Below, piece by piece: positions 1-64,000 of a DNA stretch of 64,000 nucleotides (its first letter is position 1; each line of letters opens with the position of its first letter). A program made the translations under genes and the position numbers. The notes beneath the pieces are model-generated. The model searched no databases. It had not been told where the DNA came from and saw only the letters and a program-made list of their open reading frames with translations. The stretch comes from Auricularia sp. M13. Its lineage: Eukaryota > Basidiomycota > Agaricomycetes > Auriculariales > Auriculariaceae. The DNA is taken from the NCBI GenBank assembly GCA_037042915.1, contig CM073194.1, positions 1,426,001-1,490,000 on the forward strand, read 5' to 3'.

Positions 1-293
1 GCCAGACTCAGGCTGCCCGTTTTCACTCAACTTGGTCTCATGTCGATGACGGCCCACCCACAATTGGTGTCTGACTTCCTTTATCTGAGCGTGGCACGGC
101 GCTGGCAGTGCTGTGGGGTCTGCGCGCTGATCAAGGGGCCCGTCAATGCCCGGCGTGCATTCAAAATATAACATTCTCACGAAGGAGCGCTCCGAACGCA
201 CCGTGCCTCGTGCGCTTCATGATTGATTATAAGGAATGCACGGGGCAGTGGCAGCAGCCTGCGGCCCTTGTCCTGTGGGTCCCCGTGTCCGCC

Positions 294-1990
294 ATGGCCA
301 GCATCGATCCAGCGACCGCGGCACATTTATACCACAACCTCTTCGACATTCGGGCTTTTCACAGTGCGTGTCGAACTGGCATTCGCGGACCGTGCCCAAT
401 TACCTTATTAATCATCCGTGCATGCAGTTGCTGGGTTGTCCATCATGTTCTGGGACTACCTCCTTACGCTCGACCTGGAAGTCCAATTTTTCTGGAAAAC
501 ATCTCGACCTACGACTGCAAACGTTCTGTTATTGAGGGCTATCTTCTTTATTGTGAGTCTCTTCTGGTAGTCCTGCCATTCCCTGTTTCATTCGAAGTAT
601 AACTTGGCCATGAAGAATCGATATCTACCGATGCTCACACAGCTCTTCAACGTAATTGGTAGGCGGGCCCATGGACTGTAGTCGCAATCCTGATAGGATC
701 TGCTTTTACGAAGGTCTGACATATCCCAAGGTGTCCGACGAAGTAAGTCCTATAATTTATGAGCCTTTCACAGTTGAACACCTCTCCTAGTTGTGAGTGC
801 CATTTTTTGTGGGTTTTATACGGATCTTGATCCTCGATAGCTGTGAGTGTGGTCCGCTTCAAATCCGCTTCGAACTTGTTATCCGCTCTAATGTGGAAAT
901 GTAGGTACAGCGATGATCAAGGATGTGATGTCCACTGCAGGTACGTTGTTCATCCTCGTGCCCAAACCGTGGGCTGATACCCAGCAGCAATAATCGAGTG
1001 GTTTGCTATTCCAGGAGCGGTGTTATGCTACAGGACATGTGCACTCTACGAGCGCGATAGTAGGGCAGTCATCACTATCCTGGGCCTCTTCGCCGCGAGC
1101 CTCATAGCGGGTATGCTCGTCATCGTTTTAACCCTCTTTGCCGGGCATGGTGAGCACAGTTGAACGAGATCATTGCCCGAGTAACATTGTGGGGCTGATT
1201 GAATCCTTACTCAAGCGAGTGCACATGTTCTCGACCCCAGTGTCAATCTTCACGTTTGCCACAGCATCTCTCCTGACGAGGCCCTGTACGCAGCATTGTG
1301 AGGCGTCCCCGCAAAGATCGACTTCACAGGGTTTGCTGAAATTTGCCGCAGCATCCCACCTCTGGTGTACGATTGCGTCGTCAGCATCGCGGCAATGCAC
1401 GCTCTTCTGAAGTATCGCCGAAGGTCCTCGCAACTCTCAAGCTCGAGCCTTCTCACGTCCATGGCGCAGCACACTGTAATGTGGCTGTTAATGTGAGTGT
1501 TGTTTGGTTTGGCGCTGGCAGGGAAGAATTTGACGGTGGTTATTCGCAGTGTTGCAGCAGCAGATATCATCAATCTATGCATTTTCGCCTTTGCGGAGGT
1601 AAATTTTGCCACACTGAGACTATACATCAACTAACAATATCATAGAGGAAGATGCGGCACGCGTTCGATGGCATCATGTTTGCCTTGGTGTCTATTGCTT
1701 GTAGCAGACAGCTACTCCACCTGCGCGAGATAGGACACCGCCGAGAGGTTGAGCAGTTCGATCCCGGAGCAAGTTCGTTGGACATTTTACGACGCATTCA
1801 TCCAAACGACAAGGAGACCCAAAGAGAGAGAGTGCTACACATCACTTGCGCCTCAGAGTCCCATGGTCCGGTCGCATGAAGCTCGCCCGAATATTTATCC
1901 ATATGCGCATAGGCTACTAAACTATTGTAATCATCGTCATGGTTTTTTCGCATTGACGACAAATGGATCGCAGGAGTCCTCGGCAATGGC
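294..1990 (+). CDS. DUF6533-type multi-pass membrane protein (exons only partly resolved)
   Basis: Several plus-strand exons together look like the basidiomycete DUF6533 seven-helix membrane family. The probable start is the ATG at 294 (MASIDPATAAHLYHNLF). An exon around 430-545 reads IMFWDYLLTLDLEVQFFWK, the DUF6533 hallmark (a W/Y-D-x-L-L-T-x-x-x-E-hydrophobic run). Another near 1026-1130 reads CYRTCALYERDSRAV followed by a hydrophobic helix, matching the family's 'LRTxALYxR' loop. One near 1530-1600 (NLTVVIRSVAAADIINLCIF) is a late helix. The true 3' end is uncertain; coding-like sequence fades after about 1900. The family's molecular function is unknown and a receptor-like role is only inferred. 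A clean frame through 1255-1500 could not be built, so the gene may be partly degraded. Confidence 0.5.
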
Positions 1991-2086
1991 GAAATTGAAG
2001 CCGATTGCATTCCTATCTTCGTCCTCCGACTCGGCTGTCTGAGTCAGAAGGAGTTCATCCCGCGCAGCACTGCCTACAAATAACCT

Positions 2087-2386
2087 TTAGAGATCACGGG
2101 AAAAGCATAACTCGCGTCTCTCACCTTTCCAGCACTGCTCTTCTTCCGGCTGCGTCTGGCAGGCGTTGATATAGTAGATGTTGCAGAGACCGCTGACAGG
2201 GGATTCGGTGAGGTGGCGAGTAACGACGCGAACACTGGCATCCGGTGCATATGGGTCGCCAGTCTGGTAGTCGAATTTGCCGTTGGCAGGGAGAGGAGTG
2301 ACTGCACGAGAAGCGTGCCGAGGAGATGCGTTCGCGGTCGCGAGCAATAACGCGGGTACGATGAAAGCGGCGAGCAAAATGGGCAT
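2087..2386 (-). CDS. N-terminal part of a GH114-like secreted glycosidase, probably truncated
   Basis: The ATG at 2386 opens a signal peptide (MPILLAAFIVPALLLATANA) followed by PANGKFDYQTGDPY and SPVSGLCNIYYINACQTQP. This is the usual beginning of fungal GH114 (endo-alpha-1,4-polygalactosaminidase-like) TIM barrels. A donor (GTGAGAG) follows the residues EEQCWK. The next in-frame stretch near 1950-2060 contains GFNFAIAEDSC, which resembles a much later part of the GH114 barrel (GFDFAVxExC), so most of the barrel seems to be missing. This is either a deletion derivative or a pseudogene. The 3' part overlaps the end of the convergent membrane-protein gene. Confidence 0.45.
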   Translation of the reverse strand: MPILLAAFIVPALLLATANASPRHASRAVTPLPANGKFDYQTGDPYAPDASVRVVTRHLTESPVSGLCNIYYINACQTQPEEEQCWKGERRELCFSRDL

Positions 2387-2636
2387 ATTGAGTATTGAGA
2401 CGAGTTGAACGAACGAGATATGTGGGCGATGTTCGTGCAAGACAACTACGCTCAAGGTCTCCTCACATTTCATATCATGGAAGATGATTCATCTGAGATA
2501 TAGCTACCGGTCGCAGGGCTTTGGGAAAATATCATATTACCAGAGCGTGAGAAAAACCCATGCTTCCACGCGGCACTTTGCAAACAAGCGGGCGCCGTCG
2601 CGACAGAGGAGAATGGCCAAGGCTCGTCCAATAGGG

Positions 2637-4612
2637 TCAGACCGAGATGAAGTTTTTCAGAGCCGAGATCGACGGCGAAAAAAAGTATTCCCCTCCCCTG
2701 TCAAGATCTCCGTCAGTATGTTACCTGCCGTCGATGCCCACAAACCTTGAGATGACGAAATCAAATGGAAGTTTGAGGACCTGGGTGGTGTCTGCGACGT
2801 TGTAGCCCGACATGAAACGCGGTCCTCCGTGATTTGCCCCGATAATCGGGTCCTGCCCCGGCGCGACGTTCTTGCCAAAAACGAAGTTGGGATTGTTGGC
2901 CCAAGCCTGCTGCATGAACTGGAACCCCTGCCCAATTTGTGATTGGTAGGCCACGAACGCAAGCCCGCGCTCCAGCTTTGGATCAGACTTGTTCGCTTTC
3001 GTCTCCGCGGGTGTCACTGAGGGCCTTTCAACCAGCTGTTCTGGAAACAGAAAACCGCTTTCACCTTCCGAGCCGTAAGGAATACCGGCGCGCATGATAG
3101 TATTCGCTGGAGCTATGAGGTCAGCTCGAGGCCGAGTTTTCCTGCATTATAACCGGGTGAGTAGAAGACGATCACGTCTTAATTGCCACAACGGACCTGA
3201 TATGCGCGTCGAAGGGACATGTGCTTTGATCAGAGGTGAAGTCAGAGGGCGACGGATTGGTAAAGTCGAAATTGTTGTTCTGGAACTGATCGTTTCCGAG
3301 GCTGTGAAAATATCAGGACTGTCCTCGACACACAACATACGCTTACGGAGGGTCGTCCACCAACGGCGCAAGTTGAACGGGTGCCCCCTGTAGCGTGAGC
3401 AGATTGAGCCTACGCACGCACGGAGTCCCCATGAACGCACTGATTTCCATCTGCCAATCATCCGGGCCCCAAGAAGGTCAGCACTCTGCGGGTGCGTCAG
3501 TCCGGGGACCACAGGGGCATTCTGGTCCAGGAAGCTGTTAAACTCCAGCACGAGCTGCTGAAGCTGGCGGAACGCAAGGAAGGAGCCATCTTTGGCCCAC
3601 GCTGGGCGCGGGACTGTATCTCCCGGCTCGCCGACCAGAATAATACCCGCGTTGATAACCTGTTGCCCTGGAAGAACAGGATTGACGTTGAAACCCAAAA
3701 CAGCTGGCTGTCCGATACCGTCCAGGTACCCAAACACTGTCGAAACGTGAGTGGCGAGAGCAGAGAAGAATAGGCATAGTACCGACTCTCGTGGCCGTCA
3801 AACGGCGGCGGACGTATGCTGCCCTGCAGGCTATACATCTTGGTCATATCGGTATCGAAGAGCGCCTCGAGGAAGGCGACCTCAGTATCGACTAAGGACT
3901 GATCGTCACTTGCAATAAGAAACACTCCATGTAATAGTTGAGTGGCAGTAAAGGCCTTGACCCAGTTCGCGGTGCCAGGGTCACCGAGGTTGTTGGCGTC
4001 CACGAACTGGCCTGCGGAGAATGGTGGGTCATTCAGATTGTCCGTTATACCGAGCCTCTGCAGGCCAGTTTGCGAGAAGGCCATGTTGAGAGCAACCATG
4101 GGCTGCGCTGGAGGTCCACCGGATGACGGACTCAGCATTTGGAGCGTAGATGTGATCTGCGGCACTACTGAGTTGTGCAGCTTCGCCTTGAAGCTCTTGG
4201 GTTCGTTGATGGTGAAGAAATAGAATTGCTCCAGCTTTTTCTTCATTCCAACCCTGTGGATATATCAGCTTGATGCACCATACCTCGGCCGTAGACTCAC
4301 AGAATATCGCACTGGATGTCGCTCAGGTTCAACGTGGCATCCTGAAGCACCTCCTCTAGGTAAGGAAGGCGCGGTTGGCCAGGGATATCTACAACAGTGG
4401 CATCAGGACTGTTCGCGGACGCATGTTGCGAACGTGAGGCACGTACCTGCGAGCATGTCAACCTTCCGCGTGTCGTTCAGACTGGCGAAGCGGCCGTCGA
4501 ATGGGTCCTGCTTTGGGGCAGTGGCGCGCACAGCGAGCGATGCACTCGCGATCTGGGAGCGGCTCGCCAATAGCGCAGCAAGCAGCCCAAAAACCGCGGT
4601 TTGTAGCACCAT
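2637..4612 (-). CDS. Secreted DyP-type (dye-decolorizing) heme peroxidase
   Basis: Eight exons (4612-4447, 4388-4301, 4253-3787, 3736-3441, 3387-3347, 3301-3197, 3141-2746, 2697-2637) sum to 1620 nt, a 539-residue protein (checked). The N-terminus is hydrophobic (MVLQTAVFGLLAALLASRSQ) and fits a signal peptide plus propeptide. The DyP signature appears as FGYLDGIGQPAV, whose Asp is the catalytic acid. The proximal heme ligand is the His in CPFDAHIRKTRPR. The distal Arg is probably the one in ERGLAFVAYQ. The C-terminus GGEYFFSPSISAL is typical of fungal DyPs. Such enzymes oxidise dyes and phenolic or lignin-like compounds with H2O2 outside the cell. The donor of the third intron (GTCGGT) is weak, so that junction may be off by a few residues. 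Nothing suggests inactivation. Confidence 0.93.
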
Positions 4613-4817
4613 CTTCTAGACGACCAGAGGATCTGGAAGACAAAGCAACAGCGCAAGCAGCTTATGTACCCCAGGCACTTAGTCCTCCTGTCAAGGCCCG
4701 TGCGAAATTACCACACATTGGCAGAAGCGCGATTGGATGCCCGGGGATGTGTTCGCCGCAGACAGCCCGCAGCCCTGTGGGAGACATCGGTGGCCCGCAT
4801 ACCGGTCAAGCCGTGCC

Positions 4818-5200
4818 TCAACTAGGTACGAACAAGCGTGGATAACTTGGGCGACAGAAGGGCTCGTCCGGGCTCGGCTGCACGAACACTTGACCGTGGA
4901 TCACGTAGTGGCGTATAGGTGCAATGTCGAACGCCGTCGGGAGTAACGGACCAGACACGAGCGCCATGGGCCTCTCCAGCACGCGCAGATTGGGAACGAG
5001 CCTTGTCCACGCAAGAATCGCGCAGTGCATGAACGCGACGAGCCGTCTAACCCACAATCTGCGGTATCATGCAGATGGTAAACGAGCGCCGCGTGCCTTG
5101 ACGCTGTAGCCATAGGCCTTAGCGCGGCCAACACCCAGCTGGCAAGCCACATGTTCAACGCAGACAGCGCGTAGGGTGTTGATGGCAGCGCCAAGCAGGT
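4818..5200 (-). pseudogene. Fragment of a hydrophobic (membrane?) protein, family unknown
   Basis: Minus-strand sequence from 5057 to 4818 has strongly coding codon usage and reads through RRLVAFMHCAILAWTRLV and HYVIHGQVFVQPSPDEPF to a stop. Immediately upstream, in a different frame, 5190-5060 reads STPYALSALNMWLASWVL, also natural-looking and hydrophobic. No acceptable intron joins the two frames, which points to a frameshifted remnant. The start and family are not recognised. It lies between the DyP gene and the GPI-protein gene, with no clear functional link to either. Confidence 0.35.
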
Positions 5201-5675
5201 ACGGAGTCCTCAGTGGCGTTTGAACGATGACATTTGGTAGGCACGGTATGAGGTAAAATTTTGGGCAAGACGAACATCCAGTTGGGATCAAAGCAAGAAG
5301 CAGTCGGACTCTCAAACCTCTCACGTCGAACAATAAATCCGCCGAAAGAGACGCACAAGTCTGGCAGTCCAGCGTCACATTGATTCACAAAACAAGAAAA
5401 AAAAATACGGAGACGAGGAGTGGGCCGTAAAAATACACAAAAACATACTGATACAGGTTTACACAGTGAGAACTCGGGACACGGACATCATCAATACAAT
5501 GAGAAAAAGAGAGAAACGGACATCCGGAAGACAGTCATTACGGTTGTGTACGGTGTGGTGTGTACGGTGTGGTGTGAGGGGGCATTAATCCGGACGTGCG
5601 GCGGCCAGCGGCGAGAAAGGGGGTGTGAGGGCGTTAGGGGAACACGGCGAGGAGCGACTCAGACTGAACGCAGAA

Positions 5676-6523
5676 CTAGACGGCAAGCGCGACGCCAATC
5701 AGCACTGGCCAAATGACGAACAGCGCCTTGCTCTTGAAGCTCGCCGCGCCGCCCGTCCAGCCCAGCCGCGCGGCGCGCGCGGCGCTGACCGCCGTGCCGA
5801 GCGCGTCCGGCGCCGAGCTCGCTGTCGCAGACGGTGTCGTCTTCCACGTCGTCGTCGGGGTGACCGTCATCGTGGTCCCTGTTGCTGCGAGAGACGAGTT
5901 GGACGCGGCGACGTTCTCGGGGCCGGCGCCGGAGAACGCCTGGCGCGCGGCGGCGAGCGCGGCGGGCGCGACGGGCGGCAGCGTCGCGTTGACGATCGTG
6001 AAGTCCGCCGTGTAGACCGCCGCGGAGCGGTGCGTGCTGGGCACGAAGCGGATGTAACTGCCAATTCCGCCGTTAATCGAAATCACTCGACTCCCTAATT
6101 CTCCCAAGGTGCGACTCACTACTCAGATCCGCTAGCGAGCGCGACGTCCCGCGGCACCTTGACGCTCGCGCGTCCCGCCGCCGCGTCGACTTCCGGCCAC
6201 AGATACGCGACGACGTTCTAGAGGCAAGAGCAAGAGTACAACGCGCCGTCAGTATTCGCATCACTGAGACGGGGGAGCGAGGACGGGAACGGGGGAGAGG
6301 GGACGCGGGGGCGACTGTCACTCACATCGCCCGAAAGGAGCTGCACCCTCAAGCTCCCCAAGGCCGCCGCGCGCGGCTCCTCGGGCGTATCGCGCCAGCG
6401 CAGGTCGAGCGCGCGCTCCTTCGCGCTGAGCGTGTACCACGTCGTCGCGGCCGGCTTGGTGGGGAACAGCGCCGCGCGCGCCGCGGCGGACGCGAGCAGG
6501 GCGAGTGCCATCGAGGTCTTCAT
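5676..6523 (-). CDS. Kre9/Knh1-like secreted, GPI-anchored-type wall protein
   Basis: Three exons (6523-6326, 6217-6120, 6057-5676; 678 nt, 225 residues; checked). A short signal peptide (MKTSMALALLASAAARA) is followed by a small beta domain containing WYTLSAKERALDLRWRD, then VVAYLWPEV, then a junction giving SGSEYYIRFVPST and finally AVYTADFTI. This order (W-x-A-x-E ... I-x-W-x-D ... Y-x-I-R-F ... Y-x-x-x-F-T-I) is that of the Ser/Thr-rich GPI-protein N-terminal domain related to Kre9/Knh1. A Ser/Thr/Ala-rich linker and a C-terminal hydrophobic tail (ALFVIWPVLIGVALAV) fit a GPI attachment signal. It probably sits at the cell surface or wall; its biochemical role is unknown. Confidence 0.8.
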
Positions 6524-6535
6524 CGTTTCAGTGGG

Positions 6536-6575
6536 TGAGATGAGATGGGATGGGATGGGATGAGATGAGATGGCG
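6536..6575. repeat. Simple GGGAT/GAGAT repeat just upstream of the GPI-protein start
   Basis: A run of about eight 5-base units, first (GATGG)n then (GATGA)n, lies in the 5' leader of the minus-strand GPI-protein gene. It is a low-complexity tract with no evident coding function. Confidence 0.8.
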
Positions 6576-7462
6576 GGGAAGATGAGCAGGCGAGAATCGA
6601 GGATCTGGAGACGTCGAGGCTGAGAGAACAAGGGAGAGGGAGAGAGCAGCAAAGACAGGGGTCGAGCGGGACGCCCTCACCCGCCGTTTTATCAGGCTGC
6701 ATGTACATCGGCAATCGCAAAGAAAGGAGTCGCGGCCGGCATGCATGGAATAAGGAGCTCTCATTCCTTCCTTGCATCGCGGTATACGTATTCGTATCCT
6801 CAAGTCCTGCGAAACACTAAGATCAACCGAGCATCCGAAAAACGATTCTTCAAGTTCTCGAACCAAAACCACATGGCATCGCAAAGAAACGACGCACGAA
6901 GAAGGAAGAGTATTACCTACACAAGTAAAACAGAAACAGAAACAAAAAACAGACAGAAAAAACCGTAACCAGAGCATAGCATGACCGAAACAGAGGAATG
7001 AAATCCAAAGGGGTGTCGAGATGAGAGAAACAGGGAGATAGGATGGGAATGGGCATTCTATGGACGTACATCGCGCTTGAGTTGAGTTGAAAGTGAGAGT
7101 CGAGCGTTGGAGTTGGAGCGAGGGAGCTGGAGAGTCGAGCGTTGGAGAGTGGAGAGAGGGACGGATGGACCAGGGCACCCGGGGCATAGGAGGACGACGA
7201 GGAGGAATGGATGGATGTAGGAAAACGGAGCAGCGGCGGGGCACCCAGTACCATGTGGAAAGAGCTAGAGCACAACCCGAGCCTGCGTCGGCCCGGGACA
7301 GAGAAAGCACGAAGGGCAGGCAGGCATCGAGTAGGAGTAAGAGTGAGGCCGGAGCAGAGCAGGGAGCATAAAGCAGGGCGGGGCGGCGGAACGACGGCGG
7401 CGAGTTACAGTACCGTCCGCCGGCGCACGACAGGGCCTCCAACATCAAAGCACCGCACGACA

Positions 7463-10134
7463 TCACCGCCGTCTGCGCTTACTCGCACTGCGTCCACTAT
7501 CCGCGCTCCCCTCCGCCTCCGCCTCCGCCTCGCCACTCCCCGTGCCCTCCGCGCTCTCCTCGTCATTATCCCCCTCGCGCTCGACGGCCATCTCAATCTC
7601 GACCTCCATCTCGTCCTCGCGCTCGCGCTCGCGGCTCGGCCCGGGCACCGCGAAGCTCGCAAAGCTCAGGCCCATGCCGGGTATGAGCGTCGCGCCGGCC
7701 TCCATCGCGCCGGGCGTCGGCGGGAGCATCAGCGTGCTCCGGCTCACCGTCGCGCTCGGGCCCCGTGAGTGCGAGTGCGAGTGGGGGAGGGAGTTAGAAT
7801 GCGAGTGGCCGTTAATCGTCGCGCCCGCCATCTCATGGTCATGGTCCATCTCAGGCTCAGGCTCAGGCTCCGCGTCCGACTCGGCGACCGCAGCCGGCAT
7901 CCGCACCCTCGCTCCCACAGGCGCAGGTGCAGGTGCAGCCTCCGCATCCGTCTCGTCCGCCAAATTCGGCGCGCTGCGATTCCGGCGGAGCGTCGCGCTC
8001 CGCGCGACATGCGGCTGCATCTGCACGTCGCCGTCCTCGTCCTCGTCCGCCATCGTCAGGTCCACCACGACCGCCGCGGCCTCCGGCGCCGGCGCGGGCA
8101 GCTCGACCTGCACCTCGACTTCGACCTCGACGTCCGCGTTGAGGTCCGCAAACGTGCGGCACAGCGGGCAGTTGAACCCCGGGTGGTGCATCGTCAGCAG
8201 CGGCCGGATGCACTTGTAGTGGAACGCGTGACTGCACGGCGCGATGAAGAGCGCCTGGCACACCGTCACGGCGAATAGACCTGCATGCGCAAATGAAAGG
8301 TGGTCAGCAACAGCATACGAATTTTACAGTTACTTCATGCCCGGCAGAAAAGAAATAGTCAGGGAAGTGAAAAGCGGGAAAGCGTTGGTCAGGGCGAACA
8401 TGCAATGCCCGACATTCAGAGTGTAGCATAACCGCGCAAGCCACGCGGGATGAATGAAAGAACGTTCGACACCGGACAAGCCTGACGGAATGGGACGCGG
8501 ACCGGAAACGTCGCGTGGGTTCGAGAAGGCAGAAGGGCAGGAAGGGCCGGCAAACCCGGCGGGTGGAATCGGAAATAACAGCGTGCAGCGCAGCGCAGGG
8601 CCTCTTCGCCAGCACAACTGACTCGAAGGGCACACCTTATTCCAACCCAACACATGACGTCGGGCCATGTGCGCCAGGCAGCAGGCGCCGGTGCACAGCT
8701 GACACAGTGGCAAAGTGGCGAAACACGCGCGCGGGACCAGCCCGTAGCGCCGAGCAGCACAGGACGGCGGGCAGCAATAAACGCAGCGGGAAAAGCATGG
8801 CATGGACGGGAGCGGGAGCGGAAGGAGGGGTAAAGGAAAAGTACGCACAGATACAGCAGTCGCCCGTGCTCTGCGGGTTGCCGTTGGTGGTCCGGGAGGG
8901 CGCAGAAGCGCTCTTGGCAATCTCTGTGCCGGCCAGCGCACCAGCCTTGGTCGGGTTGGCTGTCGCCGGGCGCGAGGTGGGCCCGGCGAGCGCGCGCAGC
9001 TGGGCGAGAGCATTCTGGCTGTGGGTGCAGTGTGAGCGGGCAAGCTCGGGTGCAACGCAAAAGCAAGCGGGCTCACTTGAAGGCGTTGGCGGCGTTCTGC
9101 CACTCGCGGCCGACCTCGACGCGCATCTTGACGCAGCGGTAGATCTCTTCCGTGCCGCCCTGGTAGTCGACGCCGAGCTGGAGGATGTCGCCATCCTGGA
9201 CGGCAGTCAGCTGAGCCGCAGCGATGAGCGCCAGGCACGCACCTTGAGCTCGAACGGACGGGACTCTGTGTTGGGCGGGGCAAGACGGATGTGGTTGAGG
9301 AAGGTGCCAGACGAGGACTTGGTGTCGCGGATGAAGAACTGGGAGCCAATGTCAGCTCAGCTCACTGGTGGCTCGCGGACGTTGCGCCGGACGGACCTTG
9401 TCGGTCTCGAGCCAGATCTCAGCGTGGCCGCGCGAGACGACCTTTGAGCGGAATGCGAGCTTGTTGTTGGAGTGCGTGACGGCGGCGCCGGCGTTGCGAT
9501 CTGTGAAGCGGCCGATGCGCAGCGGGACGTCGCCCGGCCGGACGTCGCGCGTGATGGCGTCCCAGTGCAGGCTGCGCGCGTTCTCCAGGTGCGGCACGAG
9601 CCGTATGCGCCGCGCGGGGCCGCCGGACGCTCCGGCGGACGGCGGCGGCGGCGGCGCGTGTGTGTGGACCGGGTGGTTGATGGCCATCGTGCTCGTCGGT
9701 CTGGGCCGGCTCCGCTGCCCGCTGCTGTTGCCGCCGCCGCTGACACCACCGCCCGACGGCGGGGGACCCAGGCCCGCCGCCGCCACGGCCGCCGCGGCGC
9801 GGTCGTCGTGCGCCATCGCGTTCGCCGAGCGCCGCCGCCGCAGGATGTGCCCGAAGCCGCCCGCGCCGACGCCCGCGCTGTTCGGCGGCGCCGCGGGCTG
9901 GGCACCCGCGCTCGGCGGCGGGCGCCGTCTGTGGCCGCTGCTGGGCGAGAGCGGCGGGATGGGCGGCAGCGGCGGCGAGTGCGCGCGGTCTGTGGGCGAG
10001 GGCAGTGGCGGCTCGCCTGCGCCCGCGCCTGCACCCGCGCCGTTGGTCGTCGAGGAGCGCGGACGCGGGCCGCGGCCCAGGATGCTGCCCAGGATGCCGC
10101 CGGTGCCGCGGTGCTGGTCGCTCTGGTGTTCCAT
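7463..10134 (-). CDS. dma1: FHA-RING E3 ubiquitin ligase of the Dma/Chfr type
   Basis: Five exons (10134-9397, 9338-9243, 9195-9077, 9018-8849, 8280-7463; 1941 nt, 646 residues; checked). After a 160-residue Gly/Pro/Ala-rich disordered N-terminus comes an FHA domain (about residues 190-300) with the phosphothreonine-binding core LRIGRFTD, KVVSRGHAEIW and SSSGTFLNHIRL. A RING follows (about residues 375-425): CCICLFAVTVCQ, then PCSHAFHYKCIRPLL, then FNCPLC. The C-terminal third is Asp/Glu- and Ser-rich and ends in a basic SKRRRR. FHA plus RING is the layout of yeast Dma1/Dma2 and animal CHFR, which act in spindle-position and mitotic checkpoints. An in-frame ATG at 10236 would add 34 Gly-rich residues. 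The long disordered tails are larger than in yeast. Confidence 0.9.
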
Positions 10135-10239
10135 TCGGGATGGTAGAAAGCAAAGACACTTTGCTTCCGCTCCGTCGCCCGCTGCCCCTCTCGTCCCTCC
10201 TCCTCCTCCTCCTCCCCCATCATCTCTCGTGCTCACTCC

Positions 10240-11000
10240 CCGGTGCCTGGGGTGCCTGGAACTGGCCCAATCTCTTGATCCGGCCTCACTACTGTCCAGA
10301 TTGCAGATTCAGAAGCTGCCCGCCACCCGTCACCCCCAGCGTGGCTTCCCAGAGCTCCCGGGTGCCATGTTCTGCTCAGCAACATGATCTGGTCTGTCCA
10401 CGCCATGCAGCCCGTCGGGCACGTGCACCACGCCCGGATCACTCCGTCGAAGAAGAACGTCGCTGTCCGCGGATGTCGCACCCAACGGGCTTAGCATCCG
10501 CAGCTACACTTTGGAAGGTCGCCACGGCGATTCGCTAAGTACCCGTCGCTAACGCTTTCTCACGACACGAGGCTCTTTGTCGCGTCGAGCTCAGCGTTGC
10601 TGGTGGAAATCTTGCCGGGAGCGTTCGGAATGGCCAGCTCCTGGCAGTGGCGGGAAATCCGCAACAATCCACAGTGCTTCCGAACTGTGAGCTCGAGACG
10701 ACTACTCATTTGGTGTGAAAACGCTGTACTCGCCTCAGGCGGCACCTCGTTCGAAATCATCCGCCGACCAGTTCGACGAAGCTGTCTTTTTCAACCTGGT
10801 CTCACTCCCAGGAAATTCGTCGCCTTCCCTATCCTCTCAAAACCCGTGCACCGCTCGCGTATCGCGAATCACGGCTTCGTTCGCCGGGCGTCTCACGACG
10901 TGCATGGGCACAATCCACGCAGGCATTGCATATCTTCGCCCGCCCACGGGCGACGCCGCGCGCGATGCCGTAGTCCGGCGGAATATGCTTAACTGACTTC
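10240..11000. other. No confident gene
   Basis: The promoter side of the FHA-RING gene plus unassigned sequence. A minus-strand stretch at 10760-10560 (ELTVRKHCGLLRISRH) looks mildly coding, but no exon structure or family could be supported. Confidence 0.4.
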
Positions 11001-11009
11001 ACGTCTGGG

Positions 11010-11723
11010 CCGCATTACCAACGCGAATACAAGACGGTGTTTTTTGGCTCCGACATTCGCGCTCTCTTTCGGGCCCTCAACCCACCTATCTCGCTCCCCG
11101 AGGACTGCGATCAGAACTGCTGGATTAGGGCGCTGGCTCTATAATTTCTACTTTCAATCCCACGACCAATCTCAGGCTCTGGGCATCAATCTCCATCTTC
11201 GAATGCACAGGGCCGCCGGCGTACGCGATGCGCATGGTGGCCTTACTGGCGGCGTCCTCATGGACCCATACCGCGCGCTTCACTACGTTCTATCCCACTG
11301 CCGCGCGAAAGACCGCACCTGTAACGGGCCTGGCTGCTCCAAGGCTGTTTCCGCGGCGCTCTTCCGCTGCGAGTACGTTACTGCCCCGGGCGTGCCAGAC
11401 GGCGGACTGGACGCGTTCCCGCACCGCGAGATCCGCTACATGCTGCACGAGCTCTACACTTTCGCCTCGAAGGACGTCTCTGTCGGCCCCGAGGAGTTCT
11501 CCGACGCATGTCGCGCATACGCATCGGCCACCAACTCCATCTCGCGCTGCGCCTGCTCCAGGAATCTGGCCCGCGTCTCTTCGCGTGCGGCTCGTTGTTC
11601 TTCTTGCCACTCAGCGAGGAATATCATCTTCGAGAGCTCAGTCTGGCGAGTTTCCGCAATGTTTCGGCGAAAGACTGTGCGCATTAGTTGTACGGCCCTC
11701 GCACCGTCGCCGAAGGGACGCAA
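11010..11723. pseudogene. Coding-like remnants on both strands, family unknown
   Basis: Codon use with G/C in third positions appears in short pieces. On the minus strand, 11275-11125 reads VWVHEDAASKATMRIAYAGG and 11723-11454 reads a charged helical segment (ELSKMIFLAEWQEEQRAARE). On the plus strand, 11262-11480 reads HREIRYMLHELYTFASKDVS with a small Cys cluster. No consistent set of splice sites joins them. They may be exons of one degraded gene, or one strand may be the shadow of the other. The product is not recognised. Confidence 0.3.
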
Positions 11724-11734
11724 GCCGACCCGTC

Positions 11735-11835
11735 GACGGGACGGGCTGGACGGGTTATGCCCGTCCCGTCACCCGTGGCTGCTGGAATGCTTGGACGGGA
11801 CGGGTTGGAATCCGTCCCGTCCACCCCGTCTCGAC
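11735..11835. repeat. GACGGG/CCCGTC inverted-repeat cluster
   Basis: Within about 100 bases the motif GACGGG(A/C) occurs several times in direct and inverted orientation. Examples are GACGGGACGGG facing CCGTCCCGTC, and GGACGGGACGGGTTGGA facing TCCGTCCCGTCCA. The arms can pair into nested hairpins. It lies outside any confident gene. Confidence 0.75.
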
Positions 11836-12253
11836 AGTTTGCACGGGGGCGGCTTACATCCCTACCGGCGAGTCGCACGCTTCTTGCGGGCCCCGGGCCT
11901 ACATGCAGTAGGTATAGGGCATTTTGTTTCTCTCCGGCTGGCGTGTTCCGCGAAGCTTGGTACAGTTGAAGTTCTCATAACCATTCCGACCAGCGCTGAT
12001 GGTCACCACCGTGACATGCGGTGGGGTTGAGCGTCCTCGACTCCGATCTATTTCTCAAGTCACGCCCGGAACTCCGAGGACCGATGTCCGTCTTCCGTTT
12101 CTGTTTCACACCAGCGCCAATTCATGCGTCCCTGCTGATGGGTGGTCTTGAAGGTGTGTAAACTATTATCCTATCTTCGGACTCGACCCGCGGGCGGGCG
12201 GGGAGAATGACACTACTTCTACAGGCAGAACTCGTCGAGCATTACGTCAACCC

Positions 12254-12930
12254 CTACTCCTCTCCTAGCGAATCTTCGGACGTCCTGGAACCGCTAACCC
12301 CCGCCCTGCGCACGGGCTCGTGTGCGAAGTCTCGATGGAAGCATCCTTCGTCGCGCAGGCGGCGCCAAAGGAGATACAGAACGCTAATCCCAGCGCTGTC
12401 GGCGTGCGGCTCTTCTCCAACGTCCCAGAAGAGGAACTGTCTGGCGACGTCTCCAATGATGCCCTTGTTCCTGACTGCGTTGTCCCTCCAAATCATGGGA
12501 ATTCCGGTGAGGCCGTCAGTGAGCATGCCATAGTCGGTCCTGAAGACGTGATTATATCTATAGCAGGCGGGTCAGTCAGGCAGGGCATGCGTGCATCGCA
12601 ATACATACTCAACAGCTTGCCTCATGTGCGACTGCATATTCTCGCTGTGGGAGCCGATTGCGGAGATCAATTGGCCGAATACTGCTATTCCTTCTGGGCT
12701 CTTATCCGTTAGTTCACCCTTAGGATTCAACGCTTTGTCGATGAGTTTCTTGTAGCCTTTCGGCCGCGTGAAAGGCGCTATATCCGTGGTATAAACCGCA
12801 CGCGCACGCTTAGAGGGTAAGCTTTTCGTCACCACCGAATGTACCGAAGCGGCCCCATACCTTGTCCTCGACGAAAACAAGAACCTCTTCCGGATCGTGC
12901 CCAAAAACGAATGTATGGTCAACCACGGAG
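12254..12930 (-). pseudogene. Unassigned coding remnants downstream of the 219-residue orphan
   Basis: Three minus-strand pieces look like protein. 12925-12800 reads VVDHTFVFGHDPEEVLVFVE ending EKLTL-stop. 12780-12590 contains FTRPKGYKKLIDKALNPKGE and GIAVFGQLISAIGSHSENMQ. 12526-12254 contains MIWRDNAVRNKGIIGDVARQ. They lie in tandem on the same strand as the intact neighbour at 13040-13760 and may be later exons of a longer gene or a decayed second gene. No family is recognised. Confidence 0.35.
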
Positions 12931-13039
12931 GTTTTTACTATAAATACGGTTCAAACTTGATTAGTTTTCTCACGAATGCACGAGGCGGCAGGTCCTAGTA
13001 CTTGCATTCGGCCTTGTCACCTACGCCGACGTCAATATC

Positions 13040-13760
13040 TCAAGTGCTAGGCTCCATGAATCGGATAGACTGACCAATTTTCCTCTTCTGTGAGTGCTGC
13101 GCTCGGGGCATTACGTATGGGCACTCCCCGTGAGTGAATCTGGTAGGTCTCGCGTGCTCGTAGCGGTCCCACCAATTTTCCAACATCGTCGATATAGCCT
13201 GGGAGCACGTCTGCATGATGTGTACAGCGATTAAGTCGCTGAGAATTTGTACGTCAGATATAAATTGGCTCATGCATCGTGGACATGAAGCGTACGCACT
13301 TGACATCACCCTCTCTGAGGAGGGGGTTCCATACTTCAGGACGCCGGTACGGGCCGCTCAACAGCTTGAAGTCTTCCCAAAACGCCTCAAGATCGAGGCT
13401 CTCAATCTCCTCGGCGTCGTAGGCTCTCACCGCTTGGACGGAATAGCCATCGAGATAAGGATCCTGGTGGTGTTTGGCAATTGCGCGTTCCCCATCGTCC
13501 TCGTTTTGCAACTTTCGCAGGGGATTTATGATGGCCCTAGGCATACTAGTGGATTTATTTTCCTTTAAGGCCTTTATGAACTCCTTGACGCGAGCGAGGT
13601 TGTCCACAATGGACCCGAACTCCGGGTGCTTCCGCAGCTGAGCCGCGAGCCGCCGCCCAGCCTCCCAGTTGTCCTCTTTGAAGACATCGAGGTAAGACAG
13701 TTTGAGGCCTGCGCCAACTGAGAGCTGAGATTCAGGGTCGAAACGAAGAAGCAGACCCAT
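13040..13760 (-). CDS. Hypothetical 219-residue protein
   Basis: Two exons (13760-13300 and 13238-13040; 660 nt; checked) separated by a 61-base GT-AG intron. The ATG at 13760 opens MGLLLRFDPESQLSVGAGLK. The protein is soluble, charged and helical (NWEAGRRLAAQLRKHPEFGS; RVKEFIKALKENKS), has no signal peptide or membrane segment, and ends RKIGQSIRFMEPST. No domain is recognised. A TATA-like TATATAG lies roughly 70 bases upstream, near 13830. Clean codon usage and splice sites argue for a real gene; it is probably restricted to this lineage. Confidence 0.6.
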
Positions 13761-13969
13761 GGTTGAATCGTATGGAGAGGGCGATTTCTTTGAGAGGTGA
13801 GGAATACTCGCCCCCCAAAAGCAGTGATTATATAGCTCTCGAGGGACGCACAAGGTACAACCGTAGGTTATGTTTGAGACCAGAGAAGAGATGACTGGTC
13901 CGGTCACAGTCGCAGCTGTGCAGACCCTTACCCGCGCTATCAAGTCTGGTTTCCCTGCACAAGGCGACA

Positions 13970-15030
13970 AGAGTCCCTGAGTAACATTGCCCCCACCGTC
14001 TCATGTAACATGCCAATGCACCGGAGAATGACGTTATTCTAAGCTCTATAACGAGTGATCACTGTTGCGCGAGTAATACGATACAGGGCCTGTTGTGCGA
14101 AAAATTGTGCTTTGTGCCTACAACTCGTTGTCCTCAAAACCTGCGTCCTGGGCAAGTTCATAGCCTTCTTGATCCAAGGTATGCGGGCCAATGCTGAGGA
14201 GAATAGATGACAAGTAATCATATCACACCCCATGAACCAGGCCCCCGAAAAGCCTATGACAGGTCCGATTCATAAAGTGACCGGGATGATGGTCCCAAAA
14301 CTGCCCTCTGAAGTGTTCATTCCTAACTAAATCGGTCCTGGACGATGCTTGCGGCTCCGCGTCGCGCCGGCCGGTATCCACGATCAGCACTCGGAGCCCG
14401 TACTAAGCCACTGTTTTCTTTCCCAGCTGGACGATATGAGCCTCCTACACTCCGGTAACGTCCTATTTCATTTCTAATGCAGTTTTAGCCTGATAAGTCT
14501 GTTTCTCACCGGTTCTCATGGCTGGTCGGAAGTAGACTGGCGCCCGACCAATTTCGATGGTCCCAGGGCCTCAAAGCCCCTCGCACAACGAGAGGGAGAT
14601 TGTCCCACCAGGATTGGATGTGGGTCTCAAATGGCCTTGGGATTTTGGTCCCACGGCTCGGACATATCGTCATATGTGGGACGTTTTCGGAAGGGCCTCC
14701 TGAGCCATCTGATTATCGTACTGGCGGGATGCCCATTTTTTCCCAGTGCGCAAACATTGGAATCAGCTGTCACGTACTTGTATATGACAGGATGGTCACC
14801 GCTAATCATATTCATGACTGGCACGTGTTCTACTGTATCTGGCAGTGCGTAGTAATGCGTAGTAATGTTCCTGACAGGGTCCTTCAGGCCGCTTGAGGCA
14901 GAACCAGATCAAAGTCTGTTTAGTCAATCATGGAACAGGGCAGATGGCTGGTATTTCAAAACTCTGGACAGCATACTGAGCTCTACGCACAGGGGATCAA
15001 CTAGGTGGCAAGTATTGTGATGATCCAAGC
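13970..15030. other. No confident gene
   Basis: About 1 kb between the orphan gene and the kinase-like gene. Short open frames on both strands lack coding-type codon usage or splice logic; nothing else stands out. Confidence 0.4.
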
Positions 15031-15036
15031 TCTACT

Positions 15037-16233
15037 TCACAAATATGCCAAGACATAGTCGTGGACGTGCTCCTCGTCCTCAAGGGGAACATCAAAGTAA
15101 GCGGCCCAAGCTTGATCTGTATCAAGCTTCTCACGAGCCCACCGTTGTGCCGCCGCTTTATCGAAACCGATGTCCTTCAGCGTGCGTATAATACTACAAT
15201 AGTTCTATGAGTGCAGCTCGCAGAAATTAAGGCAACACTTACTCTCTGATTAGCTTGCTCATAAAACCCGCTCTAAGCAATTGTGCATCGGCGAAGTCAA
15301 TTAGTACCGGAGACATAGGATCCCCCACGGGCAGCAACACGTTCCGGCCAGCGAGGTCGTTGTGGAAGACATTGTATGCATGAATTGCCTGCATGGAGCT
15401 AGACAGACGTTCTCCCTGAAATTCGCAATTGATCAAATACCACCAATCGCCCCGATAAGCGTACGCACCATGATCCCGACTGCATTATCCCGCGTTCCAT
15501 AGTCTGCCATAAAATCTTTGTGCGAGATAGTGTCGATATACTCAAGTACCAGCGCGATGCAAGGTTCACCGTGAGGTAATACGACCTGTGTGCGTTTAAG
15601 CTGCTTTTCAACGAAAAAAATGACGCTGCGCACACGAAAGAAACCATATACATGAGGCACGAGTGATCCTTGAAGCGACTCAAGCTGCTTATAGGCCCAT
15701 ATTTCGTACTCGAAGGTTTGCAATATATTGTCCGTCGGTGAGGAACGGCCGGCGCAGTCAGGCGAAAGAAAGGCATAGTTGTCTGGCGGTAGCCTAGACG
15801 TCTCGAAGAGCTTGACCGCGACTTGGGCCGACGCACCATCATTGACTATATCCGATCGCAAGGTGCCTCGATAAACTTGGGAATTCCTGTTCATACCCGT
15901 GCAACCAGGAATTGCAGTAAGATCGAATATAGTGCTATATCCTTTGGAGAACGCCGGTGGTCGTTCCCGTATTGGTCGAAGGGGCTGTGGCGGGGACGGA
16001 TACTCGACAACATCCTGGCGAAGCCGCGGCATCGCGCGCTTCGTTAAGAATCTAGTCATCAAGGCCGTACCCTCATTTCCAGTGTACCGATCGCCAAGAC
16101 GCAAAGTCAGGCTGCGCGGGCGGTATGCCATGCGCCAATGGGACAGACTCAGACGCAAGAGCCTTCTATCATCGGTATTATCGGGAAGTTCAAGAGGCCA
16201 GGCGTCCAGAATGGCTGGAGAGATCGTGTCCAT
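15037..16233 (-). CDS. Kinase-like protein A (atypical, degenerate DFG)
   Basis: Exons 16233-15469, 15388-15243 and 15193-15037 sum to 1068 nt, 355 residues (checked). A 51-base in-frame stretch after GFFR (starting GTGCGC, ending ACACAG) matches the position of an intron in the paralogue at 19828 and is probably also spliced out, giving 338 residues. Kinase-fold landmarks are a Gly-poor loop (NRNSQVYRGTL), a VAVK-type lysine (QVAVKLFETSR), a hinge (VLEYIDT), a catalytic loop HNDLAGRNVLL, and DFADAQ where DFG would be. The N-terminal 100 residues are specific to this small family. DFG-to-DFA with an HND loop is common in fungal protein-kinase-like (PKL) families; whether it phosphorylates protein is unknown. 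Confidence 0.7.
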
Positions 16234-16761
16234 GAGTGCGCGGAAAGAGAGTTAGAACCGGAGACCGAGTGTTTGGCTCCTGTATTTATACAGATCCGGC
16301 TTCTTCCGAAGCGGTAGGTAGGTAGGTAGGTCGTCTTTCCGCCGTCCGGGTATTAGCCGTGCCAACCAGGTGCCAACATACCGGTGCATTGCACAAGAGC
16401 ACAGAGCACAAAGCATTCAACCTCTCAGTCGCGCAAAACGTGTCAAGGTTATTGGATCACTCCGCCCGCCCGAGTTCAGAAGCTGTGTCCAAAGTGCACT
16501 CTCCACACTTCACTGGACTGCGAACGTTGTTTCAACCGGCGCTGTGTCCGTTGTTTGACGCTTACATCAAACACTGCCCCAGAAGAGATACCGGCACGAA
16601 CAGAGACGAGTCCGCACAAATGATTTCTTTCAATCTTTGTGCTATGATCACTAAGTACAGCCTCCCGCAGGCATCGTCACGAGCTGTTTGTGCATTCAAA
16701 CACGGCTATTTGTATAAAGGGACCTTGGTCTGGTTCGACATCCTCACATCCTCACGTCATC

Positions 16762-18064
16762 ATGTCCAAGATCCCACAGACCCGCTCCAAGACGGCCAAC
16801 GACAATCCCGATCTCGAGGTTGCCAAGCTCTTCTATGAGGAGATGATGAAGGATGATGAAGCCACCAAGGTTTATATCACCCTCTTCTCAGACCGCATGC
16901 GCGACGCAACGTCTTTCAGTCAGGCCGCCAATCACATGATTGACCTTCTGGATAACTTCATGCCGTTGTCGCGCCAAGTCAATGCCCTTCTTCCTCACTA
17001 CGAATCCGAGCCTGCGGATGCTAATACGGCCAAGGCATCTGAGTCAAAGACGGCGAAGCAAGCTCACGAGAGTCTCGTGAAGTTCGATCACAAAACTGAC
17101 CTTCCTGCGCATAATATCGTGAAGCCGGCCTTCGATTTCGTATCCGGTTCTCCCAAGAGATGGATCTTTGTGGTGAACGTCCGAAGGATCTTATTCAACG
17201 AAGCTGACGTTGCGTGAGTCGGGTACACTCCCATATTCATGACTGTGACTGATTTTGGAGTTTGTTAGAGAGACAGTCCTAGTGGATCTCATTCTCCCCG
17301 CCGTCGAGCTGATCAATTTTCGGCTTCAAAGCCAGAGCCCTGGCCATCGTATCGAAATCAGGGCACAGGAAACGCCGACGATCGACGCTGCGACGCATGA
17401 ACAAGCGACCCGGGACAAGCAGGTAGATGATACAGGAAGAGGTCAGTATCATTCTGCGTACTGTTCTGTCGGACACAAGAGTAACCATTTCTCTACGGAT
17501 AGTCAATAGCGCAAGGATGGACCATTCTTTTGTTTTGAGGAAGCCCCAAGCTTACGAACGGCTCGCATTCATTGAGGAAAAGGTTTGCTGGAAAACGCGA
17601 ACGCTGCTTTTCATCCGCTTATTTTGTCGTTTGCAGCGCGTTGGATATGTAAATGCCGATCGATGGAAGATTATGGTCTCCAAACAGCCTCGTATGAAGC
17701 TAGTTGGGCTTCTCTTGGACACTGTGCCTTGGCTGGCCCAGATTCTTGGGTATGTACAATTGATCAGCTGAGACTTTGAATTGAGGTTTGGGCTAATTAT
17801 GCACACAGTTATGCCAAGAGTGCGGGCTGCTGGCGGTGCATGGCTGTCGATGGTCAACAGTTCATTACCATGCTATTCAATCAACAGGGCAAAAAGGATG
17901 AGTACGAGTGCCTAACGTGGGTTGCATTTGAGCATCACTCGGCCGCGGAGATCTTGAGGATCGAGAAGCACGCCGCGGCCCGCACCTCGCTCGTCTGGCT
18001 ACTCCTCAAGGGCCTTCAGGACGCAAAACTGCCCCTGACTCAGAATCCGCTTCCTGACGCCTAG
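16762..18064 (+). CDS. Hypothetical 357-residue protein
   Basis: Five exons (16762-17213, 17269-17441, 17503-17582, 17637-17749, 17809-18064; 1074 nt; checked). The ATG at 16762 opens MSKIPQTRSKTANDNPDLEV. The protein is soluble; the N-terminal half is helical (FYEEMMKDDEATKVYITLFS), a Glu/Gln/Thr-rich linker lies near residue 190, and a Cys pair (SAGCWRCMAVDGQQ) occurs near residue 277. No signal peptide, membrane helix or known domain is visible. It lies between two divergent kinase-like paralogues. Clean splice sites make it a credible gene, but its function cannot be assigned. Confidence 0.7.
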
Positions 18065-18509
18065 TTTCAGATTTTGTCGCGTGCGGGATGTACTTTAGAG
18101 AATTTTCACGTCCCGAATGACACGTTCTTGACTTGGTTTCAGCCCACCGTGAGAACAAATGAGTCAAAAAAGTAAGGGTCTCCAATTGAGCTTCTGTTGA
18201 ACCAGGCCGGCGACTTCGATTGACCTCCCTGTAGCCACACCCTGCATGAATCGCATAAAGTCAAGGAAGTCAAGGAAGGGACCTGCGTCACGGAACTTGG
18301 GGCCTGTCCCAGGATGCAACTGACCTCAGTTCATTGCCCGCTGAACTTGTATTGTTTCCTGGTGCGAGATCATCGTCTATCCGCGCTGTTCAGTATTTAC
18401 AGCGGCGAGTACTGACTACACATTACCGCGCATTGAGAACTTACCCTGCGATGTGCACGCCATTCAGGGGAACGGGCGTCGTTCTGGCCTGCTTAGTGCG
18501 CGACACGAG
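18065..18509. other. Intergenic, nothing recognised
   Basis: The interval between two convergent genes; it should hold their 3' untranslated regions. No further structure is seen. Confidence 0.5.
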
Positions 18510-19426
18510 TCAAATCGTTTGCTTCTGCAAGCCGAGTATTCTCCACACGACCTCTCCAATCTTTGTATCCCCATCATGTGGCTTATCTGCCCTCGTCAGA
18601 GAATCTTTGACAGTGTCGGGGTTCATCACCCCCGTCTCGCCGCGTAACTTGACGATCTCGTGTATGATAGTGCCGGTGAACTCCGGGTGTCCCTGCACGC
18701 AGAAGATTTGAACGTCCTTCGAAAGATCGAGCTGGTCTGCAGAATCCGCGTCACCATAAGTCTTGATGAAGCCCTGGTTCTCGGACTTCTCGCTGCCCCC
18801 GAGCAGCAGACAGCCGGGCGGCGTGCGCACGACTTGATCGCGGTGCATTTCGTGGATATTGATGCTCCGTTCTCCCCCGAAGACGCGTTGCCCGATCGGG
18901 CTGAGGGAGACAGTGTAGACGCCGGCTTCCCAGCCGAGAGGGTTGGGCTCAACACTGCCCAGCCCGCCCAACGCTTGCGCGATGATCTGGTGGCCGAAAC
19001 ATATACCTGTGATAACGGAAACGTAAGCGTCATGTCCAGGCTTTCAAGGCCATATTTGAATTAGCAAGAATTCACCGATTAGGCGGACGCGCGGGTGCTC
19101 AGTCGCGACGCGGCGCGTATAAGCGATGAGGTTCCGCACCCATTCGTCCTCGTCGTATGCACTGGCCGCTAAGCAAAGTCAGTGACTGCCACCAGCTGTG
19201 ACAGAAGCCACGCACATGATCCCGTAATAATCATCCCATCGTATTTCTCGGGATCGGGATACTCGCTGAGCTTGGCGTCGTAAGGGTCCAGCTGCACTCT
19301 GACATCGGCCGGCGCGCTGGACACGAGCCAGGTAGTGAATATGATGGGGTATGCGCCTGTGGAGGCGACGACCGCTGGTATCGGCGTGTCACAGACGATG
19401 AGCGCAAGTCGAGGCGCCACAGACAT
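18510..19426 (-). CDS. Class I glutamine amidotransferase-like protein
   Basis: Three exons (19426-19216, 19168-19076, 19006-18510; 801 nt, 266 residues; checked). The core signatures are intact: the nucleophile elbow GICFGHQIIAQALGG with the catalytic Cys, and FCVQGHPEFT carrying the His-Glu pair. The oxyanion region is KYDGMIITGS. It lacks a synthetase partner domain, so it is a free-standing GATase1 of the kind often annotated GMP-synthase-like or copper/iron-regulated glutamine amidotransferase. The natural substrate is unknown; hydrolysis of gamma-glutamyl compounds is a family-based inference. The second intron splits the codon just before the nucleophile motif. Confidence 0.88.
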
Positions 19427-19827
19427 GACGGCAGAGTGCAGAGTGTTCGGATCCGGACCGAGTTCCCGACCGGCGACCGCGGACCAGCGCTCAAATCTCC
19501 GCCAGCTTTCTTTGCTTTGCGTTCCACCCTCTGTCTAATCATTATTGCCAGGCCAAGTTCAAGCTGCTACGAAAGCCTGAATTTGTTCGCCTTCCTGCGC
19601 TCACACCCGCCGTTCGTTCCAGGGCTGGGACAGCCGACACGTACCTCGTCAGATAGCCTTGGTCTCGCTAGCATGTCGCATCAGGCTGCATGCTTGCTCC
19701 TCTCTGCTTCACGCTTTGCCCAGATGCCTTGCGGATGCCTGCAGGTCTAAGACGCTCATGTTGATTTTCTGGGCTTCATTAAAGCTGCAGATGACCGACC
19801 GCCGTCCTTCCAGCGATTTTGAGCCTC

Positions 19828-21062
19828 ATGGAAGCGACCCTCGAACGATGGCCTCTCGAATTGCCTATGCTGACTGCCGACAGACACAAATTTCTTGAAT
19901 TGCTGTCACAATGGTGGGAAGCTCCCGACCTCGCGCGCGGCTCGACACTGCGGCTTGGAGACCGGCATTCTGGCAACTCTCAGAGTCCTGCGGTGATCGC
20001 CAGGCTTTCCAGACCCGCAAAACCTAGACGCCATGGCGATGCCGTGCTTTCGCTGCCCCAAGATATTTCCAGAGCGTTACGAGCTCGACCAGTCGCGTTT
20101 ACCAAGCAGTATGCCGAAGTCGCCAACCTAACTCCCCTGCCCGGAGCCACGGGCCTCGACAAAAACTCGCAAGTTTATCGCGGTACTTTGGGTACACCAG
20201 CGGACGTTTCAGAGTCTCGGGCTCACGCTGCTCATGACGCTGTCGACGTTATCGTCAAGATTTACCAAACCTCTCGGATAGAAATGGACGCCTGGCATTT
20301 CTTTGCTGGCGAAGAGGTCGATAGGGTCGCGCTCGCGACAAATGTGCTGCAAGATTTCGAGCTGGAAATATGGGCCTACAATCAGCTCGCGCCGCTTCAG
20401 GGCTCCGTCGTGCCGTACGTCTACGGATTCTTTCGCGCACGTCCAACATCACCTGCTGTCACGGCGGAACTTTGAATAATGATCTTCCTATGTAGGTCGT
20501 GTTACCGCACGGCGAGCCGTGCATCGCTCTCGTCGAAGAGTACATCCCGACTATCAAGTGGAAAGACTTCAAGAGATTAATTCGCCACGATCCGGTGGAT
20601 ACGCTTCGTACCGTGGTGAGTTATATTCTACACACATCGCCAAATGGTATGTAACCAGGGAACAAGGGAGAAAACTTGTCGAATGCAGTACACGCACTCC
20701 ACACCTGCGGTGTGTTTCAACGCGACCTTGCCGGCAGGAATGCCCTTCTACCAGTCGACGATCCGACATTGCCCGTTTTGATCGACTTCGCCCACGTGTC
20801 ACTGGCGCAAGCAGTCGATCCGTTCATGGCTGTCTGGCCGTAGGCTTTGCGTCGTTTTCCCCCGTCGCAGTCGGTATTCACGAGTGTGCACCCCAGAATC
20901 ATAAGCACGCTTATCGATATCGGGTTTGGCAAAGAAGCCGTGAAGGAATGGGCCAGAGACAAGATTCGCAACAACAAATCCTGGGTGTTTGGTTTCGACG
21001 TGCCCGCTGACGACTGTGAGTACTTAAACGCATTCGTCTTCGATGGCGCACGTGGCTCTTGA
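19828..21062 (+). CDS. Kinase-like protein B (paralogue of A; HRD His replaced)
   Basis: Four exons (19828-20436, 20496-20646, 20689-20813, 20871-21062; 1077 nt, 358 residues; checked). An ATG at 19819 would add three residues. It aligns throughout with the gene at 15037-16233: LERWPLELP at the start, TLRLGDRHSGN, NSQVYRGTLG, VIVKIYQTSR, VYGFFR, VLPHGEPCIALVEEYI, then DLAGRNALLPVDDP and DFAHV. The catalytic-loop His is replaced by Gln (VFQRDLAGRN), and DFG by DFA, so activity is doubtful. The first intron seems to use a GC donor (CGC followed by GCACGT), because no GT site keeps the frame. Its start faces away from paralogue A; the two enclose two other genes. Confidence 0.68.
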
Positions 21063-21166
21063 ACATTGCAGGCAGATTCTGTCATAATTCGGCGGCGCCG
21101 CGCGTCGCATAATGTGGCTACTGTGCATACATGTTTCTCATCGCCAACTTGCGAGATTTGGAGCTT

Positions 21167-22424
21167 TCACTCGGTGTATGACGGCGTGTCTGCAATCAAC
21201 AGCGACGTCCACGACGACGAGTACCTTTCGCCCTTGACGTCCGCCGAGCGAACGAAAGAGTTGAGCTCCTCAAGCTCGCTTCCCGTGAGCTTGACCTTGG
21301 ATGCGCCGAGATTCTCCTCGAGGTTGGCGATCTTAGTCGTGCTGCAAAGTATCAGATCAACTCTCATAAATGACGATCAACAACTCGAAAGCAGCGACGC
21401 ACCCAGGAATGGGGATGATCTCGGGGCCCTGAGCAAGCAACCACGCGAGTGCGAGCTGCCCAGGCGTCGCGTTGTGCTTCTTCGCAATCTGGGTGATCTT
21501 GTCGACGAGCTCGAGGTTCTTGTGGAAATTCTCCGGCGAGTAGCGCGGGTCGGTCCTGCGGAAGTCGTCCTCGTCGAAGTCGTCCGCACTTTTGATGCGG
21601 CCGCTGAGAATACCGCGTCCGAGCGGCGAGTACGCAATGAGCGAGACTCCTAGCTCGCGGCACGCCTGGAGTACGCCGACGTCGGGACGCTCGATGTCGA
21701 GCGCGAACGGCGAGTACTCCATCTGCAGCGCGGCGACAGGGTGCACCGCGCACGCGCGACGGAGAGTCTGAGCGGAGGCCTCGGAGAGGCCGATGTGGCG
21801 GATCTTGCCCTCGTTCTTGAGTTGGACGAGCGCCTTCATGGTGATCTCGATCGGCGTGTTCTGGTCGATGCGATGGACATAGAACAAATCGATGTGGTCC
21901 ACGCCAAGTCGGGCGAGCGCCTTGTTCCCGGACTCGATGACACTGTTGACACGGGGAAGCGGTTAATTCTTGCCTCTTCGAGTGAGAAACGGTGCTCACT
22001 ATTCATGATCTCCCCTGACGAATCTGTTTCCTTGCGCGTCGACACCGATACCGAACTTGGTGGCAAGGAAAACCTTGTCGCGATTGCCGCGGGCCTTGAA
22101 GTAGCGGTTCAACATGTCCTCGTTTCCGCCGTAGATATTGCTGGAACGTGCGTAAGATGACGTCGCTTGTACGGATGGCAAGATACTTGATACATACCTA
22201 GTATCCCAAAACGTGCAGCCGAGCTCAAGGGCCTTGTCAAGCAACTTGAAAGCCTCATCGTCCGGCAAAGGCTTGCCATAGAACGCACTCATTCCCTATC
22301 TCGAACTATCAGCACACTGCGCATTCGAAGTCGCCGGAAAGTATGTATGCACCATGAGCCCGAATCCAATTTCGGTCACCTGTGGACCGTTCTTGCCTAG
22401 CGGACGGGTGGGGAGTGTCGACAT
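21167..22424 (-). CDS. Aldo/keto reductase
   Basis: Five exons (22424-22353, 22295-22198, 22140-22000, 21942-21403, 21341-21167; 1026 nt, 341 residues; checked). The AKR barrel is complete. The catalytic tetrad is visible as Asp and Tyr in FWDTSNIYGG, Lys in VFLATKFG and His in LFYVHRID. The NADPH-binding end shows PLGRGILSG and IIPIPGTTKIANLEENLGA. The closest groups are the AKR13/YakC-like reductases, which reduce aldehydes. Its upstream region carries a 48-base tandem repeat described separately. No defects are seen. Confidence 0.92.
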
Positions 22425-22447
22425 CGTGTTGGGGGTAGGAAAGCAAG

Positions 22448-22665
22448 AGACGGAACGAAGGGCCGTGTCTGAGACGGAACGGAGGGCTCTGTCTGACTCC
22501 GTACTTATAGCTCACGCGCATGACAAAGCATGACAAAGTTCCCGGCCCATGCGGCGGAAACGCACGAGTGACAAAGCATGATAAAGCTGCCGGCAAATGG
22601 TGTGGGAACCCAGAAGTGACAAAGCATGACAAAGCCACCCTGTGGGAACGCACGACTGGCATGGT
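22448..22665. repeat. Tandem repeats in the upstream region of the aldo/keto reductase gene
   Basis: Three copies of a unit of about 48 bases, each with the core TGACAAAGCATGAYAAAG, start near 22521, 22569 and 22617. They are separated by related CCGG/GGGAACGCACGA-type sequence. Nearer the gene (22450-22500) two copies of a unit of about 28 bases (CGGAACGRAGGGC...GTCTGA) occur. All lie within 250 bases of the gene's ATG at 22424. Confidence 0.75.
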
Positions 22666-23808
22666 CCTGACACCCATTCCCTGAGTCAGTGACTGCCGAG
22701 TTAGGGGAAATGTCTTGCCTTACGAGACAATTTAGGGTAAGGCCGCACGGGTGTCCTGAACCCTCCCTTACGGCGAGCCTCATACAGCGAACAGATCCGA
22801 TGTCTTTAAGGTCTGGGAGTCGGAGTCAAAGGTGTCACGATCGAACAGTAGTGTAATTCCGAAGATGAAAGTAACTAAGACCGCAGCGGCGAAAGGAACT
22901 ATATACAATCCACTCCGCTGTAAAATCCCAAGCGGGCAAAATTCACGGAGTGGCGATGTGTACAAAACGAGCGCTGGGATTGTATTCAGCAAATGAAGAT
23001 ATGGTCATTACACTGTACTCACAGCAACGGTAAGAGCTTTAGAACGAAAGCTCAATCTCCTCGTTGGCGGAAGTGCTCGCCTTTGCGACCTCGGGGAGAC
23101 TGTCGTCGAGGAGCGCAATCCAATTGAGGTTGAAGTTGGCAATCCACTCAGTATAAACTGTCTTCTTGCCGTCCTTGTGCTTGTGATAGCGATGAACAGT
23201 CGCATCGACCAAAACGAGGTCGCCGTTCTTGAGATTCTCGGGCGCAATGAAGCTCATCTTCGATCGAGTAAGCTCCAGACCTTTTGTTGCGCCGTAGATC
23301 TCCGAGAATGTCTCGGCCTACGAGGAGATGGCATTATGGATGCCAGGAACAAGTCATGTATAGCACTTACTACAGTCTGGCCAGGCCGTCGCACCATCGT
23401 CCATTTGGAGAAGCGCAAATCGTCGTAATACACAGTAGCTACGGCAGTGCACAGATTTAGCGACACAGCAGACTATTAGTAGTAATTGTTACTCACATTC
23501 ACAATCTTTCGTAAAACGCTTGATAATCTTGTTTGCTACTACAGTAGACTTCCTCATAATTCATGACCTCATAATTCATAAATCTCATATTTCATCGAGT
23601 TTGGGTGTTCCCCGACATGGGCGGCTGGTTATTGCTTCCGAAATTCATAATTCATAATTCATCAGCTAATATGACGTTTATGAATACCAATATACATCCG
23701 GGACCACGTTTGAGCACAGCCAAGCGGCCCTGGGAACGTGGTGGAAGGTTTCCATATATAAGCGGTGCCCTTCCCAGGCCAATTCAGTCTGATTTTCCTC
23801 TCCCCAAG

Positions 23809-26800
23809 ATGCCTAAGGTGGACAAAACACCTGCTTCTTCCTCCGCGTCCGCGCCTGCAGCCAAACTTTCGGACAAGCGGCGCAAGCCCCGTCCGGCACC
23901 TGGTCCTTCCTGCCCGCGAAAGCGGAAGGAAGTCGAGACCACATCAGATACGCTTGCAACGGGCAAGAATCTGACACTTGGGCAATGGATCGAGATCCTA
24001 GACTTTGTTGAAGCCCACTCAGCAATGACTCAGAAGCAGATTGAGGCCCACTTCCGTGCGAAGGGCTACAAGCTCACTCAGTCCATGCTGTCCAAGAAAC
24101 TGAAGGACAAGGAAGCTCTTCGGGCTCGTGCACTGACAACTCCCAATGCCCTTGATACCAAGAGGCCACGGGTTGTCACTAGCCCTGAAGTGGAGCGTGC
24201 CTTGGTCCTTTGGTTTCAGGGAATGGAAGCACGTGGGGAGATTGTCAACGGTGGAATGCTTGTGGAAAAGCGTGCCCGCTTCGAGAAGCTGTTCGACATC
24301 CCGAAAGAGCAGCAGCTAACCGGTGACGGCTGGGTCAAATCATTCAAAAAAGCGTTTGTTTTGCATTCCCAGGCTGTTCCATTTGAGTCTGATTTTTATC
24401 TGTAGGTATGGCATCAAGGAGCACCGGCGTCATGGCGAGGCTGGCTCTGTTGATACCTCATCTGCGTCGACTGAACGGGAGCGCCTACGACCAATGATTG
24501 CCAAGTACAAGCCAGAAGATGTCTTCAATGGGGACGAGGTCGCGCTGTTTGCCTACGCTCCGCCCGATCGCGGCCTCGCAACAAAGGCTATGAGTGGCAA
24601 GAAGGCTCAGAAATTTCGCATCACTTTGTTCTTTGTGTGCAACTCAACGGGCACGGAGAAGGAGCCTTTGATGTACATTGGCAAGTCCCAACGACCACGA
24701 TGCTTCAAGAATATCAGTGCAGAAAAGAAGAAGAAGTTCTACTACCGATGGAACAAGAAGGCATGGATGAATTCCAGCCTGTTTGAGGAGTGCGTTGTCA
24801 CGGTGACTGCTATATCACTCTCCGAGACGACGCCCGAGGGGAAGGGATGAGTGGGGAGAGGGAGGCGCGGATAAGCGGTATGATAGACCAGACCAAACCT
24901 AAGGTACAAGAGGGGCGACGGCCCAGATATATATACTACGGAAGCAAGGCCGAGGGGCCCCGCGGACCAATTGCGCCACCGACCGGTTGTCACGCGGGCG
25001 CCACAGATCAGGCCGAAAGAGACCGCCGGGGCGTCGTCGGCGAGACAGGAAACCCGGGATAAATAGAGCCCAACCAAACCAGAAACATCCCGTCATATTA
25101 CCCTTCTCCTGGGAAGAGACCGAGGTGCTCGCCGAGCGGAGAGACCGCTTGGACGCGCCGACGAAAGGGCCGCGGGGCCGGGCGCAAGGAGTTTGGGCGC
25201 CCGGACGAGGTGCGAGGGCCACGGGACGGCGAAATGAAACAGCGGGGGAGGAGGGACCCGACGAAGACCGCAACATAACCCCCCTTCTAGCCGTCCAGTG
25301 GCCGAGGGGGGAATGGCCAGGGGAGGTGCGGGTTAGATCGGGCGTGGGGAGACGGACCATAGCGTGACCGGGCCGAGCTCCATCCGCCGCGGGATCAAAC
25401 TCTAAGCGTCAGATGCCGCGAAAGGCTCGGCTGTCGCCGTACACGAACCGCGGTACTTCTCGCTCTTCGCCTCCCCGCTTCCCGTCACCGTCCGATATCC
25501 TATGACGCCCACCGCCGCCGACGGACTGACTGCGAAGCCTCTCGGCGAACTTCGGGACCTCAGGGAGCGGGTGTTCACGCTGCATGCCTCCATCCAGCGC
25601 CAACTGAACTTCGGGCACTACGCCGCGGACGCGGAGGAGGAGAAGGCGCGGACGGTGCTTGCGTCTGCGGGCCAGCGGTTGGAGGCCATTGACGCCGAGG
25701 TGCGCCGACGCAACGCCGCGACCCGCAATCTGGAGACGGCGGCGTCTCTCCTCGGCATGACAGCAGCCTCGCTCCCCGTAGTGCCGAAGGTGGAAGGGGT
25801 TCGCCGCACGGGAACGACCTCCTCGACCACGAAGGGCAAGGGCCCATCGGGAGCGGTCGCGTCTGGGTCGAAGCGGCCTTCGGACGTCGGCGCGCGAGGG
25901 ACCGGCGACGAGGAGAAGGACGCGGTCGGGCCTCCTTTTAACACGGTACGTCTTGGTCAAAGGTCCTCTTGCTCCGGGGTGTATCCTGCGCTGACATCCT
26001 TCGTCCGGGTCCAGCCTTGTGAGCAGTGCGAGCGCTCCGGCCAGCCGTGTTTTCGACAAGTGTCCGGGTCGGCGACTGCCTGTGCTCGTTGCCACCGGAC
26101 CCGCGTGGGGTGTTCTCACAGTGTCGGCCGGTCGGGCACATCGCGCAAGAGGGCGCGACAGGACGCTGACGTGGACGGCGACGACGGGGACGATCCGGAC
26201 CAGGACGACGTGGTGGACACCGTCGGCGCGTCCGTGGCGCGGTCGCGCACACGCCGAAGGCTTCGGTCGCCGGGGACAGCCACCATGGCCGACCTCGAGG
26301 TCCTGGGCGACCGCATCGTCCAGGGGTTCCAGCTGTCCGTCTCGGTGTTGAGGCGCGACCTTCGCAAGTGGACGCAAGAGCTCGTCGATGACCGGCGTGC
26401 CCATAAGACGGTGCGCCTCGTGTCGCCGGGCGGGGAGCGGCGCGATACCGACTCCAATGACGGCCGAGCGGTGGAGGACGAGGCGGGGAGGTTGCCCACC
26501 GACGCGCCGACTTCCCCTGGCGCCGCGGGCGTGGAGGCGGAGGCGCGCCGGCTGGTCCTGTCGGCGTGCTTGCTGACCCGGCGCCGACCTGGCCCTTCTT
26601 GGCGTGGTAGTGCCGGGGGATGTGCGTCCGACACCCAGCTTTGCGTTGATGGAGGCGTCTGGGTCCGGGTCCGGATTCCTGCCACGCGTCCAACGGTCCG
26701 AGGGTCGGGATGCGTCCGTGATAGGGGAGAAGTCGGTCGATGCGGGCCAACCCGTGGAGGAGTAAGACCGTGTCCGGGTACGATTTGGGTAGTGGTGTGG

Positions 26801-29800
26801 AGGCTCGTAAAATATGTAAATAGAGAGGCGGAAAGACGAGCATAAATACGGGGTATGAGAAACGACCGGGACCGTGACTGTGGAGAGCATCCGACCGAAG
26901 CAGCATCCGACCGAAGCAGCGTCCGACCGAGGTAGGATCCGATTTTGGGCACGGTCGCCGAGGGGGAGGGAACGACGGGTGGCGTCACCTGTACGCCAAT
27001 AGATATCGACAAGGAAGGGCGGTTTCAGCTTCGCAAAGCGTGCTGCTGTACAAGGCAGGGGCGACCGTCCGGAGCGTTCAAAGACGGTGGGCCGGGCCGG
27101 GGGACGCGATCCGCAGGACCAGGGCGTCGTCGGCGTACGTGGAACGATATTCGCGGACGTCCCAGACAAGGCACGCCATAAGCCGAACAACCTGGAGGGC
27201 TCGTTCCGTCGTAGGCGACGTGATGAGATGAGGGCCGAGGCGAGGTGGGAACGAGAAGACCACTAGCTCGGTGCGAGCCCGTCGGCCTCGGTCATTGCGC
27301 ACGACGGTCGGGAGTACCCAGTAACGCGAGATATCGAGCGGGAGATGTCTCGGGGCAGTGAAGCGGCCGTAGTGAGTGAAGCGGTCTAGCATCCAGAAGA
27401 ACGGTTGGGGAGGGGCCACGAGCATGGAGATGTCGAGCCGGGTGTCGTCCGGGTCCGGCGACCGGATACGAGCGCGAAGGGGGATGAGCCCCAGTGGAGG
27501 TGTGGCCGGGCGCGCGTCCTCAAGCTCGGGCGACTCGTCGGCGGCGGGAGGTGACTCGCCGGTGCTGATGGGTGATTCGCCGAACAGCTCTTGGGATCCG
27601 TCGCCAAAGTCCTCGCCGAGGTCCATGTCCGCATCCTGGTCCAGGTCCTGTGCGGCGCCTTGGTCCTCATTTGGCTCCGGTGGTTCGGCGTGGTACTCCT
27701 CCACGAGTCCGGTTCCGTCCAGGTCGGCGGCCAGTTGCCAGCTAGCGTCCTCGGGGGGGAAGCCCATCCATTGGACGAGATACTGAGGAACTCCTCGGTG
27801 TACGCGGTGGTCCAGGACTGCCGCCGGTATGTATTGAGGGTTAACTATGGTCTCGTCGTACTGGGACATTTTGTGAGCGTTCGGTCCGAACAAAGGGGCG
27901 TGTCGGGAAAAGGGGGAAAGAGGCGTCGGTCTGGCGGCCGATCCGGATTATATGGTGTATGTGTCGTAAGCGTTGATGCGTGGGGATGATGGGGGTCACG
28001 ATCCGAGGAAGATGATGTGAATGCGCCGCGCGCACCACGGGGGGAACTTCTCTCTCGGGATGCGCGGAGGGTGAGGTTCTGGAGAGAGGGGTCGGCCGTG
28101 GGAGGTTTAGAGGTTGACCGAGGGGTGGGGACGCGCAGCGGGCGCGTTCGGCGAGTAGGGCTTGTGGGGGGGTGGTCTCGCCGCGGATGACCGGGCTCTG
28201 ATGAAGAGGAGAGATCAGGAGCCGGTGATGGAATGAGCTTTCGGATTTGACGACCGTATGGGTCTGGAGGGGTCCTCGTTGGCTGAGTGCCTGACCAGAA
28301 GGCCAGTGGGCAAGGCTCGGCATCCGGAGGGTGGGTCCTGCAGGGTCCTGGTGGGCCGATGAGTGGGCGCGGCGGTCGCGACGGGTCCTCGTCGACGCGA
28401 GGGGTCTCCTAGCCGGTCCGAGGGGTCGGATTCCTTCCTGGACCGAGCAACGCCGACCGAACGGTTCGCCCGGATTGGAAGGGTGGTGAGTAAGGGGTAT
28501 GGGGATCTCGAGCGTCGGGAGGGAGGGTAGGTTTGGTCTTATGTCACGGTGACTGCTATATCACTCTCCGAGACGACGCCCGAGGGGAAGGGATGAGTGG
28601 GGAGAGGGAGGCGCGGATAAGCGGTATGATAGACCAGACCAAACCTAAGGTACAAGAGGGGCGACGGCCCAGATATATATACTACGGAAGCAAGGCCAAG
28701 GGGCCCCGCAGACCAATTGCGCCACCGACCGGTTGTCACGCGGGTGCCACAGATCAGGCCGAAAGAGACCGCCGGGGCGTCGTCGGCGAGACAGGAAACC
28801 CGGGATAAATAGAGCCCAACCAAACCAGAAACATCCCGTCATATTACCCTTCTCCTGGGAAGAGACCGAGGTACTCGCCGAGCGGAGAGACCGCTTGGAC
28901 GTGCCGACGAAAGGGCCGCGGGGCCGGGCGCAAGGAGTTTGGGCGCCCGGACGAGGTGCGAGGGCCACGGGACGGCGAAATGAAACAGCGGGGGAGGAGG
29001 GACCCGACGAAGACCGCAACATGCGTCGCACAGCGGGCTGATGCTGTCCTTGCTGACTGTGCTTCAGGTGGGTCAAGCAATTTGACCGGAAGATGCGCTT
29101 GGCAGGGCGCCACGTTCTCCTGCTCCTGGACAATTTCGCCGGTCACAGCATTGCATACGAGCCTACCAACCTCGACATTCAGTTCCTTGCACCTAACATG
29201 ACGTCCCATATCCAACCACTTGACGCGGGCATTATCAGAACGTTCAAGGCGTACTATCGGCGCGAGTTCTGCAAACGAGCACTTGATGCGGACGAGGCGG
29301 GCGACGACGACATTTGGAAGCTCAATCTCTGGGAGGCTATGAACATGGCACGCGATGCTTGGGACCAGATCTCTGTGACTACGATTCAGAACTGCCGGGC
29401 ACACACCGGAATCCTTCCCTCGACAGCCGGACCTGCCGATACCCAAGCCGCGCATGCTTCTGCGCTTCCTGACGATACCGCATGGCTATTTCTCCTTGAC
29501 TTTGTCAGTAACCACGACATGACCTTCCCAGAGGCGCAGAAGAAACTCACCGGGATCCTGGGTGACGCTGCCACCGATGCCCGCTGGCAAAAGGCTCTCG
29601 GTATCGCAAACGATGTCGAGCCTGACGACGAGGATGCGCAGATCGCCGCTCGGACATCAATACAGGCGATGCGCGCCGCTTCACAGCCTGCCGCACCTTC
29701 GCACCTCGCTGCACCCGAGCTGGCTGCTTCCGCGCATCCTCTTGTTGACACCAGCCTGGAGAACGAGCTGCAGGACCAGATCAAGAAGTTGACGAGCCGC

Positions 29801-30268
29801 AGACTCATCCGGAACCCACTCACCGTTGCCGAATTCTTGGCTCCCCAGGAGGAGCAGCAGATCGGAGAAGGCGTGCATGAACTCGTCACCGATGACGAAA
29901 TCATTGCTACTGTCAAGGCTGAGCAGGCCGCCAAAGCTGCAGGACCTGAGGGCAACACCTCAGCTGCTGACGAGGACTCGGACGACGATGATGACCCAGC
30001 AATGCACCTCCCAATAGAAACTATCATCCAGCTGTGCAACCAGCTTGAGGCAGCATGTGTGGCTCGTGGTCTGGACAATACCTCGCAGTTGCGTGCCGAG
30101 CTGCTGCAGGTCAAGCGTCAGCTTCGCCAGACACAGCTCAAGACGTCAAAACAGCTCACCATGGAGTCTTTTGTGGCCAAACCCCGGCCAAAGGACACTC
30201 AGGTAGATGCAATGGATGTAGATAGTGACCACAGTGGGCAGCCAGCAGCGCCGATTGTCCTAGATTAG
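23809..30268 (+). CDS. pogo/Tigger-like DDE transposase (709 residues, LTR fossil in its second intron)
   Basis: Exons 23809-24353, 24406-24789 and 29068-30268 sum to 2130 nt (checked). The N-terminus is basic (KLSDKRRKPRPAPGPSCPRK). A CENP-B/psq-type helix-turn-helix follows (LTLGQWIEILDFVEAHSA), then a Tc5/CENP-B second HTH (around VERALVLWFQGMEARG to SFKKAYGIKEHRRHGE). The DDE_1 catalytic core has Asp residues in VFNGDEVALFAY, LLLLDNFAGH and IQPLDAGIIRTFKAYYR. The C-terminal tail is long and Asp/Glu/Ala-rich. The second intron (donor GTGCGT at 24790, acceptor CAG at 29065-29067) contains the LTR fossil. No stop codon or frameshift is seen in the exons, so the element was recently active or still encodes a transposase. 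Confidence 0.85.
24796..25275. repeat. Left LTR of the fossil (480 bases)
   Basis: TG...CA termini and an internal TATATATA tract near 24930 that could serve as a promoter TATA. It is about 99% identical to the right LTR. Confidence 0.9.
25502..26845 (+). other. Interior open region 1 of the LTR fossil: coiled coil plus Cys cluster
   Basis: Part of the fossil. The N-terminal half is helical (GELRDLRERVFTLHASIQRQ). A double Cys cluster follows, of the form C-x2-C-x6-C ... C-x2-C-x6-C, around CEQCERSGQPC and CARCHRTRVGC, with an acidic segment after it. This arrangement resembles gag-like or Zn-cluster proteins often linked to basidiomycete retroelements; the assignment is tentative. Confidence 0.5.
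27078..27893 (-). other. Interior open region 2 of the LTR fossil: chromodomain-like
   Basis: Part of the fossil, on the opposite strand. Near its start VPQYLVQWMGFPPEDASWQ matches the chromodomain core that closes the integrase of chromovirus-type Ty3/Gypsy elements, but no integrase core precedes it. An acidic stretch and a Pro-rich C-terminal half follow. Confidence 0.5.
28542..29021. repeat. Right LTR of the fossil (480 bases)
   Basis: Same length and ends as the left LTR. A purine-rich GGGAGGGAGGG tract lies just inside it (about 28517-28530). A G-run on the opposite strand also abuts the left LTR, so the polypurine tract does not settle the orientation. Confidence 0.9.
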
Positions 30269-30521
30269 AGTAGATTGCACGTCGTCGACGGTAATGATAT
30301 CATTCGGCAATTCCCGGATCTCGGGATCAAATTACCTCCGGTTCTCAAAAGGAATATTCCTCATAATTCATAGGATTTGGACTGTCCCCAACGTTATGAA
30401 TTATGAGGAAGTCTACTGTAGCAGCGAGAGAAGACGTGGGAATGGAAGGGGCAGCCATACGTAATCAGTCAAGGTAGATCTCACGGTGGGACGGGGGTGT
30501 AGAGAAACGGGTTGTTCCTGA

Positions 30522-30529
30522 TATTTATA
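30522..30529 (-). promoter_or_regulatory. TATA box of the split host gene
   Basis: On the minus strand the sequence reads TATAAATA, about 65 bases before the ATG at 30458. This supports that ATG as the original start of the interrupted gene. Confidence 0.6.
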
Positions 30530-30544
30530 GCGAAGACAAGGACG

Positions 30545-31322
30545 GGAGATGAATCATGCTGTGACTGAGCGGCGCTACGACCAGAGGTTGGACCAGACTC
30601 GAAGAATACGGAGGAGCAGTGCACTCGAACACTGCGCTCAGATCGCAACAATGCAGGTACGTTAAGCATATTATGATGTATGCCAGAGCGTAGCGTATGC
30701 GGGCCGAAATACTGAACGGTTGCGTATGCGCAGTAGTAAGACAGACAGGATGGGGAGCTCGGACGAAAAGAAGCCAACAACGAACCAAGAAGCAGATCGC
30801 CCATAAGGAGGGAGTGGGGATTGACGAACATGAAATAGAGCGTGCGAGTCAGCGCAAAGCGCATCGTTGCTACAACGGTCATAGCAGAAAGAAGTTACCA
30901 AAAGCGGACATTAAAATTTCAAAGTCAACGTTTCGGGAAAATCCGCAGGAATGAATTGAGAGACCTGAACTAGGGTTCAGGAATGTCAAATATTCGTAAC
31001 TTACCTGAAGCCTAACTTCCAACGATCATCTTTGAACATAAAGTCTGCGAAGGAGACTGACTACCTGAAGCCGCATGGCACAGGGGCATTGGATGATCCC
31101 GAGTATTTGAGAATGGCGAAGAAGATTGCAACCGCGCAGAATACTCAGCACATACATATCCCAGGCCATATCTAACCCGCAGTACCGTTCATTGGCCAAA
31201 TGAAATAAACACCCTGAAAGGCCCCGGCGGCCGCCGGACCGGGGCGATAGCAGAATGGCGAGCAAACATGTACAAAGCAACCTGCTCGTTCACCTCCGAT
31301 TGACCCTGACTCCTCACCACCC
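30545..31322. other. No confident gene
   Basis: Divergent upstream space between the split host gene and the F-box gene. Open frames here lack coding character. Confidence 0.45.
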
Positions 31323-33149
31323 ATGGCACACAGACTGCCCATGGATTATCCTGCCTCTGGTGCGAGTGAACTTACACGCGCCCTTGAAGAATGGGCTCGG
31401 AGGGCTATCGGTGCCGTTGTCAACCGTGGTGAAATCCGGGCTGACGAACCTGGTGCTACCGTCGACAGCGCACACTATGTCAACGAGACCTTGCTGGAAT
31501 ACAAGGATGGTGTTTTGCGTCTACTGCGCAGTGCAGCTCGCCACAGCACCCAGTTGCCATCCCTCTGCTGTCTTCCCACCTGTGTTCTGGAGCAGATATG
31601 CCGATACCTCTTACCGCGCGAGCGATTGGCACTCTCTGGCGTTTCGCGGGATCTCCGCGCTCTTCTTCTCGGCATTCCCCAAGTCTGGTCGAAACTCAGA
31701 CTCACTGCGCACGGTCATTGGTCGACATCCGAACTTTCCGACTGGAGTCACTGGACTAAGGATCTTATTCGTCGCAGTAATGAGGATCCCCTCATTTTGC
31801 AGATGGACCTGTTGGCTATATATATGAACAGTCTCTCGCAGGAGCTCGCGTCCACCATGTACCGAGTTGATTCATTGACACTTTTGCTTGAGTGTCCCTG
31901 TCTAACGGTGGATCTGACGTCGCCAACTCCCGACTTTTGGCATGCTACGCTGCTAGCCATCGATGCGCCTGCTCCACGCCTTCGGCGTATTGACCTCATT
32001 TTCACCGAACCATGCCTGGATGGTGATGGCGGGCGCGACATCGCGCACAGTCCTTTACCTTTGTCATTTTCGGCTTTGTCCCAGCACGCTCCTCAGTTGC
32101 AGACATTGGTCCTTAGCGGAGTCCGACTTCTGCCTGAATCCTTGAGCACTGCATTTTTCCGCGCGGTCACCTGTTTCTCCTATTGTAGAAATAGTCCTAT
32201 TCTCACCAACGAGCTCGCTACTGTCATGGCAATGATGCCGATGCTCATTACGCTTATCCTGACTGCAAATTCCTTTGACGCTTCGAACTCCGGCCCAAAC
32301 GATGACCTCACTTCTGGGACGACCCGCACACCGACGAACCTGAGAAATTCGATGGTCTCTGGAATGGTCAACAACTTGCGGTGGTTCTGCAGTGTCAGAC
32401 CGTTCGCTAGTATTCGAAACCTCGATCTTGACGCTGTTTCCAATGCCGCAGGACTTGTCGGGGCGGCATATGTTTCGGACAGTGTTACAGGTGCTGTCGT
32501 CGCATGGGCGGGCCTTACCATCATAATCAATGGTGTCGAAACTACGATCATTCGCGCACATCGATATCTGAGTGCTTTTCCAGCGTTGCTGAGTGCATGC
32601 TCGAACTTGACATCCCTTGCACTGCACGAACTTCAATGGTTCGATGACACATGGACGACGCTACCACCATTCCCAGCACTGAGGTCTATCTTCATACAGC
32701 TGGCGACGTGCCTAGAGCATGCTTGCATGCAGAACCAATGGCCTGATGACCAGGGGATCGGCATATTCAATATTTCTCTCGGTGCCAATCAGTGGCAGCT
32801 GACAAATTTGCGGCATCTGCACGTCAGTGCACCACGCCTCAGTGGACCAACCTGCGGGTACGAGGACTGTCTGGGCAGATGCTCTCCCAGCATGAGCGTA
32901 TCTTTAGGCGACATCGTCCGCTTCGTCAGGCTCAAGTTGGCGTTTGGTGGGCCTCAGCTTGACTCGATCCGCTTCTCCGGGCTTCGCTTCGTCGACCCCG
33001 ATCTCGGCGCCGCTTGGAACGAGCTGAACGCCCTATCCAAGTCATATGAACTCGCATTGCTACCCGAGGAGGTAGCCCACATGGACCTGCCGGTTTTCTC
33101 AGGTTACACGCTCGATACTCTTTTTGTCGGACGGGACGGAGCTGAATGA
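31323..33149 (+). CDS. F-box domain protein with C-terminal leucine-rich region
   Basis: A single-exon gene of 608 residues starting MAHRLPMDYPASGASELTRA. The F-box is at about residues 78-120: LCCLPTCVLEQICRYLLPRE, then ALSGVSRDLRALLLGIPQVW, with the usual L-P, I/L-x-x-I and V-S-R-x-W-like positions. The rest contains irregular leucine-rich segments (QLQTLVLSGVRLLPESL; NLTSLALHELQWFDD; NLRHLHVSAPRLSG), as in the large Agaricomycete F-box/LRR families. Such proteins are substrate adaptors of SCF ubiquitin ligases through Skp1. The substrate is unknown. No intron or defect is seen. Confidence 0.82.
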   Translation: MAHRLPMDYPASGASELTRALEEWARRAIGAVVNRGEIRADEPGATVDSAHYVNETLLEYKDGVLRLLRSAARHSTQLPSLCCLPTCVLEQICRYLLPRERLALSGVSRDLRALLLGIPQVWSKLRLTAHGHWSTSELSDWSHWTKDLIRRSNEDPLILQMDLLAIYMNSLSQELASTMYRVDSLTLLLECPCLTVDLTSPTPDFWHATLLAIDAPAPRLRRIDLIFTEPCLDGDGGRDIAHSPLPLSFSALSQHAPQLQTLVLSGVRLLPESLSTAFFRAVTCFSYCRNSPILTNELATVMAMMPMLITLILTANSFDASNSGPNDDLTSGTTRTPTNLRNSMVSGMVNNLRWFCSVRPFASIRNLDLDAVSNAAGLVGAAYVSDSVTGAVVAWAGLTIIINGVETTIIRAHRYLSAFPALLSACSNLTSLALHELQWFDDTWTTLPPFPALRSIFIQLATCLEHACMQNQWPDDQGIGIFNISLGANQWQLTNLRHLHVSAPRLSGPTCGYEDCLGRCSPSMSVSLGDIVRFVRLKLAFGGPQLDSIRFSGLRFVDPDLGAAWNELNALSKSYELALLPEEVAHMDLPVFSGYTLDTLFVGRDGAE

Positions 33150-33830
33150 CTGTGTATTATGACAATTGATGGGAGAGTAAACCTGCAATGAATCTGTGAT
33201 TCCGCTAGAGCTGACAGGCAGTAGAGTGGTGGAGGGAGTAAGTTGCAAGCGTTCTGGCCGGAAGATTCGCATCGCATCTTCTGTTGAGGTTCCCCGCGAA
33301 GATATAGAATTATGGAGAACGAGCGCTGGTTCTCGGTTCATGGACATTCCGGACGGAGGAGGAAGGAGGAGAGGCAAGAAGGTGACTGCCGCGCTCGGAT
33401 TTGCGAGCCGTTGGAGCGCCACCAGTCTAAGGTTCTCGAATCGTTGTTGGTGAGCAGAGTAGACGCGCAGCTGCCTTTTGTGCGCTCGGCGATGGTACCC
33501 CTGACCCTGACCAATAAAGGAACAGAAAGAATAATTATATTTTATTTGTAGTTGCCTATGATTGTAGACTGAAAAGTGCAATGATATATATCAGTTTGCC
33601 CGACATTCGTATTACCCAAGCGTACCATATAGGTGTGTGTGTGAGCAAGATGAACGTGTTGTATGTGATCCCATGTGGCTGGGATGATGAGGACGCCGGG
33701 CGGAGTTTTATTGACCTGCTCTTCCTCAACTTGTTACCGCAGCATCATTTTCCTTCTTTCCGCTCGTAGCTCTACCTCGCCGTTGTTCCGTCAAACCGCG
33801 TTGTACTCTTTATAGTGCCCACAGCCCGGT
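33150..33830. other. Intergenic; nothing recognised
   Basis: The 3' side of the F-box gene and the upstream side of the first GST copy. No supported gene. Confidence 0.45.
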
Positions 33831-33836
33831 GTGGAA

Positions 33837-34763
33837 ATGACGGCGCCGGCTATCCTGCTTGAAGAGCGCAAAGCGGCTTACCCTGGATTCGATCACGATC
33901 TCAAGGGCTATTGGCAAGGCCAACGAGCAGAAGCAGTCGTCGTATCTTGCCGTGCGTCCAACCCCAGCTGGCACTGTAAATTACTGACCACCTGTAGATC
34001 AACCCGAACGGGAAGATACCCGCGCTTACCCACCACACGCGCAACGACTTCAACGGCTTCGAGAGCGCTGCCATCCTATTTTACCTCGAGCAGCATTATG
34101 ACAAGGACCGCAAGTTCGGCTTCGATCCCAACACCGAGCCTGAGGCGTGGAGCGAAGTCCAACAGTGGATCTTCTTCGCGGTGCGTGGATACTCGTGGCG
34201 CTGTCGCAAACATGGCCTGATGCCACACTTTCCAGCACGGAGGTGTCGGTCCAATGCTCGGGCAGGGTACGTCGTGACCTGCCAGATACCAGTGCCATGG
34301 TCTCAAAATCAGTGTCTATAGCGGCCCATTTTCGCTTCGCGTCGGCGAAGATGTGCGTCTGTGTTGCGTGTATTCGCGCACCTTGCTCATTCGCGCGCGA
34401 TAGCGAATATGCCATCAATCGTTACCTGAGCGAGGCAAAGTGGCTACACGACGTTCTCGAGACGCGGCTCAAGGACCGCGAGTACCTTGCCGGCCCAGGG
34501 AAGGGCAAATATTTTATCGCGGATGTCAATGTCTTCCCTTGGTCTGTCCACGCCGCGGTCTTCCTGCCCTTCCATTGACATCGATTGTTAGGATTAACGC
34601 TGCACATTACGCTGGCATCGAAAACCAGGGCGAATGGCCGAATCTGAAGGTGCGCCAGCTCGAACCGCTTGCTGAGTATGCGACTAACTGCAATTTCATA
34701 GGCGTGGGTTGAGCGTGTCAAGGCGCGGCCGGCGGTTCAAGCTGGTCTGAGCATACTCGAGTG
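33837..34763 (+). pseudogene. Ure2-like glutathione S-transferase copy lacking its N-terminus
   Basis: This matches the intact GST at 35757-36759 exon by exon, with intron positions conserved. Downstream exons look sound: [122 protein letters not shown] then stop. The first exon starts abruptly at APAILLEE; the beta-strand that carries the catalytic Ser/Cys-type residue in the intact copy (LYTWRTPNG) is absent. A one-base shift separates the start of this exon from its end (KANEQKQSS-like frame). It is probably a recent tandem duplicate that lost its start, although an upstream exon could have been missed. Confidence 0.7.
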
Positions 34764-35600
34764 ATGCAGCAAGTGTGCGCCGTACGTGCATTGCTAGGCC
34801 AACTTCAAGCGTGTCATTTGCTCGTAATAGACTGCGTTCACGTCGCAGTTTATGCCGCTCTCCTTGTGCACGAATATCCGTGTCCAAACGTTGTCTCCTG
34901 TCAAACATAACGCGAGACGGGAAGTCCAAAAAATTGGTAGCATACTTCAGCGTGAACTGTGTCGATATTTTCTCGGTGGTCTCGCACAGTACTGTACGTG
35001 GACACCTTGTCCTTGCAGCATTACCCGATTACTCAGTATCACAGTGTTTCACTTAGGCCAGCTGATAGAAAGCAAGCGCGAGCCCCGGCATCTTGTCAGC
35101 ATTCAACGGCCTGCACCTTGCGTACACGGTTCTGATTCGGGAAGAGACCAGACCATCTGTCGTGGTGTCAACTACGACCCGGCGCGCCGCACGATGCGCA
35201 AGACACTGAGCATGCGTCGACACCGAGTGGCAGATCGCCTAAGCGGGCAACGGTGCGTTACAGGTCGTAAGCGTCGGCCCAGGATAACTCGCGCGCACAA
35301 CTCTTTCGCGGTTTTGCCAGAGTTGACGAGCTTGGGCGCTCGCATGGTTGGGCCAAGTCGGCCGTCTTACTAAGGCTGTTACCGTGCTCTTGCGCCGGCC
35401 TGACGTGACCAGGAAGGGTTTCGCGCTCTTCGCTGGACGGTACTAATTCATGCTCGGCTGGTGCTTCAAGTTGCCGGTCCTTCTCGAATGCACACCACAC
35501 CTGCTCGTCCTTGCCCCCGTCCTGCGCACGTATAAACGACTATCCTTCTTGGTGCCCGCACTCCGATAAACGCCGCCGCCAATGACTCAGCCGCCTAGTA
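34764..35600. other. Spacer between the GST copies; no confident gene
   Basis: About 0.8 kb without a supported coding region. Its presence shows that the two GSTs are separate units. Confidence 0.45.
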
Positions 35601-35659
35601 ATGCTTGTTGCGCCCGTCAAGCCCCGGGTGACGCTGACGAAGCAGGGGTTGACGCCATT

Positions 35660-35702
35660 GCACTTAAGCTCCCGCCTGGACAGGCGGGAGAGGTACTTAA
35701 GC
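35660..35702. repeat. Strong hairpin in the leader of the intact GST gene
   Basis: CTCCCGCC and GGCGGGAG form a perfect 8-base-pair stem around a 6-base TGGACA loop. CTTAAG copies on both outer sides extend the symmetry. It lies 8-50 bases before the upstream in-frame ATG (35709) of the GST gene, so it may be in the promoter or 5' leader. Confidence 0.75.
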
Positions 35703-35756
35703 AGCGGCATGTCTACGATTGCAACATCCAGACTCCTCCGCGTAGGCCGCACCATC

Positions 35757-36759
35757 ATGAGCAAGCCCGTCATTCTGTACACCTGGCGCACGCCGAACGG
35801 CTTCAAGCCGTCTATCCTGCTTGAGGAGCTCAAGGCCGCGTACCCCGGCTTCGACTACGAGTGGCAGCGCGTCGACATTGGTAAGGCCAACGAGCAGAAG
35901 CAGCCATGGTTCCTCGCCGTGAGTCCAGGACGTTCGTCTTTCTGTAGATTTCAGGCGCCTGACTTGGAGCGTTGTAGATCAACCCAAATGGAAGAATCCC
36001 TGCGCTGACAGATCGTACCCGGAACAACTTCAACGTGTTCGAGAGCGCAGCCATTCTGCTTTATCTTGAGCAGCACTACGACAAGGAGAAGAAGTTCTCG
36101 TTCGACCACGACAAGGAGCCCGAAGCCTGGAGCGAAATTCTTCAATGGATTTTCTTTGCTGTATGTGTTCTTCGCAGCGGCAGCGTGCTTCAGCAACTAA
36201 TTGTCTTGGATTTTAGCACGGCGGTGTTGGTCCAATGCAAGGACAAGGTGCGCTGCTTTCAGCCGTTCCTTTAAGGTGTCTTGCTCACGCGCTGGGTAGC
36301 TAACCACTTCCGCAACGCTGCCCCGGAAAAGATGTATGAGCACGCTGATCTTATCGGCATGAATACTGACACCTTATTCCACCAGTGAATACGGCATCAC
36401 GCGCTACCAGAACGAGACGAAGCGTCTCTATTCGGTGCTTGACTCGCGACTCGAGGACCGCGACTACTTGGCCGGTCCGGGCAAGGGCAAGTACACCATT
36501 GCGGACATCAACGTCTTTCCTTGGTGCGTTCGTATTACACAGGAAGCCGCTTGTCGCTCATCGCCTTGCGCAGGATCAACGTTGCGCCTTATGCGGGCAT
36601 CGACAGCTACGACGAATGGCCGAACCTCAAGGTGAGTGACTTTGAGCGCTGGCTGGTAACTCAATGTTGTGCTGATGCATGTCATCGCAGGCGTGGATCG
36701 AGCGCATCAAGGCTCGTCCGACAGTCCAGGCTGGCCTCAATGTGCCTCCCCCGCTCTGA
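35757..36759 (+). CDS. Ure2-like glutathione S-transferase
   Basis: Seven exons (35757-35918, 35978-36160, 36217-36247, 36300-36333, 36386-36523, 36574-36631, 36691-36759; 675 nt, 224 residues; checked), including a 31-base micro-exon encoding [10 protein letters not shown]. The thioredoxin-fold N-domain begins [20 protein letters not shown] and includes [10 protein letters not shown] and [15 protein letters not shown] (the glutathione-binding ES pair). The C-domain has [14 protein letters not shown] and [13 protein letters not shown]. This is the fungal Ure2p/YfcG-type GST class, used in detoxification and stress responses. An in-frame ATG at 35709 would add 16 residues (MSTIATSRLLRVGRTI), possibly a mitochondrial signal. 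Confidence 0.9.
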
Positions 36760-37875
36760 GCACAAAGAGAACGCCTCAATGTAACCGTATAAATGTTCTG
36801 TATCCATGAATCATGCCAGATCTTTCGATGTTGCTTTTTCTGTGTGGTCAGGGCATTGCGGTATCCATAGCCGGGAGAATCAGAGCGGGCGGCATGCTCA
36901 GAACTTGAAGCACCTTCAGAAAAACTTTACCAACTACTGTAGACGTTGGAAATTGCGAATGTGTAGTGCGATAATTTGCGCAATGAGCAAAATGGTGCGA
37001 AAGTTGCAACTGCTGTACCGGTAGCAATTGCATTCTTTCTTTCGGACCTTCACTACTGCGCTGCCACGATGCTGCCCTGTCCCTACTCCTCACGACATCA
37101 GCCAGACCTCAACCCCTCTAGCAACCGGGATATCGAGCTGTTCGTTTTTCCAAGCAATAAAGGCGCACTCTGAGCTAGTAAGACTCCTGGTCGAGCAGAC
37201 CATTTTTTGAGCCCATTGACTTGTCAACGCTAACAGCGACAACCATCGAACCTCGAAACCTCTGCCTGCAGCAATGTATCGTGATCTGTGGAAATCGCGA
37301 GAATCGACCTTGGTGTGTCTCATTGTGTGGCGCTACCATCACGACAAGTGCACTGATAATAAAACGCCGTGGGTTCTAGGTCGCACTCACTACTTCGCAA
37401 CGTTAGAGCCATTGTAGCGGTATAAAATGCACCCGTCAGTGTGAAAGCCCGTCGATCGTCAACCGCATCCTGAACTCGGAGCGCGAGCATTGTCAATCGT
37501 GTTGCCGCCCAGCAAACCAGACGACCGCGGACGCACGGGATGGGTTCCTTTCCGCGCACCCTGCTAGTGGACTGGTTCGCGCGCACGACAATGTTCACAT
37601 TGCCTATGCGCGTTCTTGCCCGCTATCTGGCAACGATTGAGCCGGCATATGCATTCCGGCGTCGAGTTGGTCACAAACCGCCCAGTTCAACCTGCTCGGG
37701 CTCCGCGACGCCTGCCGCGTATTACGCAACCGTTCTGCGCACTACTTGGTCTGGCCGCGAATGTCGGACCCGCGAGCCCACGCCACAGCTCGATATCTTT
37801 ACGCTCGATTTTAAATGTCGAGCTGCCCGCCTACTTGAAGTGTATCAGCTTGACGCCCCGTCTTGCTTCGTCATT
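36760..37875. other. No confident gene
   Basis: About 1.1 kb after the GST gene with only short open frames and no splice-supported coding region. Confidence 0.45.
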
Positions 37876-37879
37876 GCAG

Positions 37880-38105
37880 CTCCCTCCTCAAGCGCATCAT
37901 GAGCACACCAAAATCGTCCACAAGCCCGCACGGTTCCTCCTCGCGCACCGCTAGGATATCGTGTATCGTATCCATCGAAACCCTGGCGTCGTCTGTCCGC
38001 AGTCTGCTCCGCGAGCGCACGCCACCACTCGACCTGGAGCCCCTTCAGCTTGGCTTCTCCTAGCAGGCGTCCCGTGTCGGTTACCCAGCGGTGGTCGGTC
38101 GGCTG
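37880..38105 (-). pseudogene. Orphan exon remnant, family unknown
   Basis: After a CAG acceptor, minus-strand sequence reads AQPTDHRWVTDTGRLLGEAK and LQVEWWRALAEQTAD. It then continues one base out of frame as ARVSMDTIHDILAVREEEPC to a stop. The codon usage is coding-like on both sides of the shift, so this is probably the tail of a decayed gene whose upstream exons are gone or not recognisable. Confidence 0.45.
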
Positions 38106-38519
38106 CGCCTGACATCCACCGCGTAGTCAGCGCAAGGCTGCCGCCTACTGATAGTATTGTACAAGGTAGTTGACACTGATCATTAACCCATAGGAATGTC
38201 CCAGGAGAGGTGTCACCATTGATGCACAGGCCGCGGTGTTCAGACGAACAACACATTCGTACCTCTCGCTTTCGCATGCTACTCTCGGCCCACGACGGGC
38301 TACCACTTCTGCGTTCAATGGATTGCTGCTTTCTATGCCTCTACAGTCATTGGCTTTGCCTAACCGCCATTCACTGACGAACTCGGCATTCGACGTCGCT
38401 TCCGACGCAACAAAGATGCAACCTGTGTCTATTCGTGTAGGCCAGACCGTCGAGGATCTATCTGCGGCTGCTGCAATTGCATTCGACTTCGCGCCCAGCG
38501 TCGCCTTCTGGATACCCAC
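38106..38519. other. Intergenic; nothing recognised
   Basis: The 3' side of the zinc-finger gene. No feature supported. Confidence 0.45.
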
Positions 38520-40290
38520 CTACACCTGCGATGGCCCTGCTCCCTGGGACGTTCCCGCTTCCTGCGCCTCCGTGCTATCTGTTGCGTTCGTAGTAGCATT
38601 CCCGCTCACCCTCGGCTTCTCTTCCGTCGATTGCGCTGCCGAGTCCACGACTTGCAGCGATAGCGGCTTGCCGCGTTTGATCTTGCCCTTTGCCAACTTC
38701 TTGAGCTCGTTGACAATATCGCCGCCGAGGTGCTTGGGCCCCATCAGTTTTCCGTGTCGGAGCAGCCAGCCTGCCAGTTGGCCGACGTTCTGGAAACCGA
38801 GCTTCGGAAACTCCTTGCATGGTGGGACGCCATCGAGGCCGCCTAGGTGCCGCTTCATTTCGTAGGGGCGGCAGCCGCTCAGGACGTTCTTCCCACAAAA
38901 TTGGCAGGGAACTTCGACGTCGGGCCCGCCTGGGCAGCGCTGGTAGTGTCCCAGGAACTTGTTCCAGTTGTCAAAGCTCTTCTTGCAGAAGAGGCACTCC
39001 CGCGTCTGCCCCGGCGTCTCGGTATAGCCTGAATCCTTCAGGCGTATACCCCGTGCAGTTTCGGCGAACGGTAGGGGCTTGCACTTGGCGAGCGCCACGG
39101 ACAGGTCTGCCAAACGAGTTAACTTTGCACGATCCTCGAGCAAAATGCGGCGAAACGTGTACCTGACAACGACCATTCGGCCTCGCCTGATTCCCCACGC
39201 TCATTCTGGGCAAAGGGAGGCGGCCTGGAGGAGCGCGCGCGTCCTGTCCAAGGTGTCAGCTCCGTATGTTATAATGTTGAGGGGCTTACCCGCTGCCGAC
39301 GATTCGGCCGCACCGCTCGACTCAGAGTATGAGCGCTTCCGGCCACTCCTTGCCGTGGTCGAGGCATTCACGGAAGAGACGCTGTGCGAGCCGTCATACG
39401 CCGCCTCGGGACCGTTGCCGCTCGTGACATGCAACTGCATGGGAGTTATTAATGTGTTGAACGATTGGACGTCGTGTCCAAGTGAATTGTGTGCAACTTC
39501 GGGCACGTTCAGAGCAGCTGCATCGCGTGGTAAGCTTCGTGGCCCATTTGATGAACGGTTTATCACGCACACCGTAGGTCGCTCGAGCCCGGGACATTGC
39601 CGTCACCAGCGACAACTCCCGACGATGGCCAGCCTGCAATTGAGGTTGAATAACTATTGAATGCCGCAGGTACGTCAATGACGAACCCGAAAACCTTGTG
39701 GGCTGATATGGATTGTACAGCCCGTATCCATCGAAGTATCCAACTGGTAGTGGAGTTGGCGGGTGGTGCATGGAGGCCGTGACATCGTAATCCCAGGCCA
39801 GCGACGAGTTGTAATTATCTAGCCCGACTGGGTCTATATCGCTGGGCTGGGCTGGAAACAGCTGCTGTTGACCATTGTCGCGTAGCGTATGCTCATCTGA
39901 GAATTCGTCAGCATTCCGCGAAGACTTAGCTGGCCATGGCTGTACGCACCGTTGTACTCCGTATACCCGTCAGTGGAGTCACCAAGCGATAGCGCTGCTG
40001 CAGCGTCGACCGGTGCTCCCGTGGCAGCACTGGCAGCAGGCTCGGGTGCCACATCCCCGCCACCCTCGGTGGCGGGCGGGCATTGAGGCTCCTCTGCGAG
40101 ATCCGCGAAGCACTGCGACCAGTGTAACGTGAGGATCCGCGTCATACGAGACGCACAGACGACTTACTTCATCCGTCAAGAAGCATGTCCATGGCGCATT
40201 CGCCAAAGAATTGTCGAAGGTGTCCTCGTGGGATGTCGAGGGAAGGTCGGGTTGCTCTGCAGGCAAGGTGCGCGACTCGGAATTGGACAT
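38520..40290 (-). CDS. Zinc-finger protein, possible transcription factor
   Basis: A multi-exon gene. The ATG at 40290 opens MSNSESRTLPAEQPDLPSTS (exon to 40168), followed by exons at 40112-39950, from 39896 (DEHTLRDNGQQQLFPAQPSD), a Ser-rich part around 39400-39290 (ARSGRKRSYSESSGAAESS) and a last exon 39114-38520. The last exon has two Cys/His clusters: CLFCKKSFDNWNKFLGHYQRC and CQFCGKNVLSGCRPYEMKRH. Both have C2H2-like spacing, so it probably binds nucleic acid. The N-terminal half is low-complexity (Ala/Pro/Tyr/Gln) as in activator domains. The exon borders between 39600 and 39500 are not settled. Confidence 0.68.
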
Positions 40291-40299
40291 GTTGGAGGG

Positions 40300-41470
40300 G
40301 ATGAGAGCGTGATCGGGTAGGCAGAGTGGCGAGTTTTATAGCTGCGGCGGACAACTGAACCACGGGTTGAGTTTGAAAATGAACAATGAAGTTCGCGCTT
40401 CGCGTCGGGCTGAACCGGTGCTTCTTCCGTAACATGACAATACAACCCCAGCCCGCCTCGTTACCCTCACCACCACACTTAAACGCGGTGACAAACGCCG
40501 AACTTAAGGCACAATTTTGTCGTCCGCAGCTTATTAAATTCTGATGCGTGGCTCAATGCATATTAACAGTGTGCCGCCGTCGAAAAACTATCCCAATGAG
40601 CAGTCAACAGTAAAGTTGGATCGCCACTTCTCTAATGTAGGAATCACGTACAGTATCTCCAACTGACGCGCGTGGCATGCCCAACTTAGTTATCGGCTGG
40701 CTAGTCACCGAGCACTGGCAGCTCGATATCTGTGGCATATAGCGGTGCTGCTGACATGCGTCGATGTGCAGCTCTGCGGCGGGAGAGGTGGACACCATCT
40801 AAAGCTCCTCGGACTCGGAGGCCGCATATCCCTGCCGCGACTCTTAAGACTGGAAGAACGTTGGCATTTAACAGGTTGCAGAGCATAAGGAGCCTTGGTT
40901 CCTGGCTGTGCGTCTTTTTTTACCTGTTTGCCGCGCCGGGCACATGCATCATGATTCTCGTCTCACTGACGAGCCGGGTCTCGCTGAGCGTCCATAGTAA
41001 ACGATTACAGCGGAAAATGAGATTTCCGCACCTCTCCTGCTACTATGCCTCGATGAATGAGTATATCCATTTGTTGTATGTCTTTGCCGTGATCTTGGAG
41101 CCTGCGCAGGGCCCTTCGACAGCTCCTGCTGCGTTATTTCAGGCTAGAGCATACCTCCTCCTTGAATGTAACTCTCGCAAGTCGAACACACTGACCAATT
41201 TCTCTACCGAATGCTTGCTAACTCAACTGAACTCTCACGCAGTCCGCTTCTTGTCCCGCCTGTCACTAGCTCTCTGTCAGTAGTGAGTGTGAGAGTGGCC
41301 CTACGAATCACGACACAGGGGAAGCGCAATGTGAGGGCTGCGGCGGTCAAGCCGCGGCGATTGCACGGAACAAAGACCTCAGCGATCATTTCGGACCCCA
41401 GCACGCGTTGAGTTGCAGCGATATTCGAAGGTACTTCATGTTCGTCTATCAAAAAGCATGAGGAGTCCAT
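40300..41470. other. No confident gene
   Basis: About 1.2 kb between the zinc-finger gene and the Old Yellow Enzyme gene. Open frames here have no coding character. Confidence 0.45.
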
Positions 41471-41477
41471 GTCTATA

Positions 41478-42834
<1,357 letters not shown>

Positions 42835-43361
42835 GGTGGTTGTCAGAAGAGGACGAGACGCGGTTGCCCAACTTAAGCCGTAGCAGCTGTCAGTTTGCGA
42901 CTCTGCGCGCTTGCTGATCAAGCAGCGTTAACCATGAGAAGTGATGTGCCTCCGAGGGAGCAGCCCCTCTGAGTAAGCCCATACCTTCCTCATAAGGAGC
43001 GAGACCTCCCACATGCGGTGTTGCCAGAGGAAAGTGGCGCGATTGGAGACATTTTAGTGACTGCAGTAGCGCCCTCGCGGGTTCGGCTTCGGCAGCTACT
43101 CCTTCATAATCCGCCTTGGTTTAGTCATCGCGCATCGAGTGGCGGTCTTACAGAAAAGCGAGCTGGATTTAGCGGAACAAGTTACAATGATCGGACTTCA
43201 AATTGGCTTGCTCCCGCTTCTCCTCCCAATCGGCAAGCTCCTCGGTCAGCTGTCCATGCCTTTTTGTGGACATTCTGGAGCTCCTTTCAAAGCGACCTAC
43301 TTCAACTACTCAATTTATTGCTCTTTTCCGGAGCCGCAGCCTGAGTTGTGTCGAACGCGCA
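42835..43361. other. Intergenic; nothing recognised
   Basis: The upstream side of the Old Yellow Enzyme gene; no further feature supported. Confidence 0.4.
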
Positions 43362-43770
43362 TCAACGGTTGTAAAAACACCTCCATTCCAGCTGTTCACG
43401 CTTTCTGCGAGTCCAGCGAAGCGCGTGTGCGCAACGTCGTGCTTTTTCTTTCGATGCGGTTGTGCTGGTCATACACGTCAGTCGACTTGTCTTCGCACTC
43501 CCCGCGACGCTTGCACCCGATGAATTCCTCTCCTCTTTGGCTCCGACATCCCGTTTGCTTTGGAGTTTTGGCCTGGCCCCATTTCCTTTCTTCATGCGCC
43601 CTGGTCTTCGGTTGGTCTTCGGTTCCCACGTGCTGACCTGGAGCGTTCGACTATCCGAAGCGCTCGGCGACTCAACATTAATAGGCACCTGCTCCTCAAT
43701 TCCAGGGCCTTCTCTGCTCTTGATCTCATTGCGTAGTCGGACATTAGGTAGATTTGGATCTCTTTAATCT
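43362..43770 (-). CDS. Possible basic hypothetical protein (partial)
   Basis: A minus-strand frame open from about 43770 to 43362 reads DPNLPNVRLRNEIKSREGPG, then SASDSRTLQVSTWEPKTNRR, then a Lys/Arg/Ser-rich tail ending WRCFYNR. A preceding fragment (VPNLQSFVSIIRDAEVEYQA, near 43850) could be an upstream exon. The composition looks like real protein, but no start, clear splice sites or family could be supported. It may be a remnant. Confidence 0.3.
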
Positions 43771-44013
43771 GCTCAAGCTCGGGCGTAGAGCCTGATACTC
43801 AACCTCAGCATCCCGAATGATGCTCACGAAGCTTTGCAGATTTGGAACTTGTGCGCAAGCGTTGCGCGAGCTGCGTTCACACACCTTCCGTGCTCTACGT
43901 ACGTATGAAGTCACTGTTGGGCTTCGCGTGCAAGTGACCTGGCCTTCTCTTCCCGAGTGATGGGACTCCCTGACGTGGCGGCCGTCTCCTCCGAATCAAT
44001 GTAAAAAGGAATC

Positions 44014-44020
44014 TATAAAG
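44014..44020 (+). promoter_or_regulatory. TATA box before the CBM1-tail secreted protein
   Basis: TATAAAG lies about 60 bases upstream of the ATG at 44081, consistent with a transcription start near 44045. This favours the downstream ATGs. Confidence 0.6.
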
Positions 44021-44080
44021 AGCGCGCAGGTGCGTCCCATGTATGCATCTCTGGTCATCCGCTTCATCCTACTGATGCAC

Positions 44081-45190
44081 ATGAAGGCCAGCTTTTTCGC
44101 TCTGCTCCTTCTGGGCAATGCATTCGCGCAGACCCTGTCGGGTCCTGCATCCGGCAGTGGCACGCAATCCATCCTGTACGATCCCGGCCCCAAGCATTAC
44201 TGCTACTCGTGGGACGGCAACTGCTCGCCTGCTGACAAGAACACCGGCGGCTGCGGGCCCTTCCTCATCGCCGACCGTGAGGACTCCAACTGCTCAGGAT
44301 TCGGACCGACGTTCAACGGCGTGGCGACCTGTCCGGCGTGGAAATTCGACCCGTCTGGCGGCAGCTGGTGCAGCGACCACTTTCGCGCGAGCTCAGGCCC
44401 GCGTTACGACGCGTACGCTTCTGGCGGCGACGGCTCGCCGCTCACTATAACCCTCGTGAACAACGCGAAGCTGTTCACGTCGGGCTGTCTGCTGTATGAG
44501 ATTGCGCTCTCGTACGAGTACTACGCGGCGTCGATTATCAAGACGATGCCGAACGGCGCGCGCACGCTGCTCGACCTCGCGCCGCACTTCTTCGTCGAGT
44601 ACGACGTGCTCATCTACGCGGACCCATCTGCCACGATCGCGTCGCAGAACTGCCCCCACCAGCGCCGCTTTCTCACGACGGACTTCATCTACTGGTGGCC
44701 GACGAATCCGTCGTGCCTCAGCCAGGACAGCTGTCCGGGCAAGACGAACCTGCTCTCCATCAACCACTTCAACCCGACGGGTACGCCGGACGCGCTGTGG
44801 AACGGCACAAGCGCGGACGGCGGGTGTCGCCACATGGTGCCCGGCGTGCAGGACATCCGCGAGGGCGTGCTCACGCACGTCTCGCTCGACTTTAAGGCGC
44901 TCATCGGGCGGTTTGCCGGAGACCTGTGCCATCCCAATGGCGTCCCCGCGGGCATCGCACCCCAGGCGGTGCAGATTGTGTCCAGCAACGTCGCGAGCGA
45001 CATGACCGTCCAAATCGCCAACGTCAATGCGGTGCTCGCGACGACGACAACAGCTGTGTCCGCTGCCGGAACACAGTTGCCTGGGGGGCAGTGTGGAGGT
45101 TCCGTCTTCGTGGTGCAAGCTCCTTGTGCGCCTGGCACGTCGTGTCAGATCCCACCCGGCGGCACCAACTCGTACAGGGTCTGCTTGTAG
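44081..45190 (+). CDS. Secreted Cys-rich protein with a degenerate CBM1-like C-terminus
   Basis: An intronless frame of 369 residues from the ATG at 44081 (MKASFFALLLLGNAFAQ, signal peptide). In-frame ATGs at 44030, 44039 and 44075 are less likely given the TATA box at 44014. The N-terminal part is Cys/Trp-rich (HYCYSWDGNCSPADKNTGGC; TCPAWKFDPSGGSWCSDHF), followed by a Tyr-rich beta-type domain (LLYEIALSYEYYAASIIK) and DFIYWWPTNPSCLSQDSC. After a Thr/Ala linker the tail (GGQCGG ... CAPGTSCQ ... SYRVCL) has the four-Cys spacing of CBM1 but lacks most of the aromatic platform. This suggests a cell-wall or plant-polymer binding protein. No known glycoside hydrolase family is recognised. Confidence 0.75.
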   Translation: MKASFFALLLLGNAFAQTLSGPASGSGTQSILYDPGPKHYCYSWDGNCSPADKNTGGCGPFLIADREDSNCSGFGPTFNGVATCPAWKFDPSGGSWCSDHFRASSGPRYDAYASGGDGSPLTITLVNNAKLFTSGCLLYEIALSYEYYAASIIKTMPNGARTLLDLAPHFFVEYDVLIYADPSATIASQNCPHQRRFLTTDFIYWWPTNPSCLSQDSCPGKTNLLSINHFNPTGTPDALWNGTSADGGCRHMVPGVQDIREGVLTHVSLDFKALIGRFAGDLCHPNGVPAGIAPQAVQIVSSNVASDMTVQIANVNAVLATTTTAVSAAGTQLPGGQCGGSVFVVQAPCAPGTSCQIPPGGTNSYRVCL

Positions 45191-45940
45191 TTTCTATAAG
45201 CCCGGGAGGCAATGTACGCGGAGCTGAAGGCCATGGCGAACCGATCAGACGAAGCGTGTGTGCTTTCTCATCCTCGCGTTGTTCGACTATTCACCAAGCC
45301 AAACTGATAACCTTACGTTGTCAACTCCTCGAACAGTTGTTATTGCAATTTAACAGTCGATTTTACCCAATGATTGAATGAACTGGAACAGCCTTTCCTC
45401 AGATTGCGAGAAAGCCGTCGCTTGCTCGCCGCTGTGCGCCATTTTCGGGCCCATTGACATAGCAGAGACAGATGTGAGGAGGGCCTCCACACAATTATGC
45501 ACGACTGAGAGTGACGTGTCCTCGTAATTGTGATTGCAAGCCGCGAGGTGCTGAAGAAGTAAGTCGTTACAGATACCATCTGGTGCATGCAGACGAAACA
45601 CAGTGACAGCGCTGGTCGTCGTCGACAAATAGACGTAGGATCAGTGCGACAGCCACTTGAAATTGTGCTATGTCCCGGTCTAGATTTCTAAAAGGTCCCG
45701 CGCGCCGCAAGACCCGGGAGACGAAAGCTGTTGGCTGATGTTGGGCCTTTTGGACTCTTGGCTTCAATATTTGGTACCAACAAGGTCAATGGCTTAGATG
45801 ATTATCATGGCATTAAAATTGCAGGCAAGTGCCGCCGCGACGGTATGGCAAACAAAGCATACAGGAAGGAACAGCGAGAAGGAATGACAGGGGAGTAAAC
45901 GGTTGATATTCAGTACAAAGAATAATAATCCAACGCGTCA
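45191..45940. other. Intergenic; nothing recognised
   Basis: The interval between two convergent genes; no supported feature. Confidence 0.45.
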
Positions 45941-48900
45941 TTATCGCGTTCCACCCAGCCGCTCAGGGTCTGGCATACTGAGTACCTTGACCGAAGGCAT
46001 AATCTTGAGCCCGTCAAGCCCTTGCGGGCTGATAAGAACGTATTGCTTCCTGTCGGCCTCGTTCGCAGCTTCCATCTGAGGTTCGGGTACATCAGCGAAC
46101 ACTCGATTTGTTGTCCGGCTGGGTACTCACAATCATTCGCATCGTAACTTTTCGGTTGACCGCATCCATAAAGACGTCGAACTCGTCTGGGCAGGCGTCA
46201 ACAGGAGGATCAACAAGGAATGGGCGATTTACCAAGACACCGGACAGGGCTGCCAATGCAATCCCAAAGGGAGAGCAGGAAGCAGATCGTGGAAAACGAC
46301 TTCTCGCCTCCACTCAAGGCTCGAGGGTCTTTGACAGATGTCGTTCCTTGGTCCTCAGTCCGCACCTACATCCAGATTAACGAACGCTCGACGGTTAATA
46401 AAACTGGCCACTGACCTCGAGCCTGAGCTCGCTCTTTGAGTGCTTCAGAGTCACCTTACCATAGAACGCTCGGCAGGACAAGTGGTACGTAAACTGCATC
46501 TTGCAGCGAAGACTCATGAACATGCGGAACATGCACCACTTATCCCGGCGTTCGTCGAGCGCAGCCTCAGCGGCCTAGGGAATTTCAGTATTTGCCATCA
46601 ACGAGGCGTGGACTTGCACGCTGACCTGGACCAGCTTGCTCAGATCTTTGTAAAACTTCTTGGCGCGCTTGTATTCGGCTTCCGCTTCCTGCAGGTCGTG
46701 CGAGATTTCCTCAATTGTCGCACCGTGTCTACGCAACGATCGGTGAGCGGGGAATCACGGTGAAAGCTGGAACAACGAACTCTTTCTGATGCTTCTCAAG
46801 AGTGCTCTTGAGACTGTTCAATTTGTTGTCGAGAAAGCGAACACTGCGAGTATGCTCAACGCGAGGGGAGATTAACGTGGCTTTCTCGGTCCATTGCTAC
46901 GAATTTAGATTCAGTATTGAAACCGATAATAGATGAGAAACACGCACCGCAAGCTCGTCATCACGCGAGTTGACAGCGGTCTCGAGGCTATCAATCTCGA
47001 CTTGTTCGGCGTCGCGCTTCTGCTCAAGGGCCGTGACTTGCTTTCCGAGCTTCAGGAAGTTCTCAGCCGCTTCCATTACGTGCGCCTAAACCTGTGAGCC
47101 GCCAGTTAGACAACCGGAAAGGGTACACACCTTGATGTCAAGGTATTCAGCATCTTGAAAGTCGAGCTCCCTTTGGATCTCTTCGACACGCGCACGGAGA
47201 GGCTTGAGTTCATCCGATTTCTGTCGCAACCGATGTAGGAGTGTCGTGAACTGCTGCGTCACAGATTTCTTCGCGGCCTCCTCTTCCTGAGGGAGCCATC
47301 AGGACATGCTGGAATGCAGCGGGGCCATACGACATACGGCTTTCGAAGTCTCAAACCCGGCGACGCTGACAGGTGCCGCTTGAGCTTGCTCCTCCATGAG
47401 CGCGCGTAATTTGTTGCGAAGTTGGTTCTGGTCGCGTTTCGCCTGTCGTTCAACTTGCTGGAAGATTCGTCTTTAGCGTTAAACCATGGAGACGAGGTCT
47501 TGAAGCTGACCTGCATGCGCTGATACTGTCGCTTTGCGTCTGCAGCGGCCGTTTGAAGTTGTTGAACAGAGGTACCAAGCTGCTTATATCGAGCTTCGGC
47601 AGTCACCTTCTCTTGTTTCAGGCGGCTGTAGCATGACGTTTCAACCCGTGGACGTCACTATTGAAGATGCCTTCACGTACCGAATTTCCGCAGCGAGATC
47701 GCTCCCAACGAACAACGTCTGGCGGGGATCCGTTCGGCCCAATTTGGACAGCGTGCTTACAGCTCCACCGCCATCTCTGGAAGAATAGTCAATTTTTGGT
47801 ACGAGTCAGAGATGGCGATGGAACTCACTCATATACTCGCACCATCAACATGTCGTCTGCGGCAAGCGAAAAGGCTAATCGGGCCTCCTCGCAAAGTTTC
47901 TGGGCTTTTACGCGCGTTGTAGTCAGGCCCGTGCGCTCTATTTTGTGCGCGTTGATGAATACGCGCAAAGCCCACTCATTCGAAATCTAGTTTCGCTCAG
48001 CATCAGATAGTAACTCGTTCAAGAACCTCAAACCTTGAGCGCTCTCAAAATGGTAGGAACGCCTTCCGCCGGTTCGCCCTTCGAGTAGTCGAAAACGTCG
48101 ACGGGCGATATTATTATGGGGGTCTGCGGACTGGCGAAGCGTCAGCGAGGAGTACCAGAGAAGATAAGTGACCAAACGCACTTCCCAGTGCGGTTGAGAA
48201 TCGCCTTGAGCTTGGCACGATCTCGAATATCGCTGACCACAAACGACATCATGGTTCTCCCCATGTACGACCTCAGCGCCGGCGCCCACCGTTTATCCTT
48301 GAGCTCGACGAAGAGGCCCAAGGGACCGATCGGCGGAAACTTGGTCGCCCACGGACCTTCGTCGCGAATCGATTGGATGACGACCTTGATATTGTTTCCG
48401 TAGACTGCGAGGCTGTTGACCTGCTGAGCTAGGCAGCGGTTAATGTGCTCCGTGAGCTCGGAAAGCTGCTTCTCGAGCTGCGTGCGCTCCTTGGTCGACG
48501 CCTGCAAGCGTTTCTCCGCCTCCTCCTTGGCCGTCGCGTGCCCCTCAAGCTCGGCCGTCGCGCTGCGCAGGGACGCCTCCGCCTCGTCTGCCGTCTCCTT
48601 GCACGCGTCGATGCGCGATTGGATCTCGGCGAGCTTTTCCTGCGAGTCGGCCTCCAGCTTGCGCGCCTCGGCTTGGATCTTCTCCTGCAACTCGTTGATG
48701 CGGTTATTGAGCCGGCCGATTTCGCGATCCATCTGCTTCTGCTCCGCCTGGGAGCGCGAGAGGAGGCGTCAGTCGCGGTCACATCGAGCGGCCAATCAAG
48801 GCAATCGGAAATCACCTGAAACTCGCGTATTTCTGTAGTAATGGTCCGCATTTGTTTGGTCAGGTCAGACTTCTCCGCCTCGAGGGCCCTGCGTTCTTCT

Positions 48901-50456
48901 TTGTCCGGCAGCTCAGCCTCAGCGGCCCGTAAACGCCCCTCAGACATGCCGTGCTCAATCTAGAAATCAGCCGGTCATCAGCGGTCATTATCCCAGGAAA
49001 GGCAGCGAGCGCAGGATAAAACGCGGACGAACTCGGAGTTCCTCTAACTTCTGGTCAATCTGCCGCAGTCGCGCCTTGCCGCGTGATAACCGCTGGTTGA
49101 CTTCTTCGAGGTCAGCCTGCTTTGCCGCGACATGTGCCCACGCCAACTCCGCGCCAAGCTGATCCTTCTCGCGCTCCATGTCGCGCGCGCGCTCTGCTTG
49201 GGCATACCGCGCGCTTGCGAGTTCACGCTTGTTTTGCAGGTCGACCATTATGTCCTTCCCGTTGTCCGCGTAACGTTGGGCTTGAGCGATCTTTGCGTCG
49301 ATGAGCTCGTATTCCTGCAGCAGTTGCGTCAAAAGCGTCCCCCTCATGAAGAACTCGTATTTGTCGTGGGGGCGCGATGAACCGAGGAACTGTCTTGAAC
49401 GGCGTGAGTATACCCACTATGCGCAGACCCATCGGGGAAATGTACCTCGCAGCATCTGTCGGGCATCTTGTTAATGAGCCAGACAACCGAACTGCAATGC
49501 GGGGACGAACCTTGCGTGAGAACGGTCAGGGGATTATCAATTTGAATATTCAAGTGGTCGCAGATGGCAGTCAGGTCTGCTTTTCGTCGCGATATGACAG
49601 TTCCAGACGAATTCTTGAGCTTGTAGGTGGATCCGCCATCTCGCGGTATCGTTCTCGTTACATAGATAACGTCTCCATAAACCTCGTTTCTGTACGCGTC
49701 GTCGCCCTTGTTCAGGATACCGACAGTAACCTCGGCCTGACTACATGGGGTTCATACGGCGTCCAGAACTGAGAGAAATGATTGTGCATACCTCGCGCCC
49801 TCCTTGACGAATGATTTGAGGCCCGACCCGCGGCCCGTTGTGGCAGCTGTCCCGCCCAAAGCAATTGTGAGCCCTGAGAGAATAGCGCTCTTTCCGCCTA
49901 TCGTCGTTGAGATATACACTCCTACTGCGGAAAAGGGCGAACTTACTCCCGTTACGACCTGCCTATCTATCAGCGGAGAATGGGGTTCAGCAACGACGCG
50001 ACGCACCAATAATGAAATTGCATTGCGGCCCAAACTCCAGCGTAAGGTTGCCGTGGCACATGAAGTTCTGCAGTTCGAGGGACATAATGATGCCGCAGTC
50101 TGCTATGGCCTGAGAATGCAAGGGTTGTTGAGTTGGGTGCGATGCGCCACCGGAATCGAACTGGTTGTAACACGCACGCCCGCTCCGCCTTTGGACCGCC
50201 GCTGTTCGATGCGGGCCTGCATACGCTCGCTCTCTCGGCGCTCAAACTCCTCCTCCTCGCGCTCGAGCTCCTCGCCCGTGAGCTCCCACATGCGCTTGCC
50301 GCTCTCGGAGCGCGGCGTGGCGGGCAGCACGGACTTGCCCTTGCCGTGGCCATTGCGCAGGAGGCGGCCGCCGTCTTCGTTGAGCACGCGGACCCGTTTG
50401 GACGCGCGCTGCGTATCGGAGTAGCTGTCGTCCGCGGCGCGAGGACGCTTGACCAT
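45941..50456 (-). CDS. smc6: Structural maintenance of chromosomes protein 6 (Smc6)
   Basis: A multi-exon minus-strand gene from the ATG at 50456 ([20 protein letters not shown]) to the stop at 45941. After a basic, disordered N-terminus comes the Smc6 head: [30 protein letters not shown], then [15 protein letters not shown] (Walker A) with [15 protein letters not shown]. Long coiled coils follow (for example [20 protein letters not shown]), then the hinge ([42 protein letters not shown]) and the second coil. The C-terminal head has [20 protein letters not shown] and [20 protein letters not shown], split by a 46-base intron. Smc6 forms the Smc5/6 complex in DNA repair and rDNA stability. Not every internal exon border was checked, but the ATPase motifs and hinge are intact. 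Confidence 0.93.
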
Positions 50457-50459
50457 CAC

Positions 50460-53000
50460 CGCAACCGGAAAAGGGAGACCGAGCGGGAATTGAATTCCGC
50501 AACGCCTCTCAACCCGAGCCACCATCTCGGCCGCAACGCCCGCTCAAGCTCGCAAACCGGAATTGCTGCATCCTGCATCTACTGGCACATGCGCTCTAGG
50601 CCTTCCACGCTGGGTGTGCCCGGTGCAAGCTGCTATCTATGCCCTCTGGCTGATTCAGCCGGATTCAAACACTACGAACCAAATCGCATTTTCGTTGAAC
50701 CCACTTCCCTCCTTGGTGAAAGCTCGTCCTTTGCTGGCCTTGTTGACCATGGGAGATATAGCAAAAACCCACCCCACGGCTGATATCCAGGTGAGCCCGT
50801 GGACCTCTCACGCGTATCCAAAGGCAGAGTGGGTCTAGAACCAATCGACCCAGCGAGCTGTTCCGCAGGCTATCTGGACGCGCCAGCTGGTCGTCTACTA
50901 GACGAAGCTTTCTTGATTCTACCGCCTGGCGCCGAGTAAACTGCTCCCCAGGCGTCCGATCTCGTCGGCGTGCGAATGCGCTTGCGGGCTCTCAGAGTCA
51001 AGTCTCTGTTAGCGAGCGCCCCATGTCTCGAAATATACACAACAGATCCAAATTCTTGGCCAGCCGACTCGGAGACTCGGCTCAAGCCTAGAAATGTCTT
51101 GATTGTACATAGGTTGTCAATGCCAATTTGAGCGATTGGCTCGGACGGTACGTGCAAGCAATTTCGTTCCAGAAATACCTGGACGCGCTCGTTTCATGGC
51201 TTTACCACTGCCTCCGGGTCCATTATCTTGCGCTTATTAGGAGACTTGTTGCGCGTACATTGGGCGATTAACAACCGCTCGGTGTTCGAATAGATTTCGA
51301 ACTCGGCTTTCTTCCTCAGAGCGGTTTACATGGACTTCGCCGTCCCTCGAACTCGTCGCCCTCTTCATTCGTTCCATTTTACTGCCTCCACAAGTCTTTC
51401 AAGGCGAGCACCTATACAACAGGTTCCCGTGGCGCAGATTTCCTGGAGCTCGGGCAATGAAGAACGACCACTGTCAAGACGGCGCCATGCTCGCGGACGC
51501 CACTCAACCCCACAGTACGGCAAAGAATTGGCTAAAGATTGCTTTATGGAGACGCATTGGGCTGTGCACACGCTCAACTGTCGTTCCCACTGCCCATCGC
51601 CGCCAGGACGCCGTCTGTGATCTGCCGCCACACATTCTACCATACATGCTCTTGGAATCCTACCCCTGCCACAGCCCAGTGCCGCATAGGATTGAACCCG
51701 TCCGTCATGACGGAGCGACCGTCGCAGGCCAACGGGGCTTCCGATGTCGAGCTTCAGCGAAGACGACGTGACACGTTCTCTGCCTACCAACAACCTATCG
51801 ATGGGTTAACTCTTACGAAGTCCCCGGCAAAGCGGTGCTCCTTCTGTGCGCCGGCAGCTGTCTCTCTCGAAGTTAGGTCACGGCGCCGCCCGTGTGGGAG
51901 ATGCATCTGTGTCCACGACAAGTGCAACCTGATTCGCTCCAATCTTGGTGAATGCCTTGCTCGAACGGGTCTGGCGGCAACAATTCTCAGCGACGATCTA
52001 CGCTGAGGATAAACTCCGGTCCCCCGAACAGTCCTGGATGGCTTCATTGCGCCCCAGGCAACCTCGGGTGACGCCAATAGTCTCCTGACACACTCCTGCG
52101 CGGATTCACGCTGGCGATGTGCAGCACCCTTGATGCAAAGCCGACGCGGCTCAGTGCCCTCGATTCGCCACCGGTTCCACGGCGCCCACAAGCACGGCAC
52201 GTCAGTTGGTATGCTATCTGGACAAAGGTGGATCGTCATTAGTATACGAGCATTCCGTTGGGCCTTCCCTGGGCCTTCTGGCGCGGGGTTGTCCGCTTCG
52301 GGCTGGGCACAGTGTGGGAGCGGTCTGCCCTGGGAAAGGATGCATGTACTAGCAGACGACCCTATTCGCAGTCGTCGCAGCCCGTCCATCTTCGTCCATG
52401 CCCTCCCGTCTCTGCGTCATCGCGAATGTCAACAACACTGGACAGGTCCCGGGAACAGCACGCCGATCACTGGATGACCTCTGCTTGAGCCTGCGCACGC
52501 ACCGCACGTACACACACGCGCGGCGATCCTTGGCCTCCGTCGCGGAATCGGATGCCTTCACCCCCTGGATGCCCGTTGCTACGATTGCGTTCCGTCCCAT
52601 TGTTGAAGCGCCCCGGACGCTAATCGCATTATCTCAACGTGCCCTGGCCTGTCCGTCATCCGCGTTCCGTTCCCCCGGCGTTCTCGTCCCTGACTCCGGC
52701 CGGGTGCATCGTGGCATGAATCCTATCGCGAGCCCCTGAAAGGAGCGCCGTTGCGATTCGCAAACGCAATGCTGACAGTGAAACACCCGCCGCGCAGACG
52801 CGCACATTACTCACGCACACACACGCACACACACCATCCAGTGGACACGCAGCTGCAGCAACGCAGCTTCGGTGGATTTTCCTGGACCTCGACACCTGCT
52901 CTCCCCATGGCAGCCTTGCAATGCGTGGGTGATTCCCACGCGATCTTCCGGAAGAGAGCTCTGACAGGGCCTGTCAACCATTGACGCTTTGCCAATGCCC
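50460..53000. other. Gene-poor stretch, no confident gene
   Basis: About 2.5 kb upstream of smc6. Long open frames occur on both strands (for example minus 52389-51784), but their composition (Arg/Ser/Cys-rich) and the lack of splice sites point to chance. A (CACACG)n-type tract occurs near 52810-52835. Confidence 0.4.
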
Positions 53001-53007
53001 GCCGTCC

Positions 53008-53508
53008 TTACAATGGAGGAATATGAGAATCGCCGGACGGGCCGGTACTTGAGATCATGCGAACTGCTGCCTTGCCCACCAAGGGACTCTGATCCCCGCA
53101 GCGAGGGCACGCGACGTCTAGCGCGGCGCAGAGCATGACATATGCGCCGCCATTCCCAGCCTGAGTCAGGACTCCTGTCATGAGCGATCTCTGGAGATCA
53201 CGGACGCATGGCAGTATGTAATAGGATTTAATGTCGGCGCGGGAGCACAAGGGGTGTTGTAGGATCGCCTCCGCACCCGAGCTGTACAAGAGATCCAGAC
53301 AATACAGTCGCATTGAAAGCGCAGTGGCAAACTTGTGCCAATCGTTCCCCTGAGTCCATGCCCGCAGCCCTCTGCAGGTAAGCACTGAGAACCGCAGCTT
53401 CTCGACACGCAGCTCTCGCACCTCGAATGAGATGCGAGCGCAGAGACCGCACTCGACGCTTTGGGATGAGATCATGTGCCAGGCCCAATGCAGCCGCGGG
53501 GATGGCAT
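53008..53508 (-). CDS. Possible 166-residue hypothetical protein or terminal exon
   Basis: An uninterrupted frame with protein-like composition: ELRVEKLRFSVLTCRGLRAW, HKFATALSMRLYCLDLLYSS, DIKSYYILPCVRDLQRSLMT, and a Cys pair in CPRCGDQSPLVGKAAVRMI. It could be the last exon of a longer gene whose upstream part is not visible, or a decayed copy. No family is recognised with confidence. It is the only convincing coding-like segment in the 50.5-57 kb interval. Confidence 0.4.
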   Translation of the reverse strand: MPSPRLHWAWHMISSQSVECGLCARISFEVRELRVEKLRFSVLTCRGLRAWTQGNDWHKFATALSMRLYCLDLLYSSGAEAILQHPLCSRADIKSYYILPCVRDLQRSLMTGVLTQAGNGGAYVMLCAALDVACPRCGDQSPLVGKAAVRMISSTGPSGDSHIPPL

Positions 53509-53514
53509 CGACTA

Positions 53515-56500
53515 CACCCGGGGCGCGCTTCCCTCTTCCCGGGCTTCTGCAGCACAACGAGAACTCGTCCACACGCAGCGTGTATAAGTCCTATTCTGAC
53601 GGTCCCCTTTCCATAGAAACTTACACATCGAACATCGAACATACACTTGCCACGGTGGAATCGAGCCCCTGGACTCTGATTGTCAAGAAACATGCAACAC
53701 ACTGCAGTGCTCACACAGTCTCCACGTCCATTCTGGGCGCAGAGACGCAGTAACGGCGCTGCTCTGGCCCAATGGCCCGCGTCTGGCCAAGGTCGAGTGT
53801 ACAAGTTTAGATTTCCTAGCCTGGCCACAAGATGTGTTACTGTACACTACGCTAACCACGCGGGCTCTATCATCAATATCGACAAGGAAACACAAGACCC
53901 TGACCTCGGGCGCACTAACAGACTCCGTGTCCCCTTCCCATTCATCCATCCCATTGAAATTCGCACCAGTTGAAGTCGCAGGAAGCGATCCAGAGGCCCG
54001 GCGGCCGGCAATCCGCTCTTCCCTCCAATCGATTATCCTTCCCCACACGAGCACGGCTTGGTATGTATGCCGGGCGGAGATTTGCAAGCTCAGCTGCTCT
54101 GGCATAGCATAGCACCCACTGTGGCGGGGAGCGGAGCGGAGGGACGAGATCTGAGATCTGAGATCTGATTCAGTCTTGAGTGTGCACCCATTGAACTTGT
54201 GCCGGCTGCCGAATGCCACTCAATTTTGGCGACTGAATGGATCTGGCTCAGAGTCAGGCTGGCTGTCCGGGAGGGGCCCCCCAAATAACGCGACTCTATT
54301 TTGCCTCGCAATTCAGATTCTCAGACCTTATCGTTGCGGTTCCCCGTGTGGGGAATCCACCTCACCTACGAGCTGACGTTCGCCGACGGAGATATCGCAC
54401 GGGCAGAGATAAGTAGAGTGCTGTACCGTGCCTAAGTACTGTATCGAATCTAATCCTGGACCCCATCGCGAGTGTTCCCGCGCACGGGCCCTGTTGCTCC
54501 TGGCTGGTTCGCAGTTCGCCACACAGTACATAATGCATTTGCGAATGATTCCGAGGAATCCGACACCGACAGGATCGTAGCCCTCTCTGTTACGCCTTGC
54601 CCCTCATGATCGAGGTGAATGGGCAGCGCTGTGCGCTGTGCGCTGGCACCCCGCGCACCTGACACCTGACACAGTACAGCAGCCTGATCCCACTGAGCGG
54701 TCGCACATGCCACACAGAGCACGAATGTTAAGCGTTAAGCGCAATAACAAGCGAACCCGGTGCGCCCCGCAGATCGCATGTACATACAGTAGGGCGAGTT
54801 ACGAGACGTGGAGTTCTGCCGCGATGGAACGGGCAAGGGGTTTGGCGATTTGGCAGTCTGATACCCCTTGGTTGCATTGGAAAGCAGAGCAGACGGCGAA
54901 AGTTGAGTTGCGCGGTTGCCTCGTGAGCCAGGAGTTCTGCCGATTGAAAATCAATGGAACGGGCAAGGGTTTGGCGATTTGGCAGTCTGATACCCTTGGT
55001 TGCATTGGGCACTGAGAAAAGCAAGGCTGCCAGAGAGCAGACTGCGAAACTTGAAGTTGAGTTGCACGGCAAGCCAGCGCTGGCACAGTCACTTCCTCTC
55101 ATCGCAGCTCCCCACTGACTCGATGCGAGCCCAAGTCGTCCCGGTAGCTTCACGGCAACTTGTAGTTTGACGAACCCTTCGTTGTATTCAGTGCAAAGCA
55201 GAGCAGAGCACTGGCATGTCGGGGACGAGCAGCGACGATGACATGCCACGTGGGAAGATGATCTCAAAGGACGTGCAGAGTCGGAATCCGCGCCACATCC
55301 TCTAAGATCAACCTGCCCGCGAATCGCTCGAAGACGCGTGAGTCCGAGAACGAGATAGACGAATCGTCGCGCGAGGCTTAGCCCAGTCGCTAGTCACTAA
55401 TATCCAGAGCGTTGAGTCGGCTAGCCAGTACGAGACGAACGAAGCTCGTCGCTCCAGGTCAGGCCCAAAATGAATGCTACAGTGATACAGTAAGTAGCGC
55501 ATCTGCAAGTCGAAATTCGAAGGCTATATTGATATTCGAAGGCTGGAAATCCCAAATCCGAAGGCTGGCGTGATCATCCTATAGCCAGATAGGATGATCA
55601 CCAGGCACCGGGCACGCCTCCTTCCGTGCTCCACTCACAGCAAGCAAAGCAAAGATCCCCGTGTGCACTGCATCCATCGCTGAGCGCAAATCCGACATCG
55701 CCGCATTGGACAGAGCACCACTTTGCACTGAGGCGTCGGACCGCGGTCGTTCGAGGCCGCGATGGGTGCTGGCGACCTTTGTACATTAATGTCCACCGCG
55801 CCGCCGTTCCGAATCGTTCAGCGCCGTCGTCATACCCATAACGACACGCGCACCCTCATGCACCCTGTCCCCCAAATCGCTGAGCATGGGACTCTGAATC
55901 GATGATCCCGGCTATTCTAAAAACAGCCCTCCTCTCAGAGTCAGATCTCGATGATCTTTCAATTTGTGATTCCGCCACCTCGCGCGTCCGCCTCCGAGGG
56001 TGCGCACCCCCAAAGTTGAGATCTAGAGATAAAATAAGTATTAGGTCGGTGCGCTGTGACCTGACCTGACATAAGTAGAACGAGGGCGCGCACCGTTTCT
56101 CTATTACATTAACCGTCGACACAATAGCACTCTTGGATTCGACGCGCAGGCCGACAACTCACCGTCCTGCGCGCCCCTCGAGCACGTCCCTCGTCCCTCG
56201 CGCATGACCATCTGAATCTGAATCAGCGCGCGATTTTCCCGCCCGATCGCGCGAGCGAGGCGGGCGCACGTGCCCGCCTCGTGTGGCCTTCGCCACATGT
56301 AAGTACTAATTCAATTCATTCATCCATTCATCTCCGATGCCGTTTCAATTTCACCGCGCATATACCGTACTGCACTCCTCACAGCCGACAGCGATTGTAC
56401 AAAAAGCGAGCGCGCCGCTCTACTGCGTGCGCCTCGTCGCGGAACCGTCTATTTGGCAAGTGGGGTCGTGAGGTGTGATCGTACAGTAACAGTGACGCGC

Positions 56501-57160
56501 GCTACAATATGGATGGATGGATGGACAAGACAAGTCCCAATGAATGAAACCGGGCGCGAGGCGGGGCCGCGCAAAGGAGAAGGCAAGGCGAAAACGGGCG
56601 AAAGAGAAAGAGAAACAAGTCTTCGATGAGGAAGTTGAACTTGGCCGTGCGCGCAGCGGTGGCGCGCCTGGGCGGGCGAACGTAGAGGGCGTTACGTTCG
56701 CCACGCGGCTGATAAGAGGCCAGGTGAAGTAAGGCGCGACGAAGCGGATTTTGTTTAACGTCGCGCGGGACGGCATGCGGCATGCGGCGGGGCGAATAAA
56801 TAGTAGGGCAGGTTTGGCGGCGGCGTGATTGCTGGCGAGACTGGAGATGATGTGCGTGACGGGGAGAGATAGGATGGAGAGTCCCGAATGTACTACGACG
56901 ATAAAACCCAGAGAGAGAGAGAAAACAAGAGCAAGGTGCAGAGCATATGGGTGGGTGGGTGGCGGGCGGGATGCACAGCGACGGGCGACGGGCGACGAGC
57001 GACGACAGCGGCAAAGGCGGGAGGGGGCGGGGCGTCCGGGCGGCCGGTCTGGCGAGCCGGGCGTGCTTCGATGGATCGAGATGGACGGAGGAGGGTAGGA
57101 GGGAGTCGGGGACCGGGCCGCCCGCCCGCACCGTGCACCCAGGGGAGGAGGGAAAGACCC
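53515..57160. other. Gene-poor stretch with local repeats
   Basis: About 3.6 kb without a supported gene. It contains the 121-base duplication at 54811-55075, a short ATCTGAGATCTG repeat near 54150 and a GATATTCGAAGGCTG-type short repeat near 55515-55570. Confidence 0.45.
54811..55075. repeat. Imperfect tandem duplication, period about 121 bases
   Basis: GAGTTCTGCCG at 54811 recurs at 54932. Each copy then carries GGAACGGGCAAGG, TTTGGCGATTTGGCAGTCTG, ATACC(CC)TTGGTTGCATTGG and a GCAGA...GCGAAA..TTGAGTTGC block. The copies differ by small indels and substitutions. Confidence 0.85.
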
Positions 57161-57163
57161 CGC

Positions 57164-57639
57164 TCAGCGGCGCCCCTGAGACGCGTTTAAGGACGTTGTA
57201 TGCGCGACATGAAAAGAAAATACTCACGGTGCGCATCATGAGCACGGGCGAGTCGGGCTGGTGCCCCGCGGCGGCGGCGCCCGCGTGCGACTGGGCCGAG
57301 CTCTGCGCGAACTGGAGAATTAGCGTCACATTGTGCGCGGGGCGGTGGCGACGCGCGGAGGGACTCACCGCCGTCGAGCTCGGCGCCGTCCGCGACGGGC
57401 CCTGCGCCGTGTTGGCCGCGAGCACCTTTTTCAACTGCGAGCCCATTAGAACAGCTGCGAGCGTCTCAGCCCTGCCCAGCACGCACCTTGGCCTCGCTCT
57501 CCTTGTTGCGCTGGGCCGACGAGGACGGGTGCAGGTTGACCTGGCCGAGGTGCTGGGCCGTCGGGAGCGAGTACAGGGACGCCGAGACGGACGGCAGCGC
57601 AACGATCTTGGGCGCGGGCTGGGCCTGCTTGGTCGACAT
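57164..57639 (-). CDS. Small hypothetical protein (104 residues)
   Basis: Four exons (57639-57487, 57434-57369, 57311-57228, 57175-57164; 315 nt, 104 residues; checked). All introns are phase 0 and 50-60 bases long with good GTGCGT/GTGAGT donors. The sequence is low-complexity and probably disordered: MSTKQAQPAPKIVALPSVSA, HLGQVNLHPSSSAQRNKESE, LKKVLAANTAQGPSRTAPSS, then HQPDSPVLMMRT and a final GRR from a 12-base exon. It has no signal peptide or membrane helix. The family is unknown. Four coherent exons in so short a protein argue strongly for a real gene. Confidence 0.65.
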
Positions 57640-58171
57640 CCTGGCTGGCGGGAGGAGAAAAAAACTAAAGGCAGTGGGAGAAAGCGGAACAGGCCGCGCG
57701 CCCGGCACTTTATACGCCCGCCCGATTAGTTTATTTATTTTCTGCCCTTTTTGCCGCTTTCGGACTGAGCCTTATCTAACGCTAAAAACCGTCCGTGTCA
57801 CACCTGGCCTTCTGCTCCCGCCCCTCCTCCTTCCGAGCCCGCCCTCCGATGCTGGCCCCCGAACGGACGCTGCTGTATATGCCTCATCCCTCCCGCCTAC
57901 TGCTCCCCGTCGCGTTTCCCCCCCATTCGCCCAGTATAAAACGCGTCCCGTATTCGTCCAAGTTCGTATTTCTGCCTCCTGGCGCCTTGCTTATCGCCTC
58001 CGCGACCCAATCTCCCCACAGTCCCAGCTAGATACGCGACTGGCGCGTTCTCTTGTTTGCTTGCTTGCCTCCAGGTCTTCCCTCGCGCTCTTAGCCTATC
58101 CGCACGGGTCTCAGCCTCTCACGTCTTGATCTCGATGTGGCAGCTCCGGATGGGCGACTCGAGACGGTGGG

Positions 58172-58298
58172 AACGTCCAATGCCCGACGACCTCTGCGAA
58201 ACGTCCAATGCCCGACGAGCTCCTGCAGACGTCCAATGCCCGACGAGCTCCTGCAAACGTCCAATGCTTATCGAGCTCCCTCTACAGACGTCCAATCC
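58172..58298. repeat. Tandem repeat, five copies of a 28-31 base unit
   Basis: The core ACGTCCAATGCCCGACGAGC begins at 58172, 58201, 58229, 58257 and, degenerate, at 58288. Related GCGTCCAACACC copies recur near 58540-58575. Confidence 0.85.
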
Positions 58299-59778
58299 GT
58301 GCGCTGCTTACTTAGTTGCTCTTGTCACCCGGCGTTCAGTGTTCAACGATACGCCGACGGCACGGTCCCGCGCCGCCAGTCCGAGTTTGCCTTGTGCTCA
58401 CGAGTCACTGCTGTATGACTGAGCTTTGACTGTGCTGGCTGCTACGATGCATTCTCACTCAACAACATTCTGGCTGCTGCCCGCTGCGATCGCCCAGCAT
58501 GCAGTAAGTGCGGGATTCCCAAAATACCGTCACTCGGCGTCCAACACCGCACCCTTCAGCGTCCAACACCGGCGACTCACTGTCACTATCAGCTACCTGT
58601 ATGCAGCCTACTTATCTCGTCGTCGTCCACTGTCCAGGTCAGCATGCGTTACTCAGTCCGAGAATTGTTTGGCATCAGTTCAGTTTCGCGACGGCAGATG
58701 GATGTCGAGGCGTGATTTTAGCCTATAAGCGACGCATCAATCTACTCGTCGTCCGGCGCGTGCGGGTTTCAGCTTCAAGGTCCATAGGTATTTCCACGAC
58801 TTACTTCGCAGAGGCGCGACGCTGAGCGCTGAGGACTCAGTGCGTTATCTGATTACAGTACCGGGCGGTACGGGCAATCGATAGCGGACTCTGACACAGG
58901 ATTCGATTCAACTGAATTGAATGAGCAGTTGAATGGGATGATGCCATCGTCTGTGCATATCATAACGCGCGGCCAACGCGAGCGATCCTCTCACCGACGC
59001 TCAGAACTAGTACTCAGCACCGGATCGAACGGCGCGCACGTTCGCATTCTCCAAACACTGAAGGACGGCGAAACACGACAAAAGGCGCGCAGCAGCCTGA
59101 GGATTTCCCCTGCTGGCGCCTGAGAAGGGTGCAGGGCGCGGGCCCGCTGCGATAGGGACTCGCTCAGGTTGTGTGTTGTGCTGGCGGGGGAGTCGGTAAG
59201 GGCGGCCTTTGTTTGTGTGTCATCTTGAATACCAATGCATAGCCTGAGGGAGTGTGTGACTCCCTGTTTCCCTGAGCTTGGTACTGGTGGGAACCAACAC
59301 CGATTCTGATGCGCAATACAGCGGGAACTGTCCGGTATATCGTATGCTACTATTACGGGAACTGTCCAGTATATGCTATAACTGACTTCAGGGCTCGTGG
59401 TTCAGTGTGCAGGCAAATCCGAGGAGTAAGCCCGTTTTTTGCAATTGACGTTTCTGCCAGTGAGAGCGTCGGTGTGGGTGTGGGGGCGCTCAGGCTGCAA
59501 ACATGTTACTGTGCGCGTGCAATACCGTTAGCCCAGGTGTGCGTTGTGTAAGTGCCTAGCTTCAGGTGGAGATGTGTCATGTGCGATCTCAACCACGGTC
59601 GCAGTTGGCGGCAGCGATATCGATACCTCTGAATCTCAGATGGCCTCTCGGAACGCGGAGGAGTGCAGCAGTCAGAATGCGAAGTGAAGGAAACTGTAGC
59701 TGCCGGCATCAGCGCTTTGATTACTGATTCCTCAGCAGCATGTATTGAAGTTAACTCGTAGGTTACATAACGGTATGG

Positions 59779-59806
59779 CGAGGAAGAGGAAGAGGAAGAG
59801 GAAGAG
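59779..59806. repeat. (GAAGAG)n microsatellite
   Basis: About four to five uninterrupted GAAGAG units in intergenic sequence. Confidence 0.8.
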
Positions 59807-60610
59807 GCACGCGGGTTTGCTTTTGCAATCCCGGCTGCTGGCTTCTACCTGCAGCTGTGCGCTTCGTGTTGAGTTTTTCGTCCGCCCCATCGATATTCGG
59901 CCTCCACTGGCACCTCAAGCAACGATATCGATAGCATAACAGTGCGGTGGGGAAATTCCGTCGGCGTGTTCAGTTCAGTGTTAGCCCTGGCGCAACTGCT
60001 TCACTGCCCTGACTGAAATGAGCTGAGCTAACGTCGCACCTCCCTGGCTCGACTCGTGACTTTCCCCCCTTTGTTTTGTTGACGTGGTGTGGGGAAATAC
60101 GAGTACGGCTGGGCATGTTACACCTGGATGAATGTTGACGATTTCCGCAAGGACAACCTCGAACCCGACCGCCTCGTGACGCCTTTGGTTTTTCGTCCTC
60201 CCTCCCAAGCAACGGTATCAAGCAGGCGGGGAAGAGGCTAAGGGTCACACGTGTGTCCCTATGGCTAGGCACAGGAAGGGCTGCGACGGACGAGCCGAGC
60301 TCAGCTCGAGTGCTCGTGCCGGCCGGTCGTTGTGCGCCGACCACGTTGTAATGACACAGGCTGCCAATGCAAGAGGATGCAAGCGGGGAAAGTGGCGTGG
60401 GGAAAGCGATCGCGGGGTCGTGCGAGGTAACGTGCAGGGCCATTACTTATTACTTGCCTGCACGCGATGGCGATGAGATGGCGCGTAGATTGTGCGCAGG
60501 CGTCGGTGCGTCATGCGAAAATGTGACTGGAAAATAGGGGGAGAAAATGTGAATTTTGCAGTGAGCTCGGAGATAGCAGCGGCGATTATGTTCGGAGGCT
60601 AAAAGTTGGA

Positions 60611-63600
60611 ATGAGATCGGGCCTCTGCCAGCGAGTCATCGTACTCGCACGCCGTCCGCTACACCCACTCGCACGCCGGCTGAGCACCAGGATAGACCAC
60701 ATGACGAGCTCCACGACGGTCAACAAGACGGCGCACGCGTTCAGCAAGGAGAACCTGCAGAACCTCATCACCTCGCGTTTCTTCTATGCGCCGGCGTTCG
60801 ACATCTACGGCGGTGAGCGTGGCAGGCTGTATGCGCTCTAGGGCTATCCAGGCTGACCGCCGCCCGTGCCGTGGACAGGCTGCGCGGGGCTGTACGACTA
60901 CGGGCCGCCGGGCAGCGCGCTGCAGGCCAACATCATCGCCGAGTGGCGGCGGCACTTTATCGTCGAGGAGGGCATGCACGAGCTCGACACGACCATCATG
61001 ACGCCCGCGCCCGTCTTCGAGACCAGCGGCCACGTCGCCCGCTTCGCCGACTGGATGGTCAAGGACACCAAGACCGGCGACGTCCTGCGCGCCGACCACC
61101 TCGTCAAGAACGTCCTCCAGGCCCGCCTCGACGCCGACGCCCTCGCCCGCCAGCCGCCCCAGCCCGCAGCGGCGGCGGCGAAGAGCAGGAAGAAGGAGAA
61201 GCCGCCGGTCAAGCTCGACGACGCCGTCCGCGACGAGTACGAGCGCATTCTCGCCCAGGTGCGCCCATGAGTCATATTTATTTTCGCTGGATCTAATCTA
61301 ATCTCAAACCCCAGCTGGACAACTACGACGGGCCCGCGCTGGGCGAGCTCATCGCCGCGCACGCGATCCTGAACCCGGAGACGGGCAACGCGGTGGGCGC
61401 GCCGGTCGCGTTCAACCTGATGTTCGGCGCGTCCATCGGGCCCACGGGCCACGTCCCCGGCTTCCTGCGCCCGGAGACCGCCCAGGGCCACTTTGTCAAC
61501 TTCCAGCGGCTGTACGAGTTCAACAACCGCCGCATCCCCTTCGCCAGCGCGTGCATCGGCCGCAGCTTCCGCAACGAGATCTCGCCGCGCGCGGGGCTGC
61601 TGCGCGTGCGCGAGTTCACCATGGCCGAGATCGAGCATTTCGTCGACCCGCTGGAGAAGGACCACCCGCGCTTCGACGAGGTCCGCGATGTCGTCCTCGC
61701 GCTCCTGCCCCGCGAAGTTCAGACGGCCGGGAGTACGGAGGTCGTCAAGATGAAGATTGTCGACGCGGTTGACCAGGGCATCGTCGCGAACGAGACGCTG
61801 GGCTACTTCCTCGCACGCATCTTCCTCTTCCTCCTCAAAATCGGCATCAACCCCGACCGCCTGCGCTTCAGGCAACACATGGACAACGAAGTGCGTGTTG
61901 TCCTCGTCCTTCATAGCTAACTCACTTAACGCGGTCCAGATGGCGCACTACGCCACAGACTGCTGGGACGCAGAGATCCACAACTCGTGCGTGCGCTCCC
62001 CTCGAGTTTGTGTTTCTCACGCTGACTCCCCGCAGCTCGGGCTGGACAGAATGCGTGGGCTGCGCCGACCGCGCGGCATACGATCTCTCCGTGCACGCCC
62101 GAAAGACGGGCGCGAACCTCAGCGCGAGCGTCCCGCTCAAAGAGCCCATACTGAAAGACGAGTTCGTCGCGGAGATCAACAAGAAGACGTTCGGGAAGCA
62201 CTTTGCGCGCGACTATGCGGACGTCGTCAACGCGCTTACTGCGCTCGACCAGCCGAAGCTCATCGTCGCTGCGGCGGAATTGGAAAAGGGGTACGTCTGC
62301 GCGCTGTGTGGTGCGCGGTAGGGCATGAGCTCATGCGGTGTGGGTAGGTCGGTCAGGATCCCGAGCGTGGACGGCAGCAAGACGTTCGAGCTCACCAAGG
62401 ACCTCGTCACGATCTCCATGGTCACCAAGAAGGAGAGCGGTGCGTAGCTTTTTGCCTTTGTCGTCTTGGGTGTTCCACCCGCGTCCTCTCCAACTTTCTC
62501 CCTTTCATTTGAGCCCATTACGTTTCAGCCTTTGTTTGTTATCCCTCCCCCCTATCCTGCTTCTCGTCCGATACCGTTTTTGCGTTTGCGTTTGCGTTTG
62601 CGTTTTGCATTTCGGACGCCACCCATTCATTCGTGCCTCCATCCATCTGCCTGCCCGCCCCGTTCTGTTGGAAGGCTGCATGCGTCACGCGTTCCTGGCA
62701 CCGAACCCTTCCTTCCCCGTCGGCCGCGGAACGCCCGAACTCTCTATGTGTTCAATTTTGTGCATTCCCCGAACCCACCGACCGCTCGCTTTGCTTCGCT
62801 TGTTTGCTGACCCCTATCGCTTCGCCCCGCCCGCAGTGCGCACGTTCACGCCGAACGTGATCGAGCCGTCGTTCGGCCTCGGGCGCATCCTGTACTGCCT
62901 GCTCGAGCACTCGTACTGGGCGCGCGAGGAGGACGAGGTCCGCGGGGTACGTCGCTTTTCTTTTCTTCCCGCGCTGTTCGTAGGCTACGGCCTTACTTTC
63001 CCCTGCGGGGAACGGTGGCATTGCCGTTGCGGCACGTGACGCTCAGTCCCTGACGACACGTGCCCAACGTCGTTGACTCTTTCCCGCGCCGTCGCTGACG
63101 CGCGCGCCCGCAGGTCCTGTCCTTCAACCCGCTCGTGGCGCCGACCAAAGTGCTCATCGTGCCGCTGAGCAGCAACCCCGTGTTCTTCCCGCTCGTCAAG
63201 GACGTCTGTGCGTAGCCGCCTCTTTGCTCGCTACAACGCGCTGACTGCCTCTTTCTTCCCTTGTGCCGTATTGCTAGCCGCCAAGCTGCGGAGCGCGGGC
63301 ATCTACGCGCGCGTGGACGACAGCGCGGCGTCGATCGGCCGGCGGTACGCGCGCAACGACGAGCTCGGCACGCCGTATGGCGTCACCATCGACTTTGCCT
63401 GTGCGTCCTTCCGCCCGGTGTGAAACTGCCTATCCACCCCTGACGCGCCGCGTTTTTCTGCAGCCGTGCAGAATGGGACTATGACCCTGCGGTGAGTGCC
63501 TGTTTGCGCGGGCGATAGGATTGCGAAGGCTGACGGGCTTGTTTGTGTTTGCGATCTGCTTTTGTGTTCGTTCGTTCATTCCGTTTTTTTGCTTTGCGTT

Positions 63601-63999
63601 CGTTTCCGTTTTGGCTGCGATTGTGGCCGTTTTGTTTGCCATTTCTTCGGCCGACATCTGCTCTCGACTTCGACCCGGGGACGCGACCTTCGTTCGGGGA
63701 AACTCGGGCTCGGCCATCCATCCTCCCGCCGCATCTCCCGCCACACAACGATCTTATCCTTTGACTCATGCTGCACGCGCCGTGCGCTGTTGGTTGTTGG
63801 TTGTTGGTTGTTGGTGCCTTGCCGGCGGACCACGGACGATGGGCGACGGGCTAAACACAGCGAGCGAGATACGATGAGGCAGCGCATCGGCCCGGTCGAC
63901 GAGGTGATCGCCGTGGTGACTGCGCTCGTGAACGGCACGCTCGACTGGGAGGCCGCGTGCGAGCGCCTGCCGGCGTATTCGGGGCAGCAGGACGTCTAG
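60611..63999 (+). CDS. GRS1: Glycyl-tRNA synthetase (cytosolic, with probable mitochondrial alternative start)
   Basis: Eleven exons: first exon from 60611 or 60701 to 60812, then 60879-61258, 61315-61890, 61940-61986, 62036-62290, 62357-62439, 62837-62946, 63114-63207, 63278-63400, 63464-63491, 63861-63999. From 60701 this is 1947 nt, 648 residues (checked); from the in-frame ATG at 60611 it is 678. The protein has a WHEP-free N-terminus, [20 protein letters not shown], motif 2 ([20 protein letters not shown]), motif 3 ([20 protein letters not shown]) and a C-terminal anticodon-binding domain ([40 protein letters not shown]). It charges tRNA-Gly. The extension from 60611 is Arg-rich and has almost no acidic residues, like a mitochondrial presequence. 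The stop is at 63997-63999. Confidence 0.95.
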
Positions 64000-64000
64000 A

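Follow-up and report, generated by a model that had tools for sequence, protein, structure and literature searches.

A probable nest of three transposons with three different mechanisms: a Helitron2-type unit, a pogo-like element and an LTR retrotransposon

Introduction

Members of the pogo/Tigger branch of Tc1/mariner have CAGT-type terminal inverted repeats (TIRs), a TA target duplication, a Tc5/CENP-B-type DNA-binding part and a DDD motif with 30-residue spacing. In Helitron2 elements, the 5' copy of the asymmetric terminal inverted repeat (ATIR) lies 0-2 bp from the 5' end and forms a hairpin there, and a second hairpin adjoins the 3' copy. This 3' copy is subterminal, at a distance from the 3' end of approximately 20-30 bp according to Bao and Jurka (2013, PMC3627910) or of 20-40 bp according to the FoHeli report (PMC5148889). 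FoHeli1 and FoHeli2 of Fusarium oxysporum are described there as approximately 5-11 kb long and the non-autonomous FoHeliNA1 as 830 bp, and no RPA-like gene is reported for the FoHelis (PMC5148889). The HELPO1 Helitrons of Pleurotus ostreatus are described as carrying, downstream of RepHel, further genes of unknown function (Castanera 2014, PMC4289320), with HELPO ends of the form T[C/G] ... CTRR, or CTTG in HELPO2 (PMC4289320). Finally, the plant LTR element Retand is described as having an antisense ORF that lies upstream of its 3' LTR and encodes a domain related to DNA or chromatin, usually TRP28 (PMC11963269).

We analysed a locus in a 64,000-nucleotide stretch of DNA (the window) which a first-pass annotation had interpreted as an LTR fossil inside a pogo-like transposon inside a host gene. 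The geometry of this three-layer nest was confirmed, but its outer layer proved to be a transposon remnant and not a host gene. With a probability of about 0.9, we read the locus as three nested transposons that use three mechanisms, a Helitron2-type unit containing a pogo-like element which in turn contains an LTR element, with an ordinary gene, apparently fungal, on either side (Table 1).

The middle element resembles pogo/Tigger in its TIRs, TA duplication, DNA-binding part and DDD spacing, with no essential difference. As far as the cited texts describe their elements, the outer unit is like Helitron2 and the FoHelis in its 5' T, its terminal 5' ATIR in a hairpin, its subterminal 3' ATIR and the absence of a visible target duplication, and like FoHeliNA1 in being a short non-autonomous derivative, here of 1.37 kb. 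In contrast to the FoHelis, however, its candidate autonomous partners measure 26 and 57 kb and share a second gene far downstream of RepHel. Additional genes 3' of RepHel are a likeness to HELPO1, whereas the described HELPO ends are unlike the ends found here. Like Retand as described, the LTR element encodes in antisense, upstream of its 3' LTR, a domain related to DNA or chromatin; here, however, that domain is a chromodomain, no gag-pol was detected and the host lineage is apparently non-plant. The component elements of the nest are of known kinds, and two side features, a Helitron-associated gene (gene Y) and the antisense chromodomain ORF, look less ordinary.

Table 1. Features of the nested locus (window positions; strand given as +, - or. 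for none).
Feature	Position	Strand	Evidence
Outer layer, non-autonomous Helitron2-type unit, ~1.37 kb without insert	22730..30982 (22730-23541 + 30421-30982)	-	BLAST, flank comparison, end searches, like ends around RepHel genes
Helitron 5' ATIR, TCCTGAACCCT on minus strand	30972..30982	-	within 7-bp terminal hairpin
Helitron 3' subterminal inverted-repeat copy, AGGGTTCAGGA on minus strand	22754..22764	-	24 nt from 3' end CCTTACCCTAAAT
C-terminal exon of gene Y, earlier taken as host gene	23042..23317	-	homologues at 9 loci
TA target duplication, left	23540..23541	.	empty-site comparison
TA target duplication, right	30419..30420	.	empty-site comparison
Pogo-like DNA transposon, 2,646 bp without LTR element and duplication	23542..30418	+	Pfam, TIRs, empty sites
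Left TIR, 23 bp, CAGTAGACTTCCTCATAATTCAT	23542..23564	+	TIR search
Right TIR, 23 bp, CAGTAGACTTCCTCATAATTCAT	30396..30418	-	TIR search, 0 mismatches to left repeat
Transposase exon 1, DNA-binding part	23809..24353	+	Pfam HTH_Tnp_Tc5 2.9e-07; exon model
Transposase exon 2, first D	24406..24789	+	Pfam DDE_1 1.6e-13
Transposase intron 2, LTR element inside	24790..29067	+	5' splice site GTGCGT 24790-24795 intact
Transposase exon 3, second and third D	29068..30268	+	Pfam DDE_1 6e-22
TGCGT target duplication, left	24791..24795	.	
LTR retrotransposon, 4,226 bp	24796..29021	+	LTR comparison, Pfam scans; gag-pol domain not found
5' LTR, 480 bp	24796..25275	+	
Sense ORF (part), CX2CX6CX10CX2CX6C pattern by eye	25502..26560	+	frame not conserved among copies
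Antisense 263-aa chromodomain ORF	27078..27869	-	Pfam Chromo 1.6e-09
3' LTR, 480 bp	28542..29021	+	
TGCGT target duplication, right	29022..29026	.	

Results

The 1.37-kb outer unit was found at five dispersed loci with fixed ends. BLAST placed the limits of its copies at 22729-22730 and 30983-30984, and comparison of the flanks gave the exact ends: those of the other copies agree within two bases and the flanks are unrelated, which speaks against a segmental duplication. A single-copy host gene was ruled out by the presence of further copies in the genome. The minus-strand start, TTCCTGAACCCTAGTTCAGG, carries the 5' ATIR, and the DNA fold of this end (30944-30984, minus strand) gave z = -5.76, a value equalled by none of 200 shuffles; for copy L002, of which the complementary strand was folded, z was -4.68. 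No target duplication, with a T at the 5' side, was seen in the window, in the three other complete copies and at the C11 and C2 ends described below. The 3' ATIR is subterminal and lies 8 nt further from the 3' end in the other copies than in the window copy, which is without 8 nt of the 3' stem kept in the others. Both the other copies and the L002 fold show this 6-bp stem (CCGTGC/GCACGG). Note that the fold of the 3' end did not stand out from shuffles (z = -0.06 for L002 and 0.72 for the window); since, in addition, the window 3' stem is incomplete, the Helitron2 label rests mainly on the 5' end, both ATIRs and RepHel.

Ends of the same type occur on C11, 57.5 kb apart and in the right order, with a RepHel gene between them (C11:2297808-2303195). 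This gene has a 1,796-aa open frame with matches to Helitron_like_N (1.8e-27) and PIF1 (4.9e-18), as is expected of an autonomous partner, but the PIF1 match is limited to positions 2-159 of 223, so this copy may be broken. The 26.3-kb element on C2 begins with a 5' hairpin end, continues with a RepHel (62% identical) and a homologue of gene Y, and closes with a 3' side that has the ATIR and a TACCCTAAAT end. The C11 interval is taken as one element, and not as two half units around unrelated DNA, from the order and orientation of its parts, its RepHel and the parallel with C2. The 1.37-kb unit is best explained as the product of an internal deletion in a Helitron2-type rolling-circle transposon, with the putative deletion junction at TCTCTCGGTG/CTAGTAGCG.

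The supposed host gene, said to be cut after codon 13, is a chimera, the start of one large-Helitron gene joined to the tail of another, gene Y, and on C11 these parts are separated by 55 kb. Moreover, the unspliced ATG frame (ATG at 30458 in the window) stops after 26 codons in all three empty copies, so no open gene was available for such a cut, and the gene Y frame is offset. Since the supposed host frame is the junction of two genes of a large Helitron-type element, no host coding sequence appears to be interrupted by the nest. At eight of the nine loci with a gene Y homologue, a RepHel is present on the same strand 10-45 kb upstream of it, compared to 1.1% of random points. Besides those of the C11 and C2 elements, gene Y loci occur on C1, C2 (349k), C3, C5, C6, C7 and C10. 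Gene Y had no match in Pfam; a profile search of the PDB gave a designed TIM barrel as its best hit (E 0.011), taken as noise, and the predicted fold of the exon, with a mean pLDDT of 53, was set aside.

The pogo-like identity of the middle element was upheld by its DDE_1 transposase with a Tc5/CENP-B-type DNA-binding domain, a second and a third D spaced by 30 residues, TIRs and a TA duplication. The perfect 23-base repeats reported earlier have just two matches in the window with up to three mismatches, compared to none in each of 100 shuffles. Genome-wide, the same threshold gave 17 matches (none in the backwards control), 16 of which form eight inverted pairs by coordinates and one of which is single (C2:3063880); thus, the repeats recur as pairs. 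No close copy was found in the genome; what occurs there are three relatives on C10, 67-74% identical, and paired-end derivatives of 175 bp.

Empty sites with a single TA at the insertion point and without the insert were present on C10 (~165.5 kb), C9 (~1985.8 kb) and C11 (~3007.7 kb). Note that these are paralogous copies in the same genome, not allelic ones. They agree with the duplicated TA read by the first-pass annotation, which had predicted one TA and no transposon at an empty site; the uninterrupted host gene that it also predicted was not found.

As had been proposed, the LTR element lies inside the transposon, between TGCGT duplications, and its LTRs are close to 99% identical (98.96%, five differences, in all of which the 3' LTR has A or T and the 5' LTR G or C). 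Judged from its sequence, it is not a fossil, as it had been called, but a member of a young, high-copy family, since at least 41 family LTRs are 98-100% identical. The 5-bp duplications, with TG...CA LTRs, were seen in 8/8 pairs examined, the window included, and in 4/4 solo LTRs; three tandem LTRs at C1:5884196-5888895 (L044, L039, L032), whose outer flanks are unlike, were left out of the pair count. The element starts six bases beyond the 5' splice site of intron 2, a position where relatives L008-L010 also carry an intron, but a short one. The intron position common to three relatives rules out that the insertion cut the transposase coding sequence.

It had been overlooked that the LTR element sits in a transposase intron, the coding sequence being still open.

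Among all 16 listed internal ORFs of at least 100 aa, Pfam detected no gag-pol domain, and Chromo was the sole family matched. As regards a primer binding site complementary to a tRNA 3' end, no TGG was seen by eye directly after the 5' LTR. Of 11 copies read, the window included, six keep the chromodomain ORF intact, and comparison with older copies indicated purifying selection. The sense ORF had no Pfam match and was rejected as a conserved gene: its variable columns at codon positions 1, 2 and 3 numbered 11, 3 and 5 over 148 codons and 11, 10 and 12 over 182 codons (12 sequences), and all 11 other copies have indels relative to the window, so the frame as read carries no sign of selection.

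Discussion

The locus was most probably built in three steps. A large RepHel-bearing Helitron would have been shortened by internal deletion, and the resulting 1.37-kb non-autonomous element, presumably mobilised in trans by a RepHel, would have entered the locus. A pogo-like cut-and-paste transposon then entered a TA within this copy; the insert is absent from the other three complete copies. The last and recent step was the entry of the 4.2-kb LTR retrotransposon, with its 5-bp duplication, into the second intron of the pogo transposase gene, presumably by means of proteins of an autonomous relative. That the LTR element came after the DNA transposon, and recently, had already been proposed, and the nesting, the empty sites and the near-identical LTRs agree with it.

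Could the outer layer be a real small host gene, spread by segmental duplication, of which the pogo-like element broke one of several functional copies? The gene Y exon is open in the window, with 30 of 92 columns invariant over five aligned rows, the unit occurs at five loci, and splicing in the empty copies may be possible. We nevertheless consider this highly improbable: segmental duplication does not produce copies with common ends (hairpin and ATIR) in unrelated flanks, like ends bound RepHel elements, and both the early stop of the unspliced frame and the separation of the two parts on C11 speak against one gene. It is hardly conceivable that the unit moves by another mechanism, as a Crypton-like element or as a TIR transposon whose duplications were lost, the C11 RepHel being coincidental. 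The length of the C11 interval, with other repeats inside, and the weak 3' stem would suit such a mechanism, but C2 independently repeats the order of ends, RepHel and gene Y, and gene Y follows RepHel at nearly all of its loci.

The nest is compatible with a further proposal, which concerns the consequence of the last insertion: that the transposase, despite its whole exons, was silenced by the LTR element, leaving a dead nest. Efficient splicing is unlikely for an intron of 4.3 kb that contains LTR signals where introns are short, as they are in this genome. On the other side, the exons and both splice sites of intron 2 are intact, and the native exons give 709 codons with a single terminal stop. 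On balance, silencing seems somewhat the likelier outcome.

These results indicate that the order of a nest can be settled by empty sites from within one genome, and that a plausible host-gene call can be a chimera produced by internal deletion in a Helitron-type element. A tentative and rather doubtful extension is that a giant (26-57 kb) Helitron2 clade here might include the conserved gene Y, near its 3' end, in its own machinery, perhaps as a helper that binds single-stranded DNA, and that, separately, the LTR family without gag-pol might be sustained by a selected antisense chromodomain protein that steers its insertion. Among the matches listed in open PubMed Central (titles and abstract openings), neither a second Helitron2 gene like gene Y nor a fungal LTR element with an antisense chromodomain ORF was found; reports of either may exist. 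Both side results are testable: the link of a gene with a single clade of very large Helitron2-type elements, and purifying selection on an antisense chromodomain ORF in an LTR family in which gag-pol was not detected.

As a nest the locus, in a window that spans C2:1426001-1490000, is ordinary. Its geometry had been read correctly, since the pair of terminal inverted repeats (TIRs), the TA on both sides, the LTR pair and the TGCGT on both sides were all found. The layering and the order of events proposed in the first-pass annotation also stood, while its "host gene", its coding break and its "fossil" did not. The parts worth following are a gene associated with Helitrons, gene Y, and a selected antisense chromodomain ORF.

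The outer layer is probably a Helitron2-type unit

The outer layer, annotated as a host gene, proved instead to be a transposon, with dispersed copies that have fixed ends and unrelated flanks. In BLAST comparisons, similarity among the copies begins at window positions 22729-22730 and ends at 30983-30984; flank comparison placed the unit ends at 22730 and 30982, with A next in each copy read. Beyond these ends the flanks of the copies read were unrelated and showed no target duplication. On the minus strand the unit starts with TCCTGAACCCTAGTTCAGG, with a 7-bp hairpin, and terminates with AGGGTTCAGGA, a short stem and then CCTTACCCTAAAT. The 5' hairpin folds far better than shuffled sequences (z = -5.76 in the window and -4.68 in a second copy, L002, for which the complementary strand was folded). 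The folding energy of the 3' hairpin was not better than chance, and its stem is damaged in the window copy. Except for this 3' hairpin, the features of the unit and of the large elements match the Helitron2 descriptions of PMC3627910 and PMC5148889. Just beyond the left end of the unit there is a 48-bp tandem repeat of 2.4 copies (window 22521-22635).

The "host gene" was rejected: the part with its ATG and the C-terminal exon correspond to stretches 55 kb apart on contig C11, and the unspliced ATG frame meets a stop after 26 codons in all three empty copies. The C-terminal exon is part of gene Y.

Features of the locus and related sites
Feature	Position	Strand	Remark
Aldo/keto reductase frame	window 21357-21959	minus	neighbour of the outer unit, one side
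F-box-like frame	window 31251-33146	plus	neighbour of the outer unit, other side; score below curated cut-off
Paired pogo-like relative	C10 167095/169766		~2.7 kb
Paired pogo-like relative	C10 750233/752904		~2.7 kb
Empty site	C10 near 165.5 kb		unit uninterrupted, single TA at insertion point
Empty site	C9 near 1985.8 kb		unit uninterrupted, single TA at insertion point
Empty site	C11 near 3007.7 kb		single TA at insertion point; ~750-bp insertion of its own further along

Gene Y usually lies downstream of a Helitron Rep-helicase

At a fifth locus, on C11, the two parts of the unit (left at 2251314, right ending at 2308802) lie 57.5 kb apart, in the right order and orientation. Between them is a 1,796-aa open frame matching Helitron_like_N (1.8e-27) and PIF1 helicase (4.9e-18), that is, a Rep-helicase (RepHel); because the PIF1 match covers only positions 2-159 of 223, this copy may be broken. 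A second large element, on C2, has the same pattern: a hairpin end near 2014.5 kb, a RepHel at 2017950-2022869 (62% identity), a gene Y homologue at 2038245, and an asymmetric terminal inverted repeat with a TACCCTAAAT end near 2040.81 kb. Note that the C11 unit copy carries, beside a TA, an insert of ~865 bp (C11:2251498-2252364; 537-1401 of the C11 locus L005). It aligns with its reverse complement at 89%, making it a fold-back element of large size; its ends are CAGTGGAGGACATGGACATT.

Gene Y homologues occur at nine loci in the genome (52.1 Mb in 14 contigs searched), and at eight of them the 50 kb upstream contain a RepHel on the same strand, 10.3 to 44.8 kb away; the exception is C3:457442. 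Only 1.1% of 100,000 random points had a RepHel so placed (11 contigs entered; binomial probability 2e-15). This test used 26 of the 39 RepHel matches, the other 13 being short fragments, from a search that scored the best 26 of 96 candidates. Gene Y was found downstream of 11 of the 15 RepHel matches with at least 39% identity and of 0/11 below 39% (26 entered), some genes being counted twice because they are split. One RepHel, at C10:826528-845396, was matched in two parts on one strand ~14.5 kb apart, as if an insertion had split the Helitron gene.

The pogo-like transposon and its transposase

The middle layer has perfect 23-base TIRs, each adjoined by TA, which are the sole matches in the window at up to three mismatches. 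It measures 6,877 bp, or 2,646 bp minus the LTR element and its duplication. Across the genome the same threshold gave 17 TIR matches, against 0 in the backwards control. By coordinates, 16 of these form eight inverted pairs (the window element, three on C10, and four of 175 bp on C2, C7, C8 and C13); the single unpaired match is at C2:3063880. The 175-bp pairs (C2:4689471, C7:3183484, C8:38534 and C13:71454) are related to the middle layer as a small non-autonomous derivative. In the third C10 relative (C10:3556876-3565689) the TIRs are 8.8 kb apart rather than 2.7 kb, perhaps through an insertion of its own.

DNA on both sides of the transposon recurs elsewhere in the genome, and the empty-site check that had been suggested (one TA, no transposon) was passed at three copies, which are paralogous rather than allelic sites. 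At the ~750-bp insert in the C11 copy (464-1217 of L003) the matches on either side overlap by 5 bp, and the insert may be a solo LTR from a different family.

In Pfam, transposase exon 1 matches HTH_Tnp_Tc5 (2.9e-07) and DDE_1 is found in both halves, either side of the LTR element, with 30 residues between the second and third D. The LTR element does not break the coding sequence. It lies in intron 2, starting directly after the 5' splice site GTGCGT, and a short intron (GTACGT ... CAG) occupies that position in three relatives. Joined, the native exons (23809-24353, 24406-24789 and 29068-30268) give 709 codons whose only stop is the terminal one; therefore the transposase coding sequence is open at the sequence level under the predicted exon model.

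As the layers show, the Helitron-type unit inserted first, the pogo-like transposon then entered it (three other complete copies are without the transposon), and the LTR element, which sits within the transposon, came last. The unit was presumably moved in trans by a RepHel. The pogo transposase would have acted by cut-and-paste insertion at TA, and an integrase supplied in trans probably inserted the LTR element.

A young LTR family with a selected antisense ORF

The window LTRs (24796-25275 and 28542-29021) are 480 bp long with 5 differences, and TGCGT stands at either side of the element. The label "fossil" does not suit a family in which 41 or more LTR matches have 98-100% identity, a lower bound from the best 40 of 195 candidates; the family is young. 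Among 30 LTR loci read (two being the window's), the same internal sequence adjoins 26 at 97-100%, and the remaining four are solo LTRs, each with a 5-bp duplication. This duplication is perfect in all eight LTR pairs examined, window included; a tandem group of three LTRs with unlike outer flanks (C1:5884196-5888895) was left out. The pairs differ at 1, 1, 5, 2, 2, 3, 0 and 5 (window) positions, some including an edge base. The window pair is therefore among the most diverged, and the insertion is recent, as proposed, although not the youngest. All five window differences pair G or C in the 5' LTR with A or T in the 3' LTR, and four of them are at CpG. This pattern is as expected of methyl-cytosine decay, so any LTR age estimate would be inflated.

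A Pfam search of the 16 internal ORFs that are 100 aa or longer found only a chromodomain, in an antisense ORF. This ORF had 34 matches in the genome, 13 of them covering residues 1-263 without a stop. Among 11 copies read (window included), six keep the 263 codons, two run past the usual stop and three are truncated. Pooled dN/dS among the six intact copies was 0.41, the pairs being dependent. Two older copies, not necessarily inside LTR elements, suggest that the antisense ORF is selected: substitutions at codon positions 1, 2 and 3 numbered 10, 12 and 34 against L070 (p = 1.9e-4) and 18, 15 and 57 against L071 (p = 1.5e-7), and in both comparisons non-synonymous changes were below the expected number. 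The sense ORF of the LTR element gave no such sign. In three young pairs of the antisense ORF the same test was not decisive (p = 0.1, 0.15 and 0.025).
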